A stretch of DNA of 64,000 bases from NCBI GenBank assembly GCA_024638265.1, contig JAHEKQ010000005.1, positions 1-64,000 of the forward strand, read 5' to 3'. The translations under genes and the position numbers were made by a program. The DNA is from Flammeovirgaceae bacterium. Lineage in GTDB: Bacteria > Bacteroidota > Bacteroidia > Cytophagales > Cyclobacteriaceae. The notes below the pieces were generated by a model. It was not told the DNA's origin. It saw nothing but the letters and a program-made list of their open reading frames with translations, and made no database searches. The stretch's first letter is position 1; each line of letters opens with the position of its first letter. Below, piece by piece: positions 1 to 64,000 of this stretch.

Positions 1-1
1 G

Positions 2-775
2 CCGGGACAGCCGTTTTTCCGCAGTTTTGGGAGCTTACACAGGAAAATGTTGAAGTACATTACAAAAATCTTTACTCAGGATAAGGAATCGGTCCGTATG
101 CTCCAGGAAATCGGAATCGAGCACGCGACTCATGCCGGGGACACAAGATTTGACCGGGTATGGCAAATCAGGGCCAACGCGGAGGATATTAGTGGAATCG
201 CAGATTTCAAAAAGGATAACCGTGTACTTGTTATTGGGAGTTGCTGGAAAGAAGACCTGGAATTATTGATTCCCTATATCAATAATTCCCCGGAAGGTAT
301 ACGATACATCATAGCTCCGCATGTAATCACCGAATCGAATCTCCGTATGCTTGAGAAGCAGATACGCCTCAGAACTATCCGGTACTCAGAATATGGTGAG
401 CACGAGTTGGGAGAGGTACGCGTTGTGATCATTGACAGCATAGGGCTTCTGAGCCGGCTGTATAAACACGGTGAGTTTGCATTTGTGGGGGGAGCCTTTG
501 GCGATGGCCTTCACAATATTCTTGAACCGGCGGCATTTGGCCTTCCGGTTTTCTTTGGAAACAAAAGCTTTAATAAATTTCGTGAAGCAAGAGATCTCCT
601 GGAGATCGGCGGTGCCTGGGTGGTAAAGGATTTCTATGAATTTGAACAAAAGTTTAATCCACTCCTCGATGAATCAACCAGGAGGGTGGTTTCAGAAATA
701 GTCTCCAGCTATACACAATCGAACATCGGGGCAACCGACAAAATTATTGCATACCTGAAAACACGAGCAACTTGA
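2..775 (+). CDS. waaA: 3-deoxy-D-manno-octulosonic acid (Kdo) transferase, 3' part
   Basis: The reading frame is open from base 2, so the gene starts before the window; about 258 residues of the C-terminal half are present. The visible part has the GDTRFDRV segment typical of WaaA/KdtA, followed by a GT-B second Rossmann domain with GGAFGDGLHNILEPAAFG, the nucleotide-sugar binding region. The family transfers Kdo from CMP-Kdo to lipid A at the inner membrane, an early step of LPS core assembly. The ATG at base 47 is internal to the conserved fold and is not the start. The stop codon overlaps the TTG start of rsgA, so the two genes are probably translationally coupled. Confidence 0.9.
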   Translation, partial: PGQPFFRSFGSLHRKMLKYITKIFTQDKESVRMLQEIGIEHATHAGDTRFDRVWQIRANAEDISGIADFKKDNRVLVIGSCWKEDLELLIPYINNSPEGIRYIIAPHVITESNLRMLEKQIRLRTIRYSEYGEHELGEVRVVIIDSIGLLSRLYKHGEFAFVGGAFGDGLHNILEPAAFGLPVFFGNKSFNKFREARDLLEIGGAWVVKDFYEFEQKFNPLLDESTRRVVSEIVSSYTQSNIGATDKIIAYLKTRAT

Positions 776-1680
776 AAGGGATTGTGACCAAATCGACCGG
801 ATCCTGGTATGCTGTGATGACCGATGATGGAATTACCCATCAATGCAGGATAAAGGGAAAACTTCGATTAAAAGGAATAAAAACAACCAATCCGGTGGCG
901 GTTGGTGATCGAGTCAACTTTGAGGAAAAAGACCTGGTGATCAATGAGATCGAAGAAAGGGAAAATTACATCATCAGAAAAGCAGTAAAGAAGTCGAAAG
1001 AGGCGCATATCCTCGCCAGTAATGTCGACCAGGTAGGGCTGATCGCCACCATCAGTTACCCGAGGACCTCAGTGGGATTTATCGACCGGTTCCTGATCTC
1101 TGCAGAAGCATTTAGAATTCCACAATTCATTGTCTTTAATAAACAGGATATCCTCTCTTCCGATGAACTGGAAGCACAGGAAGAACTCATTGGTATCTAT
1201 ACCAAAATCGGGGTGGAATGCATTAAGGTTTCTGCAACCGAGGATAAGGATTTCAGCAGGTTGATGAGAATTCTCCACGGAAAACTCACTATGATCGGCG
1301 GGCATTCCGGGGTGGGAAAGTCCACTTTGTTAAACCGTTTGGACCCGGGTATTGATCAACAGACCAAAGAGGTATCTGATTTTGCCAATAAGGGTGTACA
1401 CACCACTACCTTTGCAGAAATGTTTATCCTCCAGGGTGATACACGAGTGATTGATACCCCCGGGATCAAGGAACTGGGATTAATTGATATGGATCCCGTT
1501 GAGATCAGTGATTATTTCCCCGAAATGAGGGAGACCAGGCTGGATTGTAAATTTTCAGACTGTCTGCACTTTGAAGAACCGGGGTGTGCGGTGAAAAATG
1601 CCGTAGAAGCAAGTGAAATATCCCATATCCGTTATGGTAGCTATCTGTCCATGATTATGGAAGAGGATAACAGGAGGTAA
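772..1680 (+). CDS. rsgA: Ribosome small-subunit-dependent GTPase A
   Basis: RsgA/YjeQ is a circularly permuted GTPase that acts in late 30S subunit maturation. The sequence shows an N-terminal OB-fold (about residues 1-70), then the permuted GTPase motifs in the order G4 (NKQD, 123-126), G1 (GGHSGVGKST, 176-185) and G3 (DTPG, 228-231). A C-terminal zinc site uses C259, C264, H266 and C272. At 302 residues the length is normal. The only start that preserves the N-terminus is a TTG overlapping the waaA stop by 3 bp. It faces the convergent GT2 gene 5 bp away with no visible terminator. Confidence 0.95.
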   Translation: MKGIVTKSTGSWYAVMTDDGITHQCRIKGKLRLKGIKTTNPVAVGDRVNFEEKDLVINEIEERENYIIRKAVKKSKEAHILASNVDQVGLIATISYPRTSVGFIDRFLISAEAFRIPQFIVFNKQDILSSDELEAQEELIGIYTKIGVECIKVSATEDKDFSRLMRILHGKLTMIGGHSGVGKSTLLNRLDPGIDQQTKEVSDFANKGVHTTTFAEMFILQGDTRVIDTPGIKELGLIDMDPVEISDYFPEMRETRLDCKFSDCLHFEEPGCAVKNAVEASEISHIRYGSYLSMIMEEDNRR

Positions 1681-1685
1681 AAGAT

Positions 1686-2576
1686 CTACCCGATCGATTT
1701 AAGTATCCAATAAACAGGGTTCTTTCCACCGCATTCCCGGTATAATTCATACCACTCTTTCAGATACTCTTTATTTCCGTATTTGTAGGCCATCCTCAGC
1801 TCATATTTTATACGGCGAAGGAGGGCCCTTTTTTCCCTTTGATTACTTACCAGCTGATAGGCCTTCTTTGTCACCATCAGTGTGGAAGCCACCTTTGGGT
1901 CAGTAGGGCCATACATATTGGATGACATTCCCGTAGGCAGTTTCCTCAAAACCATCAAAGCTTCATCCAGGTAGGAATATTTCCAGTCCTTAGCGGAGCG
2001 TATCCAAAAATCAAAATCTTCATAGGCAAGTGAATCATCATATCCACCCATGCGTTCCAACACCTCTCTCCTGATCATCTGGGTAGCTGCAGAAATGAAA
2101 AAATATTCCAATAATTCGGCAAAAATGAACCCCTCTGGTATAGATTTGACCTTTCCGATCTTAAATACCCTTTCCATATGGGTTCCGAGGGAATGCCCGA
2201 CCTCATCTACCAGCTCTGCATCCGTAAAAACCACGCCATAGTCATCCCCCAAATCATTAAATCGTTCTAGCTGCTTACTGACCTTTCCCGGGAGGAAATA
2301 ATCGTCGGCAGCGAGATCGATAATATAGTTACCTGTCGATGCCGCAAATCCTTTGTTAAAAGAAGCGCAATTACCCAGGTTTGTCGGGTTCTCCAGGTAC
2401 TGAAATTCCCCTTCCAGCCGAAGGCTCCTGATCACTTCCCGGCTATTGTCTTCACTGCCATCATCAACTACGATCAACTCAATGTCGTTGTGGTCCTGGT
2501 ACCACACGGACCGGATAGCTTGTTCCACATATTGGGCCTGGTTATAACAGAGTAATATGACGCTTACCTTGCTCAT
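1686..2576 (-). CDS. Glycosyltransferase family 2
   Basis: This is a GT-A fold glycosyltransferase of 296 residues. It starts with VSVILLCYNQ, has the VVDDGSEDNS nucleotide-binding segment near residue 37, and carries a DxD-like AADDYF near residue 90 for metal/sugar-nucleotide binding. A later AYEDFDFW resembles the acceptor/catalytic ED motif of the family. No transmembrane segment is apparent. Its start overlaps the flippase stop by 4 bp, so it is probably the last gene of the minus-strand run beginning near 8862. That context suggests surface glycan or lipid-linked oligosaccharide assembly; the sugar donor and acceptor cannot be told. Confidence 0.88.
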   Translation of the reverse strand: MSKVSVILLCYNQAQYVEQAIRSVWYQDHNDIELIVVDDGSEDNSREVIRSLRLEGEFQYLENPTNLGNCASFNKGFAASTGNYIIDLAADDYFLPGKVSKQLERFNDLGDDYGVVFTDAELVDEVGHSLGTHMERVFKIGKVKSIPEGFIFAELLEYFFISAATQMIRREVLERMGGYDDSLAYEDFDFWIRSAKDWKYSYLDEALMVLRKLPTGMSSNMYGPTDPKVASTLMVTKKAYQLVSNQREKRALLRRIKYELRMAYKYGNKEYLKEWYELYRECGGKNPVYWILKSIG

Positions 2577-3847
2577 TTTCCAACAAGATTTTTTCGCATC
2601 ATGACCAGTAGTGCCAGGAAGAAGAATACATAGCGAACCAGGTTAGCTGCAGGAATGCCCGCGATCCCAAGATCCGTAAGCCCTGTGAATACCACAATCC
2701 CAAGCAAGTAAACCAGGGCGGAAAGAATATGCAGTGAAATGTAAAGATTCCACTTTTCGGTTACTACCAGGAGAAATACCATCAGGAATGACGGCAAAGC
2801 AAATAAATCTGAAAGCAATTGGTAATAAAGAAATTCTCCCGCGGGCAACAATTCACTCTGAAAAAGCAGAAGGATTACCGGTTCTCGTAGAAGGTAAAGC
2901 AGCAATAATCCTGATGCTGAGACAACCATGGCGAGGCCTAACATTTTGCGGATATAAAGGGTCCATTCCTTCCCACCGGCATTCATCCTGCTGATCTGAG
3001 AAAAAAAGATGACACCCAGGGTGCCGAGGAATACCGACCTATAGCTTTCAGACATTCTTACCTGTGCCTGCCAGTGACCCGTAATTTCTGATCCGAACCA
3101 GTTAAGGGCGAAATCCCTTACAAAGTAGTCGACCCATTTTCCCATAACCACCCCGACTACCGCAATTCCAATGAAACGCAATAAAATACGATTCATCGGG
3201 CGGTCAAAACTGAATTTCAGCCTGGGTAAATCCCCACGTACGGTAAGGAATACAAAATTCATTACACTGTATATGCCCCAGCCTGCCGCAAATCCCAGCA
3301 TGGCTCCCTGCACCTCTCCGGAAATCGATCCATAATAGGTTGAAAAAATAATGAGAAGGATATTCGCAATGGTAATTCCAAACAGCAAACGGAATGACTG
3401 ACGGGCGTAGAGGAATGAAAAGGCCAGGCTATTTAGAAGCACAAAGAAAACTGCGAGCAACAAGCCCCACATGTAAAGCGGGGTAGATTGGAATGTATCG
3501 AAATATCGAAGGAAAAAATCTTTCCGGAATACCAGGATAATCGAGATCAGGACAAACAATAGCAGGTTGATCATGAAGCTGGTTCCAATGAGAACCCTCT
3601 TTCTGTCTTCGCTGAACTGTGAATAGTGACGAATAACACCCAGGTTGGTACCCTGTTCAGGGATCTGAGTGACCAATCCTATCAGGTTTTGAAAGTGAGA
3701 AAAGAGGGCTAAGCCCGCAGATCCGAAGTATACCGAAATGATCTTAATGACTGACAGTGTACCCAGGGCACGAACTGCTACAGTGAAAATCGTCCAGGGA
3801 GATTGCGATACGGATCGAAGGAATATGTTCGGCCGTTTCTCCGTCAT
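2573..3847 (-). CDS. Wzx-like O-antigen/polysaccharide flippase
   Basis: This 424-residue polytopic membrane protein has roughly 12 hydrophobic segments and few long loops. The N-terminal SVSQSPWTIFTVAVRALGTL region and overall layout match Wzx/MATE-like O-antigen translocases of the MOP superfamily, which move undecaprenyl-linked oligosaccharides across the inner membrane. It overlaps both neighbours by 4 bp: the GNAT-like transferase upstream and the GT2 gene downstream. Flippase, sugar transferase and acyl/aminoacyl-type transferase together fit a glycan export unit. No polymerase or ligase is visible in the window. Confidence 0.8.
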   Translation of the reverse strand: MTEKRPNIFLRSVSQSPWTIFTVAVRALGTLSVIKIISVYFGSAGLALFSHFQNLIGLVTQIPEQGTNLGVIRHYSQFSEDRKRVLIGTSFMINLLLFVLISIILVFRKDFFLRYFDTFQSTPLYMWGLLLAVFFVLLNSLAFSFLYARQSFRLLFGITIANILLIIFSTYYGSISGEVQGAMLGFAAGWGIYSVMNFVFLTVRGDLPRLKFSFDRPMNRILLRFIGIAVVGVVMGKWVDYFVRDFALNWFGSEITGHWQAQVRMSESYRSVFLGTLGVIFFSQISRMNAGGKEWTLYIRKMLGLAMVVSASGLLLLYLLREPVILLLFQSELLPAGEFLYYQLLSDLFALPSFLMVFLLVVTEKWNLYISLHILSALVYLLGIVVFTGLTDLGIAGIPAANLVRYVFFFLALLVMMRKNLVGK

Positions 3848-4764
3848 AGGACTTTCTCAAAGCTGTCCTTTCGGCAAAAGCAACTACCCAGGTTTTGCTT
3901 GAAATCAAATAGTGAATAATTGGGGGCACCTTCAAGGGAACTTGATCCGAGGTCGTGGAATCGTATACCCGTTTTTGCCAACTCTTCGCCTACTTCGCGG
4001 GTTAGCCTTATTATCGGGCTAATGGAATCGTACTCCCTGGAGTGGGCATGTGCGAAGTCATATGAGATCTTGGAGTCCACCCTGATCAAAGTCATCACGG
4101 CAGCCAATTTTCCATTATCCCTTAGTGAAGCCACAAGGAAATCGTCGGGAAGACTATTCATATGATTTTGAAAATCCTCTAAACCCATTGAAAAGCCCTG
4201 TCCTCTTTCATCCCGGCATTTCAATATGAATTCATGAATCGAAGCACTGTTTTCCGCGGTTTCCCATGAAAAAGTGAGATGACTACACCTCTCCATTTTC
4301 CTCCGGTAATTATGGTCAAAATTGGAAGTAAACGGGCCTGAAATATCCAGGATCGCATGCAATTGAGACTCTGAAATCCTGTATCCCCTATCGACCAGCA
4401 GGTAATTGGACATGGCAGTTGGATAAGTGGGAAGTCCTTCCGGAAGCGACCTGACCACAATACTGGATACTGCTTCTTTTTTTAAAGATTCTTCTACCTC
4501 CCCGATAAAGTTGTTCAGTTCAAGAAGTGTCAGTCCATGGTTTAACTGGAACCCACTGTATGGTGCATAGATTGGAGAAATGGCAGTTTTGTCCCTAATC
4601 TGAAAACTTACAGACGCCCATAATTCACCTCGCTTTAGCAGGTGAAAATATCGTGCTTGGCCACCTCCCTTAAGCTCTAGGTGCCTGGCCCTCGAGAAAA
4701 GAAGTCTCTCCATCCCGGGATATTCTTCGTCTGCTTCTGCCGCTATGAACTTCCAGTCACCCAT
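3844..4764 (-). CDS. GNAT/FemAB-like acyltransferase
   Basis: This 306-residue soluble protein has a two-lobe GNAT arrangement similar to the CelD/BioF2 (GNAT_6) and FemAB families. The segment FDHNYRRKMERC near residue 150 is like the NxRRxIRKA helix of FemAB-type proteins. The C-terminal half (RDNGKLAAVMTLIRVDSKISYDFAHAHSREYD, then LTREVGEELAKTGIRFHDLGSS) resembles the acceptor/CoA-binding GNAT core. Such proteins often acylate sugars or peptidoglycan amines in surface-glycan clusters. It lies 3 bp after the Mpo1-like gene and overlaps the flippase gene by 4 bp. The substrate is unknown. Confidence 0.65.
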   Translation of the reverse strand: MGDWKFIAAEADEEYPGMERLLFSRARHLELKGGGQARYFHLLKRGELWASVSFQIRDKTAISPIYAPYSGFQLNHGLTLLELNNFIGEVEESLKKEAVSSIVVRSLPEGLPTYPTAMSNYLLVDRGYRISESQLHAILDISGPFTSNFDHNYRRKMERCSHLTFSWETAENSASIHEFILKCRDERGQGFSMGLEDFQNHMNSLPDDFLVASLRDNGKLAAVMTLIRVDSKISYDFAHAHSREYDSISPIIRLTREVGEELAKTGIRFHDLGSSSLEGAPNYSLFDFKQNLGSCFCRKDSFEKVL

Positions 4765-4767
4765 GAA

Positions 4768-5244
4768 TTAAAAAGAGATTCCAAACCAGCGATAAATGAA
4801 GCGGAATATCCAAACCGGGGATATGATGAAATGTGTTAGATCTTTCTTGAAGAGCCCGGGACTCCGTTGCTGTATGTGCCCGAGGAGCATAAGTATAAAC
4901 CCTGAACTCAGAAGGATGGTAATTACCTGGTTCATGGGTAGGAATTGCTCCGTCTCCAGGAAATCGATGAGGAACAGGCAACCCTGGTAAAAGAATCCTC
5001 CTGCAAAAGTCAATGAAAAGGACTCTGAACCGAAATAAATGATCATCAGTACAGCGTATACCGTGGCCCAATTGGCATAGTAATTATTTCCAAGCCAGGA
5101 TTTAATTATATCGGAAGGAAGGTGCCACAGAAAAGCCATCAACCCAACGGTAGAAAGAAGTACCCCCAGGATATGCGCAACCCTGTTAAACCTTGTCATG
5201 ATCCCGCCATTGTATCGCTCTATTATTTCATCAATGGGGGCCAT
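4768..5244 (-). CDS. Mpo1/DUF962-like membrane protein
   Basis: I take the ATG at 5244, giving MAPIDEIIERY, rather than the in-frame ATG at 5289. The shorter form starts 2 bp after the stop of the preceding gene instead of overlapping it by 43 bp, and DUF962 proteins usually begin close to this motif. The 158-residue product has about four membrane segments, an NWATVYAVL segment, and a late GHIQQRSPGLFKKDLTHFIISPVW block similar to the conserved GH...EGxxPA...GP.W end of the family. Yeast Mpo1 is an iron-dependent dioxygenase acting on 2-hydroxy fatty acids; activity here is not established. Confidence 0.6.
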   Translation of the reverse strand: MAPIDEIIERYNGGIMTRFNRVAHILGVLLSTVGLMAFLWHLPSDIIKSWLGNNYYANWATVYAVLMIIYFGSESFSLTFAGGFFYQGCLFLIDFLETEQFLPMNQVITILLSSGFILMLLGHIQQRSPGLFKKDLTHFIISPVWIFRFIYRWFGISF

Positions 5245-5246
5245 GC

Positions 5247-5753
5247 TCAAACTTTGGTTTTGACTTTCGCCCAATCCTTGATCTGCCAAATGATCTCTGC
5301 AGTCGCAAGGTGGTTATCATCCTTATCCCTGACTTCAACACTAACTGGCAAGTCCAGTTTTCCTTCCGAGTCGATCTTTGCAATTATCTCATTCTCCACC
5401 CAATAATCTGAAGCCTCAAATCTTGCGTATGCGTCGGCTTTGCCCTGGTAGAAATAGCGGACATTCAGTTCTTTCATGATCAGCCGATATTGCTTGTTGT
5501 CCAGTTTTCTCAAAAGGCTTAAACCCGTCACAAATTCTGCAATGGTAGCCATGCCGCAGGCATGAAGTCCTTTTATGTGGTTCAGATTGGATCTCCTGTA
5601 GGGAAGCCTGGTTATGATATAATCCTCTCCGATCTCATGTACTTTGATCCGGTGAGGTCTGTTAAACGGGATTATCCTTCCCAGGCTGAGGTTCAGGATC
5701 TTTAAATACCTCTTAGATCCCTGTGCCTTATTGATCAATACTTCGGGGTTCAT
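5247..5753 (-). CDS. DUF4442 hotdog-fold protein (thioesterase-like)
   Basis: This 168-residue soluble protein carries the DUF4442 signature: PFNRPHRIKVHEIGEDYIITRLPYRRSN, then the hotdog central helix NHIKGLHACGMATIAEFVTG. Hotdog proteins of this type resemble acyl-CoA thioesterases, and the HIKGLHA segment is where the acyl-thioester site lies in related families. It sits 14 bp after a methyltransferase gene and 2 bp before the Mpo1-like gene. With two lipid-related neighbours, an acyl-thioester or lipid intermediate is a reasonable but unproven substrate. Confidence 0.7.
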   Translation of the reverse strand: MNPEVLINKAQGSKRYLKILNLSLGRIIPFNRPHRIKVHEIGEDYIITRLPYRRSNLNHIKGLHACGMATIAEFVTGLSLLRKLDNKQYRLIMKELNVRYFYQGKADAYARFEASDYWVENEIIAKIDSEGKLDLPVSVEVRDKDDNHLATAEIIWQIKDWAKVKTKV

Positions 5754-5767
5754 TCTGTAAATATAAA

Positions 5768-6382
5768 TTATTGGTGCTTATGCAAGCTATAGACAGCCGA
5801 GAGTATCCGGTTTCTGTAGAGAGTTTTACGCTTTGTTTGCTTCCAACCCGATTCCAGGACAAGTTTCTGCCACGGTGGTAACTCCCTTGCGGGTATACCT
5901 GCCATTATTCTGAAAAACCTGTACATACCGAATACTAATAATCTGTAAAACCAGCTATGAGCACGAACAAAATCAGTGACTACCATAGTTGAATCATCAG
6001 CCAGTTTACTTCGTACCACATTAAGTATTTCATTTAGCTGGTGCGCGTTAAACTGATCGAGGAAAAACGCCATGTGCACCCCGTCATATCCGGATTGATC
6101 CAATGACCGAATGTCGCATTGATAAAACTTAATTTCCATAGTCACGTTCCTCTTGCTGGCTCTTTCAATCATCCCTGAGCTAATATCCACGTAATCGATC
6201 CTGCCGTTATAGCCCAGGCGTTGAAATTCTTTCAATACAATCCCCGTACCTCCCCCAACAATCAATACATTACGGCAGCTTAGCAGGGCTTCAATATTTG
6301 TGCATTGGGATATGGACAGATTATTCCCAAAAACCCTCTTCCCGAGCCAATCGTAATATGAAGCTATTGAATTGTAATTCAT
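5768..6382 (-). CDS. Class I SAM-dependent methyltransferase
   Basis: This 204-residue protein has motif I VLIVGGGTGIVLKEF (about residues 39-53), an acidic motif II end (IDYVDISSGMIERAS) and a motif near IRSLDQSGYDGV, all of a class I Rossmann methyltransferase. The C-terminal FYRLLVFGMYRFFRIMAGIPARELPPW is hydrophobic and may touch the membrane or a lipid substrate. Its start codon shares one base with the stop of the UbiA-like gene. A prenyltransferase-like membrane protein next to a methyltransferase recalls the ring-prenylation and methylation order of quinone pathways; the substrate is unknown. Confidence 0.8.
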   Translation of the reverse strand: MNYNSIASYYDWLGKRVFGNNLSISQCTNIEALLSCRNVLIVGGGTGIVLKEFQRLGYNGRIDYVDISSGMIERASKRNVTMEIKFYQCDIRSLDQSGYDGVHMAFFLDQFNAHQLNEILNVVRSKLADDSTMVVTDFVRAHSWFYRLLVFGMYRFFRIMAGIPARELPPWQKLVLESGWKQTKRKTLYRNRILSAVYSLHKHQ

Positions 6383-7176
6383 CAGAACAGAACAACTAAG
6401 GCCGGTAGAAAAAATGCGCCGTCTGCCACCATACCATAAAGATCATCCCTGCTGAAAAGCTTTCGGTAGCTCCATATCATCACAAATGTACCCCACATCA
6501 GAATCAGTGGAACCTGGAAACTCCATCCGTGTTCCAGGCCGGAAAAAAATCCACAAGCAAGGAATATGAAGAACAATGAATTAATCAACACAGGCGTTCT
6601 TCGATCCAGTCTATTAGTAATATTGTAAACACCATTACTTCTGTCTGCTACCCTTTCGAACCAGGATATAATTACGAGATTAGTAAAAGCAAGGGTCGAA
6701 TGCTGAAATAATAACATCCACTTAATTTCACCCTCTGAAAGTACAATTGGCGCTAAAGCAACCCCCGATGTGTACATAAGGGCTATAATGATTTCCTTCG
6801 GAATGCTGACTTTCTTCCAGACGAGGAAAAGATAGATACCCATTATGACTGACATAAGGAGGCCAATCTTGATTATAGATTCTTCCACCCTTGGTAGTAG
6901 GCGAGCAGAAATAATTATTAAAACCAGTGAAACGAAGAAAAGTATCCGGCTGTTTTTCATGTGAAACCTGTGGCGTGGAAGTTCCACGATCAGTTCTTTA
7001 CGTGTATCGAGCAGGCGATCCATTGTATAAATTACCCATACAGCTGAAAACAAGAGTACATAAACCTCAATATCCGGATCAACTTCATATATCCTGCTGA
7101 AGAAATAACAATTGATACATGCTCCCAGGGATATATCCAGGTTACTATTCCTAAAGATTTTTTGGTAAAGGCCCAA
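6382..7176 (-). CDS. UbiA-like integral membrane protein
   Basis: This 264-residue protein has about eight hydrophobic helices. After the second helix comes YTMDRLLDTRKE followed by PRHRFH, and after the central helices WFERVADRSNGVYN. The spacing of the acidic residues (DxxxD in each half) resembles the two Asp-rich loops of UbiA prenyltransferases, although the canonical NDxxDxxxD is incomplete. I therefore call it UbiA-like, not a proven prenyltransferase. The start is a TTG directly after the stop of the SSS gene; the first in-frame ATG is about 50 residues later, inside the first motif. It is probably co-transcribed with the following methyltransferase. Confidence 0.55.
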   Translation of the reverse strand: MGLYQKIFRNSNLDISLGACINCYFFSRIYEVDPDIEVYVLLFSAVWVIYTMDRLLDTRKELIVELPRHRFHMKNSRILFFVSLVLIIISARLLPRVEESIIKIGLLMSVIMGIYLFLVWKKVSIPKEIIIALMYTSGVALAPIVLSEGEIKWMLLFQHSTLAFTNLVIISWFERVADRSNGVYNITNRLDRRTPVLINSLFFIFLACGFFSGLEHGWSFQVPLILMWGTFVMIWSYRKLFSRDDLYGMVADGAFFLPALVVLF

Positions 7177-8862
7177 TTACCAGAACAATCCGTACAGGGC
7201 GACGATGATGATCAACACCACAAAGGCCCCGATATTAAACACAGGATCGGTCTTGAACAGTGATTTCTTTAGGGTAATACCCTTTTCATTATCACTTCCT
7301 TTTCCTTCTATATAGCTGATAAGCGCCATAATGCCTACGGTGATGACAAATGTCAGTCCCATCTGATCAAGGAAAGCCAGCGTAGGAAAAATCCCCTCAA
7401 TGGCACTCCCATCAGCCCAACCCTTTGGCCCAACTTTCAAATACATAGCCACCGGGATGGAGAGAAGGGCCCCCCAGATGGCTGCATTATTGGTCGCCTT
7501 TTTCCAGAATAATCCCAACATGAAGATGGCCAGAATTCCCGGGCTGACTATTCCCGTGTATTCCTGGATGAACTGAAATACTTGTCCCAGGTTTCCCAGC
7601 ATGGGGGCAATCAGAATGGCAATTACCAGTGATACAAATGCCGTTATACGGCCAATTCTCACAATGCTGGTTTCACTGGCATCGGGCTTGAATATGGGCT
7701 TGTATAAATCCATGGTAAAAATAGTGGCCGTCGAATTTAGCATTGAAGCCAGTGAGGAGACAATAGCGGCCGTTAATGCGGCCAATACAAGTCCTTTGAC
7801 TCCTACCGGGATAAACTGTGAGATAAGCCAGGGGTAGGCTTTGTCGTTGTCCACTCCATTTTCCGTGAGAAAAACAGGATCGGCGCTTGCCGCACTGACA
7901 ACTCCTGCGTCTGAATTCAGTAAAAAGGCCACAAGCCCGGGAATTACTACGATCAAGGGAATGATGAGCTTGAGTACTGCTGCGAAGACGATTCCCCTTT
8001 GAGATTCTTTTAGGCTTTTTGCAGCAAGAGTTCGCTGGATGATATATTGATTAAATCCCCAATAATAGATATTGGCTACCCACATACCCCCTATCAGCAC
8101 CGATAGTCCCGGCAGGTCCCAATAGGCATCTTTTCCATTAGGAGTGATGATTTCGCCTTTCTCGACGATCATACTGAATTTTTCAGGAATTTCGTTGAAT
8201 AGATGTGCCAAACCCCTGAAAAATCCTCCTTCGGGTGTAAGCGCTTCAAGCGCCAGGTAGGTAGTAATTAGACCCCCAACCACCAGGATTAGTACCTGTA
8301 CCACATCGGTCCATGCTACAGCCTTTAAACCTCCCCAGAGAGAATATGCGGCCGCAAAGGCAGCCAAGCCAAGAATTGATATCATAGTATAACTGCCATC
8401 TCCATTTCCGATAATGGTGTCAAGTGCCTTGGCCCCCAGAAATAAAACTGTCGTCAGGTTCACAAATATGAAGAGGGCAATCCAGAATACAGCCAGTATC
8501 GATTTGAGGTTGGTACTGTATCGCTGCTCAAGGAATTGAGGGATGGTATATAGTTTCTTTTCAATGAAAATGGGGAGGAAAAATTTACCCACAAGGAGCA
8601 GCGTGACCGCAGCCATCCACTCGTAGGACGCAATTGCCAAACCTATCGCAAACCCCGATCCGCTCATACCAATAAATTGTTCTGCGGAAATATTCGCAGC
8701 TATCAGGGAGGCTCCAATAGCCCACCAGGGTAGGGACTTGCTGGCCAGGAAGTAATCTTTACTATCCTTTACATGACCTTTTTTCTCCCTCGACACGAAT
8801 AATCCAATGCCGAGAATCAATGCGGCATAACCAACAAAAATGACCGTATCCAGAGTTTGCAT
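7177..8862 (-). CDS. SSS-family sodium:solute symporter (SLC5/vSGLT type)
   Basis: This 561-residue protein has about 14 membrane segments. The N-terminal half contains SLIAANISAEQFIGMSGSGFAIG, the first helices of the LeuT-type core in sodium/sugar symporters, and IPQFLEQRYS, typical of the family. A later AALTAAIVSSLASMLNSTATIFTMDLY segment holds the serine/threonine-rich helix 8 region associated with the sodium site. The vSGLT subgroup imports sugars, but the substrate cannot be read from sequence. It is divergent from hutF (68 bp apart) and is the first gene of the tightly spaced minus-strand run. Confidence 0.88.
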   Translation of the reverse strand: MQTLDTVIFVGYAALILGIGLFVSREKKGHVKDSKDYFLASKSLPWWAIGASLIAANISAEQFIGMSGSGFAIGLAIASYEWMAAVTLLLVGKFFLPIFIEKKLYTIPQFLEQRYSTNLKSILAVFWIALFIFVNLTTVLFLGAKALDTIIGNGDGSYTMISILGLAAFAAAYSLWGGLKAVAWTDVVQVLILVVGGLITTYLALEALTPEGGFFRGLAHLFNEIPEKFSMIVEKGEIITPNGKDAYWDLPGLSVLIGGMWVANIYYWGFNQYIIQRTLAAKSLKESQRGIVFAAVLKLIIPLIVVIPGLVAFLLNSDAGVVSAASADPVFLTENGVDNDKAYPWLISQFIPVGVKGLVLAALTAAIVSSLASMLNSTATIFTMDLYKPIFKPDASETSIVRIGRITAFVSLVIAILIAPMLGNLGQVFQFIQEYTGIVSPGILAIFMLGLFWKKATNNAAIWGALLSIPVAMYLKVGPKGWADGSAIEGIFPTLAFLDQMGLTFVITVGIMALISYIEGKGSDNEKGITLKKSLFKTDPVFNIGAFVVLIIIVALYGLFW

Positions 8863-8930
8863 ATTTCAATAAATTTGGGGAATGACGGGTAAATCTACAA
8901 CTTATACCCAATGTTGAAAATAATTCAATT

Positions 8931-10283
8931 TTGACCTCGTATCAGTTTGATCATATACTCCTCGATGGCACCTGGAAACAGAATGTCTGCGTCGAGACGG
9001 ATTCTGAGGGCTTGATTGTATCCATAATGGAAGAGCAGGGCAAAGGGGTCCCTGTAAAAGGCTTTGCCCTTCCCGGGTTCGTCAATGCCCATTCCCATGC
9101 ATTTCAGTATGCCATGGTGGGAACTGCTGAGATTTTTGGCAATCCAAATGACGATTTCTGGAGTTGGAGACAGCAGATGTACCGTGTCGCACTTACCATC
9201 AACCCCGCTGACATGAGAGCTATAGCTGCCATGCTTTATGCAGAGATGTTGGCCAACGGGTATACCCATGTGGTGGAATTTCATTATCTGCATCACGATG
9301 AAAAAGGCGGCCCATATAACCCGGTGACTTCGATGGGGGAAAGCCTTATGGAAGCCGCTATGGAGGCAGGGATCGGCATGACCCTGGTACCTATATACTA
9401 TAACACAGGCAGCCTTGGTAAACCATCCTCTTCTGAACAGAAAAGGTTTATCTCATCAGACATCAATGAATATGGGAACTTGATGGAGCATTATGAAAGG
9501 ATTGCAAACAGCTCAAGCAGAATTTCATTGGGATATGGGCCGCATTCCATCAGGGCCGCCAATGCATCGGATATCAAAGAAATGCGGGAGCGTTTCAAGG
9601 AGGTAGGGCCCTTTCATATGCATATATCGGAACAGCTGAAGGAGGTGGAAGAATCCGTTTCTTTTTACGGAAAACGACCCGTGCAATGGCTTTCAGAGGA
9701 AATCGGACTAACTCCAGACATGCACCTGGTACATGCCACTCACCTCGATGATGTAGAACTCGATCTTGTTTCAGCATCGGGAGCCGGGGTTATTCTGTGT
9801 CCAAGTACGGAGGGTAATCTGGGTGATGGAATATTCAGGCTCCCTGATTTCCACCGGAAACGGGGTAATTTCACTATTGGTTCTGATAGTCATATTGGGA
9901 TTTCACCTATCGAGGAAATCCGCTGGATGGACTACCAGCACCGTTTATTGGGGCATCGCCGCAATGCAACCGGTAATATGTTTAATGCCGGTGAAGACCT
10001 CTACGAGCGGGTGGTCAGTGCAGGATGGAAAGCAGCCGGTATCGATGGTTCACTTAAGAATGGTAATTCGTTAAGTGTCGTTGTTTTAGACAGTGAACAT
10101 CCACTGCTTTATGGTGCTAAGGAGGAAAACCTGGTCAATACATGGATTTACCATGGCGACCGGTCGATGATTGACAAGGTCATTTCCGGTGGAAAGGTTC
10201 ATGTAGAAAAAGGTAAGCACAATAAGGAAACCCCGTTCAGACATGCTTTTTCTTCGGTAATAAGAAATTTGAAAATTCGCTGA
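8931..10283 (+). CDS. hutF: Formimidoylglutamate deiminase
   Basis: HutF hydrolyses N-formimino-L-glutamate to N-formyl-glutamate and ammonia in the five-step histidine degradation route. It is an amidohydrolase-fold zinc enzyme. The sequence shows LPGFVNAHSHAFQ with H54 and H56 as metal ligands, VVEFHYLHHDEKG typical of HutF, the metal-binding HMHISEQ strand and the late GSDSHIGISPIEEIRWMDY. At 450 residues it is full length. The start is a TTG; no in-frame ATG lies upstream before a stop. No other hut genes are in the window. It ends exactly where the convergent minus-strand gene ends. Confidence 0.9.
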   Translation: MTSYQFDHILLDGTWKQNVCVETDSEGLIVSIMEEQGKGVPVKGFALPGFVNAHSHAFQYAMVGTAEIFGNPNDDFWSWRQQMYRVALTINPADMRAIAAMLYAEMLANGYTHVVEFHYLHHDEKGGPYNPVTSMGESLMEAAMEAGIGMTLVPIYYNTGSLGKPSSSEQKRFISSDINEYGNLMEHYERIANSSSRISLGYGPHSIRAANASDIKEMRERFKEVGPFHMHISEQLKEVEESVSFYGKRPVQWLSEEIGLTPDMHLVHATHLDDVELDLVSASGAGVILCPSTEGNLGDGIFRLPDFHRKRGNFTIGSDSHIGISPIEEIRWMDYQHRLLGHRRNATGNMFNAGEDLYERVVSAGWKAAGIDGSLKNGNSLSVVVLDSEHPLLYGAKEENLVNTWIYHGDRSMIDKVISGGKVHVEKGKHNKETPFRHAFSSVIRNLKIR

Positions 10284-10748
10284 CTATTTAACCTGGAACT
10301 CTACCCATCCGGAATCGGGATCATTTCCGGGGATATCAATCCCTGCCTGGACTTCCCAAATCACACGTCGGCCGGGCGAATCATAGGATTTCTCGTCGCA
10401 CTCAGAAAGGTCGACCATGGTATCCCAGGAATAATCTTCACCTCCTTTTAAGGTGCCTTCCCCGGAGATATCTATTCTCGTTTCATATACCGTGTCAAAC
10501 ACCCACTCATTGAGCTCCCTTAAAATCCTCTCATTGTCAGTTTCAGGACCGGATTCCGAATATCCATCCAGTCGCGCATCCTGACATCTGAAAAGCAGGT
10601 ATACCGAATCAATATTCAAGTCGTTATCCTTGATCTCGGCGGTGATCTTTACGGGGAAGGGTTTATCCAGGTTGGCATTTTCAATGTCGACATCGACCTC
10701 TGCACTTCCACCGGTTACGTAGTGAAGAATCTTGTGTAATAGTCCCAT
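10284..10748 (-). CDS. Hypothetical beta-rich protein, possibly Spo0M/arrestin-like
   Basis: This 154-residue acidic soluble protein has no signal peptide or membrane segment. The N-terminus (GLLHKILHYVTGGSAEVDVDIENANLDKPFPVKITAEI) resembles the start of Spo0M/arrestin-like proteins: a short helix, then a beta-strand series. The remainder alternates short hydrophobic stretches with acidic loops, consistent with a beta sandwich. I cannot assign a function. Its stop codon abuts the hutF stop directly, so the two transcripts must overlap at their 3' ends. Confidence 0.45.
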   Translation of the reverse strand: MGLLHKILHYVTGGSAEVDVDIENANLDKPFPVKITAEIKDNDLNIDSVYLLFRCQDARLDGYSESGPETDNERILRELNEWVFDTVYETRIDISGEGTLKGGEDYSWDTMVDLSECDEKSYDSPGRRVIWEVQAGIDIPGNDPDSGWVEFQVK

Positions 10749-10831
10749 CGGCGTTCAGGCTTTATCAAATATAATAATTCCCGTTAAAGTAGCCGCTTGA
10801 AGTTATGATTTCATTATCCGATCTTCACCAC

Positions 10832-11569
10832 ATGATAAAAGCCATCATAATCGATGACGAGCAACCCGCACGTGACTTGATAAGGTATTTCTTGAAGGAT
10901 TTTACCCAGATTGAGATTGTGGACGAGTGCAATAACGGTTTTGAGGGCTACAAGTCTATAGAATCTCACAAGCCCGACCTGATATTCCTGGACATCAGGA
11001 TGCCAAAGATCACGGGATTTGAATTACTGGAAATGATTGAAAACCCTCCCCGGACAATATTTTCCACAGCCTATGATGAATATGCCATCAAGGCTTTTGA
11101 GCAAAACGCAGTGGACTACCTCATGAAACCCTATTCAAAGGAACGATTTGATGTGGCGGTGGAGAAGGCCCTGAAGTCACTTGAGAGCGAGGAAGAAAAA
11201 CCTGATATCAGTCAACTGACTCAAGGTGTCAATGAAGATTCGGGAATCGAAAAGATCGTTGTAAAAAATGGCAACCGGATACAGATCATTCAATTACCTG
11301 ATATCCTCTATTTTGAAGGTCAGGACGATTATGTGGCCATACATACCAGCGAGGGCAAATTTCTCAAACAACTCAGGCTTAAACACCTGGAGGAGTCACT
11401 TCCCGGAGATTTCCTGAGGGTGCACCGTTCCTTTATAATACGGATCGACCGCCTGAAGAAAATTGAGGCCTATACCAAAGACAGCCATCTTGCTACCCTG
11501 GACGACAGTTCTCAGGTCCCTGTAAGCCGTTCGGGATATGCGCGGTTGAAGGAAGTACTCAATATTTGA
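10832..11569 (+). CDS. LytTR-family response regulator
   Basis: I place the start at the ATG beginning [15 protein letters not shown], the usual first residues of a receiver domain; an in-frame ATG at 10805 would add nine residues. The receiver domain (about 1-120) has the acidic pair DDE, the phosphoacceptor D54 in IFLDIRMPK, and the late lysine in DYLMKPYS. A linker leads to a LytTR DNA-binding domain (about 145-245) with [12 protein letters not shown] and [15 protein letters not shown]. Such regulators usually pair with a LytS/AlgZ-type histidine kinase. None is adjacent, so this one is an orphan here. Confidence 0.9.
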
Positions 11570-11601
11570 CGACCTGATCGGTATCTTTTTTGGCTTCCCG
11601 G

Positions 11602-11628
11602 TTGTTTATCTAGAAATATCTACCTTTG
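11602..11628 (+). promoter_or_regulatory. Candidate Bacteroidota promoter of ubiE-porT-SDR
   Basis: TACCTTTG at 11621-11628 matches the -7 consensus TAnnTTTG. A TTG at 11602-11604 could be the -33 element, though its 16-bp spacing is a little short. The ubiE ATG lies 12 bp after the box, so the leader would be very short. Confidence 0.4.
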
Positions 11629-11639
11629 AAGCTGAAATT

Positions 11640-12362
11640 ATGGAAGTAGTACCTTACAAGGATAAAAAATCAACGAAAAAAGAGCAGGTGGCGGAGATGT
11701 TCGACAACATCTCAAGTAATTATGACTTCCTCAATCACTTTCTAAGCCTTGGAATTGATATTCGTTGGCGCAAAAAAGCTGTGAAGTACCTGGGGGATTC
11801 TTCCCCCAAAATGATTCTCGATGTGGCCACGGGCACCGGGGATTTTGCACTGGAAACGCTGAAACTGAATCCAGATAAAGTTATCGGGATTGATATTTCG
11901 GACGGAATGCTTGAGGTGGGGCGCAAAAAGATGGCCAGGAAAAATCTCAGTGACAAGATCGAAATGCTCCATGGGGACTCGGAGAATATCCCCTTTGAAG
12001 ACAATACTTTCGATGCAGCGGTCGTTGCATTTGGTGTCAGGAATTTTGAAAACCTGGAGAAAGGATTAAGCGAAATCCTGAGGGTACTGAAAAAGGATGG
12101 GAAACTGGTGGTGTTGGAATTTTCGAAACCGCGTCGCTTTCCCTTCAAACAATTGTATAACTTTTATTTTAGGGCGATTTTACCTAAAATAGGCAAACGA
12201 ATCTCGAAGGATAAAGCGGCATATTCCTACCTGCCGGAATCAGTGGGAGCCTTTCCGGATGGTAAGGAATTCCTGAAGATCATGAAAGGGGTAGGATTTA
12301 ACGACACGGAATGCAAAAGCCTTACTTTTGGAATAAGCTCAATATACAAGGGGCAAAAATAG
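11640..12362 (+). CDS. ubiE: Demethylmenaquinone methyltransferase
   Basis: UbiE/MenG methylates demethylmenaquinone using SAM, the last step of menaquinone synthesis. The sequence has the N-terminal [32 protein letters not shown] signature, SAM motif [28 protein letters not shown], and the late [20 protein letters not shown] block. At 240 residues it is normal in length. The last 52 bp overlap the start of porT in another frame. No other menaquinone gene is in the window. Confidence 0.95.
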
Positions 12363-13036
12363 CGGCCATTGTAGTTTTCTCCCTGGTCAGCTACCAGGCA
12401 CTGTCACAATATGGGGTTAACAATCCCTATTATGATAACCGAAAGGTCGCCTATGGCTTTCTCATTGGCCTTCACAGTACTGCTTACCGCCTGGAGTATA
12501 ACGAGGCATTTGTCACCAACCAACTCGACACGGTCCATAGCATCCTTCCTAAATGGTCGCCTGGATTTTCACTCGGGTTCATAGTCAATCTCAATTTGAA
12601 CGAGTACCTCGACCTGAGGACCCTGCCCAAAGTAGCGTTTTACGAGAGATCCCTTGAATACAACTATACTAATGAACTACAACAGACCAAGCTTAAAGAA
12701 TCTACGGTGGTAGAACTTCCCATTGTGCTGAAATACAAATCCGCGAGGAGGGGCAATGTAAGGATGTACACGGTGGGCGGAATTAAGCCAGGGTTTAAGA
12801 CTTCGGGAAGAAGTGACCTCGATACAGGTCTTGAAACCTTGAATATCGTAAGGACCAATCTCTCCGCAGAACTTGGGTTCGGGTTCGATTTGTATTTCCC
12901 CCTATTCAAATTTTCACCGGAGATCCGCTTTTCGAAAGGCCTGATCAATGTACTATCGGATGAACCCAGTATCTACAGTGCAGGTATCGAACGTCTGAGA
13001 ACCAACACCATCAATATCTATTTACTCTTTCAATAA
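12311..13036 (+). CDS. porT: PorT-family outer-membrane protein (type IX secretion/gliding)
   Basis: This 241-residue protein has a hydrophobic leader ending near SYQALSQ and then alternating amphipathic strands, the pattern of a small outer-membrane beta-barrel. The [25 protein letters not shown] segment and the location directly downstream of ubiE match PorT, a component of the Bacteroidota type IX secretion system first studied for gingipain export. The ATG at 12311 lies 52 bp inside ubiE; no later ATG would keep the signal peptide. Its stop shares one base with the SDR start, so ubiE, porT and the SDR gene form a tight operon. Confidence 0.8.
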
Positions 13037-13788
13037 TGACCAAACCCGTTGCATTGATTACCGGGGCAACTGCAGGCATAGGAAAGGCTATTGCTGAAGC
13101 ACTCGCACCCGAATATTCCCTGATAATTTGCGGCAGGCGCAAAGACAGGCTTGACGAAATGGCAAGCGAACTCAACACGGAAACTGTTGCCTTGAATTTT
13201 GACGTGAGGGATAAGGAAGCAGTAAATCAGGCTATAAGATCTATTCCCGAATCATTCAGCAGGGTGGCCGTACTAGTGAATAATGCCGGAAATGCCCATG
13301 GCCTTGACCTTATAAATGAAGGGAAATTGGAGGATTGGGACGCAATGATAGACATAAATGTCAAAGGTCTGTTGTATGTGTCAAGAGAAGTAATTCCGGG
13401 AATGGTAAGCCGGAAATCAGGCCATATCGTCAATATTGGATCTATCGCCGGTAAAGAGGTATACCCGAAAGGTAATGTTTACTGCGCCTCCAAGTACGCC
13501 GTAGAAGCCATAAGCGAAGGGATGCGGATTGATCTGAATCCCCATGGTATAAAAGTTACCCAAGTATGTCCCGGACTGGTCAATACAGAATTCAGTATGG
13601 TAAGGTTTAAGGGCGATCAGGAAATGGCTGATAAGGTTTACAAGGGAATGACTCCGCTCTATGCAAAGGATATTGCGGAGATAGTCGCATTCTGCCTGAG
13701 CCGTCCTGCTCACGTAAATATCGCAGACCTGGTGGTGTTGCCTACAGACCAGGCATCTTCCGTAGTGGTTAACCGGGAAAATAATTAA
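13036..13788 (+). CDS. SDR-family NAD(P)-dependent oxidoreductase (YdfG-like)
   Basis: This classical short-chain dehydrogenase of 250 residues has TGATAGIGKA (9-18), NNAG (82-85), catalytic S136 in NIGSIAG, and the YxxxK pair Y149/K153. The GRRKDRL end of the second strand, with an Arg pair after the glycine motif, favours NADP(H). The whole sequence resembles YdfG, which acts on 3-hydroxy acids and malonic semialdehyde. It is the third gene of the ubiE-porT operon, but a link to quinone or secretion is not apparent. Its stop overlaps the convergent esterase stop by 4 bp. Confidence 0.88.
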   Translation: MTKPVALITGATAGIGKAIAEALAPEYSLIICGRRKDRLDEMASELNTETVALNFDVRDKEAVNQAIRSIPESFSRVAVLVNNAGNAHGLDLINEGKLEDWDAMIDINVKGLLYVSREVIPGMVSRKSGHIVNIGSIAGKEVYPKGNVYCASKYAVEAISEGMRIDLNPHGIKVTQVCPGLVNTEFSMVRFKGDQEMADKVYKGMTPLYAKDIAEIVAFCLSRPAHVNIADLVVLPTDQASSVVVNRENN

Positions 13789-14423
13789 AATAACTCCAGA
13801 AGGACCTTTTCGTCTATTGTATGCCCGCCATCGAAGGTAAGCTGCTGCGGTGTGACCCCTAGTTGATCTGAAATTTCCTGCTGTTCTTTAAAGCGCTCAT
13901 CACTGAGATAGGGATCCGATGTCCCGTAAACGAATGATACTTTCTTGTTCATCAGCTGCGATCTGCTCACTTTCCAGTCGAGGTCCGGCGGGAACATACC
14001 GGCCCACAGGATAAGCTGATCAAACCTGATATGCGGTTGACTGATCCACCGCGAAACCGTTGCAGCACCCTGGCTGAAACCCAGCGTGGAGATCTTTCCC
14101 TGATAATCAGGGTCCATGACCTCATGCCGGTAAATAGAATTTATGAATTTTAAATAGTTATCGATATCCTGAAGGCGGTCCTCACGGGTCATCCAGGAAG
14201 CCCCTACCCTGCCATAATTGCCCTCCAGGTAATAGCGCGAAAGGCCCTCGGGAGCGATTACGCGAATACCACGATTTCTCAGAACCTCAAATTTCCTTAT
14301 GAAGAATTGTGCGAGTTGTCCCTGCCCGTGAAAAACGAACAATAATTCAATGGAGTCTTCCAGACTAAGTCCGTTATCATAGTATCGGGCCGTAAATTCA
14401 AACCCGATCCGGTTTTCCTTCAT
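13785..14423 (-). CDS. Alpha/beta hydrolase, carboxylesterase/phospholipase type
   Basis: This 212-residue cytoplasmic alpha/beta hydrolase has LLFVFHGQGQ (oxyanion region), nucleophile S117 in GFSQGA, acid D170 in YGTSDPYL and H201 in DGGHTID. This matches the carboxylesterase/phospholipase-like branch (YpfH/EstB type). The segment YYLEGNYGRVGASWMTREDR is a short lid-like insertion. The natural ester is unknown. It is the last gene of a minus-strand set; the gap to the next gene upstream is 3 bp. Confidence 0.8.
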   Translation of the reverse strand: MKENRIGFEFTARYYDNGLSLEDSIELLFVFHGQGQLAQFFIRKFEVLRNRGIRVIAPEGLSRYYLEGNYGRVGASWMTREDRLQDIDNYLKFINSIYRHEVMDPDYQGKISTLGFSQGAATVSRWISQPHIRFDQLILWAGMFPPDLDWKVSRSQLMNKKVSFVYGTSDPYLSDERFKEQQEISDQLGVTPQQLTFDGGHTIDEKVLLELF

Positions 14424-14426
14424 GGA

Positions 14427-14861
14427 CTACTTCTTGAAACCCAGGGCGCTTCCCCCGCAACTGGCCGACGATTCTTCCAACACGTAGCGGATATAGTATA
14501 TACCGGTAGCTTTGCAAGGATAAACAAATGCCGGAAGGACCTCCCCTTTATGGAAATTTGTACCAACCATTTTTCTTCGGCTGTCATACAATTCTACCAG
14601 GATCCCATCAGAGCCTGCTTCTTCAGCACAGACGTTGATCATGTACTGTGTCCCTTTAGTAAACACATAACTGTATTCAACTTTGTCCTTGGCTCCCTCT
14701 TGTCCGTCAATTTTATAGCTTTTCAGGAAATTAAAGCCGTCTGAAAGCTTTGGAATACATTCGTTGCTGTACGTATCTGCATCACATTGAGCGACTGCAC
14801 TCGAAGAGCTGACACCAAAAAACAGCAGTAAAAGGATTAGAATTTGACTTTTCACCCACAT
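14427..14861 (-). CDS. Exported protein of unknown function
   Basis: This 144-residue protein begins with a clear signal peptide (KSQILILLLLFFGVSSSSAVAQ). The mature part contains several cysteines (AQCDAD, SNECIP, INVCAEE, YPCKATG, SASCGGS), consistent with disulfides in the periplasm. It has beta-rich stretches (KVEYSYVFTKGTQYMINVC, GILVELYDSRRKMVGTN, GIYYIRYVLEE), perhaps a small beta-sandwich that binds a ligand or the cell surface. I recognise no family. It sits between the esterase (3 bp) and a lipoprotein gene (7 bp), probably co-transcribed with both. Confidence 0.6.
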   Translation of the reverse strand: MWVKSQILILLLLFFGVSSSSAVAQCDADTYSNECIPKLSDGFNFLKSYKIDGQEGAKDKVEYSYVFTKGTQYMINVCAEEAGSDGILVELYDSRRKMVGTNFHKGEVLPAFVYPCKATGIYYIRYVLEESSASCGGSALGFKK

Positions 14862-14868
14862 ATAGAGT

Positions 14869-15762
14869 CTATTTTACAAGTTCATTTCGAATTTGACCCA
14901 CAATACTAGTGATATTCTGTAAGGTCTCATCAGATATTTCTACAACACTTTCCGTGCCGTCTTTTATTACCAGGACACCATCGACGATCTCGGAGGTTTG
15001 TATTCCTTCGGTCATGGTAATAGATACATTTTCAAATTCAGCCCATAAGGGATCCATGCTCAACCTTATTTCGGACATTGTTGATTCTTCCTCAAACATA
15101 TCGAGTAGTAATTTGAGGAGTTCAGCAACGGTCTTCTGATCACCGATGGCCTCCTTCAACTCCTCCCCACTATTCGATTGCACAGCTTTCTGGCAGGTAA
15201 TATTCATGGCTTCCACCCAACCCCCAAGAAGGAACAGCGTGCTGAGGCTTGATCGGTTCTGGGATTGCAGGTAGCTATTAATTTCATTAAAATTCTGGGT
15301 AGTGATCAATAGCAGTGAATCGAGGTTCTGACTGTTCATCGCCAGGTCCTTTATCAATACGAGATCGAAGAACTGACCTATACTGAGATCGTCGGCGAGT
15401 GATTTGATGGCTGATATATACTCTATCCCATCCTGGTTCCGGCCATAAATATTGGTATAGCCCAAGTCGGTTCCGTAAATCCCCAGGTTTACCGCCTTCT
15501 GAAATGAAGTATTGTAGTTTGAAAGATTCGCGGTGGGATTTAGTAGGTCTTCACTGTATTCCGTTCCTGATTCTCTCAGCATAACACTGATCTCCAGAGG
15601 ACTGGGAATTTGCTGAAGCACGGCATTTATCATCTCGGTGTCTACTGATGATTCAGCCATTGCTGCAGAGTCAAGGGCTTGTGATATTTCATCTCCACCA
15701 GCTTTTTGTCCTCCACAGGCAAAGAGGAATGCAGCGCTCAAAACAAGTAGTAATGCTCTCAT
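14869..15762 (-). CDS. Lipoprotein of unknown function, mainly helical
   Basis: The 297-residue product starts with a lipoprotein signal (MRALLLVLSAAFLFACGG), the lipobox cysteine being residue 16. The mature part is acidic and mostly helical with no membrane segment. It has regular short repeats of polar/hydrophobic residues (AINSLADDLSIGQFFDLVLIK-like helices), and NYNTSFQKAVNLGIYGTDLGYTNIYGRNQDGIEY in the middle. I do not recognise the family. It is followed within 7 bp by another exported protein and preceded by the large TerB-ABC fusion, so the set may work at the envelope. Confidence 0.6.
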   Translation of the reverse strand: MRALLLVLSAAFLFACGGQKAGGDEISQALDSAAMAESSVDTEMINAVLQQIPSPLEISVMLRESGTEYSEDLLNPTANLSNYNTSFQKAVNLGIYGTDLGYTNIYGRNQDGIEYISAIKSLADDLSIGQFFDLVLIKDLAMNSQNLDSLLLITTQNFNEINSYLQSQNRSSLSTLFLLGGWVEAMNITCQKAVQSNSGEELKEAIGDQKTVAELLKLLLDMFEEESTMSEIRLSMDPLWAEFENVSITMTEGIQTSEIVDGVLVIKDGTESVVEISDETLQNITSIVGQIRNELVK

Positions 15763-15810
15763 AATTATTCTATTCGCACCCCAATATATTAAACTATCGT
15801 GAGAATTCGA

Positions 15811-18800
15811 TCAGCGTTTCTTAAAATTGAAATTGCCGGCCCAACGGATAAATTTGGCAAGAACTTCAAAATAAAGTGCCAGGTACAGGATAAGGGTCAT
15901 CATCCAGATGACCATGAGATTAAAACTGAAGGTGCTCATTTGGGTGCCCGCAAAATATTTTACCGGGGCAAAAAAATGTGCGCGGTAATCAAGGGGACCG
16001 TTGGGTTGGGGCTCATGAAAAATCGGGTTGATCTGTTGAATCAGCCTTCCCTCATGAATCACTACCCGCTCTTTCGTATCCAGGTTTCGTACCAGGTCGG
16101 ATAGACTTTCATTGAAATAGCGATTCTTCATCGTTGAAAGATCATAGTCGGCCTCTTTCTGCCTGTTCATCATTACTACTTCTTTCGCCTTAACTGTCTC
16201 ATTGAATCGACGTTGATAATAATCCTGGAAGTCCTGGATATAAAGTTTCAATTTGTTATTTCTATCCGAAAAGTTCTGGGGATCCAGTGGGACAATTTCC
16301 TCAAGTCCCTGGCTATACTTCTCTCCGGTCAATGTGCGGTTGATAATAGATATCCCTTCATTCACCACCTTTATGTCCGGATTATCCGAACTCAATTCCC
16401 TTTCTACTTCCGTCCTTTGACTTTCCAGGATATCGGGTACGTAAGCCGATTTTATGTCGGATATGGATTCTTCTTTCTCATAAGGGTAATATGGCCTCTG
16501 GTATTTATTGTTGATGAATTGATCTACCGCATACGCCTCATAGGCCCAACGGGAAGCCATAAAATCAGCGACCACGGGTACCTTTCCCCGAGAACTGATC
16601 GAATTATTGAGTTTTTCAAAATCGAAGATCACCCCACTGAAAATCATCTGGGGAATCAACAATAATGGGATCAAAATATATACAGTCACTGCACTTTTAA
16701 AAGCTGAACTGATGTTAAGCCCGATTAAATTGGCAAATGCACCGCATGCAAACAGGATCATCCACTGACCAAAGAAATTGCCCGGGATTTCGAGGATTAT
16801 ATTGCCTATGAGTACGAAAGAAAATGTCTGGACCAGTGAGAGGGTAAATAGAATCAACATTTTTCCCAGTAGGTAACTGTTCCAACTGAGGTTAAGGAAC
16901 GATTCCCGCTTGAGTATTTTCCGGTCCCTGATAATCTCCTCGGCACTGACAGTCATTCCCATAAACAAGGCAACTATGATGGCCATTAAAATAAATGCCG
17001 GAATATTCTCATTGAACCTGTAGATATAACCCTCGGTGGGTTGGTCCCTGTAGCGAATTACGAAAGCAAGGAGGGCCGCAAGTACCGGTGCCTCGAGTAA
17101 ATTGATCAATAAGTATTGCCTGTTGCTGACTTTAGAGAGGAGATCGCGAATCGTAAATATCCAAGTCTGCATGAACTTATTGGGAATGTGAAGGCTTTTT
17201 GCCGGCTTTTCATTCACCTTCGGAACTCCCGGTTCACTGAAAGATTTCTTGTAGGCTTCGAACCATTGTTGGGGCTCTATTTTTCTTTTTCCTGTTAATT
17301 GGCCGTATTCATCCACGACCTTGGCCTCGATGATATTGAATATCTTTTCCGGATTGACATTTCCACAAAGTTCACACTGGCCGCGTTGCTTGTCTACCTG
17401 GTTGGTAATGCCCTTGAAATACGTAATTGCATCTACCGGATTCCCATAATAGGCCGGAAACCCACCTACATCAAGGATGTACATTTTGTCGAACATCTTG
17501 TAGATATCCGAGGAGGGCTGATGGATTACCGTGAAGATCAACTTTCCCTTCATCGATAATTCCTTCAACAAGTCTATCACATTTTCTGAATCCCGGGATG
17601 ATAATCCAGAAGTGGGTTCATCCAGGAATAATACGCCCGGTTCACGGATCAACTCCAGGGCAATATTCAACCTCTTACGCTGTCCGCCGGAAATAGTCTT
17701 ATCAAGGACTGTCCCCACCCTGAGATCCTTCCGTTGGTCCAGTCCCAGGTTTTTCAACACCTCCATCACTCTTAAATAAAGATCTTCTTCTGAAAGATTG
17801 GCGAAACAAAGTTTGGCGTTGTAATACAGGTTCTGGTAAACGGTGAGCTCTTCAATAAGCAGGTCATCCTGGCTTACATAACCAATGACTCCGCGTAGCT
17901 CTTCTCTATTATTGTGAATATCAAAACCATTTATCTCAATCTTTCCCTTGGTGGGTTTGACCAAACCGGCAAGTACATTCAACAGGGTCGTTTTTCCGGC
18001 TCCACTCGCACCCATTATTCCGACCAACTTCCCCGGGCCTTCTTTAATAGAGATACTTCTCAGTCCAATATCACCGGAGGGGAATCTCAGTTCTTCAATG
18101 TCAGCATGAAATGAGAGCCTGGTATCCTCGTATGTAGGATTGAAATATGAAACGAGATCGCTGTAGTAAAGAACGTCCCCATGCTTGGAACGGAGTATGC
18201 TTCCATTCGAAAAGAGGTATACTCTTCCGGGATTCATACTAAACCCGTTGAGTGTGACGAGGTCAACCCCAAAATATCTAACAAAGAACATATCCACACT
18301 GGGGATATGTACAAAGATCATCTTTCCATCTAACCCGTGAAATAACTTATTCCCACCATGCTCAGTAGTATTATCCAGGTTCAATAGCATAGGGTTATCG
18401 GCAGGCACCTCTTCCCTCGACTTGGCAAAACTCTCAATAGCAGTATGCTCAGCTTTGGGTATGTTGAACACCATGGAGATCGTATTGATTACCTCGATCT
18501 CGTGATGCGAGTAGGAATCATCGGCAAAAACCACCTCCAGCATTTTCATCAACACAACTACCTTTTGTTTCTGTTCAAGGGTCTTGTTGATTTTTTTACA
18601 AAGTCCGAGCGTTTTGACTGAATCCTTTACAGTAGGGGCTTTTATTACAAAATCCTCCCCTGATTGTTGTGCCTTCCAGCCCGAGAATTTATCGTACAAT
18701 TCGGTGTAGGTATCTACGGAATCAAGGGCCAACTCCTGCTTGAAGAAATTGATTACAAACTCGCGCTCTTCCATAGAAACGCCATCCTGCTTTGTTGTAA

Positions 18801-18843
18801 TCGCAAATAGTTGTACTAAAGCTCTGAGAATTTCTTCGCTCAT
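15811..18843 (-). CDS. ABCG-type ABC transporter with N-terminal TerB-like domain
   Basis: This 1010-residue fusion has four parts. Residues 1-140 look TerB-like (a helical domain with VFADDSYSHHEIEVINTISMVF). Residues 170-240 are a beta-rich region with NGSILRSKHGDVLYYSDL. Residues 250-480 form an ABC ATPase with Walker A GASGAGKTT (278-286), signature ISGGQ (384-388), Walker B VLFLDEP (404-410) and H441. Residues 570-1010 form an ABC-2 permease with helices interrupted by a long charged insertion of about 160 residues before the last helix. A CELC cysteine pair (490-493) lies between ATPase and permease. The order ATPase-permease is that of ABCG half transporters. Substrate unknown. Confidence 0.8.
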   Translation of the reverse strand: MSEEILRALVQLFAITTKQDGVSMEEREFVINFFKQELALDSVDTYTELYDKFSGWKAQQSGEDFVIKAPTVKDSVKTLGLCKKINKTLEQKQKVVVLMKMLEVVFADDSYSHHEIEVINTISMVFNIPKAEHTAIESFAKSREEVPADNPMLLNLDNTTEHGGNKLFHGLDGKMIFVHIPSVDMFFVRYFGVDLVTLNGFSMNPGRVYLFSNGSILRSKHGDVLYYSDLVSYFNPTYEDTRLSFHADIEELRFPSGDIGLRSISIKEGPGKLVGIMGASGAGKTTLLNVLAGLVKPTKGKIEINGFDIHNNREELRGVIGYVSQDDLLIEELTVYQNLYYNAKLCFANLSEEDLYLRVMEVLKNLGLDQRKDLRVGTVLDKTISGGQRKRLNIALELIREPGVLFLDEPTSGLSSRDSENVIDLLKELSMKGKLIFTVIHQPSSDIYKMFDKMYILDVGGFPAYYGNPVDAITYFKGITNQVDKQRGQCELCGNVNPEKIFNIIEAKVVDEYGQLTGKRKIEPQQWFEAYKKSFSEPGVPKVNEKPAKSLHIPNKFMQTWIFTIRDLLSKVSNRQYLLINLLEAPVLAALLAFVIRYRDQPTEGYIYRFNENIPAFILMAIIVALFMGMTVSAEEIIRDRKILKRESFLNLSWNSYLLGKMLILFTLSLVQTFSFVLIGNIILEIPGNFFGQWMILFACGAFANLIGLNISSAFKSAVTVYILIPLLLIPQMIFSGVIFDFEKLNNSISSRGKVPVVADFMASRWAYEAYAVDQFINNKYQRPYYPYEKEESISDIKSAYVPDILESQRTEVERELSSDNPDIKVVNEGISIINRTLTGEKYSQGLEEIVPLDPQNFSDRNNKLKLYIQDFQDYYQRRFNETVKAKEVVMMNRQKEADYDLSTMKNRYFNESLSDLVRNLDTKERVVIHEGRLIQQINPIFHEPQPNGPLDYRAHFFAPVKYFAGTQMSTFSFNLMVIWMMTLILYLALYFEVLAKFIRWAGNFNFKKR

Positions 18844-18934
18844 TCAGGCTGCATTTATCGCAATCTCTAATATAGAACCTTTCAGGAAATCTGAAGAAGG
18901 GAAATATTAAATAATCTCTAAATTACGCACGAAA

Positions 18935-20284
18935 ATGGCATCAAAAAAAATACTAATACTGGGAGCGGGAAAATCCTCCTACTCCCTGCTCAAATACCTG
19001 GCGACTAATTCCAACGACCAGGATTGGGAGGTGAAAGTGGTGGACAGGATTTTTTCAGATCATGTACTGTCCTTAAAAGCACTTGGTCATATCGAATTTA
19101 TCGAGTCAAATATACAGGATAGCATCAATCGCAATAACCTGATCAATAGTTGCGACATAGTGATATCAATGCTCCCGTCGGGCTTTCACGAAATGGTGGC
19201 AAAAGACTGTCTTCGCGCCGGCAAGAACATGGTGACGGCTTCCTATGTCTCAAATGAAATGAGGTCGCTAACGGATGAAGTACAGCGCAAGGGACTACTA
19301 TTCCTGAATGAGTGTGGACTGGATCCCGGAATAGACCACATGTCCGCCATGCAAGTGATTGACTCTCTTCGCGAAAAAGATTCAGAACTCACTGCCTTCG
19401 AAACCTTTACCGGGGGACTGCTCGCTCCCAATAACGAAGATGACAATCCGTGGGAGTATAAATTCACCTGGAATCCCAGGAATGTAGTCCTGGCAGGTAC
19501 CGGGGTTGTTAAATTCATTCAGGAAGGTCGATATAAGTATATTCCCTATTCGAGGCTATTCAGGCGGACTGAACCTATTTTCATACAGGGATATGGCCAT
19601 TTTGAAGGTTACGCCAACCGAGATTCACTGAAATACCTGGATATCTACGGTTTGAGGGGTATCAAGACCTTATACCGCGGTACCCTTAGAAGGCCTGGTT
19701 TTTGTAAAAGCTGGGATGTATTTGTTCAGATCGGGGCCACGGATGATTCCTACGAGATGGAAGACGTGGCACATATGACACACCGGCAATTCATTAATTC
19801 ATTCCTTTTCTTCAATCCGTCTGACTCCGTTGAATTGAAATTGGCACATTACCTCGGGCTTGATCTCGATGGACCGGAAATGAACCGTTTGAAATGGTCA
19901 GGGTTATTCTCCGAAGAGCTCGTCGGCTTGAACTCGGGCACCCCGGCCCAGATACTCGAACATATTCTCAGGAAAAAGTGGACACTCCATCCCGATGAAC
20001 GGGACATGATAGTCATGTGGCATAAATTCAACTTCAAGCATGAAGGGCGTGACAGGGAGATCCATTCCACCCTGGTAGCCACCGGTGAGGATGAATACAA
20101 CACCGCGATGGCGAAAACGGTAGGGCTTCCCCTTGGTATTGCCACAAAACTTATTCTGAATGGGGAAATCAAAATGACGGGAGTACGAATTCCCATCTCG
20201 TCAGAGATCTACACACCCATCTTGAATGAACTTGGCAAGCTGGGTTTCGAAATGCATGAAAGGGAAATTGACACTGAGACGTGA
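18935..20284 (+). CDS. Saccharopine dehydrogenase-family oxidoreductase
   Basis: This 449-residue enzyme opens with a Rossmann motif (KILILGAGKSSYSLLKYLA) and has NECGLDPGIDHMSAMQVIDSL, the hallmark of saccharopine dehydrogenase/reductase (LYS9-like) proteins, followed by the substrate domain with FTGGLLAPNNEDDNPWEYKFTWNP. The family interconverts saccharopine with glutamate and aminoadipate semialdehyde, or acts in lysine breakdown. It could also be a homospermidine- or carboxynorspermidine-type relative. Its stop overlaps the GTG start of the next gene by 3 bp. It is divergent from the TerB-ABC gene. Confidence 0.82.
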   Translation: MASKKILILGAGKSSYSLLKYLATNSNDQDWEVKVVDRIFSDHVLSLKALGHIEFIESNIQDSINRNNLINSCDIVISMLPSGFHEMVAKDCLRAGKNMVTASYVSNEMRSLTDEVQRKGLLFLNECGLDPGIDHMSAMQVIDSLREKDSELTAFETFTGGLLAPNNEDDNPWEYKFTWNPRNVVLAGTGVVKFIQEGRYKYIPYSRLFRRTEPIFIQGYGHFEGYANRDSLKYLDIYGLRGIKTLYRGTLRRPGFCKSWDVFVQIGATDDSYEMEDVAHMTHRQFINSFLFFNPSDSVELKLAHYLGLDLDGPEMNRLKWSGLFSEELVGLNSGTPAQILEHILRKKWTLHPDERDMIVMWHKFNFKHEGRDREIHSTLVATGEDEYNTAMAKTVGLPLGIATKLILNGEIKMTGVRIPISSEIYTPILNELGKLGFEMHEREIDTET

Positions 20285-21372
20285 TTGTTAAGAAAGAAAG
20301 GCTTCAGGCACTGGATGTATTCAGGGGAATGACCATCGCCGGTATGATCCTGGTCAACACACCGGGAAGCTGGTCTTATGTATATCCACCGCTCCGACAT
20401 GCTCAATGGCATGGATTCACCCCCACAGATCTTGTTTTCCCCTTTTTCCTGTTTGCCGTTGGTGCAGCGATGAGCTTTTCCCTAAATAAATATTCTACGG
20501 GTTCAGCTGTATCAATCAAGATAATCCGTAGAACCTTCCTGATATTTCTTATCGGAGTTCTTCTCAATTTATTTCCTTTTTATAATGCTGATCTGTCCAC
20601 TTTCAGGATCATGGGGGTACTCCAGAGAATAGCACTGGCTTATGGCATTGGGGCTTTTCTCTGCTATTTCTCCACTACCCGTTACCTTTACCTGTTATCG
20701 ATAATAATCCTCCTCGGATACTGGGTAACTCTGTGGTTGTTTGGAACAGGGGACCCATATTCCCTGGAAGGCAACGCAGTTCTGAAGCTGGACTTACTTA
20801 TACTTGGCGCTGACCACATGTGGGGTGGACAAGGAATACCGTTTGATCCTGAAGGATTATTGAGTACCCTGCCTTCCGCTGTAAATGTCATCATTGGATT
20901 TCTTGTCGGAAAATCCATTCAAGCATCCGACAATAAGCATATCCTGTTGAACAAACTCTACATAACTGGCACCCTCATGATATTCAGCGCTATGGTTTGG
21001 GATATCTACTTTCCGATCAACAAACCCATATGGACCAGTTCTTATGTACTCATAACCTCGGGAATCGCAATCATCATTATCAGTTTCTTCATATATTTCA
21101 TTGATATCAAAGGCATGAAGGCCTGGATACAACCCTTCCTGGTATTCGGTACTAATCCACTGATCATATATGCCCTCTCTATTGTTTGGGTTAAAGTATA
21201 CTTCCGCATCCCTACGGAGGATGGAACTGCCTACGGCTGGATCTACCAGAATATTTTTGTGCCGATAGGGGGTAACATGATGGGATCCCTGTTGTTCGCC
21301 CTGGCTCATGTGGTAGTACTATGGATGATCGGGATGGTTCTGTACAGGAAAAATATTCTGATCAAGATTTAG
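20281..21372 (+). CDS. HGSNAT/NagX-like membrane acyltransferase (DUF5009)
   Basis: This 363-residue protein has about ten membrane helices. The N-terminus LQALDVFRGMTIAGMILVNTPGSWSYVYPPLRHAQWHGFTPTDLVFPFFLFAVG is the signature of the DUF5009/NagX family related to heparan-alpha-glucosaminide N-acetyltransferase, with the likely catalytic His in the AQWHG segment. These proteins are thought to acetylate amino sugars across the membrane. The start is a GTG overlapping the previous stop, so it is probably co-transcribed with the saccharopine dehydrogenase gene; a functional link is not obvious. Confidence 0.82.
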   Translation: MIVKKERLQALDVFRGMTIAGMILVNTPGSWSYVYPPLRHAQWHGFTPTDLVFPFFLFAVGAAMSFSLNKYSTGSAVSIKIIRRTFLIFLIGVLLNLFPFYNADLSTFRIMGVLQRIALAYGIGAFLCYFSTTRYLYLLSIIILLGYWVTLWLFGTGDPYSLEGNAVLKLDLLILGADHMWGGQGIPFDPEGLLSTLPSAVNVIIGFLVGKSIQASDNKHILLNKLYITGTLMIFSAMVWDIYFPINKPIWTSSYVLITSGIAIIIISFFIYFIDIKGMKAWIQPFLVFGTNPLIIYALSIVWVKVYFRIPTEDGTAYGWIYQNIFVPIGGNMMGSLLFALAHVVVLWMIGMVLYRKNILIKI

Positions 21373-21397
21373 ATTTTTAGGTGATCCTCTATCTTTG
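21368..21397 (+). promoter_or_regulatory. Candidate promoter of dgt
   Basis: TATCTTTG at 21390-21397 matches the Bacteroidota -7 element; TTTA at 21368-21371 with 18-bp spacing is a possible -33 element. The dgt ATG is only 5 bp after the box, so the mRNA would be nearly leaderless. Confidence 0.4.
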
Positions 21398-21402
21398 GCG
21401 GC

Positions 21403-22749
21403 ATGATGGAATGGACCAAGCTGCTGAATGCCGGAAGAAAAACCGGGGAGAAAACAGCCAAATTTGAATCGGTAAGAAGCCCGTTTGAAGCAGACTTTGA
21501 CCGTATTATTTTCAGCCATCCGTTCCGGAGGCTCCAGGACAAAACCCAGGTTCATCCACTTCCCGAAGATGATTTTGTTCATACCCGGTTAAGTCACAGT
21601 CTTGAAGTTTCATCGGTGGGGAGGTCTTTGGGAAAGAGCGTCGGCCAGGTGATCCTCGAACGGCACCCTGAATTGAAGGAGCACTACAGCCTGCACGATT
21701 TTGGTGGGATCGTAGCCGCTGCCGCCTTGGCACACGATATCGGGAATCCCCCTTTCGGGCATTCAGGTGAAAAGGCAATTTCTGATTACTTCAGGGATAA
21801 GGGAACTGAACTGGGGCTGAAATCACAAATGACCGAAAAGCAGTGGGCTGACCTTACGAATTTTGAAGGGAATGCCCAGGGCTTCAGGATATTAACCAGC
21901 AACCGATACCTCGGTTTACGACTTACAGGAGCCACACTCGCAGCGTTCAGTAAGTATCCCCGGGAATCGGTGATCGATAAACGCGACCCTAAGCGCCGAA
22001 GTCAGAAAAAGTATGGCTACTTCCAGTCGGAGAAAGATGTCTTCGCAGAAGTGGCCTCGAGACTCGAACTTCTATCGCTAGGGGAAAACTCCTGGGCAAG
22101 ACATCCCCTAACCTTCCTGGTGGAAGCGGCCGATGACATTTGCTATGCGATTATCGACCTGGAGGATGGCTGCCGACTGGGATTGGTTTCCTACAAGGAT
22201 ACCGAAGAACTTCTCATTCCTATTGTCGGGGAGAAATTCAACCGCAGAAAACTGGAGGAATCCGGAAGTGTGGAGGAGAAGATTGGAGTCCTCAGGGCAC
22301 TGGCTATCACCAACCTGATCCAGCAATGTTGTGACCTATTCCTCACCTCGGAAAATTCCTTATTGGAAGCCAGCCTCGATACCTCACTAACTGAATTAGT
22401 ACCCGCTTCAAATGCTTTGTCCGAAATCATCAGGATCTCACTCGATTCGATATACCGGTCCCGGAAGGTACTTGAAATTGAAGCTGTTGGTTATGAAGTG
22501 ATTCCCGGTATCCTGGAAACGATCACCGAAGCCTGTTATTTCAGTTATCTTAACCCGGGAAAGCAAACTGGGAAGCATCAGAATATCATACGACTTCTCC
22601 CGGCCGAGATGAAGGAGTCGCTGGACGAAAAAAACCTCTCTGCCTATGATATGTCAATGCTTTGTACCGATTTCGTGTCAGGTATGACAGACCGTGGGGC
22701 AATCGGTTTTTACAGGTTGATAAAAGGGATCGATTTACCCCGAGGGTAA
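21403..22749 (+). CDS. dgt: Deoxyguanosinetriphosphate triphosphohydrolase
   Basis: Dgt is an HD-domain dNTP triphosphohydrolase that removes triphosphate from dGTP and related dNTPs. Visible motifs are FSHPFRRLQDKTQVHPLP, the first HD-domain histidine in HTRLSHSLEVSSVGRSLG, and the H111-D112 pair in ALAHDIGNPPFGHSGE, all typical. The 448-residue length suits the longer Dgt type. The start can be either of two adjacent ATGs (21403 or 21406). A -7-like box ends 5 bp before the first one. The MMPL gene follows 43 bp later. Confidence 0.92.
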   Translation: MMEWTKLLNAGRKTGEKTAKFESVRSPFEADFDRIIFSHPFRRLQDKTQVHPLPEDDFVHTRLSHSLEVSSVGRSLGKSVGQVILERHPELKEHYSLHDFGGIVAAAALAHDIGNPPFGHSGEKAISDYFRDKGTELGLKSQMTEKQWADLTNFEGNAQGFRILTSNRYLGLRLTGATLAAFSKYPRESVIDKRDPKRRSQKKYGYFQSEKDVFAEVASRLELLSLGENSWARHPLTFLVEAADDICYAIIDLEDGCRLGLVSYKDTEELLIPIVGEKFNRRKLEESGSVEEKIGVLRALAITNLIQQCCDLFLTSENSLLEASLDTSLTELVPASNALSEIIRISLDSIYRSRKVLEIEAVGYEVIPGILETITEACYFSYLNPGKQTGKHQNIIRLLPAEMKESLDEKNLSAYDMSMLCTDFVSGMTDRGAIGFYRLIKGIDLPRG

Positions 22750-22785
22750 AACTACTTTAGGAACCCCAAATCCCTAAATATTCAT

Positions 22786-22793
22786 TACCTTTG
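22786..22793 (+). promoter_or_regulatory. Candidate -7 element upstream of the MMPL transporter gene
   Basis: TACCTTTG matches the Bacteroidota TAnnTTTG consensus. No good -33 element is visible at the usual spacing. The last base of the box is the first base of an in-frame GTG, which argues that translation starts at the later ATG (22808). Confidence 0.35.
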
Positions 22794-22807
22794 TGGCTTG
22801 TTTCGAA

Positions 22808-25267
22808 ATGTGGACCAAGCTCTCCCATAAAATAATAAAATACAGGCTCCCCCTACTGATTCTGATAGGGTTGGTAACCGCGTTTATGGGATACCATGGG
22901 ATCAATGCCGAGATGTCTTACAACTACAAGGCAACGGTTCCCAAGAATGACCCGCAAATGATCGAGTTCGAGAACTTTCGAGCAGAATTCGGTCAGGATG
23001 GCACCGTAGTAGCTTTAGGATTCCAGGATAGTTCGGTATTCAATCCCGAAAAATTCAAGCTTTACGCCCAACTAAGTAACGACCTGAAGGATATTGAACA
23101 CATTGTTGAGGTGGTCTCTATTCCGCTCATTAAGCGAATGGTCAAAGCGGAAACCGGGAGAAAGTTTATCCTCGAGCCGATCTTCAATGAAATACCTGCC
23201 GATCGTCCAACATTGGACAGCCTCCTGGCAGTTGCCAAGGAACAAAAGTTTTTCAGTCAACGACTGATTAATGAGGAAAGTGGTGCAATCATGTTGCTCC
23301 TCTCAATTTCCGGAGATATGATCAACACACCGACCCGGCTGACCATCACAGACCAGATCATTGAGCTGGGTGAAAAATTTGAACGGGATAGCGGCATAAA
23401 AGTACGATATGCGGGCCTTCCTTTTGTCAGATCGGTTATCGCCGGGCAGGTCGGTGACGAATTGAAGATCTTTCTGGCATTGTCAATTGCCGTCACAGGA
23501 TTTATTCTTTTGTTGTTTTTCCGGTCTTGGGATGCTTTCATTTTCCCTATGATCATCATAGCGGTGGTGATCGTCTGGGTTTTTGGAACTATTGTACTTT
23601 TCGGGTTTAAAGTATCCATTCTTACCAGCCTCGTACCACCCTTGATAGTGGTAATAGGTATCCCCAACAGTGTATACCTCACCAACAAGTACCATCAGGA
23701 GTACCAGATGCACGGCAATAAAGTATGGGCCATCAGCCGTGTAATCAGGAAGATTGGTTTAGTCACCCTGATCACAAACTTCACCACTGCCATCGGCTTT
23801 CTGGTCCTCATCTCGACGGACATAGTCGTTTTACGTGAGTTTGGAATCATCGCGGGCCTTAACATTCTGGCCACATTCGTTGTAAGTATTGTCCTCATCC
23901 CGGCTGTATTCTATTGGTTGCCACCCCCCACGACTAAACAGATGAGCCATCTGAAGTTCAAACCTCTGGACATCGCACTTACTGCGATGGATACGGTGGT
24001 TCATCGGCACAGAACGATTGTTTATGTGATTACCGCTTTGATCCTTGTTGCGGCATTTATTGGTATGTCAAGAGTAAATGCCGTCTCTTATATTGTGGAT
24101 GATTTACCGGAAGAGAGCGAAATCCAACAGGACCTGGAGTTTTTTGAAGCCAATTTTAGTGGAATCATGCCTCTTGAGATCGTGGTAGATACCAAAAAGC
24201 GCCGCGGGATCACACGCTTATCCTCCATTCGCCAGATTAACGAGATGGAAGAAATGCTGGAATCTCAACCTGAGATCTCCAGGCCCGTTTCGATGATAAG
24301 CCTCGTAAAAGCAACACGGCAGGCGTTTTACAATAATAATCCTGACCGATATGACATCCCCTCCAATAATCGCGAGAGGGGCTTTCTGCTTCGCTATCTC
24401 AACAATGATGGTGACAGCATGGACATGATATACAGTTTTGTAGATACTTCCCTTCAAAAAATGAGGGTATCCATGCAGGTTGCCGACATAGGAAGTGACC
24501 GGATGGAGGAACTACTCAACGAGCGGGTCAGACCACAAATAGATTCCATTTTTGCCGGAACGGATATCGAAGTAACTATCACCGGTACTACACCCCTCTT
24601 TGTCAAGGGAAATAAGTTTCTCATTGAAAATCTGCGAAACAGCCTTATCCTGGCTTTCATAATAATTGCCATTACCATGGGGGTGTTGTTTGCTAATGTG
24701 CGGATGATCCTTATCTCAATAGTACCCAATGTAATCCCGCTACTGATCACCGCAGGAATTATGGGATTCTTCAATATTCCCCTAAAACCAAGCACGGCCC
24801 TTATATTCAGCATTGCATTTGGTATCTCGGTGGATGACTCCATTCATTACCTGGCTAAATACAGGCAGGAATTATTTGGCAACCAGTTCTTCGTTCCATT
24901 TGCTGTCAGTAAAAGTATTCGTGAAACAGGAGCAAGTATGATGTATACCTCCATCATTCTCTTTGCGGGGTTTGTCATATTTACGGGTTCTGATTTTGGT
25001 GGAACGGTGGCTTTGGGAATTCTAACTAGCACCACACTCCTGATCGCAATGGTCACGAATCTGGTATTGCTGCCTTCATTGATTATGACTTTTGATGACG
25101 GTAAGAGAAAGCTCAACAAACACCCGATTATCGAGCAGTATGACAGCTCGTTTTACGCGGAAGACGATGATGAGGAAATTGACTTGAATAAGTTAGAAGT
25201 GTACAGGGTCAACCGATCGGAATTGACCTTTATCAACGAGGATAAAAAAGAAAAGGAAGAGAAGTGA
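22808..25267 (+). CDS. RND/MMPL-family transporter
   Basis: This protein of about 819 residues has two repeated RND halves, each with one leading helix, a periplasmic domain and a block of five helices. The helix blocks include GFILLLFFRSWDAFIFPMIIIAVVIVWVFG and the acidic GISVDDSIHYLAKYR, which resembles the proton-relay helix of MMPL proteins. It most resembles bacterial predicted exporters of the MMPL/hopanoid (HpnN) and patched-like kind, so a lipid substrate is possible. I use the ATG at 22808; a GTG at 22793 is in frame but overlaps a -7-like box. Its stop overlaps the ileS start by 4 bp. Confidence 0.82.
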   Translation: MWTKLSHKIIKYRLPLLILIGLVTAFMGYHGINAEMSYNYKATVPKNDPQMIEFENFRAEFGQDGTVVALGFQDSSVFNPEKFKLYAQLSNDLKDIEHIVEVVSIPLIKRMVKAETGRKFILEPIFNEIPADRPTLDSLLAVAKEQKFFSQRLINEESGAIMLLLSISGDMINTPTRLTITDQIIELGEKFERDSGIKVRYAGLPFVRSVIAGQVGDELKIFLALSIAVTGFILLLFFRSWDAFIFPMIIIAVVIVWVFGTIVLFGFKVSILTSLVPPLIVVIGIPNSVYLTNKYHQEYQMHGNKVWAISRVIRKIGLVTLITNFTTAIGFLVLISTDIVVLREFGIIAGLNILATFVVSIVLIPAVFYWLPPPTTKQMSHLKFKPLDIALTAMDTVVHRHRTIVYVITALILVAAFIGMSRVNAVSYIVDDLPEESEIQQDLEFFEANFSGIMPLEIVVDTKKRRGITRLSSIRQINEMEEMLESQPEISRPVSMISLVKATRQAFYNNNPDRYDIPSNNRERGFLLRYLNNDGDSMDMIYSFVDTSLQKMRVSMQVADIGSDRMEELLNERVRPQIDSIFAGTDIEVTITGTTPLFVKGNKFLIENLRNSLILAFIIIAITMGVLFANVRMILISIVPNVIPLLITAGIMGFFNIPLKPSTALIFSIAFGISVDDSIHYLAKYRQELFGNQFFVPFAVSKSIRETGASMMYTSIILFAGFVIFTGSDFGGTVALGILTSTTLLIAMVTNLVLLPSLIMTFDDGKRKLNKHPIIEQYDSSFYAEDDDEEIDLNKLEVYRVNRSELTFINEDKKEKEEK

Positions 25268-28200
25268 AATACAGGGAGTATAAGGAGAAGAATCCGGCAC
25301 AAATGACCGGGGAACTACTTCGATACTGGAAAGAAAACCAGGTCTTCGAAAAGTCGGTAAACAATCGCCCGAAAGATAATTCCTTTACGTTCTATGAAGG
25401 CCCACCTTCTGCCAACGGAACCCCCGGCATACATCACGTCATGGCAAGAACGGTTAAGGATCTGTTTTGCCGATTCAAAACTATGACGGGTTATCGCGTG
25501 GAGAGGAAAGGTGGATGGGACACCCACGGACTGCCCGTGGAACTCCAGGTGGAAAAAGAACTCGGGATCAGTAAGGAGGATATTGGCAAGAAGATTACGG
25601 TGGAGGAGTACAATGCCCGCTGTCGTGAGACTGTCATGAAATATAAGGGTGAATGGGATGCACTGACAGACCAGATGGGTTATTGGGTAGACCTCGATGA
25701 TCCCTATGTGACTTTTAAGCCCGAATACATAGAAACACTTTGGTGGTTACTGAGGCAACTCTATGATAAAGGCCTGCTCTACAAAGGTTATACCATCCAA
25801 CCCTATTCACCGGCTGCAGGTACCGGACTGAGTTCACACGAACTGAACCAACCTGGAACTTACAAGAATGTCAAGGACACTACCATTACCGCGCAGTTCA
25901 AGGTAAAAGGTACGGAAAACGATTATTTTCTGGCGTGGACAACAACGCCGTGGACCCTTGCTGCTAATAATGGGCTAGCCATAGGTGAAAATATTGAATA
26001 TGTTAAGGTCAGCACCTTCAATCAGTATACTTACGAGAAAGTGAATGTGATTCTGGCAAAAGACCGGATGTCGGCCTATTTCAATGAAAAAGCATCTGAA
26101 ATCCCACTTGATGAGTACAAGCCAGGTGATAAGCTTATACCCTACCAGGTAATCGACAGTTTTAAAGGAAAGAAACTTACCGGTATGCGCTATGAACAGC
26201 TGATGCCCTATATACCACTGCCCGACCCTGCTTTTACCGTAGTCGCAGGAGATTTCGTTACTACCGAAGACGGAACAGGTATTGTTCATATTTCCCGGAC
26301 CTTCGGTGCAGATGACTTCAAGGCCAGTGTTCAGCATGGACTACCCGGTGTTTTCGTGAAGGATGAAGAGGGAAATGATGTGCCCATTGTGGATAAACAA
26401 GGGCGCTATGTAAATGAGATCACCGACTTTGCCGGGATGTATGTCCGCAATGAGTACTATCCTAAGGAGGAAATGCCTGAGAAATCGCTGGACGTTCAGA
26501 TAGCCATCAAGTTGAAGGAGGACAATAAAGCCTTTTTGGTCAACAAGTACGAACATACCTATCCCCATTGCTGGCGTACCGATAAACCCGTCTTGTATTA
26601 CCCCATGGATAGCTGGTTTATCAAGACCACGGCTCTTAAGGATAAATTAGTTGATCTCAACAATACGATAAACTGGAAACCGGAGTCGACCGGAAAGGGC
26701 CGCTTTGGCAACTGGTTGGAAAATCTCGTTGACTGGAACCTGTCAAGGTCCCGATTCTGGGGAACACCCCTTCCTATTTGGGTCAGCGAAGACGGACTTG
26801 AGCAAAAGTGTATTGGATCAATAGCCGAGCTGCGAGAGGAGGTTAAAATATCCGTCGGGAAGGGATTCATGGCAAGTGAACTTCCCGAAGATTTCGATCC
26901 CCACCGACCCTTCGTGGATGATATCATCCTCGTGAGTGAAAGCGGTAATAAGATGAAAAGGGTACCTGACCTGATTGACGTCTGGTTTGATTCCGGGGCT
27001 ATGCCATATGCGCAGCTCCACTATCCCTTCGAAAACGAGGATGCCTTTAAAGATAACTATCCCGCCGATTTTATCGCTGAGGGCGTTGACCAGACCAGGG
27101 GATGGTTCTTTACACTTCACGCTATTGCAGCGCTTCTTTTTGATTCTGTGGCTTTCAGGAACGTGATTGCCAACGGACTGGTACTCGATAAGGACGGGAA
27201 TAAGATGTCAAAAAGGCTGGGTAATGCCATCGATCCTTTCAAGACTCTTGAGCAATACGGTCCTGATGCAACCCGGTGGTATATGATTTCCAATGCCAAC
27301 CCCTGGGACAACCTGAAATTTAACCTCGACGGGGTAGATGAGGTAAAGAGAAGATTTTTTGGGACTATTCAGAATACGTATTCATTCTTTGCATTATATG
27401 CGAATCTCGATGAATTTACCTATCAGGAAGATCCGATACCGTTGAACAAGCGGACAGAAAGTGATCAATGGATCCTGTCGAAGCTCAATACGACCATAGG
27501 TAAGGTCAGGGATTCACTTAATGATTATGAACCCACACGTGCCGCGAGGCTCATAATGAATTTCACGATCGATGACCTCAGTAATTGGTATGTGAGACTC
27601 AATAGAAAACGGTTCTGGAAGGGTGAATACAGCGATGACAAGATCGCCGCCTACCAGACGCTTTACGTTTGCCTTATAACCATTGCCAAACTGAGTGCTC
27701 CCATTGCACCCTTTTATTTCGATCGGCTTTTCCTCGACCTCAACACCGTGTCAGGGCTTGAAGATGCAGAATCTGTTCATCTTACGGATTATCCTTCCAG
27801 TGACGAATCCCTCATCGACCCGGTCCTCGAAGATAAGATGGGCCAGGCGCAGAGGATTTCAAGTCTGGTTCACTCACTCCGGAAAAAACACAGGATTAAG
27901 GTTCGTCAACCACTTCACAAGATTCTCCTACCACAGATCAGCAACGAATTCAGGGATCATGTAATGGCGGTAAAGGACATCATTCTCAACGAAATTAATA
28001 TCAAAGAGATTGAATTTGTGACTGAAGACTCGGGGATCCTGGTTAAAAGGATTAAGCCTAACTTCAGAAAAATAGGTCAAACCTATGGCTCTGATACCCA
28101 AGTCGTGGCAAAGGTGATACAGTCTATGGACAACGATGCAATTGCAGCACTGGAGGAGGATGACCGATTCACGTTTACCGTCGATGGCAAAGACTATACG

Positions 28201-28560
28201 ATCTCAATGGAAGATGTTGAAATCGCTTATGATGATATTCCCGGATGGTCAGTAGCTTCTGAGGGCAAAGTCACCGTTGCCCTGGATATATCCATTACTG
28301 ATGAACTCAGGATGGAAGGAATTGCCCGGGATTTCGTCAATCGCATTCAAAACCTGAGGAAAGACCAAGGCCTGGACGTACAGGACCGTATCACGATTGC
28401 CGTTCATGCGGGATCTGAGTTGGTAAAGAATTCCTTATTGGAACATCGCGATTATATTTGCAGGGAAACTCAGGCAAATGAACTGAATTTTGCCGAACGT
28501 CTCAATAACGAGGTAACCATAGAAATAGATGAAAACAAGCTGGAAGTTAGTATTGCATGA
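25264..28560 (+). CDS. ileS: Isoleucyl-tRNA synthetase
   Basis: This class I aminoacyl-tRNA synthetase of 1098 residues has the HIGH-like GIHH (55-58) inside PSANGTPGIHHVMARTVKD, the editing-domain segment VTTEDGTGIVHISRTFGADD, DQTRGWFFTLH, and KMSKR (647-651). The long form with a large C-terminal domain and GIHH/KMSKR motifs resembles the IleS2-like type common in Bacteroidota. The start is a GTG overlapping the MMPL stop by 4 bp; the stop overlaps the lspA ATG, so the three genes are one transcription unit. Confidence 0.95.
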   Translation: MKYREYKEKNPAQMTGELLRYWKENQVFEKSVNNRPKDNSFTFYEGPPSANGTPGIHHVMARTVKDLFCRFKTMTGYRVERKGGWDTHGLPVELQVEKELGISKEDIGKKITVEEYNARCRETVMKYKGEWDALTDQMGYWVDLDDPYVTFKPEYIETLWWLLRQLYDKGLLYKGYTIQPYSPAAGTGLSSHELNQPGTYKNVKDTTITAQFKVKGTENDYFLAWTTTPWTLAANNGLAIGENIEYVKVSTFNQYTYEKVNVILAKDRMSAYFNEKASEIPLDEYKPGDKLIPYQVIDSFKGKKLTGMRYEQLMPYIPLPDPAFTVVAGDFVTTEDGTGIVHISRTFGADDFKASVQHGLPGVFVKDEEGNDVPIVDKQGRYVNEITDFAGMYVRNEYYPKEEMPEKSLDVQIAIKLKEDNKAFLVNKYEHTYPHCWRTDKPVLYYPMDSWFIKTTALKDKLVDLNNTINWKPESTGKGRFGNWLENLVDWNLSRSRFWGTPLPIWVSEDGLEQKCIGSIAELREEVKISVGKGFMASELPEDFDPHRPFVDDIILVSESGNKMKRVPDLIDVWFDSGAMPYAQLHYPFENEDAFKDNYPADFIAEGVDQTRGWFFTLHAIAALLFDSVAFRNVIANGLVLDKDGNKMSKRLGNAIDPFKTLEQYGPDATRWYMISNANPWDNLKFNLDGVDEVKRRFFGTIQNTYSFFALYANLDEFTYQEDPIPLNKRTESDQWILSKLNTTIGKVRDSLNDYEPTRAARLIMNFTIDDLSNWYVRLNRKRFWKGEYSDDKIAAYQTLYVCLITIAKLSAPIAPFYFDRLFLDLNTVSGLEDAESVHLTDYPSSDESLIDPVLEDKMGQAQRISSLVHSLRKKHRIKVRQPLHKILLPQISNEFRDHVMAVKDIILNEINIKEIEFVTEDSGILVKRIKPNFRKIGQTYGSDTQVVAKVIQSMDNDAIAALEEDDRFTFTVDGKDYTISMEDVEIAYDDIPGWSVASEGKVTVALDISITDELRMEGIARDFVNRIQNLRKDQGLDVQDRITIAVHAGSELVKNSLLEHRDYICRETQANELNFAERLNNEVTIEIDENKLEVSIA

Positions 28561-29273
28561 CTAAGAAAGCCTTACCTTTTTTCCTGATAGCTTTGGCTGT
28601 TATAGTGGTGGACCAGACCAGTAAACTGCTGGTTTATTACAATATGGATCTCAATACAGAATTCAATGTAATCGGCCAATGGTTCCGAATTCATTACCTT
28701 CTTAACCCCGGTATGGCTTTCGGGTTGAAATGGGAAAGCGAATACGGCAAACTCGCCCTGACAGTTTTTCGCCTGGTCGCTATGGTGGGCATCGGGTATT
28801 ACCTTTACCTCCTGGTTAAGCGCAATTCCCATCGGGGCTTGCTGATCTCTATGGGATTGATTTTGGGAGGCGCTGTAGGAAACGTTATTGACAGTACTTT
28901 CTACGGGGTATTCCTCAATAATGCCCTTCCCGGCTCTCCTACTCCATGGTTTCATGGCCAAGTGATCGATATGCTGTATTTCCCAATGATAAATGGCCGA
29001 TACCCGGAATGGATTCCATTTCTGGGGGGTGATCGCTACCAATTCTTCAGCCCGGTATTTAATGTAGCCGACTCCTCTATATTTATTGGGGTAGTGATTA
29101 TCCTTATCTTCCAGAAGCGCTTCTTTCCTCCCAAAAAGGACCCGCAGGGAAACGAAGTACAGCCTCTTGAATCCATGACCCCGGGAGAACCTATTCCCGA
29201 AACCCAACCTCCAGAACCCGGTTCAACACCGATAACCCCCGAACCGGAAGACCGGGAAGATTCCGGAAAATAA
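28557..29273 (+). CDS. lspA: Lipoprotein signal peptidase (signal peptidase II)
   Basis: LspA removes the signal peptide of diacylglyceryl prolipoproteins in the inner membrane. It has four membrane helices, DQTSKLL near the N-terminus (D20), NPGMAFG, and the two catalytic aspartates D112 (GNVIDSTFYG) and D172 (NVADSSIFIG). At 238 residues it is longer than the common 160-170 because of a periplasmic insertion (about 115-165) and a proline/glutamate-rich tail after residue 200 that is probably disordered. The start overlaps the ileS stop (ATGA). Its stop is part of a 19-bp direct repeat. Confidence 0.94.
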   Translation: MTKKALPFFLIALAVIVVDQTSKLLVYYNMDLNTEFNVIGQWFRIHYLLNPGMAFGLKWESEYGKLALTVFRLVAMVGIGYYLYLLVKRNSHRGLLISMGLILGGAVGNVIDSTFYGVFLNNALPGSPTPWFHGQVIDMLYFPMINGRYPEWIPFLGGDRYQFFSPVFNVADSSIFIGVVIILIFQKRFFPPKKDPQGNEVQPLESMTPGEPIPETQPPEPGSTPITPEPEDREDSGK

Positions 29274-29325
29274 TTACATAATTAATTACTGGATTAATTG
29301 TAGTATTAATTACATAATTAATTAC
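29271..29325. repeat. Pair of 19-bp direct repeats between lspA and padR
   Basis: TAATTACATAATTAATTAC occurs identically at 29271-29289 and 29307-29325, 36 bp start to start. Each copy contains inverted TAATTAATTA/TTACAT-like symmetry, and partial copies continue to about 29335. The first copy includes the lspA stop codon. The spacing (close to 3.5 helical turns), AT-richness and position upstream of padR make an operator for the PadR protein a reasonable guess. Confidence 0.6.
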
Positions 29326-29378
29326 ATAATTATTCTATCATCGTAACCCACTCTGCATAGCATGGATTTTATTTCTTG

Positions 29379-29386
29379 TATATTTG
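29379..29386 (+). promoter_or_regulatory. Candidate -7 element of padR-permease operon
   Basis: TATATTTG matches TAnnTTTG and lies 40 bp before the padR start and 53 bp after the second 19-bp repeat. A convincing -33 element at the usual spacing is not seen, which would fit a regulated promoter. Confidence 0.4.
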
Positions 29387-29426
29387 TACAACTAATGTAT
29401 CTCATTGTCCGTATAAGAATTTAAGA

Positions 29427-29765
29427 ATGAAAGGAACACATATTGGTGATCTCGAAGAACTGGTCTTGTTGTCTGTCGGGAGTCTTTATCGGGAAGCTTA
29501 CGCCGTTAATATTATGAAAGTGATAAAGGAAAATTCAAGGAGGTCTCCTGACGTAACATCCGTGCACTCTGTGCTTAGAAGACTTGAGAAAAAAGGACTT
29601 GTGAATTCTGAGATGGGGGGTTCCAGTGCCGAACGTGGTGGCCGAAGAAAAAGACTCTTCACTTTGACCACAGCGGGCAGGGCTGTATTAGATGATATCA
29701 ATGCCACACGGACAGCATTGTATAGTAAGTTGCCGAAACTGACCATGCAGGGAATATCGATATAA
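29427..29765 (+). CDS. PadR-family transcriptional regulator
   Basis: I place the start at the ATG giving MKGTHIGDLEELVLLSVGSL; the longer in-frame ATG (29376) would overlap the -7 box and add residues unlike the family. The 112-residue protein is a winged-helix PadR: DLEELVLLSVGSLYREAYAVNIMKVI, then SVHSVLRRLEKKGLVNSEMGGSSAERGGRRKRLFTLTTAGRAVL, the recognition helix and wing. Short PadR proteins of this type are commonly coupled to FtsX-like permease genes in Bacteroidota, as here (1 bp gap). It probably autoregulates through the upstream repeats. Confidence 0.88.
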   Translation: MKGTHIGDLEELVLLSVGSLYREAYAVNIMKVIKENSRRSPDVTSVHSVLRRLEKKGLVNSEMGGSSAERGGRRKRLFTLTTAGRAVLDDINATRTALYSKLPKLTMQGISI

Positions 29766-29766
29766 C

Positions 29767-32436
29767 GTGAACCAACAACCTCCAAAATGGGCGAACCGCT
29801 TTCTTGAGTGGTTTTGTAATCCCGAACTATTGGAAGAAATACAGGGAGACCTGTATGAGATCTTTGATGAAAAATTAAGAACCGGGCCAAGCTGGAAAGC
29901 CCGCTGGACATATATCTTCCTGGTCGTAAGGTCATTCAGGTATTCTGTCATTGCACGCAAAAGAAATCGTAAACCACTTTTCATTATGACTGGCAAAAAC
30001 TTCAAAATCGCATTTCGCATCTTATGGAAAGACAAGTTCAATACAGTATTGAACATCCTGGGGCTCTCTATCGGTATTGCCTCATTTTTCCTGATGGGTA
30101 ACTATGTACTTAAGGAACTCAGCTATGATCACTTTCATACCAGGAAGGACAAGATTTACAGGGTATGGCTTAAGGAGGTCTATAATGAAGACAAGGTATT
30201 CTTTAATTCGGTTACCCCTCCCCGATTCGAAAGGTTACTGGAAGAGCATTTCAGCGAGTTTGATGAAGTGATACAGGTCAACCGAAATAGCTACCTGGTA
30301 GGGGAAGCGGATGAACGCTATAATGAATCAGTGTACATAATTAGTCCAGAGTTCTTTGATGTTTTTGATTTCAAAATTCTTTCAGGAGATCCCAAAAACC
30401 CATTGCCGGATCGCAATTCTATTACTATTTCAAGTAGTTATGCGATAAAGTACTTTGGAGAAGATAATCCGTTGGGCCGGTTGATTGAGGTCCAGATGGG
30501 AGAAGAAATACGGGAGTTCAAGGTTTCTTCCGTCATGGCGGATCCACCTGAAAACTCAAGCATAAGCTTTGATCTCGCGATCTCGAACGAAAACAATAAT
30601 GTGATATTCAGCCAGGGTGCAATGGAAGCATGGTTTTCAGTCTCCTCGGAAACCTATGTCCTTGTCGGAGATAATTCTTCGATTGCCACTGTAGAAAGCG
30701 GCATCCAGGATGTCGTGATGGGCTACCTTGAGGGCAGAGTAGAGCGGGGACAGTATAACATAGGATTTCAACCGCTGACAGACATTCATTTAAACCCCGG
30801 TATTCCCCTGGGCTTTGCCCCGGTGGGGAATCCTGACTATGTCTATATTCTTGGTTTTATTTGTGTCCTGATCATCGCTGTAGCCTGTATAAATTATACC
30901 ACCCTTGCTGTAGGACGCTCATTAAAGCGGTACAAAGAGATCGGGATCAGGAAAATCATGGGTGCCCATCAGCGGTCACTTATCTCTCAGTACCTTACCG
31001 AGAGCATTGCAGTCACCTTCTTGGCGCTAATTGTGGGCGTTATACTCGCAGTAGTCCTCCTCCCCTACTTTAACCAATTGACCGGGGCTAACGTTACCCT
31101 TGCCTTTAGTCCGACACAGGTGCTAATGGCCTTTATCTTAATGGGCGTGATGGGAATCGCAGCTGGATTTTATCCTGCCGTTATACTTTCCGGTCAGAAA
31201 GTCACATCAATTTTACAAGGCGGATCCGGTAGAAGCGGGAAAAACAATTTCAGACGAGGAATGGTGGTTTTCCAATTCCTGATCACGGTCTTCCTGGTAA
31301 GCAGCACTTTGATAGTAAAGAAGCAACTCAATTATATGCAGTCCCTGGATCTCGGTTTCGATCACAACGCGGTAATTTCCGTACCACTATATCCTCCACC
31401 GGAAGCTCGTTCTCTCACAGATTTTGTGGAAGGGACCATGGAAAAAGGACAGATTCTTAAAGAAAGGCTAACCCAATATCCGGATATCGAAAGTATAGGC
31501 ATGGGGTCTCATGTCTTTGGTACGCCCGGTTGGGGCAACATATCCTATACCGATGATAATGGTGCCTACTGGAGCTACAACATCCTCTTTGTCGATCCGT
31601 ATTATTTCGAAACCTTTGGAATTGAAATGACTGAAGGTGTGGCGTTTGACCCGGAAAGTGGCCTTGATAAAAGGCAATCAATTATCATTAATGAATCAGC
31701 CGCAAGATATATAGGCTATGATATTGCAATAGGAGAATCCCTGCCGGGATACAACCCTGGTGAACACGCAATCATTGGCGTTGCCAAAGATTTTAATTTT
31801 GAGTCATTACATTCGGAAATCCGGCCATTGGTCATTTCCCAATCCCTGGGCAATATATATTCCATGGTCGCTGATCATGATTATGGTGATTCCCCTTCCC
31901 CAAAACTGGTATTTCGATACACCGGGAATCAACTTTCTTCGATAAAGGACATTCTTGACAGGGAATGGGCCGCTGCCTATCCGGGAGAGGAGTTAAATTT
32001 TGAATTTGTTGAAGAGAATATGAATTTCCAGTACGAGAGTGAAGTACGACTTAACAAACTCGTAACGGTTGCAGGCATCCTGTCTATGATCATTGCATGC
32101 CTCGGGCTGATTGGCCTGGCCGTCCTGGTCACTAACAGCCGCACCAAAGAAATAGGAATACGTAAGATCGTTGGTGCCTCCGTAAGCTCAATATTCGGCA
32201 TGCTGGTGAACAGCTTTGCCATTCAACTGGTCATTGGTGCCATCATATCAATCCCATTCACTTATTGGTTGATGAACAATTGGCTGGAGAATTTTGCCTA
32301 CCAGGTAAATATCGGGCCGGTCGTATTCATTGTCAGTTGCCTCATTTCCGTCGCAGTTGCATTATTGGTAATCACTTTTCACACCCTAAGGGCTGCCAGA
32401 AACAACCCGGTGGATGCGTTGAGGATAGATGGGTAG
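29767..32436 (+). CDS. ABC transporter permease, permease-prefix/MacB-FtsX type
   Basis: This 889-residue inner-membrane protein opens with the permease-prefix domain 2 (PPKWANRFLEWFCNPELLEEIQGDLYEIFDEKL, about residues 3-75), then FKIAFRILWKDKFNTVLNILGLSIGIASFFL, a MacB-type periplasmic domain, and a helix block with GRSLKRYKEIGIRKIMGAHQRSLISQYLTES. A second MacB/FtsX half follows, ending in TKEIGIRKIVGASVSSIFGMLV. It therefore has two four-helix units in one chain. No ATPase gene is adjacent, so it must use one encoded elsewhere. The start is GTG, 1 bp after padR. Such systems often answer envelope stress or antimicrobial peptides, but the signal is unknown. Confidence 0.85.
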   Translation: MNQQPPKWANRFLEWFCNPELLEEIQGDLYEIFDEKLRTGPSWKARWTYIFLVVRSFRYSVIARKRNRKPLFIMTGKNFKIAFRILWKDKFNTVLNILGLSIGIASFFLMGNYVLKELSYDHFHTRKDKIYRVWLKEVYNEDKVFFNSVTPPRFERLLEEHFSEFDEVIQVNRNSYLVGEADERYNESVYIISPEFFDVFDFKILSGDPKNPLPDRNSITISSSYAIKYFGEDNPLGRLIEVQMGEEIREFKVSSVMADPPENSSISFDLAISNENNNVIFSQGAMEAWFSVSSETYVLVGDNSSIATVESGIQDVVMGYLEGRVERGQYNIGFQPLTDIHLNPGIPLGFAPVGNPDYVYILGFICVLIIAVACINYTTLAVGRSLKRYKEIGIRKIMGAHQRSLISQYLTESIAVTFLALIVGVILAVVLLPYFNQLTGANVTLAFSPTQVLMAFILMGVMGIAAGFYPAVILSGQKVTSILQGGSGRSGKNNFRRGMVVFQFLITVFLVSSTLIVKKQLNYMQSLDLGFDHNAVISVPLYPPPEARSLTDFVEGTMEKGQILKERLTQYPDIESIGMGSHVFGTPGWGNISYTDDNGAYWSYNILFVDPYYFETFGIEMTEGVAFDPESGLDKRQSIIINESAARYIGYDIAIGESLPGYNPGEHAIIGVAKDFNFESLHSEIRPLVISQSLGNIYSMVADHDYGDSPSPKLVFRYTGNQLSSIKDILDREWAAAYPGEELNFEFVEENMNFQYESEVRLNKLVTVAGILSMIIACLGLIGLAVLVTNSRTKEIGIRKIVGASVSSIFGMLVNSFAIQLVIGAIISIPFTYWLMNNWLENFAYQVNIGPVVFIVSCLISVAVALLVITFHTLRAARNNPVDALRIDG

Positions 32437-32437
32437 C

Positions 32438-32463
32438 TCCACCTACGCCAAGGCTTCGGTGGA
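32438..32463. repeat. Imperfect palindrome after the permease gene
   Basis: TCCACC (32438-32443) pairs with GGTGGA (32458-32463), with an inner GCC/GGC pair. It begins 2 bp after the permease stop. It lacks a T-tract on either side, so it is not a standard intrinsic terminator; a dispersed palindromic element or 3' mRNA-stability stem is possible. Confidence 0.45.
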
Positions 32464-32468
32464 TACAT

Positions 32469-32527
32469 GGGTTGGTGGGTTGGTGGGTTGGTGGGTAGAA
32501 GGGTTAATGGGTTGATGGGTTATGGGG
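32469..32527 (+). repeat. GGGTTGGT tandem repeat with G-quadruplex motif
   Basis: Three copies of the 8-mer GGGTTGGT followed by GGG (32469-32495) give four runs of three G separated by identical TTGGT loops, a perfect G-quadruplex consensus on the plus strand. Degenerate copies (GGGTTAAT, GGGTTGAT, GGGTTATG) continue to about 32527. Confidence 0.75.
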
Positions 32528-32570
32528 CTTAACTTTTAACTTCTGACTTTTGGCTTTTGACTTTAACTTA
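32528..32570. repeat. Degenerate pyrimidine-rich heptamer repeat
   Basis: Units of the kind CTTTTAA, CTTCTGA, CTTTTGG, CTTTTGA, CTTTAA run into the start of the next gene. A 14-bp stretch (32529-32542) recurs in inverted orientation at 46927-46940. Confidence 0.5.
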
Positions 32571-33008
32571 GACTTAATCATATCAGGGGGCCAGACCGGG
32601 GTAGACCGGGCAGCGCTGGACTTTGCATTAAGGCGCGAAATTCGATGTGGCGGCTGGTGTCCTGCCGGGCGACTCGCTGAAGATGGGGTGATTGATGAGA
32701 AATATCCGCTGAAAGAAACATTCTCTTCTGAAGTAGACGAACGGACTACCTTGAACGTAACAGACTCGGAGGCGACGTTGATCCTCCTTTTCGATTACCC
32801 ACCGGATTCCGGAACGGATTTCACCATAAAACAATGCAGAGCTCAATCCAGGCCTTATTATGTACTTCAGGGTAAGGATACCAGGGAATTAAAAGCCTGG
32901 TTGTCGGAACATAAACCCACTGCATTAAATATCGCCGGACCCCGGGAAAGCAATGCTCCGGGTATATATTCCCGCACCATTAAGTTTCTCGAGAATAATT
33001 TGATCTGA
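32550..33008 (+). CDS. YpsA-type putative molybdenum carrier (SLOG/Rossmann-like)
   Basis: This 152-residue protein shows the putative molybdenum-carrier signature LIISGGQTGVDRAALDFALRREIRCGGWCPAGRLAEDGVIDEKYPL, then a long TLNVTDSEATLILLFDYPPDSGT segment and a final LNIAGPRESNAPGIY. The fold is Rossmann-like, related to DprA/LOG (SLOG) nucleotide-binding proteins, so binding of a nucleotide or a nucleotide-like signal is plausible; molybdenum binding is only inferred from family naming. The start must be TTG at 32550: an in-frame stop lies at 32544 and there is no ATG before the conserved core. The first codons therefore derive from the heptamer repeat. Confidence 0.75.
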   Translation: MAFDFNLDLIISGGQTGVDRAALDFALRREIRCGGWCPAGRLAEDGVIDEKYPLKETFSSEVDERTTLNVTDSEATLILLFDYPPDSGTDFTIKQCRAQSRPYYVLQGKDTRELKAWLSEHKPTALNIAGPRESNAPGIYSRTIKFLENNLI

Positions 33009-33056
33009 CTTTGTCCCGATCTTTCATCTTTCTTTCATTTTCTTTATGTTTAAAAT

Positions 33057-33317
33057 ATGACAGAAATGGAGAGATTTTGGAATCTTGATCAGGATGGAAT
33101 GATCAAGAAATTATACGAAGAAGGTCTTTTTGTCATGTCGATCCGTTATTACGGCTACAAGGTAAACCTGTTCCTACTCAGTGGATCTTTTGTGGAAGTG
33201 TTTTATAATCATAAGCTGGATTGTATTGAAAAGATCCAGGAATTGGATCAGAAACACTCGAGAATGAATTTCTATGCCGATCAGATCAAGGTCGAATACA
33301 GTAGTCTATTCGCATAA
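33057..33317 (+). CDS. Small protein of unknown function (86 residues)
   Basis: The product is rich in tyrosine and phenylalanine (SIRYYGYKVNLFLLSGSFVEVFYNHKLDCIEKIQELD) with no signal peptide. A short beta hairpin (VMSIRYYGYKVNLFLLSGSFVEVFY) is followed by a helical tail, like other small Bacteroidota proteins without assigned function. It looks real: normal codon use, an ATG 4 bp after a TATGTTTA -7-like box (33045-33052), and a terminator hairpin at its 3' end. I do not recognise the family. Confidence 0.6.
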   Translation: MTEMERFWNLDQDGMIKKLYEEGLFVMSIRYYGYKVNLFLLSGSFVEVFYNHKLDCIEKIQELDQKHSRMNFYADQIKVEYSSLFA

Positions 33318-33341
33318 AAAAAGCCCTGTTTTCACAGGGCT
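33316..33341 (-). terminator. Intrinsic terminator between convergent genes
   Basis: AGCCCTGT (33322-33329) pairs with ACAGGGCT (33334-33341) around a TTTC loop. On the minus strand the stem is followed by a run of T (33321-33316), so it terminates the zinc-ribbon gene; in the plus direction the tail is CCTCTTTC, so it may also slow transcripts of the 86-residue gene. Confidence 0.8.
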
Positions 33342-33366
33342 CCTCTTTCATGTAGATTATTTTGGT

Positions 33367-34107
33367 TTAGGCAGGTGCCTCTTCAGTACTGGATTCTGAC
33401 AGTTTTGCTACCCTGAATGTCTTCCTGGTTTTGTAACCGCAGTATCCGCAATTATAATATTTTTCAAGTTCACCTTCTGAGCTGTGCGATGGTTCTTCAA
33501 GAAGCTCCTCCTTAACTACCCTGAGCGTCTGATAGTTGCACTCAGGACATTGATCAGCATGCAGGTGTCCAGAATACTTTTCGATCTTGGTATATCCTGT
33601 TTCCTCATCAATCCATACGTCATAGTCAATGGAGAATACATCTTCCTCTGCCTGCATACCTTCGTCGAGGTAAACATCTTCTTCCTCTTCTGAGAGCAAC
33701 TTCATTGGTTTACCAGTCTTGGGGGATATCCTCGGTTTGTACCTCAATTTCTTCAGCCTCTTTTCTATATAGAACGGATAGTAAAACTTGAGAAGATTCT
33801 GCACGATCACACCAACAATGAGAGCCATCATAACAGTTACAAAGGCCCTTACCCCAATCATAATCGGTGTAAGCTCATCAGAAATAGTATTGACAATTAC
33901 AGAGATTGCTGCAAGGATGATAATGCTTGCTACCCAAAGTGTATTAATTTCATTCTTATTAATGTAATCATACTTCTTCTTTGCATCTCTCATTGAAGAA
34001 AGCATCATAGAATACCCGAGTACAATCAATATTGCAACCGCGCCTAGCCCTATGGAGATGTAAGAGGCAATTTCATTCCATTCAACCAGGGAAATAGGAT
34101 CTTGCAT
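33367..34107 (-). CDS. Membrane protein with C-terminal zinc ribbon
   Basis: The 246-residue protein has three or four N-terminal helices (about 15-40, 55-75, 82-108), followed by a charged linker and an acidic stretch (EEEEDVYLDEGMQAEEDVFSIDYD). The C-terminal segment has CPEC and CGYC about 36 residues apart, a zinc-ribbon of the C-x2-C...C-x2-C type on the cytosolic side. I do not recognise a named family. The N-terminus may sit in the periplasm. It is monocistronic, with a TATATTTG box upstream and a hairpin terminator downstream. Confidence 0.65.
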   Translation of the reverse strand: MQDPISLVEWNEIASYISIGLGAVAILIVLGYSMMLSSMRDAKKKYDYINKNEINTLWVASIIILAAISVIVNTISDELTPIMIGVRAFVTVMMALIVGVIVQNLLKFYYPFYIEKRLKKLRYKPRISPKTGKPMKLLSEEEEDVYLDEGMQAEEDVFSIDYDVWIDEETGYTKIEKYSGHLHADQCPECNYQTLRVVKEELLEEPSHSSEGELEKYYNCGYCGYKTRKTFRVAKLSESSTEEAPA

Positions 34108-34141
34108 AGTCAGTTAGGTTTTTAAGGGTAAGTGTTATTAA

Positions 34142-34149
34142 CAAATATA
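34142..34149 (-). promoter_or_regulatory. Candidate -7 element of the zinc-ribbon membrane gene
   Basis: On the minus strand this reads TATATTTG, a match to TAnnTTTG, about 35 bp before the start codon at 34107. A -33 element is not clear. Confidence 0.4.
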
Positions 34150-34205
34150 TTATTTTTTCCTAAAAAAATCATTCACACAATAAAATCCGCAAAAAAAGAA
34201 GTTTT

Positions 34206-34943
34206 TCAAATATTTATCTCATTTATGTGCGAAATAAGTGCCTCTGAACTTCTTTGAGGTGCTTCCAACATTCCGAGGTGTCCGCAATCTTTTAGTACTA
34301 CCATTTTTGAGTCGGAAACTCGTTCAGATTCTGAAAAAGTTACTTCCTCAGCTATGAACTGATCCTGGTCACCTGATATAAAAAGAATGGGCAATTCCGA
34401 TTTCGCCAACAGTTCAGTATACGCAGGGCGGTCCTTCATCCAACGCGTATAATTGATGATTACATTAATAGGTGTCTGCAATGCAATCCTGTCCATTTTC
34501 TGGTGATTCCCAAAGTTCTCTCTCAGGAATTCTGATGCAAAAAGGGAGTTTACAAATGGTTTCAGAAAGGATTCCTTTCCATTCTTCTCCACAAAACTGA
34601 TCGTGCGTTCGCGGTTTTCTTTCTTTTCTTCGTTGTCTTCCATTGATGTTGAGTGAAAAAGACAGAGTCCGGCCAGTCTTTTTGGGAATCTTCTCAAGAA
34701 CTCCAGGCTTACATAACCCCCCAGGGAATGTCCTACAAGATATAGAGGCCGGTTTTCAGGTAACTCATTCTTCAACCAGTTCGCGACATCAGACAAACTT
34801 TTAATATCCCCGAGGGACGTACCCCCGAATCCGGGGAGATTAACGGTTTTTACGTCAAAGTTTACTGATAATTCATCAGCAACAAAGTCCCAAATCTCTT
34901 CGGATTCACAGAATCCATGAATTAAAACAACTAGGGGTTTCAT
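34206..34943 (-). CDS. Alpha/beta-fold hydrolase
   Basis: The 245-residue protein shows VVLIHGFCESEEIWDFV (oxyanion HG), the nucleophile S73 in LVGHSLGGYVSLEF, the acid near D194 in FISGDQDQF and H222 in DCGHLGMLEAP. It matches the BioH/MenH-like and lipase-like branch of alpha/beta hydrolases. It could be an ester hydrolase or a C-C bond hydrolase; the substrate is unknown. It lies 33 bp after dxs and may be co-transcribed with it. Confidence 0.85.
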   Translation of the reverse strand: MKPLVVLIHGFCESEEIWDFVADELSVNFDVKTVNLPGFGGTSLGDIKSLSDVANWLKNELPENRPLYLVGHSLGGYVSLEFLRRFPKRLAGLCLFHSTSMEDNEEKKENRERTISFVEKNGKESFLKPFVNSLFASEFLRENFGNHQKMDRIALQTPINVIINYTRWMKDRPAYTELLAKSELPILFISGDQDQFIAEEVTFSESERVSDSKMVVLKDCGHLGMLEAPQRSSEALISHINEINI

Positions 34944-34976
34944 GACGCAGTGTTAACCTACGTCAAATTAGCGTGA

Positions 34977-36893
34977 TTATGCTACAAGTTCAAGAATGTT
35001 TTTCGCCGCTTTCAGAATACCTTCCGTATCAAATCCGCATTCCTTGTACAGTTCCTGCTGGGTGCCGTGCTCGATGATCTCATCGGGAATACCTAGACGG
35101 GACACAGTAGCGTGATAATCATTGTCAGCAGCGAATTCAATTACAGCACTGCCAAATCCTCCCATCAAACAGCCATCTTCGACAGTTAGTACCTTTGAAT
35201 GCATTGAGAAAATCTCATGGAGCATTTCTTCATCGAGGGGCTTAACAAATCTGGCATCATAGTGGGCTACGGAAATTCCCTCCTTCTCCAATTCATCACA
35301 GGCTGGAAAAGCAAGGTTACCGATATGTCCAATTGTAAGGATGGCAAGGTCAGAACCCTCCCTGAGTTTCCTGCCTTTTCCAATTTCTACTTTCTCCATT
35401 TCATTCCTCCAGTCCGGAAGAACACCCTGACCCCTGGGATACCTGATGGTAAATGCGCCATTATCCCTGGGAAGGGATGAAGTGTACATGAGATTTCGAA
35501 GCTCATGTTCGTTCATGGGGGAAGCCACCACCATGTTAGGTATACATCTCATATAAGCAATATCGTAGGCACCGTGATGCGTCGGACCATCAGCACCGGC
35601 AAAACCGGCCCTGTCAAGGCAGAAATTAACTGGTAAATCCTGTATAGCCACGTCATGCACAACCTGGTCATATGCCCTCTGCATGAAACTACTGTAGATA
35701 TTGCAATAGGGGATCATTCCCTGGGTTGCGAGGCCGGCTGAAAAAGTGACGGCATGTTGTTCGGCAATCCCAACATCTATGGCTCTGTCCGGCATTTCGG
35801 CCATCATAATATTCATTGAAGAACCTGAAGGCATCGCCGGGGTGACCCCGAATATCTTATCATTTTTCCTGGCCAGTTCAAGGATGGTGTGCCCAAAGAC
35901 CTCCTGGTATTTGGGGGGTTGTGGGGTCTCATGGACCTTCTTATGAATTTCCCCGGTAAGTTTGTCAAAAGTGCCAGGCGCATGCCATTTGGTCTTATTT
36001 CCGTTTTCTGCCGGCAGGTATCCCTTTCCCTTAACTGTTACGATGTGAAGGATTTTAGGACCCTTAATGTCTTTCAGGTCATTTAAAACACTGACCATAT
36101 GGTTTACATCGTGGCCATCAATTGGTCCGAAATATCGGAGATTCAGGGATTCAAAATAATTTGAGCTATCGAGCAGGAAATGCTTGATACTGTTTTCCAC
36201 TTTCGCAACGATATCCCTGGCGCTGGTTCCAAAACTACTGAGCTTCCCAAGCATATTCCAAACCTCATCTTTGACCTTGTTATAGGTATGAGAGGTGGTA
36301 ATATCGGTCAGGTAATCTTTCAGAGCGCCCACATTGGGATCAATCGACATGCAGTTATCGTTCAAGACGATCAACATATTACTGTCAGAAACGCCAGCGT
36401 GATTCATCCCTTCGAAAGCAAGCCCTGCGGTCATCGCCCCGTCACCGATAATCGCGACATGTTGTTTTTCCTCCTTACCCTGGTATTTACTGGCTACAGC
36501 CATTCCGAGGGCTGCTGATATAGAGGTGGATGAATGCCCCACCCCGAAACTGTCGTACTCGCTTTCCTTCCTTTTCGGAAAGCCTGACAAGCCTTTATAT
36601 ATTCTGTTGGTATGAAAATTCTCTTTCCTGCCGGTAAGTATTTTATGGCCATAAGCCTGGTGGCCTACATCCCAAACCAATTCGTCTTCAGGTGTATTGA
36701 AAACATGATGCAATGCAACGGTGAGTTCGACTACTCCCAAGCTAGCACCAAAATGTCCTCCATATACGGAGACACTATCAACTATGAATTGTCTCAGTTC
36801 TTCAGATAATTGTACGAGTTGCTCAGGAGACATGCCCTTCAGATCGGAAGGACTGTTTACAGTTGCCAATAATTCACCGGGCTCAATCAACAT
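34977..36893 (-). CDS. dxs: 1-deoxy-D-xylulose-5-phosphate synthase
   Basis: Dxs condenses pyruvate and glyceraldehyde 3-phosphate using thiamine diphosphate, the first step of the MEP isoprenoid pathway. The 638-residue protein has WDVGHQAYGHKILTGR (substrate/ThDP histidine), the ThDP motif AIIGDGAMTAGLAFEGMNHAG, FGPIDGHDVNHM, and the transketolase-like pyrimidine-binding domain with DVGIAEQHAVTFSAGLA and FLDRAGFAGADGPTHHG. It is full length. The gene is divergent from scpA, with promoters for both in the 172-bp gap. Confidence 0.96.
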   Translation of the reverse strand: MLIEPGELLATVNSPSDLKGMSPEQLVQLSEELRQFIVDSVSVYGGHFGASLGVVELTVALHHVFNTPEDELVWDVGHQAYGHKILTGRKENFHTNRIYKGLSGFPKRKESEYDSFGVGHSSTSISAALGMAVASKYQGKEEKQHVAIIGDGAMTAGLAFEGMNHAGVSDSNMLIVLNDNCMSIDPNVGALKDYLTDITTSHTYNKVKDEVWNMLGKLSSFGTSARDIVAKVENSIKHFLLDSSNYFESLNLRYFGPIDGHDVNHMVSVLNDLKDIKGPKILHIVTVKGKGYLPAENGNKTKWHAPGTFDKLTGEIHKKVHETPQPPKYQEVFGHTILELARKNDKIFGVTPAMPSGSSMNIMMAEMPDRAIDVGIAEQHAVTFSAGLATQGMIPYCNIYSSFMQRAYDQVVHDVAIQDLPVNFCLDRAGFAGADGPTHHGAYDIAYMRCIPNMVVASPMNEHELRNLMYTSSLPRDNGAFTIRYPRGQGVLPDWRNEMEKVEIGKGRKLREGSDLAILTIGHIGNLAFPACDELEKEGISVAHYDARFVKPLDEEMLHEIFSMHSKVLTVEDGCLMGGFGSAVIEFAADNDYHATVSRLGIPDEIIEHGTQQELYKECGFDTEGILKAAKNILELVA

Positions 36894-36970
36894 TAGGTTT
36901 GTTCTTTGCTTAATGAATAGAGAACAATGGTGTGTTCAAAAAGTTTAGTTGCATTTCCAACCAAGCTGCT

Positions 36971-36978
36971 CAAATTTA
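36971..36978 (-). promoter_or_regulatory. Candidate -7 element of dxs
   Basis: On the minus strand this reads TAAATTTG, a match to TAnnTTTG, about 78 bp before the dxs ATG. No clear -33 element is visible. Confidence 0.35.
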
Positions 36979-37001
36979 CACTTTTTTGTATCACTGACCC
37001 A

Positions 37002-37032
37002 TTTGTTTACGATTTTTATAGTCCTAACTTTA
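37002..37032 (+). promoter_or_regulatory. Candidate promoter of scpA
   Basis: TTTG at 37002-37005 and TAACTTTA at 37025-37032, 19 bp apart, match the Bacteroidota -33/-7 pair except for the last base. The scpA GTG is 33 bp further on. Confidence 0.55.
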
Positions 37033-37065
37033 CGGTCCTCTTTTGAGAATTTTTGACATTCCCGG

Positions 37066-37827
37066 GTGAGTTACGAGATCAAATTACCATTTTTTGAGGG
37101 TCCCTTCGACCTACTGCTTTTCTTCATTGAAAGAGATGAGCTGGATATTCACGATATCCCAATTTCAGAGATCACCGAAGAGTTTTTACTTTATCTCCGG
37201 CAGCTAGAGGAGATGAATATAGAGGTAGCTTCTGAATTCATACTCGTAGCCGCCACCCTGATGAGGATCAAATCCCGAATGCTACTGCCACGGCCGGAGT
37301 TGGATGAGGAGGGAAATGAGATCGATCCACGTGAAGAACTGGTAAAACACCTCCTTGAATACAAGAAGTATAAATCCGTGGTCAAGGAACTTATGGACAT
37401 GGAATCCGAGTTTGTCGAGCGGGAAAAAAGAGGGAATATTTTAAAAGAGATACGCAAGCTTGCAGAAAGCACCAATGTGGAGTCTGAATTGCAGAATGTA
37501 GATCTATATAAATTACTCCGTGTATACAAACGGGTACTCGATCGATATGTAGAGGAGCAAAATAAGCCTCGTCATGAGGTATACCAGTTTCCCTACACCA
37601 TGGAAGGCCAAAAAAAATACCTGTTATCTGCTCTTATTAAAAACAAAAGACTGGCCTTTAGCGATATAATTAAACACGAACCCGTAAAGATCGCTGTTAT
37701 CTTCAATTTCCTGTCAATCCTGGAACTCCTTCAGCAGGGTATAATTACTATTCACCTCGGGGAAGGATTCAATAATTTCTGGATTGAAGATGTGAAAGAG
37801 GGCAAGGAAGAAAATGTCGCAGAGTAG
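37066..37827 (+). CDS. scpA: Segregation and condensation protein A
   Basis: ScpA is the kleisin subunit of the bacterial SMC condensin. The sequence starts YEIKLPFFEGPFDLLLFFIERDELDIHDIPISEITEEFL, the hallmark N-terminal domain, and has the mid-protein VASEFILVAATLMRIKSRMLLP. The C-terminal winged-helix domain (KRLAFSDIIKHEPVKIAVIFNFLSILELLQQGIITI) binds the SMC cap. The start is GTG. scpB is not in the window. Its last 14 bp overlap the next gene's start, so the two are co-transcribed. Confidence 0.93.
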   Translation: MSYEIKLPFFEGPFDLLLFFIERDELDIHDIPISEITEEFLLYLRQLEEMNIEVASEFILVAATLMRIKSRMLLPRPELDEEGNEIDPREELVKHLLEYKKYKSVVKELMDMESEFVEREKRGNILKEIRKLAESTNVESELQNVDLYKLLRVYKRVLDRYVEEQNKPRHEVYQFPYTMEGQKKYLLSALIKNKRLAFSDIIKHEPVKIAVIFNFLSILELLQQGIITIHLGEGFNNFWIEDVKEGKEENVAE

Positions 37828-38911
37828 AAAGAAAATATTTAAAACCCTCAATCCCAGGAAAGTCTGGGTTCCTGTCGCAATCAGCCTGGGATTCGTCGCC
37901 TACAAGATCATTACGGATGAGAAATTTTCAGTAGAAAACCTCAGCCTGATATTTTCTGCTAGTATTATTCCTTTAGTAGTAGCCGCCATAATGTTGGTGA
38001 TAAGAGAACTCGCCTACATCTACCGACTACGGTTCCTTTCCGATGGTCAGCTGTCTCTTACGGCATCTACTTATATCATTCTGCTGTGGGAGTTTGCTTC
38101 GGCCGTAACTCCTTCTGTTGTGGGGGGTACCCCAGTGGCAGTTTTCCTGTTGATGAAAGAGAAGATCTCCCTGGGAAAATCGCTGGCCTATGCCATGGTA
38201 ACGGCCATTTTCGACAATCTGTACCTGGTGTTCCTCTCCCCTCTTTTTTACATCCTGTATTACGAAGACATTGCCTCTCTTGATCTTGGGACAGGGGGTA
38301 CGACGACGATCAAGGCAGTATTCTATACCAGCTATGGACTGATTCTCTTCTATACCTTCATCATGTGCTATTCCCTTTTTGTCAGGCCGAGGTGGTTTAA
38401 ATGGCTTATGATCAAACTCACCAGCTTAAGGTGGACCAGGAGATGGAGATACGCTGCCTACCAACAGGGTAACGAGGTGATGCTGGCATCACAGGAATTG
38501 GTCGGAAAGGGATTTAAATACTGGTGGAGGATTGCATATACAACCTTTATTTCATGGACTTCCCGGTTCTTACTCCTCAATGTAATGATCCTTGCTTTCA
38601 TCGACATGAACATGGTTGAACATATCCTTGTTTTCGGTAAGCAGGTCGTGCTTTGGGTGTTTATGCTCGCATCGCCTACGCCGGGTAGTTCGGGGATCGC
38701 CGAAATTGGGTTTGAACATATTTTCGACCAGCTGCTTGGTAGCTACACGCCAATTAATACGCTGCTTTGGAGGATTTTTACCTATTTCACCTTCCTACTT
38801 GCCGGCGTAATTGTGCTTCCCCGTTGGATCAAGAGGGTTTTCGGGAGTCCGAAAGACGTCGATGAATCTGCTCAACCTGAGGCAGTAGAAGATCTTGCGG
38901 ACCATTCCTGA
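37814..38911 (+). CDS. Flippase-like membrane protein (LPG synthase TM/UPF0104)
   Basis: This 365-residue protein has about eight membrane helices of the UPF0104/lysylphosphatidylglycerol synthase transmembrane domain, with LLWEFASAVTPSVVGGTPVAVFLLMKEKISLGKSLAYAMVTAIFDNLYLVF and the late ASPTPGSSGIAEIGFEHIF, both conserved in the family. The soluble synthase domain is absent, so it may move or flip a lipid rather than aminoacylate one. It overlaps scpA by 14 bp. Its final 83 bp are also the antisense of the coaE C-terminus. Confidence 0.8.
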   Translation: MSQSRKKIFKTLNPRKVWVPVAISLGFVAYKIITDEKFSVENLSLIFSASIIPLVVAAIMLVIRELAYIYRLRFLSDGQLSLTASTYIILLWEFASAVTPSVVGGTPVAVFLLMKEKISLGKSLAYAMVTAIFDNLYLVFLSPLFYILYYEDIASLDLGTGGTTTIKAVFYTSYGLILFYTFIMCYSLFVRPRWFKWLMIKLTSLRWTRRWRYAAYQQGNEVMLASQELVGKGFKYWWRIAYTTFISWTSRFLLLNVMILAFIDMNMVEHILVFGKQVVLWVFMLASPTPGSSGIAEIGFEHIFDQLLGSYTPINTLLWRIFTYFTFLLAGVIVLPRWIKRVFGSPKDVDESAQPEAVEDLADHS

Positions 38912-39437
38912 CCTCGCCATCCGCTAAGTCCAGTTTCTTGTTTTCAGGCCATTGCCTTTCGATGATGGACTTGATTTCGTCCCGGCTACGGTGTGGATCT
39001 CGTGCCATTACGCGCTCTATGCGAATATCAAGTGGTGCAGTAACGAGGATTACCTCATCCAATTCCCTGTACGATCCCGATTCAAATAAAAGAGCAGCTT
39101 CTTTAATAGCATATGATTGCCCGTTGTTGAAATCCACCCATTTCTTGAAGTGATTGGCCACTGCCGGATGTATGATCTTGTTTAATTTTTCCAGTAATTG
39201 ATCATTTCCAAACACCTTGCCGGCTACCCATGGCCTGTTGTAACCACCTTCATTGAAGGCTTCATCTCCCAGCAAGTTTATGATCTCGTTCCTTATTGAT
39301 GGATTGGTATCTACTAAATTCCGCGCTTCTTTATCGGCATCATAGACAGGAACCTTTAACGTACGGAAAATTCGGGTCACTACAGATTTACCCGTGCCAA
39401 TTCCGCCTGTAATCCCCAGTAAATAGGGCCTTTTCAC
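38829..39437 (-). CDS. coaE: Dephospho-CoA kinase
   Basis: CoaE phosphorylates dephospho-CoA, the last step of CoA synthesis. The 202-residue protein has the P-loop GITGGIGTGKSVVTRIF near the N-terminus, then VPVYDADKEARNLV, the coenzyme-binding DYD-like region, VILVTAPLDIRIERVMARDP and the final ADGEVRNG. Its length is normal for the family, so the stop at 38829 is credible although the gene overlaps its convergent neighbour by 83 bp. The start overlaps the ybbR-like stop by 4 bp. coaD lies elsewhere in the window (55853). Confidence 0.93.
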   Translation of the reverse strand: MKRPYLLGITGGIGTGKSVVTRIFRTLKVPVYDADKEARNLVDTNPSIRNEIINLLGDEAFNEGGYNRPWVAGKVFGNDQLLEKLNKIIHPAVANHFKKWVDFNNGQSYAIKEAALLFESGSYRELDEVILVTAPLDIRIERVMARDPHRSRDEIKSIIERQWPENKKLDLADGEVRNGPQDLLLPQVEQIHRRLSDSRKPS

Positions 39438-40390
39438 CGTATGATCACCTTTATCCCCGTAGTATCCAGAGCAATCCTTTCCACATAAGATGGAACTACA
39501 TCGGCCACCGGAACAACTGTGGAATCAGATATATCAAAACTTGTATAGTCAGCAAGCAGGGAAAGCTCGGAAGCAACCACCTGATTAGCCATGCTTTCAC
39601 GGACCCAGACACGAGTGACCTTTGTCGAGTCAGATAAGGTATAATTCTGCGGGAAATTCCTTGTGTTCACCGGCAATTCAAGGTCCAGAACTTCAAGTCT
39701 TTCAATCGGAATCATGACGCTTACCGAGGGTGGATTCCTGATGATCATTTCACTGTTGGGCAGCACCACTTCCAATTCATCTTCAAAATTCTCATCGATA
39801 TCGTTCTCATCGACCTGCAGGAAAATGGTATCCCCTATTGCAGCGATCATATCCATAGGTCCGGTAAGGCGGACCGAATCGGGTTTCAGTGTCATAGGTC
39901 CAGTCACCACAAAATCATCAGCGAGGTTCAGGGAATCTATATCAATCCATACTTTCAGGTACCTTGTTACCCTCCTGTCTATATTAAGATATAGGGTGTC
40001 TGTAAGTACATAATTGAGCTGCAAGTCTGTTACCTGGTCAGTAACTGCTGAAGGAAGTGATGATCCCGGAATTCTCGACGTATTGTCAGGAGACTCCAAC
40101 CTTATCAGGAGGGGCTCAGTTCTCACCCTCATTGATTTTCTTAGGAGGTTCCAACCCACACCCGTCATGTTCAGCAAAACCTCATCAGGAAGTTCTTCAA
40201 CTGCCTGGTAGCTATCGGTATCGTACAAAAAGGTAATTGGATACCTGACGTTAGCAGTATAATTTTTATTGAGAGAGTTAAACAACCAAAATAATGTGGC
40301 TGCCACCAGGCAAAGAATCACTACTTTCAGGTTAGTACGACCCGTATTAAGCCTTAGCAGTGTTAATATTTCCTGGAATATCTTTCTCAA
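39434..40390 (-). CDS. YbbR-domain protein
   Basis: The 318-residue protein has one N-terminal membrane anchor (LKVVILCLVAATLFWLFNSLNK) and then repeated YbbR-like beta domains facing the periplasm (YLKVWIDIDSLNLADDFVVTGPMTLKPDSVRLTGPMDMIA). YbbR proteins, such as CdaR, can regulate a c-di-AMP cyclase, but in Bacteroidota they typically sit between yajC and coaE as here. No cyclase is adjacent, so that role is not supported. It lies 9 bp from yajC and overlaps coaE. Confidence 0.8.
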   Translation of the reverse strand: MRKIFQEILTLLRLNTGRTNLKVVILCLVAATLFWLFNSLNKNYTANVRYPITFLYDTDSYQAVEELPDEVLLNMTGVGWNLLRKSMRVRTEPLLIRLESPDNTSRIPGSSLPSAVTDQVTDLQLNYVLTDTLYLNIDRRVTRYLKVWIDIDSLNLADDFVVTGPMTLKPDSVRLTGPMDMIAAIGDTIFLQVDENDIDENFEDELEVVLPNSEMIIRNPPSVSVMIPIERLEVLDLELPVNTRNFPQNYTLSDSTKVTRVWVRESMANQVVASELSLLADYTSFDISDSTVVPVADVVPSYVERIALDTTGIKVIIR

Positions 40391-40399
40391 TCAGACATT

Positions 40400-40720
40400 T
40401 TATTTCTTGGCATCACCGCTCTTTGTAGCATCCAGCGAAACAGAGCCTTTGTTAACCGTGATTTTAGTTCCCCGATCCACGTCCAGGGTAATTGTATCAG
40501 CTTCGACACTCACGACTTTTCCATGAATCCCTCCAGCGGTCACTACACTATCACCTTTAGAAATGTTCTCAAGGAATTTCCGCTGTTCTTTGGCCTTTTT
40601 CTGCTGGGGCCTGATCATGAAAAAGTAAAATACGACTACGATTCCCACCAGCAATAATAGCTGACTGTTCATAAATCCACCCCCGTCGCCCTGGGCTTGA
40701 AGCAATATATTATAGATCAT
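40400..40720 (-). CDS. yajC: Preprotein translocase subunit YajC
   Basis: YajC is a small membrane partner of SecDF in the Sec translocase. The 106-residue protein has one N-terminal helix (SQLLLLVGIVVVFYFFMIRPQQKKAKEQRKFLENISKGDSVVTAGGIHGKVV), the exact signature of the family, and a cytosolic beta domain. A promoter candidate (40741-40772) and the terminator of the preceding gene overlap just upstream. yajC, ybbR-like and coaE form one operon. Confidence 0.93.
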   Translation of the reverse strand: MIYNILLQAQGDGGGFMNSQLLLLVGIVVVFYFFMIRPQQKKAKEQRKFLENISKGDSVVTAGGIHGKVVSVEADTITLDVDRGTKITVNKGSVSLDATKSGDAKK

Positions 40721-40740
40721 TTTCTTTTGACTTTATCCGG

Positions 40741-40772
40741 CAAAACTACTCCTAAAAAAAGAAACATCCCAA
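40741..40772 (-). promoter_or_regulatory. Candidate promoter of yajC operon, inside a terminator
   Basis: On the minus strand TTG (40772-40770) and TAGTTTTG (40748-40741) are 21 bp apart, a good Bacteroidota -33/-7 pair. The TTG lies in the stem of the terminator at 40754-40792, so the end of one unit overlaps the start of the next. The ATG is 20 bp beyond the -7 box. Confidence 0.5.
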
Positions 40773-40792
40773 CCCCCTTCGGGATTGGGATG
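40754..40792 (-). terminator. Intrinsic terminator after the DUF1573 lipoprotein gene
   Basis: CATCCCAA (40765-40772) pairs with TTGGGATG (40785-40792) with additional inner C/G pairing around a TTCG-type loop. On the minus strand the stem is followed by TTTCTTTTTTT. It ends the leucine dehydrogenase-nusB-ytxH-DUF1573 transcript. Confidence 0.85.
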
Positions 40793-40816
40793 AGAATAAT
40801 GTGTAAGAAGTAATTT

Positions 40817-41341
40817 CTAGTTAGCCGGTGCGTTGGCAGCATTTACCTGGGCCTTAACCCTCAAAGTGGTAGTCTTGGGCCAGGTGTTGGCAGTAATAGT
40901 AACTGCTTTGTTCTGCGTACCGGGTTTTCCTTTACTGTTGAATTCAGCAGTAATCTCGCCGGTACCACCTACAGGGATTGGCTCCCTGGGCCATGTAGGC
41001 ACCGTACATCCGCATGAACCTTTTGCAGATTGGATGATCAAGGGGGCATCTCCCGTGTTGGTGAATGTGAAAGTGTGACTTACAATATCACCATCCGTAA
41101 TTGTTCCGAAATCATGTTCTGACTTTTCAAACTGGAACGACGGTAGTGGTCCTTCCGGTTTCTGGTCAGGCTGGGTAGCTGCCGGGCTAGCAGGACTGGT
41201 AGTAGTTCCACTGCTTTCCAGTTCCCTTAACCTGCTTTCAAGTTCAGCAATTCTCTTTTCTGAATCTTTGTTGCTGCATCCCGTGGATGCCATGAAGGCA
41301 ATTCCAAGGATCGCGAATAAGTAAATTCCAATTTTTCTCAT
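40817..41341 (-). CDS. DUF1573 lipoprotein
   Basis: The 174-residue product has a lipoprotein signal (KIGIYLFAILGIAFMASTGCSN), a short coiled coil (RIAELESRLRELES), a Pro/Thr/Ala linker, and the DUF1573 immunoglobulin-like domain: FEKSEHDFGTITDGDIVSHTFTFTNTGDAPLIIQSAKGSCGCTVPTWPREPIPVGG. The CGC pair is typical of the family. The domain is thought to act in the periplasm; its role is not known. A close paralogue is at 59284. It is the last gene before a strong terminator. Confidence 0.88.
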   Translation of the reverse strand: MRKIGIYLFAILGIAFMASTGCSNKDSEKRIAELESRLRELESSGTTTSPASPAATQPDQKPEGPLPSFQFEKSEHDFGTITDGDIVSHTFTFTNTGDAPLIIQSAKGSCGCTVPTWPREPIPVGGTGEITAEFNSKGKPGTQNKAVTITANTWPKTTTLRVKAQVNAANAPAN

Positions 41342-41352
41342 AGTTGTTTTCG

Positions 41353-41676
41353 TTAATTGTTATTGTTCTCGTCTTCTTCACTTCCTTTGATCTGGCTGAT
41401 AAGACTGTCGACATCTTCAAGGAGCCTTTCTGCTTTTTCCTTAGCTTGGTTTACTACTTTTTCCCCCTTGTCTCTCGCTTCGCTGAAATGGACTTCCTTT
41501 CCTGAAATGAGGTCTTCAACCAGGTCCTCGAGCATTTTCTTGTACTTGTCCAGGCGATAAGTCAATTTATCCCTGGTATTAGAACCCTTGTCGGGAGCAT
41601 AGAGTATACCTAAGATTGCCCCGGTAGCTGCACCCAGTAAAAAGGCCAATAATGAATTTCCTGCTTTTCTACTCAT
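41353..41676 (-). CDS. YtxH-domain protein
   Basis: The 107-residue protein starts with a glycine/alanine-rich membrane helix (GNSLLAFLLGAATGAILGILYAPDKGSNTR) characteristic of YtxH, followed by an amphipathic charged helix (YKKMLEDLVEDLISGKEVHF... KAERLLEDVDSLISQIK). The family is linked with general stress in other phyla; no function is known here. It is 2 bp from nusB and 11 bp from the DUF1573 gene. Confidence 0.85.
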   Translation of the reverse strand: MSRKAGNSLLAFLLGAATGAILGILYAPDKGSNTRDKLTYRLDKYKKMLEDLVEDLISGKEVHFSEARDKGEKVVNQAKEKAERLLEDVDSLISQIKGSEEDENNNN

Positions 41677-41678
41677 AT

Positions 41679-42812
41679 CTATTTATTGTCAATTAATCCC
41701 CTTCCACTTTTTTTGGCAAGCCCTTTTTCTATGAGGTCTTCCGAAATTGCGTCGAGTAAACCATTAATAAACTGCTTACTCTTGGGCGTACTGTACTTTT
41801 TTGAAACCTCAATATATTCATTAATCGTGACTTTTACGGGGATGCTTGGGAAATTCATAAACTCCGCAATTGCCATTTCCAGTACGATCCGGTCGGTTAG
41901 AGCAAGCCTCTCAATATCCCAGTTTTTCGCTTTTTTTGCGATGAGCCCATGCATTTCATCGGGTAACTTCAATGTCGCATCAAACAGCTTTTCAAAGAAC
42001 TCTTTATCGTCTTCAAAATTGTAAGAAACATCCTGCAGATCGAATTCTTCCGGGGCTTCTTCGTCAATCGCCTTTAACGTTTTAATAACGAGACTTTTAA
42101 TGATAGCCCTGTTTTCTTCCCAATGAATGTCTCTTTCCTCCAGGAACGTCTCAATCACTTCATTCTTGAAGATGATTTTGTTTACCAAATATTTCAAGAA
42201 CTCAAAGTCCTCTTCGAATGTTCCGTCCACTGATTCATTGTACTGGATGTATTTTTCATCCTTCACAATCAGTCTCCTCAGCCATTCACGAACTTCGGGT
42301 CGGTTCCGCCATTGTGAACCGGCATCTAAGATGGCTTTTTCAAGAAACTTGTTCAATCTTAAGCCATTGATTAACAAATTTTTAACAAAGCGTGAATGAT
42401 TGCGCTTGGTGTCAAGGGTTGCTTGCTCATGAAAAGCGAGTAGCAGGTCCAGGAAAGAGATATAGGTATCATATAGCTTTTCCACATCGGAGAGCATCTG
42501 CTTCCTGATCTGGAGCTTATCTTCTCGATTCTTATTCTCGTACTGATTTATAGCATTTTCAACCGTCTCCCTAACCTGTTCATGGTTATCTGAGGGGGCG
42601 GTTTCACCATTGGCAAGATGTAAAAAAAGCGCAAGCGCAACCTTTTGATTGATCTTGAGCTCATCTTTATCCTGGAGCTCCATGCTATTGAGATTGGGGG
42701 AGTAAGTTTCCCGGATATAGTCCTTGGCAAGGTCGTAATTCGCCTCAATTCTTTGCTTATACGCAAAGAGAGTCTGCATCACTTTGATCCTGAGGGTTCT
42801 CCTGTTGAGCAT
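41679..42812 (-). CDS. nusB: Transcription antitermination factor NusB, long Bacteroidota form
   Basis: NusB acts with NusE in antitermination at rRNA operons. The N-terminus MLNRRTLRIKVMQTLFAYKQ and the C-terminal half (KLPDEMHGLIAKKAKNWDIERLALTDRIVLEMAIAEFMNFPSIPVKVTINEYIEVSKKYSTPKSKQFINGLLDAISEDL) are the NusB fold. At 377 residues it is more than twice the E. coli protein because of a middle helical insertion found in Bacteroidota homologues. It follows the leucine dehydrogenase gene by 4 bp. Confidence 0.92.
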   Translation of the reverse strand: MLNRRTLRIKVMQTLFAYKQRIEANYDLAKDYIRETYSPNLNSMELQDKDELKINQKVALALFLHLANGETAPSDNHEQVRETVENAINQYENKNREDKLQIRKQMLSDVEKLYDTYISFLDLLLAFHEQATLDTKRNHSRFVKNLLINGLRLNKFLEKAILDAGSQWRNRPEVREWLRRLIVKDEKYIQYNESVDGTFEEDFEFLKYLVNKIIFKNEVIETFLEERDIHWEENRAIIKSLVIKTLKAIDEEAPEEFDLQDVSYNFEDDKEFFEKLFDATLKLPDEMHGLIAKKAKNWDIERLALTDRIVLEMAIAEFMNFPSIPVKVTINEYIEVSKKYSTPKSKQFINGLLDAISEDLIEKGLAKKSGRGLIDNK

Positions 42813-42816
42813 TCGC

Positions 42817-43917
42817 TTATCGGGGTAGTTTTACGTTACCCACCTCACTTATTCTTTTATCCCCAATGTGAATTGCAGCCTCCTGGGGAGAGAGGTTCTC
42901 CTCTTCGGCTACCCTCACAATTGATGCACAGTTATCATAAATCTTTTCGGCCATTGAATAGGAGCGCTCCTTGTTGTATTCCTTCATATAATCAAGATAT
43001 ACATTGATGAGGCCTCCAGCATTAATTACAAAGTCGGGGGCGTACAGGATTCCCTTTTTCATAAGGTCATATCCATGTTTGATCTCATCCTCCAGCTGGT
43101 TATTGGCAGCTCCGGCGATTATTGAACATTGCAATCTGGGAATAGTATCATCGTTTAGTGTTGCTCCCAGTGCACAGGGAGCATATACATCTATATCGAG
43201 GTCATATGCCTCCTCCGCACTAACACCCTTCGCACCGGTAGCTTTAGCCACTTTAGCAATCTTTTCCTCGTCAATATCCGAAATGTAGACGGTTGCGTTC
43301 TCTTTGCGAAGATGCTCGGTTAAGTACATTCCTACCTGTCCAACACCCTGGACCCAGATTTTCTTGTTCTCAAGGGATTCATTTCCGTATGCCTTTTTTG
43401 CCATCGCCTTCATGCCCACATAAGTGCCGTATGCGGTAACGGGTGAAGGATCTCCACTACCTCCCCTATATATAGGCAACCCGGTTACATGCTTGGTTTC
43501 CATGGCGATATATTCCATATCGCTCATTTTCATATTTACATCTTCGGCTGTAATGTATTTGCCGTTCAGGCTTTCGATAAATTTGCCAAACCGTCTCAAG
43601 AAGGCCTCCGTCTTCATCGTTTTAGCATCACCAATGAGAACCGCCTTGCCGCCACCCAGGTTTAACCCTGTGACTGCCGCTTTATAGGTCATCCCCCTGG
43701 AAAGCCTGAGAACATCCCTGATCGCCTCTGACTCGTTTGCATAATTCCACATTCTGGTACCCCCAAGTGCTGGTCCCAATACCGTGTTATGGATTCCAAT
43801 TAAAGCTTTGAGGCCAGTATCCTTGTCATGACAGACCACCAGCTGTTCGTGACCAAGAGACGTAATCTGGCTCATAATGGAATCATCCACCCGGCTTTCC
43901 AACTCTTTAACCTCCAT
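42817..43917 (-). CDS. Leucine dehydrogenase (Glu/Leu/Phe/Val dehydrogenase family)
   Basis: The enzyme deaminates branched-chain amino acids with NAD+. Residues include GPALGGTRMW (substrate-binding), catalytic Lys in GLNLGGGKAVLIGD, and a Rossmann domain with IWVQGVGQVGMYLTEHL. I start at the ATG giving MEVKELESRVDD (366 residues). The longer ORF from 43980 would begin before the predicted transcription start and adds residues unlike the family. It is the first gene of the leucine dehydrogenase-nusB-ytxH-DUF1573 unit. Confidence 0.9.
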   Translation of the reverse strand: MEVKELESRVDDSIMSQITSLGHEQLVVCHDKDTGLKALIGIHNTVLGPALGGTRMWNYANESEAIRDVLRLSRGMTYKAAVTGLNLGGGKAVLIGDAKTMKTEAFLRRFGKFIESLNGKYITAEDVNMKMSDMEYIAMETKHVTGLPIYRGGSGDPSPVTAYGTYVGMKAMAKKAYGNESLENKKIWVQGVGQVGMYLTEHLRKENATVYISDIDEEKIAKVAKATGAKGVSAEEAYDLDIDVYAPCALGATLNDDTIPRLQCSIIAGAANNQLEDEIKHGYDLMKKGILYAPDFVINAGGLINVYLDYMKEYNKERSYSMAEKIYDNCASIVRVAEEENLSPQEAAIHIGDKRISEVGNVKLPR

Positions 43918-43977
43918 GATATTATTCCCTAATTTTGTGTTAGATTTGGCCTCAAATACCTCCGGTATCGGGCATGG

Positions 43978-44007
43978 CAAAGTTAGGCTTTTTTAAGATT
44001 ATGCCAA
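43978..44007 (-). promoter_or_regulatory. Candidate promoter of leucine dehydrogenase-nusB unit
   Basis: On the minus strand TTG (44007-44005), a 19-bp spacer, and TAACTTTG (43985-43978) form the best Bacteroidota promoter match in the window. It lies 61 bp before the chosen ATG (43917) and overlaps the alternative start at 43980, which rules the latter out. Confidence 0.65.
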
Positions 44008-44059
44008 TCTCCCCAACCAAGTATTGAACAAGGCACTGTACTAAGCCGTTTCTATTGGA

Positions 44060-45850
44060 ATGAAGGAATTATCCCATCTTAATAAGTACCTGTTTAAGTA
44101 TAAATACTACTTATTGCTGGGATTGGTCTTTACAATTCTTACAAACCTCTTCCAGATTGTGCCCGCTCAAGTGGTAAGGCATGCTATTGACCTGGTGACT
44201 GATAATATTAAGATGTACCGTGCTTATGAAGGTTTGGAGATTCAGGATAACTTTTATACGGTCTTTGCAGGTAGTATTCTTCTTTATGGTGTGATTATTC
44301 TGTTGATGGCCCTCATTCGGGGTTTCTTCCTGTTCCTGGTCCGTCAAACATTAATCGTGATGTCCAGGCATGTGGAATTTGACCTGAAAAACGAAATATA
44401 TAACCACTACCAGTCACTACCCCTGAGTTTTTACCGCCGGAATAATACCGGGGACCTGATGAACAGGATATCCGAGGATGTCAGTAAAGTGAGGATGTAC
44501 CTGGGACCCTCCATTATGTACGGGATAAACCTCGTTGTACTTTTCATCATACTGATACCCTACATGGCGAGCATCAGTCCTACACTGACCCTATACTCCC
44601 TACTTCCATTACCCGTTCTTTCAATTAGTATCTATTATGTAAACAACATTATAAACCGAAAATCGGAGGATATTCAAAGGAGTCAATCAGGACTCTCCAC
44701 CTTTGTCCAGGAAGCGTTCTCCGGGGTAAGGGTACTGAAGTCTTTTGTCCGGGAAGACGACTCGGTCAATGGCTTTGTTGGTAAGAGCACCGACTATCGC
44801 GACAAGTCACTGAGCCTTACAAGGGTACAGGCGCTGTTCTTCCCACTGATTATGGCGCTGATTGGCTTGAGCACAGTTATTACAATCTACGTAGGGAGCA
44901 CCGAGGTGATCCGAGGAAGGCTGACTTTTGGAAATATTGCTGAGTTTGTCATCTACGTGAACATGCTGACCTGGCCGGTAACATCCCTGGGTTGGATCAG
45001 TAGTATTATTCAAAGAGCAGCAGCTTCACAAAAAAGGATTAATGAATACCTCAAAGAGAAAAACGATATTCTCTCTGTGAAAAACCTGCAAAGCCCAATC
45101 AAGGGAGATATCAGGTTTGATAATGTATCGTTTGTATATCCCGATACAGGCATCCGCGCCCTTAATAATATCAGTTTTCATGTTCAACCCGGTGAATCGC
45201 TGGCCATAATAGGTACCACGGGGTCCGGAAAAAGTACTATTGCCAACCTCATCACACGGATGTACGATTCAACAGAAGGTGAGATCATTGTTGACGGGGA
45301 GGACCTTAAAGATTACGAAGTTACTCACCTGCGAAAACAAGTTGGTTATGTTCCCCAGGATGTCTTCCTTTTCTCCGATACCATTTATAATAATATCGGT
45401 TTCGGTGCCGATGAATTAAGGGAGGAGGATATCATAAAAGCGAGCCAGGATGCAGACGTGTATCAAAATATCCAGGATTTCCCCGATGGATTTGCGACGC
45501 GTGTAGGTGAGCGTGGAATCACTTTGTCCGGAGGCCAGAAACAACGCGTTTCTATCGCCAGGGCCATTGTGCGGAACCCTAAGATCCTGATCCTTGATGA
45601 TGCCCTTTCAGCAGTCGATACCAAGACAGAGAATACTATTCTCAACAGCATGAAAAAGATTATGGAAGGTCGGACTACCATTATAATTTCCCACCGTGTA
45701 TCCTCTGCGAAACTCACAGACAAGATCATCGTATTAGATAACGGGAATATGATTGAACGAGGAACCAATGATGAACTCCTGGAAAAGAAGGGTGTGTACT
45801 GGGAACTCTATGAAAAGCAGCTTAAAGCCGACCAGCTGATGGAGGAATGA
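44060..45850 (+). CDS. ABC exporter, fused permease and ATPase (MdlA/MsbA-like)
   Basis: The 596-residue half-transporter has six membrane helices in the first 310 residues (FKYKYYLLLGLVFTILTNLFQIVPAQVVRHAIDLV...) and a C-terminal ABC ATPase with Walker A IGTTGSGKST, the ABC signature LSGGQKQRVSIARAI, Walker B ILILDDAL and the H-loop IIISHRVSS. Homologues export lipids or drugs; the substrate cannot be told. It would dimerise. It is monocistronic or begins a unit with the MoxR gene 58 bp downstream. Confidence 0.92.
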   Translation: MKELSHLNKYLFKYKYYLLLGLVFTILTNLFQIVPAQVVRHAIDLVTDNIKMYRAYEGLEIQDNFYTVFAGSILLYGVIILLMALIRGFFLFLVRQTLIVMSRHVEFDLKNEIYNHYQSLPLSFYRRNNTGDLMNRISEDVSKVRMYLGPSIMYGINLVVLFIILIPYMASISPTLTLYSLLPLPVLSISIYYVNNIINRKSEDIQRSQSGLSTFVQEAFSGVRVLKSFVREDDSVNGFVGKSTDYRDKSLSLTRVQALFFPLIMALIGLSTVITIYVGSTEVIRGRLTFGNIAEFVIYVNMLTWPVTSLGWISSIIQRAAASQKRINEYLKEKNDILSVKNLQSPIKGDIRFDNVSFVYPDTGIRALNNISFHVQPGESLAIIGTTGSGKSTIANLITRMYDSTEGEIIVDGEDLKDYEVTHLRKQVGYVPQDVFLFSDTIYNNIGFGADELREEDIIKASQDADVYQNIQDFPDGFATRVGERGITLSGGQKQRVSIARAIVRNPKILILDDALSAVDTKTENTILNSMKKIMEGRTTIIISHRVSSAKLTDKIIVLDNGNMIERGTNDELLEKKGVYWELYEKQLKADQLMEE

Positions 45851-45907
45851 TGTAGAGGTTCTAAGATATTTCCCTTATTTTCGCGATTCGTTGTAAATGT
45901 GATGTAA

Positions 45908-46894
45908 ATGGAATCTGTTGATTTAGATAAGAAACAAGAGCACCGTCAAAAGATAAGCCAAGTCTACTCAGAAGTGGCAAAGGTGGTCGTTGGTCAGCAA
46001 TATATGATTAACCGGTTACTCATCGGACTTTTTACCAATAGTCACATACTTCTCGAAGGAGTCCCGGGATTGGCCAAAACCCTTACGGTAAGCACTCTCG
46101 CTGATGTACTGCATCTCGATTTTCAACGAATTCAGTTTACCCCCGATCTGCTTCCTGCTGACCTCATCGGGACCATGATCTACAATCAGAAACTCGCAAA
46201 GTTCGAAGTCAAAAAAGGCCCGATTTTTTCCAATATTGTACTTGCCGATGAGATCAACCGCTCACCGGCAAAAGTCCAATCCGCATTGCTGGAAGCCATG
46301 CAGGAAAAACAGGTGACTATCGGGGAAACAACTTTTGAGTTAGACCGGCCCTTCCTCGTATTATCCACTCAAAACCCCGTAGAGCAGGAAGGAACCTACC
46401 CCCTTCCCGAGGCCCAGATCGACCGGTTCATGATGAAGGTAATTGTGGATTACCCTTCCAAAGACCAGGAACTGGAAGTAATGAGGAGGATATCGAATAT
46501 GCAATTTGACTTCTCGGTGAATACAGTACTTTCCAAAGAAGACATTTTCAGCATTCGGAATGAGATCAACCAGGTTCAGATCTCTGAGTCATTGGAAAAA
46601 TATATTATAGAGCTGGTATACAGTACGCGATTCCCACAGGAATACGGATTCCAGGAATTAGTGGAATACATCCAGTTCGGAGCCTCGCCCAGGGCAAGTA
46701 TTAACCTGAACCTCGCTGCCAAGGCTATCGCTTTCCTCGATGGACGCGACTATGTCCTCCCCGAGGATATCAAAGAAATCGCTGTGGATGTCATGAATCA
46801 CAGGATCCTGCTGAACTATGAAGCGGAAGCAGATAATGTGGCAACTAAGGATCTGATTGAGATTATTCTGAATAGGATTCCGATCAACAATTAG
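45908..46894 (+). CDS. MoxR-family AAA ATPase
   Basis: The 328-residue protein has VVVGQQYMINRLLIGLFTNSHILLEGVPGLAKTLTVSTLA (Walker A), LADEINRSPAKVQSALLEAMQEKQVTIGET (Walker B and sensor regions), and the late FGASPRASINLNLAAKAIAFLDGRDYVLPEDIK. MoxR ATPases help assemble or activate metal-containing or VWA-domain partners and are commonly followed by DUF58 and VWA genes. Here none follows, so its client genes are elsewhere or lost. Confidence 0.92.
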   Translation: MESVDLDKKQEHRQKISQVYSEVAKVVVGQQYMINRLLIGLFTNSHILLEGVPGLAKTLTVSTLADVLHLDFQRIQFTPDLLPADLIGTMIYNQKLAKFEVKKGPIFSNIVLADEINRSPAKVQSALLEAMQEKQVTIGETTFELDRPFLVLSTQNPVEQEGTYPLPEAQIDRFMMKVIVDYPSKDQELEVMRRISNMQFDFSVNTVLSKEDIFSIRNEINQVQISESLEKYIIELVYSTRFPQEYGFQELVEYIQFGASPRASINLNLAAKAIAFLDGRDYVLPEDIKEIAVDVMNHRILLNYEAEADNVATKDLIEIILNRIPINN

Positions 46895-46902
46895 GGGAAG
46901 TA

Positions 46903-46950
46903 AAAAAGGCAAAAGGCAAAAGGCCAAAGTTAAAAGTTAAAGTTGGCTTA
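46903..46950. repeat. Purine-rich degenerate heptamer repeat
   Basis: AAAAGGC-type units at the left (46905-46924) and AAAGTTA-type units at the right lie after the MoxR gene. The 14-bp AAGTTAAAAGTTAA at 46927-46940 recurs in inverted orientation at 32529-32542. Confidence 0.5.
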
Positions 46951-46962
46951 CCATTGGGGCCT

Positions 46963-46989
46963 CGTGAACCTTTGTCCCGTGAACCCTTG
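46963..46989. repeat. Tandem CGTGAACCyTTG repeat
   Basis: CGTGAACCTTTG (46963-46974) and CGTGAACCCTTG (46978-46989) are 15 bp apart with one difference, in the 119-bp gap between convergent genes. No hairpin with a T-tract is seen there. Confidence 0.55.
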
Positions 46990-47013
46990 ACACCCCCAAT
47001 CAGTTGCTAATTA

Positions 47014-47634
47014 TTAGTTGTCAGCTGAACCCAAAGGCACTTGTACCGCCATTCCAATCCTCGTGATCAAGGCATTTGAAAAACCGCTATCAAACCGGTA
47101 GAGCTTCGTGGTTGTAAAGGAGAAGTGACTGAAAATTGAAACGTACACGCTTCCGATCTGTTGGCTAATTCCACCTCCGCCTGTAATGTGGAGGTAGAAA
47201 CTATTGAGATTGGATTCGGTGAATTCAGGGAGGCTGGAAGAGGGGGTTGAAATTGACTGGGGACTGGTCCATAGGGACATCCCGGGGCCCGCATTTACAT
47301 ATAGTCGGGTCTTGTTGAACTTCAAGTACATATGGGTTAGAAAATGCAGGTCATAGCCTTCAGTGATATAGCGGTAGCTGAAATCCTCTCCCAGTTCAGT
47401 AAAGGTAAAGGCCGTCCGGGTGGCTGAGAGGCGAAATCCGGGTTTCTTGCCTTCCGGTAGATATGTATATAGAAGTCCAAAACTTGCACTTCCATCCAAT
47501 TCCGTAATCACTTCACGATTGCCCAGGTAAATATCATTGATATTGTATCCCCCCTGTATCCCGAGAAGTGACTGTGAATGTCCTTGAAGTGTTAGTAGGA
47601 GCAAGAAAAAAAATAGGAATGGCAGGCGCATCAA
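47014..47634 (-). CDS. Outer-membrane beta-barrel protein (PorT-like)
   Basis: The 206-residue protein has a signal peptide (LPFLFFFLLLLTLQGHSQ) and then an eight-stranded-looking series: SLLGIQGGYNINDIYL, SASFGLLYTYL, PGFRLSATRTAFTF, YDLHFLTHMYLKFNKTRLYVNAGPGMSLW, SFYLHITGGGGISQQIGSVYVSIFSHFSF. This fits an OMP beta-barrel of the PorT/OmpA-like family. The specific role is unknown. Its start overlaps nadK by 4 bp, so it belongs to the CBS-nadK unit. Confidence 0.7.
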   Translation of the reverse strand: MMRLPFLFFFLLLLTLQGHSQSLLGIQGGYNINDIYLGNREVITELDGSASFGLLYTYLPEGKKPGFRLSATRTAFTFTELGEDFSYRYITEGYDLHFLTHMYLKFNKTRLYVNAGPGMSLWTSPQSISTPSSSLPEFTESNLNSFYLHITGGGGISQQIGSVYVSIFSHFSFTTTKLYRFDSGFSNALITRIGMAVQVPLGSADN

Positions 47635-48506
47635 TTTCGTATATCTATTCCCCAGCTCAGTTTCTGCCTGATGGTCTTGAAATAGCTGCTATCATCAAGC
47701 TTAACCAGTTTCACCGGGAAGTCTGCTTTGCGAATCCTTAATTTGACCTTATCATCGACTGTTTCATACCGGGAATCCAGGGATATGAGGTAGTTGTCAC
47801 TCCGCCCTTCAATCTTGAAGCTCAATTCCTTGTGGTCCGGAACGATCATGGGGCGTACCGTCAGGTTATGGGGGCTCACCGGGGTAATGATGAAACTTTG
47901 AGAGCCTGGCATGATCAGTGGACCTCCACATGACATGGAGTAGCCTGTTGATCCTGTCGGTGTGGCGACGACAATTCCGTCAGACCAATAAGAATTGAGG
48001 AACTCCCCATCGATATAGACTTTTACATTGATCATCGACGAGGTGTCTTTCTTCAGGATGGTAAAATCGTTAAGCGCGTAATTATTGGGCTTGAATAATC
48101 CATTATTGGATTCGAGGCAGAGCAATGTTCTTTCATCATAGCTGAACTTGCCATTAAAAAGGTCGCTGAGTGCATCGATTGCGCTATCCTTGGATATTGT
48201 TGCCAGGAAGCCCATTCTACCCGTATTGATACCCAGAACAGGGATTTGCAGTCCATCGATATGGGTCACAGCCTCCAGCAGGGTTCCATCCCCGCCAAGT
48301 GTGATCAAGTAATCCAGGAAATCCAGTTTCTCCCCGATCGAGTATTTTTTACTACCGGAAATATCAACTTTCTTCCTTTTAAGCGCCTTGGTAAATTCGT
48401 CTGAAAAGTATATTTCGTGATCCCTGCTTATGAGATCATCGGTGATAGAACGTATGAGGGCTACGTTCTGGTTGGAGAACTTCTTGCCGTGGACTCCCAC
48501 TTTCAT
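47631..48506 (-). CDS. nadK: NAD kinase
   Basis: NadK makes NADP from NAD and ATP. The 291-residue protein has the YLITLGGDGTLLEAVTH catalytic GGDG motif, VLGINTGRMGFLATI and the TPTGSTGYSMSCGGPLIMP motif, all characteristic. It lies between a CBS-domain gene (15 bp upstream) and a beta-barrel gene (4 bp overlap). Confidence 0.95.
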   Translation of the reverse strand: MKVGVHGKKFSNQNVALIRSITDDLISRDHEIYFSDEFTKALKRKKVDISGSKKYSIGEKLDFLDYLITLGGDGTLLEAVTHIDGLQIPVLGINTGRMGFLATISKDSAIDALSDLFNGKFSYDERTLLCLESNNGLFKPNNYALNDFTILKKDTSSMINVKVYIDGEFLNSYWSDGIVVATPTGSTGYSMSCGGPLIMPGSQSFIITPVSPHNLTVRPMIVPDHKELSFKIEGRSDNYLISLDSRYETVDDKVKLRIRKADFPVKLVKLDDSSYFKTIRQKLSWGIDIRN

Positions 48507-48521
48507 AAAACGAAGATAGAA

Positions 48522-49196
48522 TTATATTTCCAGATACTTGAACAGCATATCGATCTTTTCCCGATCCATATGTGTGGCATCAGTATCCTGGAATCGGGCT
48601 ATTATCTTGTAGCCGAATCGCTCCAGGGTAGCTACTATTCTGGTAAGGTCTGTGCTATTGATCTTAATCGTCAACTTGATCTTTTCAGGATCCAGGTCGT
48701 CGATTTTCATGTTACTGTTGACTACTTTGGCATTGTTTTCCTCTATAAGTCTGCTGATCTCGGCAAGGCTGTAGTCACGTTGGTTCAGCGATAGAACCAG
48801 TATTCCTCCAGGCATTTGTATTGCAGCCGATTGGGCAAGCGCCGATACAATATCCTGGACGGTAATGATCCCCTGGTATTGTCCCTTATCGTCAGCCACC
48901 GCTACCATTTGCACTTCATGTTCGGCTGCTGTTTTGAGTATATTATAGAAGTGTGTCTGGCTTTCAACAATACAATTTTGAGCGACAGGCTCAAACTGGT
49001 CAATATTTTTCTCAATGTCGTTTGCTTCCAGGATCATCTCTTCAGTGATGAGTCCCAGGAATTTTCCATCTTCAACGACGGGTAGTTGGTTGCAGCGCAA
49101 TTCTTCCATCCAGACCACGGCCTTATGAGCATCATCAGTCAGCTTCAGAGGCGGAATCATGTGATTTACTAATTCTTCTGCAACCATTTTATCCAT
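48522..49196 (-). CDS. CBS-domain protein
   Basis: The 224-residue cytosolic protein has two CBS motifs: an N-terminal pair, VAEELVNHMIPPLKLTDDAHKAVVWMEELRCNQLPVVEDGKFLGLITEEMIL and THFYNILKTAAEHEVQMVAVADDKGQYQGIITVQDIVSAL, and a C-terminal ACT-like region (MPGGILVLSLNQRDYSLAEISRLIEENNAKVV). CBS pairs bind adenosyl nucleotides; with nadK next to it, sensing of NAD(P)/ATP state is possible but not shown. It starts the CBS-nadK-barrel operon. Confidence 0.88.
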   Translation of the reverse strand: MDKMVAEELVNHMIPPLKLTDDAHKAVVWMEELRCNQLPVVEDGKFLGLITEEMILEANDIEKNIDQFEPVAQNCIVESQTHFYNILKTAAEHEVQMVAVADDKGQYQGIITVQDIVSALAQSAAIQMPGGILVLSLNQRDYSLAEISRLIEENNAKVVNSNMKIDDLDPEKIKLTIKINSTDLTRIVATLERFGYKIIARFQDTDATHMDREKIDMLFKYLEI

Positions 49197-49277
49197 AATA
49201 AGTCTGATGTAAATTAATCAAAATAGTATAAATCACAACCTGATTTGATTGAATCAACAATGATGCCTAAGAAAGGT

Positions 49278-49811
49278 TTATTGTACTTCTCCTGCAAGAA
49301 AATCCCGGACCATCTCATAAAGACCCTCCAGGAATGGGAAAACATTTTCCAACCACGTTACCACCATCGGGGCAAAAGACTCGACCACGGGAAAGATAAC
49401 AGAGTTTTCATTCCAGCTTTCAGCCAGGCCGACATTAAAAGCGGTGGTGATCCAAATCAGGGCACTTACCCCAAAAGCCCATTTAAGTATTCCTAGGATT
49501 GCCCCGGCCGCATTGTCAAAACTTCCGAGAAGTGTCATATCCATGATCTTTTTGGTCCACTTACCGATCAGATTTACGGCGATCACAATCAAAATAAATA
49601 TCAGGATGAATGCCAGGTACGGAAGAATTTGCCCACTTATGCTGAAATACTGGTCCAGAAAGCTCATCCCCTCCTGCAGCAATTTAAAACCGCCGATAAT
49701 ACCCAGAATAAGGGCCGCAAGGCCGATGATTTCCATCAGCAATCCCTTTCGGTAACCCCTGAAGGCACCATAGGCCAGGATTATTATCAGGACAATGTCA
49801 ACGGTTGACAC
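49278..49811 (-). CDS. CvpA-family membrane protein
   Basis: The 177-residue protein has four helices and the CvpA start VDIVLIIILAYGAFRGYRKGLLMEIIGLAALILGIIGGFKL, then LIGKWTKKIMDMTLLGSFDNAAGAILGILKWAFG. CvpA proteins support envelope or colicin V-related functions in other bacteria; the role here is unknown. Its start shares one base with the yqeY stop. Confidence 0.88.
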   Translation of the reverse strand: MSTVDIVLIIILAYGAFRGYRKGLLMEIIGLAALILGIIGGFKLLQEGMSFLDQYFSISGQILPYLAFILIFILIVIAVNLIGKWTKKIMDMTLLGSFDNAAGAILGILKWAFGVSALIWITTAFNVGLAESWNENSVIFPVVESFAPMVVTWLENVFPFLEGLYEMVRDFLAGEVQ

Positions 49812-50260
49812 TATGATAAAAGTTCTCTTACAATCCCGGAAATAACTTTCCCGTCAGCTTTGCCTGCCATTTCCTTTGTAGCCATACCCATAACCTTGCC
49901 CATATCCTTCATAGACTCAGCCCCGGTTTTTTCAATAATTGCACCCACGGTCTCCCTGATTTCTGATTCAGACATTTGCTCGGGTAAATATCGTTCAATG
50001 ATTTTTAGCTCGAATTGTTCTTTTTCTTCCAGGTCTGCACGGCCTTCCTTTTGATATATTTCAGCGGAATCCCTTCGCTGCTTGGCCATTTTGGTCAGCA
50101 ATTTCATTTCCTGCTCCTCTGATATCTCATGAGATGATCCCTTTTCAGTCAGGGCCAGTAAAATGGCTGACTTTATAGCCCTCAGAGCGGTTAGCTCATC
50201 TTTTTTCTTCTCTTTCATCGCCGATTTGATATCAGCTTCCACCTGTTGCTGTAAACCCAT
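49811..50260 (-). CDS. GatB/YqeY-domain protein
   Basis: The 149-residue helical protein is the YqeY domain, related to the tail of GatB: LQQQVEADIKSAMKEKKKDELTALRAIKSAILLALTEKG, then ERYLPEQMSESEIRETVGAIIEKTGAESMKDMGKVMGMATKEMAGKADGKVISGIVRELL. It may bind tRNA or an amidotransferase partner, but stand-alone YqeY has no firm role. It is divergent from pdxJ. Confidence 0.92.
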   Translation of the reverse strand: MGLQQQVEADIKSAMKEKKKDELTALRAIKSAILLALTEKGSSHEISEEQEMKLLTKMAKQRRDSAEIYQKEGRADLEEKEQFELKIIERYLPEQMSESEIRETVGAIIEKTGAESMKDMGKVMGMATKEMAGKADGKVISGIVRELLS

Positions 50261-50283
50261 TTTTACGTTACTTTGTTATGTGA

Positions 50284-50291
50284 CAAAAATA
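50284..50291 (-). promoter_or_regulatory. Candidate -7 element of yqeY-cvpA
   Basis: On the minus strand this reads TATTTTTG, a match to TAnnTTTG, 23 bp before the yqeY start. No clear -33 element is visible. Confidence 0.3.
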
Positions 50292-50310
50292 GTAAACTTA
50301 ACACAAGTTA

Positions 50311-51039
50311 ATGACCCGCCTCAGTGTAAATGTGAACAAATTCGCCACACTACGGAACGCCCGTGGTGGCAATAATCCCGACCTCGTCAAGGTTGTGCGG
50401 GATTGTGAAAAATTTGGTGCCGAAGGTATCACGGTTCATCCAAGACCGGACGAGCGTCACATTACCTACAAGGATGTATTTGATATTAAAAACATCGTAA
50501 CTACTGAATTCAACATTGAAGGCTATCCTGACAAACGATACCTGGAGATCATCGAGAAAGCTCGTCCCGACCAGGCTACATTGGTACCCGACCCCCCAGA
50601 TGTCCTGACGTCCAATGCAGGTTGGGATACGGTCCAAAATGCGACATACTTGAGGGATACAATTGCACAAATCAAGGAATGGGGAGTGAGGCCCTCAATC
50701 TTTATCGAAACGGACCCGGGGATGATAGAAGCAGCCGCAGCGACAGGTACTGAGAGGGTTGAATTGTATACCGAAGCCTATGCTACCGAATTTCCCAACA
50801 ACCGTGAAAAAGCTATAAAGTCCTACGTGGAAGCAGCGAAAGTGGCCGGGCAAGCAGGACTGGGGATCAATGCGGGCCACGACCTGGACCGGCACAACCT
50901 CTCATGGTTTCAACAGAATATTCCGGGTTTAGTGGAAGTTTCCATTGGCCACGCTCTGGTCTGCGACGCACTTTACCTCGGCCTCGAGAATACAATCCAG
51001 ATATACCTGAGGCAGTTGCGAAAAGCAGGCCAATCATAG
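50311..51039 (+). CDS. pdxJ: Pyridoxine 5'-phosphate synthase
   Basis: PdxJ condenses 3-amino-1-hydroxyacetone 1-phosphate and 1-deoxyxylulose 5-phosphate to pyridoxine 5'-phosphate. The 242-residue TIM-barrel has [48 protein letters not shown], the signature N-terminus, and [16 protein letters not shown]. Its DXP substrate comes from dxs, also in this window. polA follows 13 bp later, so the two could share a transcript. Confidence 0.96.
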
Positions 51040-51047
51040 TACCTTTA
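51016..51047 (+). promoter_or_regulatory. Candidate promoter of polA at the end of pdxJ
   Basis: TTG (51016-51018) and TACCTTTA (51040-51047), 21 bp apart, resemble the Bacteroidota -33/-7 pair except for the final A. The polA ATG is only 5 bp after the box. Confidence 0.4.
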
Positions 51048-51052
51048 CCTCG

Positions 51053-53872
51053 ATGAGCAAGGAAGAAAAAAAGCTATTCCTGCTGGATGCCTACGCCCTG
51101 GTCTACCGGGCACATTTCGCTTTCAGCAATAATCCGAGAATCAGTTCAAAAGGAGTTAATACCGGTGTGATGTTCGGTTTTACGAATACCCTTCTGGAAG
51201 TACTTCAAAAACAAAAACCCAGTCATATAGCCGTGGTCTTTGACACCAGCGCACCCACGTTCCGGCATGAACAGTACGAGGAATACAAAGCCAACCGCCA
51301 GGAGACTCCCGAGGATATACGCCAGGGGATACCTGTAGTAAAGGATATCGTAAAGGGATTCAACATACCGGTTATCGAACTCGATGGATACGAAGCTGAT
51401 GACCTCATAGGCACAATTGCCAAAAAGGCCTCAAAAGATGGGTTTGAGGTATTTATGATGACCCCTGATAAGGATTTCGGACAACTGGTAGAAGACAAGA
51501 TCTTCCTTTATAAACCCGCCTATATGGGAAATGCCGTAGATGTATTGGGTGTGGAGGAAGTAAAAGCCAAATGGAATATTGAGGATGTGGACCAAGTTCG
51601 GGATATGCTCGGACTTCAGGGTGACTCCTCCGACAATATCCCGGGTATTCCTGGAATTGGACCCAAAACGGCATCAAAACTGCTGGCTGCTTATGGAAGT
51701 GTAGAAGGTATTGTTAAAAATGTCGGGGACTTAAAGGGAAAGCAAAAAGAGACGATTGAAGAATTCGGACCACAAGGAATTATGTCTAAGGAACTTGCCA
51801 CAATCGTTACTGATGCCCCCATAGATATAAATTGGGAAGACCTGGAATACAGCGGGCCGGATGAAAAAATATTGAAACCCATCTTCCAGGATCTCGAATT
51901 CAGAACGTTGATGAAGCGGGTCTTCGACAGTAGTGAAGGGCCATCTGTCAGCTCATCAGGAAAAGCTGGTCAACTCGACATGTTTGGCCAGGGTAACGGG
52001 AAAGATGAGGGAAATGAGGTTACGGCCGCTTTGGAGTCACCCCTGGAAGGAGATGAGTTTAAAAACTCCATCCAGTCTAATATTCATCGCTACCACCTGA
52101 TAGGCACCGCAGAAAAACGACAAGAACTGATCCGGTATTTATCCCTTCAGAATCAAGTCTCTATCGAAACAATCTCAGATGATCCCAATCCTATCAATGC
52201 CCATGTACTGGGCCTGAGCTTCTGTTATTATGACGATGAAGCCTATTATGTGCCGCTACCTTCCACGGAAGAAGCAACGGCGCAACTTTTGAAAGAATTC
52301 AGGGATGTTTTTGAAAAAAGTGAATTAGAATGGACGGGACATAATATTAAGTATGAGATTCTCTGGCTGAAGAAATACGGGATTGATCTGAATGCAAGTA
52401 TTTTCGATACCCTGTTGGCACATTACCTGATCGATCCGGAAACCCCTCATAATGTGGAGATCCTGGCGGATTCGTACCTGAACTACCAGATACTTGAAGA
52501 AAACAGTTCTCTGATGGACAAGGGAAAAAGGTCAGCCAAGATCCGAAAACTCAGTGAGAAGGAGCAGTTGAATCTCGCTTGTGAATCAGCAGACGTCACG
52601 AGGAAGGTGGCTCAATCACTCAAGGCAGAAATTAAACAAAAGGGACTTGAAAAGCTACTATACGAATTGGAGTTACCCCTTGTACACGTGCTGGCCTCAA
52701 TGGAGTGTTCAGGTGTCAAACTGGATGTAAGTGAACTTCAGAAGATGTCTTCGGAAATTGAAGGCATCACCAGCGACCTGGAATCTGACATTTTTTCCAT
52801 TGCCGGTACAGAATTCAATATCAATTCCCCTAAGCAACTCGGTGAAATCCTATTCGAGAGATTGAAATTGCTGGAAAAACCAAGAAAGACTAAATCCGGC
52901 CAGTATGCAACAGGAGAAGAAGTGCTGAAAAAATTGTCTGATCACGAAATTGTAGGGAAGATCCTGGAATACCGGGAACTCCAAAAACTAAGGTCTACCT
53001 ATGTGGATGCCTTACCTGGGATGATCAGTGAATGGGATGGAAAGATCCATACCAATTACAGCCAGGCCGTGGCAGCCACCGGAAGGCTTAGTTCAATTAA
53101 TCCCAACATTCAGAATATCCCTATCAGGACGGAAAGGGGCAGACTCATACGCAAGGCCTTTGTGGCTACATCAGATGAATACCAAATATTATCGGCTGAT
53201 TACTCACAGATTGAATTGCGAATCATTGCGAGTTTTGCCAAAGATGAGACCATGATTGAATCCTTCAGAAACGGAGAAGACATTCATGCCGCAACTGCCT
53301 CAAAGATTTTCAGTGTCCCTCTCTCGGATGTTGACGCAAATATGAGACGAAAGGCTAAATCAGTTAATTTTGGGCTGATTTATGGGCAGACGGCATTTGG
53401 TCTTGCAGAGAATCTCAATATTTCCCGGACGGAAGCAAAGGAGATCATTGAAGCCTACTTCACCCAATTTCCTGCGGTAAAAAGCTATATGGATCGAATA
53501 GTAAATGAAGCCAGGGAAAATGAATACGTTGAAACAATATTGGGTAGGAGGCGGTACTTGAGGGATATAAATTCCAGAAACCAGACAATGAGGGGCTATG
53601 CGGAACGCAATGCAATCAATGCGCCGATACAAGGGAGCGCCGCCGATATTATAAAAATGGCAATGATCGATATCCACGCCTGGATGGAGAAGGAGAAACT
53701 TAAATCGAAGATGATCATGCAGGTACATGATGAACTGGTTTTTGAAGTTCACGAGAGTGAAACCGGGGAATTCACCGATACGGTAATTAGTAAAATGACC
53801 TCAGCGGTAAACCTCGAAGTGCCCATGGTTGTTGAATCTGGGATAGGAAAGGATTGGCTGACCGCCCATTAA
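51053..53872 (+). CDS. polA: DNA polymerase I with apparently inactive proofreading domain
   Basis: The 939-residue protein has three parts: an N-terminal 5' flap endonuclease (LLDAYALVYRAHF, ELDGYEADDLIGTIA, MTPDKDFGQLV, SDNIPGIPGIGPKTA; 1-290), a 3'-5' exonuclease-like domain (about 340-540) and the family A polymerase (SADYSQIELR, RRKAKSVNFGLIYG, MQVHDELVFEV). Compared with E. coli Pol I, the metal-binding residues of the exonuclease domain appear changed: D355 to S370, D424 to E435, Y497 to L508, D501 to S512; only E357 (E372) is kept. So the enzyme probably repairs and processes Okazaki fragments but does not proofread. Confidence 0.95.
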   Translation: MSKEEKKLFLLDAYALVYRAHFAFSNNPRISSKGVNTGVMFGFTNTLLEVLQKQKPSHIAVVFDTSAPTFRHEQYEEYKANRQETPEDIRQGIPVVKDIVKGFNIPVIELDGYEADDLIGTIAKKASKDGFEVFMMTPDKDFGQLVEDKIFLYKPAYMGNAVDVLGVEEVKAKWNIEDVDQVRDMLGLQGDSSDNIPGIPGIGPKTASKLLAAYGSVEGIVKNVGDLKGKQKETIEEFGPQGIMSKELATIVTDAPIDINWEDLEYSGPDEKILKPIFQDLEFRTLMKRVFDSSEGPSVSSSGKAGQLDMFGQGNGKDEGNEVTAALESPLEGDEFKNSIQSNIHRYHLIGTAEKRQELIRYLSLQNQVSIETISDDPNPINAHVLGLSFCYYDDEAYYVPLPSTEEATAQLLKEFRDVFEKSELEWTGHNIKYEILWLKKYGIDLNASIFDTLLAHYLIDPETPHNVEILADSYLNYQILEENSSLMDKGKRSAKIRKLSEKEQLNLACESADVTRKVAQSLKAEIKQKGLEKLLYELELPLVHVLASMECSGVKLDVSELQKMSSEIEGITSDLESDIFSIAGTEFNINSPKQLGEILFERLKLLEKPRKTKSGQYATGEEVLKKLSDHEIVGKILEYRELQKLRSTYVDALPGMISEWDGKIHTNYSQAVAATGRLSSINPNIQNIPIRTERGRLIRKAFVATSDEYQILSADYSQIELRIIASFAKDETMIESFRNGEDIHAATASKIFSVPLSDVDANMRRKAKSVNFGLIYGQTAFGLAENLNISRTEAKEIIEAYFTQFPAVKSYMDRIVNEARENEYVETILGRRRYLRDINSRNQTMRGYAERNAINAPIQGSAADIIKMAMIDIHAWMEKEKLKSKMIMQVHDELVFEVHESETGEFTDTVISKMTSAVNLEVPMVVESGIGKDWLTAH

Positions 53873-53883
53873 TAGAAAAGAAT

Positions 53884-54258
53884 ATGTTACTTACCTCGGA
53901 AAATAAATTGAAAAATCTCATAGTTGTGGGGGACCGCGTACTCATTAAACCCGCACAGAAATCAGAAAAGACAAGTGCCGGACTTTTTCTTCCCCCGGGC
54001 GTACAGGAAAAGGAAAAAATTCAGAGCGGGTATATTATCAAGGTAGGGCCTGGATATCCACTCCCCCTTCCGGGAGATGAGGACGATATCTGGAAAGGAA
54101 AAGACGATCAGGTTAAATATATTCCCCTACAGGCCCAGGAAGGCGATTTAGCTATTTTCCTCCAGAAAGGAGCCATCGAGGTAATGTATGATAACGAGAA
54201 ATATTTTATTGTTCCGCAGGCATCCATCCTGATGCTTGAAAGAGAAGAAGATCTTTAA
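53884..54258 (+). CDS. GroES-family co-chaperone-like protein
   Basis: The 124-residue protein has the GroES fold signature LIVVGDRVLIKPAQKSEKTSAGLFLPPG, which includes the mobile-loop region, and DLAIFLQKGAIEVMYDNEKYFIV near the end. I start at ATG 53884; the longer ATG at 53854 would overlap polA. It is a stand-alone paralogue, with no groEL nearby, and has an acidic insertion (PGDEDDIWKGKDD) in the roof region, so it may not bind GroEL. It overlaps the next small gene by 1 bp. Confidence 0.75.
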   Translation: MLLTSENKLKNLIVVGDRVLIKPAQKSEKTSAGLFLPPGVQEKEKIQSGYIIKVGPGYPLPLPGDEDDIWKGKDDQVKYIPLQAQEGDLAIFLQKGAIEVMYDNEKYFIVPQASILMLEREEDL

Positions 54259-54476
54259 TGAGCATATCCCCGGATGTTTTCAGAACTGGAAAGAAATACC
54301 GAATGGTCAACCATGGGGATACCTTTGAATTTGTTATCGAAAAATTCGAGGGGTCAAATGATTACCTCCTCAAAGACTTGCATACCCTTGAAACTTATTA
54401 TTTCCAGGACCTCGTGCGATACGGCAAAGGAATTGATTACCTGTTAGAAGAGTTGGAGGAAAATCAGGACCAGTGA
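54258..54476 (+). CDS. Small protein of unknown function (72 residues)
   Basis: The product (MSISPDVFRTGKKYRMVNHGDTFEFVIEKFEGSNDYLLKDLHTLETYYFQDLVRYGKGIDYLLEELEE) has an SH3-like/beta-hairpin look, is acidic at the end and has no membrane segment. Its start shares a base with the GroES-like stop, so the two are co-translated. It ends 13 bp inside the convergent pyrE gene. I do not recognise the family. Confidence 0.6.
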   Translation: MSISPDVFRTGKKYRMVNHGDTFEFVIEKFEGSNDYLLKDLHTLETYYFQDLVRYGKGIDYLLEELEENQDQ

Positions 54477-55111
54477 GCGGGGTCGGAACGCCAGGCTCGC
54501 AGTGAACCAAGTTCCGATTCCTTGACGACACCAAGTTTTACTGCCTCCCCGAGCATCGTCTCATAATCACTCAGGTAAATTACATCCACATTTCTATTGC
54601 GGCAATTGGTTTCAGCAAGGTCAAATCCATAATTGAATATGGAGAGTAGCACTGTAACATCAGCACCCGCCTCTCGAAGTGCATCAACGGCTTTTAAAGA
54701 GCTCCCTCCGGTTGAAATCAGGTCTTCTACCACGGCAATCTGCTGACCCTCTTCCACTTTGCCTTCTATTAAGTTCTCCATACCATGCCCTTTGGGTTTT
54801 GACCGGACGTAGGAATAGGGAAGAGAGAGTATATCTGCCACCAGGGCTCCCTGTGGTATCCCGGCGGTCGCTACCCCTGAAACGGCGTCTGTCGACCTGT
54901 AGTTGGCCCTGATTACATTAGCAAATGCACGGCTGATCTTAGAACGGATCTCAGGAAAGGATAGGGTGATCCTGTTGTCGCAGTAAATAGGTGATTTCCA
55001 ACCCGAACTCCAGGTAAAGGGTTCATGCTGATTAATTACGATCGCCCCGATATTCAGCAGGTCCATTGCTATTTCTTTCGCGAGTTCATTATTGACCAGT
55101 CCGTAATTCAT
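54464..55111 (-). CDS. pyrE: Orotate phosphoribosyltransferase
   Basis: PyrE joins orotate and PRPP to make OMP in pyrimidine synthesis. The 215-residue protein has LNIGAIVINQHEPFTWSSGWKSPIYCDNR, VATAGIPQGALVADILSLPYSYVRSKPKGHG (catalytic loop) and the PRPP motif IAVVEDLISTGGSSLKAVDALREAG. It is normal in length. The convergent overlap with the 72-residue gene is 13 bp. Confidence 0.95.
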   Translation of the reverse strand: MNYGLVNNELAKEIAMDLLNIGAIVINQHEPFTWSSGWKSPIYCDNRITLSFPEIRSKISRAFANVIRANYRSTDAVSGVATAGIPQGALVADILSLPYSYVRSKPKGHGMENLIEGKVEEGQQIAVVEDLISTGGSSLKAVDALREAGADVTVLLSIFNYGFDLAETNCRNRNVDVIYLSDYETMLGEAVKLGVVKESELGSLRAWRSDPAHWS

Positions 55112-55170
55112 GATCCCAAGTTACTTAAAATTCATTTTGAGGTGAGAATGATTTTTTATTTCTTCAAACT

Positions 55171-55860
55171 TTGAAATCATCCCAAGTGAACCTTTTTATC
55201 AATGATGTATTTGTTCGTATTGCCCGACCGGGAGAAATCCTATCGGAGGACAGGTTTAATCATGTGGTGGATTGCAGTGCAGAAAGAATAACCAGGGCCA
55301 ATATCATCCATCACTCCTGGATCAAATACCCTGAGGAAAGTGACATAGATGAACTATTAGCTATACTCGACAAGGTTGTCACCAGGAATATTTACTCGAT
55401 TACGATCACCCCTAATAACTTTGTGGGTCTGAAAAATTATATCAAATCAAAGTACAGCATCATCAAAGCTGCCGGTGGCATAGTAAAGAAGGGCAACAAG
55501 ATCCTGATGATCTACCGGATGAAAAAATGGGATTTGCCAAAAGGGAAGATCAATAAATTTGAGAAAACCAGGGATGCAGCTCTCCGGGAAGTGGAAGAAG
55601 AGTGCAACATTAAGGTAAAGGCTATTGAGAAGGTCTGTAAGACCTGGCATACTTATACCATGAAGAAAAAGTCTATCCTGAAGAAGACTACATGGTATGC
55701 CATGAAAGTTACCAATGACAAGAATATGTCACCACAATTGGAAGAGAATATCGAGGAGATCAGGTATATGACACCCAAAGAATTATTTCACGCGTTGGAT
55801 GACTCCTACCGGTCAATCCGTTTCGTAATTCACGAATACAACAACCAGCCCGTTAAATAG
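55171..55860 (+). CDS. NUDIX hydrolase
   Basis: The 229-residue protein has a C-terminal NUDIX domain with GKINKFEKTRDAALREVEEECNI, matching the NUDIX box GX5EX7REUXEEXGU apart from Asn in place of the final Gly. The N-terminal 95 residues (MKSSQVNLFINDVFVRIARPGEILSEDRFN...) are a separate, family-specific domain with no clear parallel. The start is TTG at 55171; no ATG is upstream. The substrate is unknown, possibly a nucleoside diphosphate derivative. It overlaps the coaD stop by 8 bp. Confidence 0.85.
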   Translation: MKSSQVNLFINDVFVRIARPGEILSEDRFNHVVDCSAERITRANIIHHSWIKYPEESDIDELLAILDKVVTRNIYSITITPNNFVGLKNYIKSKYSIIKAAGGIVKKGNKILMIYRMKKWDLPKGKINKFEKTRDAALREVEEECNIKVKAIEKVCKTWHTYTMKKKSILKKTTWYAMKVTNDKNMSPQLEENIEEIRYMTPKELFHALDDSYRSIRFVIHEYNNQPVK

Positions 55861-56305
55861 TGTAAGGTAAAAACTCTGATACATCACCACCGTATCCGTG
55901 AACTTCCCGGATTACGGATGAACTGATACTGGCGAATTTTGGTGAAGTAATCAGGAATACAGTCTCAAGTTCAGGATTCAGGGTGCGGTTCACCTGGGCG
56001 ATGGAATTTTCATATTCGAAGTCGGTGGTATTTCTGAGCCCCCTGAGCAGATATTCGGCCCCATGTTTTTTGGCGAGTGATGCCGTAAGCTCATCGTAAA
56101 GGATTACTTCCACTGAAGGAATATCCTTAAACGTTTCTTCGATTAATCCGACCATCCGGTCAATTTCGAAATATCTCTTCTTATTGGTATTGTTGCCCAT
56201 AGCTACGATCACCTTATCGAAGAGTTCTGATCCCCGCAGTACAATATCCTCATGACCTTTAGTAAATGGATCAAAGGAGCCGGGGAAAATGGCAATTTTT
56301 TCCAT
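55853..56305 (-). CDS. coaD: Phosphopantetheine adenylyltransferase
   Basis: CoaD adenylates 4'-phosphopantetheine to dephospho-CoA, the step before CoaE. The 150-residue protein has AIFPGSFDPFTKGHEDIVLRG (nucleotidyl-transferase TxGH motif), GLRNTTDFEYENSIAQVN and the ISSSVIREVHGYGGDVSEF end. It is full length. Confidence 0.95.
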   Translation of the reverse strand: MEKIAIFPGSFDPFTKGHEDIVLRGSELFDKVIVAMGNNTNKKRYFEIDRMVGLIEETFKDIPSVEVILYDELTASLAKKHGAEYLLRGLRNTTDFEYENSIAQVNRTLNPELETVFLITSPKFASISSSVIREVHGYGGDVSEFLPYTI

Positions 56306-56337
56306 GATTTAAGATAATGAAAAAATGACAGCGAATC

Positions 56338-57225
56338 CTACTCGCAGAGATAACTGCTATAGAGATCAAAGAAATGATGGTCCTGGATCTCATCAAAAAC
56401 GAACCCGAACCGGAAGTAGTCAGGACGGTCACCAAAGGAAATAGTCTGTATGTATTTATAAAATTCGTTGTAGTGCGGCGACTGCTTTCCGATATACCCC
56501 CAGAGAACAATGTTGCTCTTTGATTGATCGTGTCTTAAACCTTTTACTACCAGCATCATGTACTTAATGTACTCTTCGAACTTCTTTATATTAAACTGGT
56601 TGTAATATTCCACCTTTTTACCCTTCAGCGTCATGATGTGAAGCTTAAAACGGTCCACGTAGAGATACATGGTGATATTTTTATGTGTCCTGGCATAGTC
56701 GATAACCCCTTCAATCAAGGCTGAAGACTGATGGATAAAGCCTACATTTGAATTGGGGTACAGGGACAATAACCAATCGTAAACTTTCGTGTCTATAGCG
56801 AAACAAGTGACCACATCACTTTTTAGTGACTTGTAATAAAGTGCGGTCTCTGATTCGGGATTGAATTGACAGTTGATCCTCAGGTAGCTGGCTATTTCGC
56901 CTGGAATAAATAGAGCGGCCGGGACTTGGGAGAATTTTTGATTTTTAATAGATACCCTGACATTTTTCCAGAAACCCGCTTTTAGGAAATGATGGTTGTC
57001 AAATACCTCTTCCAGGTGCTCACGCCAGCTTTGGACCGAGTCAATCCCAGAGAGAATGATATCTTCTATGGCAATGCAGCGATTATGATCGGGGTCTACG
57101 ACGGCGAGTTGGAGGTCACGAACTCCTATTTGGATGATCAGAGTATATTCATGGAGTCGATCAATACTGAACTTCTCATCCTTAATCCTCTTTAAAACTT
57201 TAAAACCTAGTTCAGTTTTTTCCAA
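56338..57225 (-). CDS. DUF3822-family protein
   Basis: The 295-residue cytosolic protein has the DUF3822 features DEKFSIDRLHEYTLIIQIGVRDLQLAVVDPDHNRCIAIEDIIL and the late VLWGYIGKQSPHYNEFYKYIQTISFGDRPDYFRFGFVFDEIQDHHFFDLYSSYLCE. The fold looks like an actin/hexokinase-type (ASKHA) one. The function is unknown. It sits 32 bp upstream of coaD, a common arrangement in Bacteroidota, which may hint at a CoA- or DNA-related role. Confidence 0.85.
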   Translation of the reverse strand: MEKTELGFKVLKRIKDEKFSIDRLHEYTLIIQIGVRDLQLAVVDPDHNRCIAIEDIILSGIDSVQSWREHLEEVFDNHHFLKAGFWKNVRVSIKNQKFSQVPAALFIPGEIASYLRINCQFNPESETALYYKSLKSDVVTCFAIDTKVYDWLLSLYPNSNVGFIHQSSALIEGVIDYARTHKNITMYLYVDRFKLHIMTLKGKKVEYYNQFNIKKFEEYIKYMMLVVKGLRHDQSKSNIVLWGYIGKQSPHYNEFYKYIQTISFGDRPDYFRFGFVFDEIQDHHFFDLYSSYLCE

Positions 57226-57234
57226 CAGCTCCTC

Positions 57235-58146
57235 TTATTCCCAGTTACCCGATGTAGTAGCATCTGTACGACTTCCAAACCTAAGTGGTCTCAGGTTCTT
57301 TGCCTCGTTGCTTTCCTTCCTGTTTGGATCAAACGGTAGTGGATTCTTGACTTCAATAACATCGACAAGCAGCCCGGAAGCACCCATGGGTATCTTACTA
57401 GTGAAAATCTCAAACTTTACATTTTCACGGCCGGGTACATATCCCAACTGGTCAATATTGATGTCGGGATCAAAACGGTATTCCCAATAACTAATGAGAA
57501 CATCCCCTTTATTTGCCATTTGCCCTTCCTTGACTTCGTAGGCAGAGATCTTTCCATTGTTCATGAAATCCCTCTCAATAACCACCCCTTCGTCGTCAAC
57601 CAAAACGTAAGCCTTGGCACCTTTTACTGCAGTCCCGCCTTCAGGCTGGAAGTATTCCTGGACAGTTCCGGTATCTACGGCGTTCTCGGTATAGTTAGCC
57701 CGGAATATCCTTTCCCAGGCGGGAATGGTCCCAATGGTGTCAATGTGCAGGATGATCGAATCAGCACCGTAATCAAGGGTTATAATTTCCTCGGTCCTCT
57801 GTATGATTGGGTATTCCCCATTGTTAATGAAGTCCCTAAGGGAGTCCCAATCAGTAGTATAGTGACCGTATATCTCCTGAAAAACGAGCTCGGCTTCACG
57901 AATGAGTGAAAGATGCTCAATTACGGCAGCTTCACGGTCGCCAATCAATTTCCTCTCATCGATTGTACTCTTAATAGAGCCAGCCAGGAACATCGCCATA
58001 CCGGCACTGACTGCAGTCAGTACAAAGGTGACTATCATAAGACTGGTAATAGGTTTGCCACTGGAGGCTTTCCTGATAAACGCGATACCAAATCGAAGCA
58101 CCAGAACGGCTGCTCCAATAATTAAGCTCCACTTAATATAGTCCAT
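57235..58146 (-). CDS. Membrane-anchored protein of unknown function
   Basis: The 303-residue protein has two N-terminal membrane segments (IKWSLIIGAAVLVLRFGIAFIRK, TSLMIVTFVLTAVSAGMAMFLAG) and then a long soluble domain with REAAVIEHLSLIREAELVFQEIYGHYTTDWDSLRDFINNGEYPIIQRTEEI, similar to the helix that starts pilin-like or secretion-linked proteins. It recurs upstream of DUF3822 in Bacteroidota. I do not know the function. It is 9 bp from the DUF3822 gene. Confidence 0.65.
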   Translation of the reverse strand: MDYIKWSLIIGAAVLVLRFGIAFIRKASSGKPITSLMIVTFVLTAVSAGMAMFLAGSIKSTIDERKLIGDREAAVIEHLSLIREAELVFQEIYGHYTTDWDSLRDFINNGEYPIIQRTEEIITLDYGADSIILHIDTIGTIPAWERIFRANYTENAVDTGTVQEYFQPEGGTAVKGAKAYVLVDDEGVVIERDFMNNGKISAYEVKEGQMANKGDVLISYWEYRFDPDINIDQLGYVPGRENVKFEIFTSKIPMGASGLLVDVIEVKNPLPFDPNRKESNEAKNLRPLRFGSRTDATTSGNWE

Positions 58147-58218
58147 CTTCGAGGTCGTTTTTACTAAACTGCAAGTATAAATATTTATTAAAGTAAAACA
58201 TAATTTGACGACTTCATT

Positions 58219-58662
58219 TTACATATGTGGAGCCGAATGATAACCCCGCAAATCCATTACCATTTCAGGCTTCTCACATAGTGAAAATATGCCGTGCAAG
58301 ACTTGTTTACTCATCTTTCCGATATCCTGAAAGCCTACAAAACGAACATCTTCAATGATCTGCAGGTGTGTTTCCGGATCAATTCCTTTTTTCAATTTAC
58401 CTCCCCTTTCCCGAACTTCAAAGAATAGTTCCATTGCATGAAAGGGTGGATTGATATATTCATAATTAAAAAACCACTCACCAACCTCTACGTCAAGCCC
58501 CGTTTCTTCGGCAAATTCCCTCTTAAGGGCATCTGGAGCAGTTTCACCGAAATGGACTTCACCCCCCGGGGGAATCCATAGCTCATTCCGATCTCCAAAT
58601 TTATGGCGGACCAGGAGCATATTATCTTCCCTCACCAGCAATCCGCAGACCCTGAGGCGCAA
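58219..58662 (-). CDS. NUDIX hydrolase
   Basis: The protein has a NUDIX domain with RLRVCGLLVREDNMLLVRHKFG and the box GEVHFGETAPDALKREFAEETGL (an exact match to GX5EX7REUXEEXGU). I start at TTG 58662, giving 147 residues, a usual length. The ORF reaches 58896, but that longer form overlaps the divergent thioesterase gene by 168 bp, and a -7-like box (58696-58703) lies inside it. A TTG at 58698 is an alternative. Confidence 0.8.
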   Translation of the reverse strand: MRLRVCGLLVREDNMLLVRHKFGDRNELWIPPGGEVHFGETAPDALKREFAEETGLDVEVGEWFFNYEYINPPFHAMELFFEVRERGGKLKKGIDPETHLQIIEDVRFVGFQDIGKMSKQVLHGIFSLCEKPEMVMDLRGYHSAPHM

Positions 58663-58695
58663 TCTATTCCCATAAGCATTCTCTAAACTCTCTTT

Positions 58696-58703
58696 CAAAG
58701 CTA
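58696..58703 (-). promoter_or_regulatory. Candidate -7 element of the NUDIX gene
   Basis: On the minus strand this reads TAGCTTTG, a match to TAnnTTTG, 34 bp before the TTG chosen as start. The divergent thioesterase gene begins 26 bp away. Confidence 0.4.
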
Positions 58704-58728
58704 TATTTGGCAGAAAATTAAATAAATC

Positions 58729-59169
58729 ATGTTTGAGATCAGGAATCCGCAATATAAGGACAGAATCAGGGAGTACCTCAGCCGGCAGTATTTTATGAAA
58801 CACGTCGGCATTGAATTGACGGTTATCAAGCCCGGCCACGTAGAGGCAGAACTCAATATTGAGCAAACCCACCTTCAGCAATTCGGAAGGATTCACGGTG
58901 GCGTAATCGCTACGATTGCCGACATTGCGGCCGGATTTGCAGCGTACACATTAGTTCCTGAGGAATTTCATGTAGTAACAGGAGAGATCAAGATCTCGTA
59001 TTTCAGACCGGGAAAGGGGCATCGGTTAAAAGCGGTTGGAAAAGTTATTAAACCCGGAAAGAGTATGAGCTTTTGTGAGGCTGAGATCTGGTCTCTGGAA
59101 GGGGGAAAAGAAATACTGATCGGGAAAGCCAGTACCTCCATGGTCAATATCCCCATAGTTGAGGGCTAG
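58729..59169 (+). CDS. PaaI-family hotdog thioesterase
   Basis: The 146-residue protein has VIKPGHVEAELNIEQTHLQQFGRIHGGVIATIADIAAGFAAYTL, the PaaI/4HBT-type hotdog signature (HGGVIATIAD), and the strands EIKISYFRPGKGHRLKAVGKVIKPGKSMSFCEAEIW. It hydrolyses acyl-CoA or aryl-CoA thioesters in family members; the substrate is unknown. It is divergent from the NUDIX gene. Confidence 0.88.
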   Translation: MFEIRNPQYKDRIREYLSRQYFMKHVGIELTVIKPGHVEAELNIEQTHLQQFGRIHGGVIATIADIAAGFAAYTLVPEEFHVVTGEIKISYFRPGKGHRLKAVGKVIKPGKSMSFCEAEIWSLEGGKEILIGKASTSMVNIPIVEG

Positions 59170-59283
59170 TTAATGAAATGTTAAAAACCCACTTAGAAAT
59201 TTACGGGATGGGGAATTTTGCTTAATTTCATATTTAATAAATTCCGGCAGGAAATTTGAAGGACAAAACAAAAAATTAATATC

Positions 59284-59691
59284 ATGAAGACCTTTGTATG
59301 TGCAGTTCTGGGCGTTTTTGTTGTTTTCTTCGCGATGGCACAGGAGGAAACTGAAACAAAACCGGGACCTCAGATAAGTATTGAAGAAATGAGTTTTGAT
59401 TTCGGGGATATCACCCAGGGAGACAAAGTGGAACATGTATTCGCTTTTGAAAATACAGGTACTGCACCTCTTATTCTCACCAATGTTCAAACAACTTGCG
59501 GATGTACCGTCCCCAAGTGGCCACGTGAACCCATTCCTCCCGGGGAGAAAGCAGAGATATTAGTGAAATTTGATAGTACCGGCAAGATCGGTAAGGTAAA
59601 TAAGGTCGTCAAGATTATTTCGAATGCCGTAACCCCAATTGCCCAGGTCACAATAACCACCAATATTTTACCTAAAACCAATCCCAATTAA
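59284..59691 (+). CDS. DUF1573 exported protein
   Basis: The 135-residue protein has a signal peptide (KTFVCAVLGVFVVFFAMAQ) and the same DUF1573 domain as the lipoprotein at 40817: FDFGDITQGDKVEHVFAFENTGTAPLILTNVQTTCGCTVPKWPREPIPPGEKAEILVKFDSTGKIG. It lacks a lipobox, so it is released to the periplasm or beyond. Function unknown. It is followed by a terminator hairpin that ends at the start of the next gene. Confidence 0.88.
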   Translation: MKTFVCAVLGVFVVFFAMAQEETETKPGPQISIEEMSFDFGDITQGDKVEHVFAFENTGTAPLILTNVQTTCGCTVPKWPREPIPPGEKAEILVKFDSTGKIGKVNKVVKIISNAVTPIAQVTITTNILPKTNPN

Positions 59692-59719
59692 AGATTGGAG
59701 AAGAAATTGTTAATAAATT

Positions 59720-59743
59720 AGCCCGGTCATCCGGGCTTTTTTT
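59720..59743 (+). terminator. Intrinsic terminator abutting the next start codon
   Basis: AGCCCGG (59720-59726) pairs with CCGGGCT (59731-59737) around TCAT, followed by seven T. The ATG of the trans-sulfuration gene is at 59744, immediately after the T-tract. Confidence 0.88.
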
Positions 59744-60874
59744 ATGAAAAAACAAGGTAAATCCACAACGAGTGTTCACGGCGGAGGTTTGAAAGATCCG
59801 CACGGGGGTGCCTCCTCACCGATCTATCCCTCGACTGCATATAAGTACGTTGGTGTAGATAAATACTACTATCCACGATACTTTAATGTACCCAACCAGG
59901 AAGCTGTTGAAAATAAAATCGCCGAACTCGAAGGTGCTGATAGTGGAATGGTTTTCAGTTCGGGTATGTCGGCCATCATGTCGATCATACTGGGATTTCT
60001 GAAATCCGGGGATCACCTGCTTCTACAGCAGGATATCTACGGGGGAACGCATGACTCGGTGAGCAAAGAACTTGCACGAATGGGCATAGAAGCAAATTTC
60101 TGCCCTTCAGACCCGGAGAGTATTGAGGCTGGAATAAGGCCCAATACAAGGATGATCTTTATTGAATCCCCCAGCAATCCACTGCTGAAAATCACAGATA
60201 TCCGTGCCATTGCCTCCATTGCTAAGAGTCAGAAGTTAGTCTCGGTAATCGACAATACTTTTGCCTCCCCAATCAACCAGAACCCACATGCTTTGGGTAT
60301 CGATATTGTTATGCACAGTGCCACCAAGTACCTGGGAGGTCATTCAGATATTTCAGCCGGTGTAGCATCCATGAGCAATGATCATCGGAATATAATACGT
60401 GAGACATCCCTGCACCTGGGTGGAAACCTGGATGTACAGGCATGCTGGCTTTTGGAACGAAGCATGAAGACGCTGGAGGTAAGGGTGAACAGACAATCAG
60501 AAAATGCACTGGCGATCGCCGAGTTTCTAAACAATCACCCGAAAGTTGAGGCCATTTATTATCCCGGCTTGAGTGATCATCCCCAACATGCACTGGCTGC
60601 GAGTCAAATGTCAGGGTTTGGCGGAATGCTGTCGTTTGAAGTCAGTGGAGACCCCGATAAGTTTGTGCAATTACTCAATGTAGTTAGCCCGGTGATGAGT
60701 CTCGGTGGTGTGGAAAGCACAATCACAACTCCGGCACAAACCTCACATGCGAGGATATCACCGGAACAAAGGGCTCACCTGGGCATCAAAGATAACCTAC
60801 TCAGGGTATCAACAGGGATTGAAGACGCAGATGACCTGATTGAGGATTTCCGGCAGGCGCTTGATCAAATTTAG
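59744..60874 (+). CDS. PLP-dependent trans-sulfuration enzyme (cystathionine gamma-synthase/lyase type)
   Basis: The 376-residue enzyme has the Cys/Met-metabolism PLP fold: TTSVHGGGLKDPHGGASSPIYPSTAY, SSGMSAIMSIILGFLKSGDHLLLQQDIYGGT, IDNTFASPINQNPHALGIDIVMHSATKYLGGHSD (with the PLP-binding Lys after SAT) and the end VESTITTPAQTSHARISPEQR. It could act in methionine synthesis, cysteine release or thiol removal; sequence does not decide. The ATG is immediately after a terminator hairpin, so the gene's promoter must lie upstream of that hairpin or be part of the DUF1573 transcript. It ends 1 bp from the convergent cytochrome gene. Confidence 0.88.
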   Translation: MKKQGKSTTSVHGGGLKDPHGGASSPIYPSTAYKYVGVDKYYYPRYFNVPNQEAVENKIAELEGADSGMVFSSGMSAIMSIILGFLKSGDHLLLQQDIYGGTHDSVSKELARMGIEANFCPSDPESIEAGIRPNTRMIFIESPSNPLLKITDIRAIASIAKSQKLVSVIDNTFASPINQNPHALGIDIVMHSATKYLGGHSDISAGVASMSNDHRNIIRETSLHLGGNLDVQACWLLERSMKTLEVRVNRQSENALAIAEFLNNHPKVEAIYYPGLSDHPQHALAASQMSGFGGMLSFEVSGDPDKFVQLLNVVSPVMSLGGVESTITTPAQTSHARISPEQRAHLGIKDNLLRVSTGIEDADDLIEDFRQALDQI

Positions 60875-60875
60875 A

Positions 60876-61283
60876 CTATTCGCAGTCGTCGAGGATGGCT
60901 TCTGCCTCGGCAACATCAATCAGACCCTTCTCGAAACCCCAGGAATTATACATGAATGTTGCGATTTCAGCAATTTCCAGGGGCGTGAGTTTTGTTCCAG
61001 ACATGGAAAGTGTATACGTTTCGCCATTGATGGTAAGTGGCTCGTTCATTCCGTTCTTGATCAGGCAAAAAGTCTCTTCGTAGTTGTCAATGATCCAATT
61101 GGTGCCGCTGATGGGTGGATATAATTTCTGGAACCCCGACCCATCCATCATATGACAATTGGCACAATACTGCTGGTAAAGGCGCTCTCCTGCCACCCTA
61201 TATCGTTCATACTTCACCTTTTCAGGAGGAGTACATCCAATCATCACGACCGGTAGAAGCAGGGCAAGCAAATACCTACTCAT
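60876..61283 (-). CDS. Cytochrome c lipoprotein
   Basis: The 135-residue protein has a lipoprotein signal (SRYLLALLLPVVMIGCTPP, lipobox C17) and one haem c site CANCH (40-44), with later methionines (LSMSGTKLTPLEIAEIATFMYNSWG) as possible axial ligand. It is a small mono-haem cytochrome anchored on the periplasmic face. It is the last gene of the MOSC-hemJ-SCO unit and overlaps the SCO gene by 8 bp, suggesting a role with SCO in cytochrome oxidase assembly or electron supply. Confidence 0.88.
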   Translation of the reverse strand: MSRYLLALLLPVVMIGCTPPEKVKYERYRVAGERLYQQYCANCHMMDGSGFQKLYPPISGTNWIIDNYEETFCLIKNGMNEPLTINGETYTLSMSGTKLTPLEIAEIATFMYNSWGFEKGLIDVAEAEAILDDCE

Positions 61284-61890
61284 ATTCTTTTAAAAGTTTG
61301 GGGATATCCGCAATCAGAAAATCAACGGAAGCGGGATCAGTGCCGTCATAATAACCCCTGATTCTTCTCTCTTTATCTATCAGGAAAAACCTGCCGCTGT
61401 GTGTAAATCCGGTTTGCGCATCACTGGCCATAGGCGCCATATAGCTAGTCTGACCCAGTTTGTACATATAGTCAATTTCGGCGGTGACAAATTTCCATAT
61501 AGAATTGTCGACCCCTATCCTATCAGAAAAATCCTTGAGTACAGCAGGGGTATCCCGCTCGGGATCAATGGTATGCGAAAGATATCTCACTGAGGGTTCA
61601 TCTTTAAAAGTCTCATATACCCTTAGCATTTGGGTCTTCATCATAGGGCAGATATCAGGGCAGGATGTGAAAAAGAAATCGGCTACGTAAATTCCCGAGG
61701 ACAGGTCTTCATTAGTCACCCAGTTACTGTCCTGGTCCATCAGCTTGAAATCCGCGATGGTATGGTAAGTAGTATCTCCTGAATTTTCGTCCACCTCTAT
61801 CCGCCCGATATATGGAAGCTTATCATTTCCACCCGGACTGCTGCAGCTTAAGAACCCCGCAAATACAACTAGAATAAATAAATATCTCAT
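61276..61890 (-). CDS. SCO1/SenC-family copper chaperone
   Basis: The 204-residue protein has a lipoprotein signal (FILVVFAGFLSCSSPG), a thioredoxin-like fold with the copper-binding C77-x3-C81 in FFFTSCPDICPMMK, and H164 in THSGRFFLID as the third ligand. SCO proteins deliver copper to the CuA site of cytochrome oxidase. It overlaps hemJ by 4 bp and the cytochrome c gene by 8 bp. Confidence 0.92.
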   Translation of the reverse strand: MRYLFILVVFAGFLSCSSPGGNDKLPYIGRIEVDENSGDTTYHTIADFKLMDQDSNWVTNEDLSSGIYVADFFFTSCPDICPMMKTQMLRVYETFKDEPSVRYLSHTIDPERDTPAVLKDFSDRIGVDNSIWKFVTAEIDYMYKLGQTSYMAPMASDAQTGFTHSGRFFLIDKERRIRGYYDGTDPASVDFLIADIPKLLKEYE

Positions 61891-62414
61891 GATTTTCTCC
61901 TCTTCTTATAGACCCTTATCACTATCATAAATATAACAAGCAAAAGGGCCAATCCTCCCAGCCCGTAAGCCAAACTCAAAGAATTTTTTACAACGATCAG
62001 GAAGACGATGCCGATTAGCAAAAGCGTGGCGACCTCGTTCCATAATCGAAGTTTTTGAGAAGTCCACACCGGTACTCCCTTTTGAAGTTTTATGAATAAT
62101 CCGTGGCTTACAAATTGATAGATATACAGAATGAGCACTAAGCCAAGCTTTATCCACATATATGTAAACTCGAGATGAAAACTATTCTGCCACAATACCC
62201 ACAAACCAAAAACCAGGGTTAGTACAGCTGAGGGCCATGTGATGATATACCAAAGTCTTCTCGCCATTACACCCAATTGCTGTACCAATATTGACCTCTC
62301 GGGTTCTTCTTTCTCCAGGGCTTCACGCTGGTAAATAAACAACCTTACAATGTAGAATAACCCGGCGAACCAGGTTACAATGAAGATGATGTGAAGCGCT
62401 TTAATGTACAGCAT
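61887..62414 (-). CDS. hemJ: HemJ/CopD-like membrane protein (protoporphyrinogen oxidase)
   Basis: The 175-residue protein has about five helices and begins MLYIKALHIIFIVTWFAGLFYIVRLFIYQREA, the HemJ (UPF0093) signature with a His in the first helix, then MARRLWYIITWPSAVLTLVFGLWVL, and KLGLVLILYIYQFVSHGLFIKLQ. HemJ converts protoporphyrinogen IX to protoporphyrin IX in haem synthesis; CopD-like copper proteins are an alternative reading. The haem-cytochrome context favours HemJ. It overlaps the MOSC gene by 14 bp. Confidence 0.7.
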   Translation of the reverse strand: MLYIKALHIIFIVTWFAGLFYIVRLFIYQREALEKEEPERSILVQQLGVMARRLWYIITWPSAVLTLVFGLWVLWQNSFHLEFTYMWIKLGLVLILYIYQFVSHGLFIKLQKGVPVWTSQKLRLWNEVATLLLIGIVFLIVVKNSLSLAYGLGGLALLLVIFMIVIRVYKKRRKS

Positions 62415-63189
62415 TACTTACACTAATTATATCTCCTTTACGGATCATTCCACTTTGTTCTGTGCTGGCCTGAAGTCCCATTGGGATTTTGCCAGGTACA
62501 GAACGATATGAACTCAACGTTTTAAGAACCAAATCGTTTATTTTACCGGAATCCTGATCAATATTTATCATTTGACATCTTCCACAGGCTCCCTGTCCCG
62601 AAAAGGATAAATTGCCAATCCTGAAGTTTTTCCAGCGCTCTTCTTCATAGGGAATGGGATTATCTATAATGATATTGGGCCTGAAGTTCTCCGGCTTTGT
62701 AGGAGTGTCTAGTCTTGTGTTCAAATCATCGACAGACTTTATACCCAGTATGAGATAAGGCCAACGGTCGGCGAAGCTCACCAAGCCACCGTTACGCTTC
62801 TCCGACCTTCTTGCCTGTTCGGTCATTTGCCAGAGCAATACCTCCTTTCCCAATCTTTCACTCAACCATTTGTTGAGTTCAGACGATGATTTCTTTGCCT
62901 CTACCTCATCATTCCACACCTTTACATGACCGGTCTTATTCTGCTCGGATTGCTCTAGTGACGGACTTCTTTCAGATCCAAATACCAGGTAAATATCATC
63001 TCCCGATATTGTTGGAACAAAACCCGACATTCCGGGTATTTCCCTTTGCGTAATGAATTTATTGTCATGATCGGTTATTACCCACCTCCTGTCGAATTTG
63101 AAGCCCCTTATATCCGCGTATGCTTCAGGGACTTCAATACCTCCCAGTGACTTGACCGGGTAAATTATAATCTTTGAGACTCTTGTCAT
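62401..63189 (-). CDS. MOSC-domain protein
   Basis: The 262-residue protein has an N-terminal MOSC beta-barrel (IIIYPVKSLGGIEVPEAYADIRGFKFDRRWVITDHDNKFITQREIPGM) and the MOSC domain with FRPNIIIDNPIPYEEERWKNFRIGNLSFSGQGACGRCQMINID, where the Cys of ACGRC is the likely molybdenum-cofactor sulfur carrier. Such proteins transfer sulfur to, or bind, molybdopterin enzymes. It leads the operon with hemJ, SCO and cytochrome c, and is divergent from the Crp/Fnr gene. Confidence 0.88.
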   Translation of the reverse strand: MTRVSKIIIYPVKSLGGIEVPEAYADIRGFKFDRRWVITDHDNKFITQREIPGMSGFVPTISGDDIYLVFGSERSPSLEQSEQNKTGHVKVWNDEVEAKKSSSELNKWLSERLGKEVLLWQMTEQARRSEKRNGGLVSFADRWPYLILGIKSVDDLNTRLDTPTKPENFRPNIIIDNPIPYEEERWKNFRIGNLSFSGQGACGRCQMINIDQDSGKINDLVLKTLSSYRSVPGKIPMGLQASTEQSGMIRKGDIISVSNAVH

Positions 63190-63243
63190 GAAACTGATTC
63201 TTTAAAGCTTTTGTTTATTCACTATCCCAAGAATTAAACTCGA

Positions 63244-63924
63244 ATGAATAAGAACAGTAACCTGTGGTACTTGGAAAGCGTAGATTTGTACGATCTCCTG
63301 TGTCCCACTAAAACAGGTGACCTGGAAAACAACCATAACATCCATTCCTTCACAAAAGGCGAATTTATATATTTCCCCAACGAGCCCGTACAAAATATTT
63401 ATATGATTGCTGCAGGCCGGGTGAGGATCGGCTCATATGGTGAGGATGGAAAGGAAATCGTGAAAGCTATTTTATCCGTCGGAGAAATTTTTGGAGAACT
63501 TGCCCTGGCGGGAGAAGAGATGAGAACTGACTTTGCCCAAGCCATGGATAACGAGACAGTGGTGTGCCCCATGTCCATTGATGATATGAAGGGCCTCATG
63601 GCAGAGAATACTGAATTGAGCCTTAAGATGTATAAGCTCTTGGGATTGAAATTGCGGAAACTCGAACGAAAGGTTGAATCCCTGGTTTTCAAGGATGCCC
63701 GCACTAGGATCATTGAGTTCCTGCAGGAAGCCGCGGAATGGAAAGGTAAAAAAGTGGGCTTCGAGACTATGATTCCCACACGGCTCACTCATAAGGATAT
63801 TGCACAGTTAACGGGGACTTCAAGGCAGACAGTGACCACCATATTGAACGAATTAAAGGATAAGAATATCATCAATTTCAACAGGCGTCAGATTTTAATT
63901 CGTGACCTGGAATTACTCAAATAA
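63244..63924 (+). CDS. Crp/Fnr-family transcriptional regulator
   Basis: The 226-residue protein has an N-terminal cyclic-nucleotide-binding fold (FTKGEFIYFPNEPVQNIYMIAAGRVRIGSYGEDGKEIVKAILSVGEIFGELALAGEEMRTDFAQA) and a C-terminal winged helix with LTHKDIAQLTGTSRQTVTTILNELKDKNIINFNRRQILIRD. It has only two cysteines, so it is not an FNR-type iron-sulfur sensor; the binding pocket is not a perfect cAMP one. It is divergent from the MOSC-hemJ-SCO-cytochrome operon (54-bp gap) and could regulate it. Confidence 0.9.
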   Translation: MNKNSNLWYLESVDLYDLLCPTKTGDLENNHNIHSFTKGEFIYFPNEPVQNIYMIAAGRVRIGSYGEDGKEIVKAILSVGEIFGELALAGEEMRTDFAQAMDNETVVCPMSIDDMKGLMAENTELSLKMYKLLGLKLRKLERKVESLVFKDARTRIIEFLQEAAEWKGKKVGFETMIPTRLTHKDIAQLTGTSRQTVTTILNELKDKNIINFNRRQILIRDLELLK

Positions 63925-63937
63925 CTAATCTAAGCAC

Positions 63938-63945
63938 TACATTTG
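63938..63945 (+). promoter_or_regulatory. Candidate -7 element of the last gene
   Basis: TACATTTG matches TAnnTTTG and lies 4 bp before the ATG at 63950. No good -33 element is visible. Confidence 0.35.
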
Positions 63946-63949
63946 AGCT

Positions 63950-64000
63950 ATGGCTTTCCTATTTGATTCATTTGAGGGCTGGAAAAAATACCTCGAAGAG
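63950..64000 (+). CDS. Start of an unidentified gene (5' fragment)
   Basis: An ATG opens a frame (MAFLFDSFEGWKKYLEE) that runs off the window. Seventeen residues are not enough to identify the product. The -7 box 4 bp upstream supports a real start. Confidence 0.35.
   Translation, partial: MAFLFDSFEGWKKYLEE

Follow-up and report, generated by a model that had tools for sequence, protein, structure and literature searches.

A divergent UbiA-like membrane protein and its methyltransferase partner point to a possible two-step lipid pathway in at least two bacterial phyla

The main new result of this analysis is a methyltransferase partner for a UbiA-like membrane protein encoded in a Flammeovirgaceae genome of the order Cytophagales. 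In the window, by which we mean the whole 64,000-nucleotide stretch of DNA analyzed, the UbiA-like gene occupies positions 6382-7176 of the minus strand (264 amino acids, TTG start). It is followed on the same strand, at 5768-6382, by a gene for a 204-amino-acid class I SAM-dependent methyltransferase with a GGGTG SAM motif, identified as the partner by Pfam, gene neighborhood and co-occurrence. We judge the chances to be about even that this UbiA-fold membrane enzyme and the soluble methyltransferase constitute a two-step module, and the occurrence of the pair in at least two bacterial phyla points to a two-step lipid pathway. Computation supports this with the UbiA fold, an acidic motif in either half of the protein, a conserved lysine and arginine, the conserved gene pair, and the finding that within the order the methyltransferase depends on having a UbiA-like partner.

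The UbiA-like ORF encodes a multi-helix membrane protein bearing VWVIYTMDRLLDTRKELIVELPRHRFH, in which the motif reads YTMDRLLDTR...PRHRFH and no NDxxDxxxD is present. The ORF and its translation thereby confirm what an earlier, sequence-only reading had claimed, as does the one-base overlap that it described with the methyltransferase gene: the junction between the two genes on the minus strand is CTGTTCTGATGAATTAC, where the TGA stop and the ATG start (TGATG, 6380-6384) have one base in common. A sodium/solute symporter ORF lies upstream, its last base being the one before the TTG of the UbiA-like gene.

Assignment to the UbiA superfamily and distribution

On the basis of profile comparisons and a structure model, the ORF is predicted to encode a divergent UbiA-superfamily protein, which represents a real but unstudied branch of the isoprenoid-attaching membrane enzymes. 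A search with the Pfam UbiA profile (PF01040) found no different family, but the score of 30.1 bits (E 3.8e-7) is under the gathering cut-off of 34.2; some members of the family give no Pfam match whatever. The sole NCBIfam match, at 87.7 bits and E 1e-24, was to NF047439, the "LA_0991 family prenyltransferase-like protein". Spanning residues 12-263, it is a full-length profile match; however, it falls far under the curated cut-off of 300 bits, a score reached in none of the 194 genomes of the window's order, and the LA_0991 family name, too, gives no specific function.

When compared by hhalign, the family of the window's protein, hereafter type 1, gave 91.5% against a mix of canonical UbiA proteins, rising to 95.8% when pooled with a second family (type 2, described below), whereas the negative control of seven unrelated multi-TM families gave 0.06-0.36%. 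Two narrower comparisons count against the assignment, namely heme o synthase (CtaB) alone at 0.12-8.3% and type 1 only against the DGGGPS-like set alone at 28.9%. A PDB sequence search with the family profile returned no match at E up to 10, so the evidence for the fold depends on profile-profile comparison and a weak model. The AlphaFold model, built from three sequences (mean pLDDT 54, pTM 0.48), is nearly all helix, with nine long helices. Foldseek ranked 7bpu (DGGGP synthase) first with prob 1.00 and E 0.027, and none of its matches reached E 0.001. Rows 1-11 of the VIA-align search were all UbiA-superfamily structures, with 217-247 residues aligned over most of 12-264 and Z of 8.3-11.2, a size possible by chance for helical bundles; after row 11 came short partial matches, from Z 7.8 downward. 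Despite that possibility, we accept the UbiA fold because the top rows are unanimous. The UbiA helix arrangement was thus obtained, though from a weak model, and the fold, the profiles and the multi-TM control together support the divergent UbiA subfamily that had been proposed.

The genome holds three further UbiA genes, encoding heme o synthase, MenA and a third prenyltransferase of the PRK12872 type, and no second NF047439 match. Separate genes score 263.9 bits with TIGR00751 and 228 bits with TIGR01473, both above cut-off, and the PRK12872-type (DGGGPS-like) gene scores 262.7 bits, under its cut-off of 288. Since MenA, heme o synthase and the third canonical UbiA are encoded separately, the UbiA-like protein is none of them.

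Matches to NF047439 were found in 59 of the 194 genomes of the order. A profile built from 38 relatives (A1) scored at least 87 bits, our threshold for the presence of type 1, in 61 of the 194; the remaining 12 of the 73 genomes with hits at E<=1e-5 were left out, their best scores of about 25-36 bits being in the range of canonical UbiA genes. In a phylum-wide sample, 19 of 395 genomes matched, nine of these from the window's order, and 41 of 288 genomes from a second phylum, probably Verrucomicrobiota, carry type 1. The closest named relative is from a Cytophagales MAG and is 35% identical. A scan of viral contigs found no relatives, nor did plasmid scans.

Active-site residues

With the UbiA superfamily (PF01040; AfUbiA 4TQ3, ApUbiA 4OD5, DGGGP synthase 6M31/7BPU, UBIAD1) the protein shares the fold, an acidic motif in each half and a conserved lysine. 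It differs in having YxxDxxxD and RHxFH rather than NDxxDxxxD, in a motif II that begins with glutamate, and in an additional conserved Arg/Asp near the C terminus (positions 248 and 252). Residue conservation was assessed in an alignment of 93 relatives, 60 from the order, 21 from the second phylum and 12 from other Bacteroidota. Within motif I (Y50-TMDRLL-D57; 7006-7029, minus strand), Y50 is present in 93/93, D53 in 92/93 and D57 in 81/93. The R68-H-R-F-H72 block 3' of motif I (6961-6975, minus) has R68 in all 93, H69 in a fraction of 0.87 and H72 in 0.71. At K127-E128 (6793-6798, minus), the lysine is found in 90/93 (K or R in 93/93) and E128 in 0.82. Motif II (E174-RVA-D178; 6643-6657, minus), which aligns to the canonical DxxxD, has an acidic residue (E or D) at position 174 in 87/93 and D178 in 73/93. 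The motif that the sequence-only reading had singled out, DRLLDxR...RHRFH, is therefore no chance resemblance, being conserved over the 93 members, but DRLLDxR is not its general form. Members from the order usually read DHLxDA...RHxFH, and the prevalence of H54 (43/60) over R54 (17/60) identifies YxxDxxxD...RHxFH as the conserved element.

In AfUbiA, Mg2+ is coordinated by N68 and D72 of motif I and by D198 and D202 of motif II, R22 and K146 matter in GPP binding, and Y139 is near-universal among UbiA proteins (PMC4106721). In alignments with the profiles of MenA, the DGGGPS-like set and the UbiA mix, E174 and D178 fall on D198 and D202. For motif I the alignments disagree by a helix turn or more: D53/D57 fall on N68/D72 in the mixed UbiA and DGGGPS-like alignments, one MenA alignment places D57 on N68, and long gaps are needed to align CtaB and, in the remaining comparisons, MenA. 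What looks like a lost ND may thus be an N replaced by D. Under the first of these registers, the metal ligands would all four be kept as acids, with a change of N to D rather than a loss. No conserved arginine was found among the 93 relatives in the region aligned to the diphosphate-binding R22, and the near-universal tyrosine is not firmly retained (Y115 in 62/93).

Type 2 is a sister of type 1, which it matches over 274 hhalign columns (98.3%, E 1.5e-14). Its members (for instance L109:6019-6933, plus strand; also at L111, L246, L247 and L228-L245) pair with the same methyltransferase family as type 1. Unlike type 1, they have motif I acids that are wholly gone or down to one, together with a canonical motif II, DxxDxxxD (FDIRDYxxD). 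These alterations would suit a catalytically dead UbiA relative serving as a membrane anchor or regulator of the methyltransferase, given that motif I is altered in type 1 and that type 2 keeps motif II only. We give this reading a slim chance. D53, R68, K127 and E/D174 are retained across phyla, and the gene is kept without a methyltransferase in 20 of the 61 type-1 genomes, so anchoring cannot be the sole role of the protein.

The loss of the motif I acids in type 2 would also suit altered donor handling, as expected if a phosphoribosyl- or other phospho-lipid transferase with the UbiA fold acted on polyprenyl phosphate or a phospholipid and the methyltransferase on the head group. A membrane phosphoribosyltransferase, 8j8j, is among the best VIA-align matches (Z 9.9); however, DGGGP synthase and AfUbiA match as well (Z 10-11.2). 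Similarly, the profile matches of the methyltransferase include phosphoethanolamine N-methyltransferases, but it matches numerous unrelated class I enzymes to much the same degree. Such a transferase seems very unlikely.

Pairing with the methyltransferase

The partner protein has a class I SAM methyltransferase domain by Pfam (Methyltransf_25, 44.1 bits, cut-off 27), and its structure model is poor (pLDDT 46). Gene order was compared over all 58 other NF047439-positive genomes of the order and 21 of the 41 positive second-phylum genomes. In a six-frame count, 27 of the order's 60 loci have the methyltransferase behind the UbiA-like gene and on its strand; in 25 of these pairs the two genes adjoin directly, their reading frames mostly overlapping, and two have a gene-sized gap of about 1.4-1.6 kb. 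The pair was also present at 8 of 21 second-phylum loci and at none of the 12 loci from elsewhere in Bacteroidota and from outlying members. The second-phylum methyltransferases form a single clade of their own (support 100/99), which means that the pairing did not arise by recent transfer between phyla.

The genes upstream of the pair vary from lineage to lineage. Several neighbors were rejected as partners because they change in this way: putative ATP synthase subunits (so named from sequence), DUF4835 and a CoaBC-type protein, and TsaD with MOSC, PGK and the symporter. The DUF4442, Mpo1-like and FemAB-like genes of the window were likewise rejected, being found at none of the other loci scanned.

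For co-occurrence, a methyltransferase was counted as present at 91 bits or more (69 genomes), and 54 of the 123 genomes with hits at E<=1e-10 were dropped, the next best score being 70 bits. The 194 genomes of the order divide into 41 with type 1 and the methyltransferase, 20 with type 1 only, 28 with the methyltransferase only and 105 with neither. All 28 methyltransferase genomes without type 1 have type 2, and in genus g57 the methyltransferase lies directly after a type-2 gene in 5/5 such genomes. The type-2 profile (A5), built from hits that include methyltransferase-bearing genomes, was matched in 65 of 194 genomes, a count that takes in all hits at E<=1e-10, with 35 scoring at least 250 bits. 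One or the other type was present in 69/69 methyltransferase genomes versus 53/125 others (Fisher p 3.6e-19, counted by genome with kinship ignored), and 66 of the 69 still have a partner when type-2 matches of at least 250 bits only are admitted. Kinship is allowed for only by the count of genera, where 28/28 methyltransferase genera fall within the 61/94 genera with either type (p 2.9e-7). The two types occur together in four of the 194 genomes, against about 20 expected (61 x 65 / 194), and three genera hold both, against 10.9 expected.

The association with type 1 extends to the second phylum, with 16 of 27 methyltransferase genomes having it (Fisher p 7e-9). The dependence rule is weaker there than in the order: 11 of the 27 have no detected type 1, in a count that covers type 1 only, and their methyltransferase genes have no UbiA-like neighbor. 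The idea of a two-step pathway, which had been suggested from the gene overlap, is strengthened by the presence of the pair in two phyla and by the order's methyltransferase never occurring without type 1 or its sister.

Proposed pathway and neighboring genes

In the reading that we favor, the two acidic motifs of the UbiA-like protein would bind Mg2+ together with a (poly)prenyl diphosphate or a comparable phosphorylated lipid, whose chain the enzyme would move onto an acceptor at the cytoplasmic face of the membrane. The methyltransferase would then methylate the product, a membrane lipid. The predicted fold and the retained acids suggest prenyl transfer as the first step. The methyltransferase occurs with a UbiA-like partner, the partner does not need the methyltransferase, and the sister lineages substitute for each other, which fits a UbiA-like step first and methylation second. 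The UbiA-like gene is retained by itself in many genomes, so its product must have a use even when unmethylated. More tentatively, at somewhat under an even chance, we propose an undescribed, widespread pathway in which one methyltransferase family works with either of two UbiA-fold sister lineages, in each of which half of the bipartite metal site has been degraded or altered. The joint product would be a membrane lipid new for these bacteria, either a methylated isoprenoid or an isoprenoid-like compound.

UbiA enzymes produce quinones, heme, chlorophyll and archaeal-type lipids. In MenA/UbiE and UbiA/UbiG, quinone prenylation is followed by methylation. The logic of a membrane prenyltransferase and then a SAM methyltransferase is alike, but the sequence families differ from those of the present pair, and MenA is a separate gene here. 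A menaquinone side branch, in which a second prenyltransferase and methyltransferase would act on a menaquinone precursor to give a variant quinone, is rather improbable. An unlinked methyltransferase adjoins menB at L096:7621-8562, and in three genomes of family f11 (L101, L103, L106) unlinked methyltransferases lie a few genes from menE/menB, but these three loci are a single synteny block. Moreover, menA, menB and menE were found at 0/60 UbiA-like loci scanned, and the genome already has MenA and an ORF at window 11640-12362 that, from its sequence, we take to be UbiE-like. The menaquinone links of the methyltransferase are slight.

The same fold and metal chemistry would also serve a UbiA-fold terpene cyclase, which would ionize and cyclize a prenyl diphosphate without an acceptor and leave the methyltransferase to decorate the terpene. 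Intramembrane UbiA-type terpene synthases have been described (PMC9835599) and provide a precedent. However, the spread over many families of the order resembles a core lipid trait more than secondary metabolism, and no terpene genes were noticed among the part of the neighbors that was annotated, and we regard a cyclase as unlikely.

Roughly one in three of the order's sampled genomes keep the UbiA-like branch, and its presence there and in a second phylum may mean an unrecognized membrane component; the methyltransferase link offers a concrete handle on it. Type 2, with motif II kept and motif I acids lost, would bear on what part of the two-metal site is needed for UbiA chemistry. The literature searched, in the portions available, described no such UbiA-like/methyltransferase pair and did not mention LA_0991.

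Several other genes were observed near the two families. Right behind the methyltransferase in the window (4768-5753, minus) are mutually overlapping genes for a DUF4442 (hotdog thioesterase-like) protein and an Mpo1-like membrane protein. The same strand encodes, at 1686-4764, an Acetyltransf_6 (FemAB-like) protein and two proteins whose names come from their sequences alone, one a flippase-like membrane protein and the other a family-2-type glycosyltransferase; together these genes suggest a block for surface polysaccharide. At three loci (L064:4980-5618, L057:7113-7676 and L050:8971-9615), same-strand proteins of about 190-214 amino acids follow the UbiA-like gene in the methyltransferase's place; that from L064, the one tested of the three, had no significant Pfam match. 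Finally, at L112:7923-8684 in a family f13 genome, a gene for a PAP2-type lipid phosphatase adjoins the unlinked methyltransferase, and L110 has similar ORFs.
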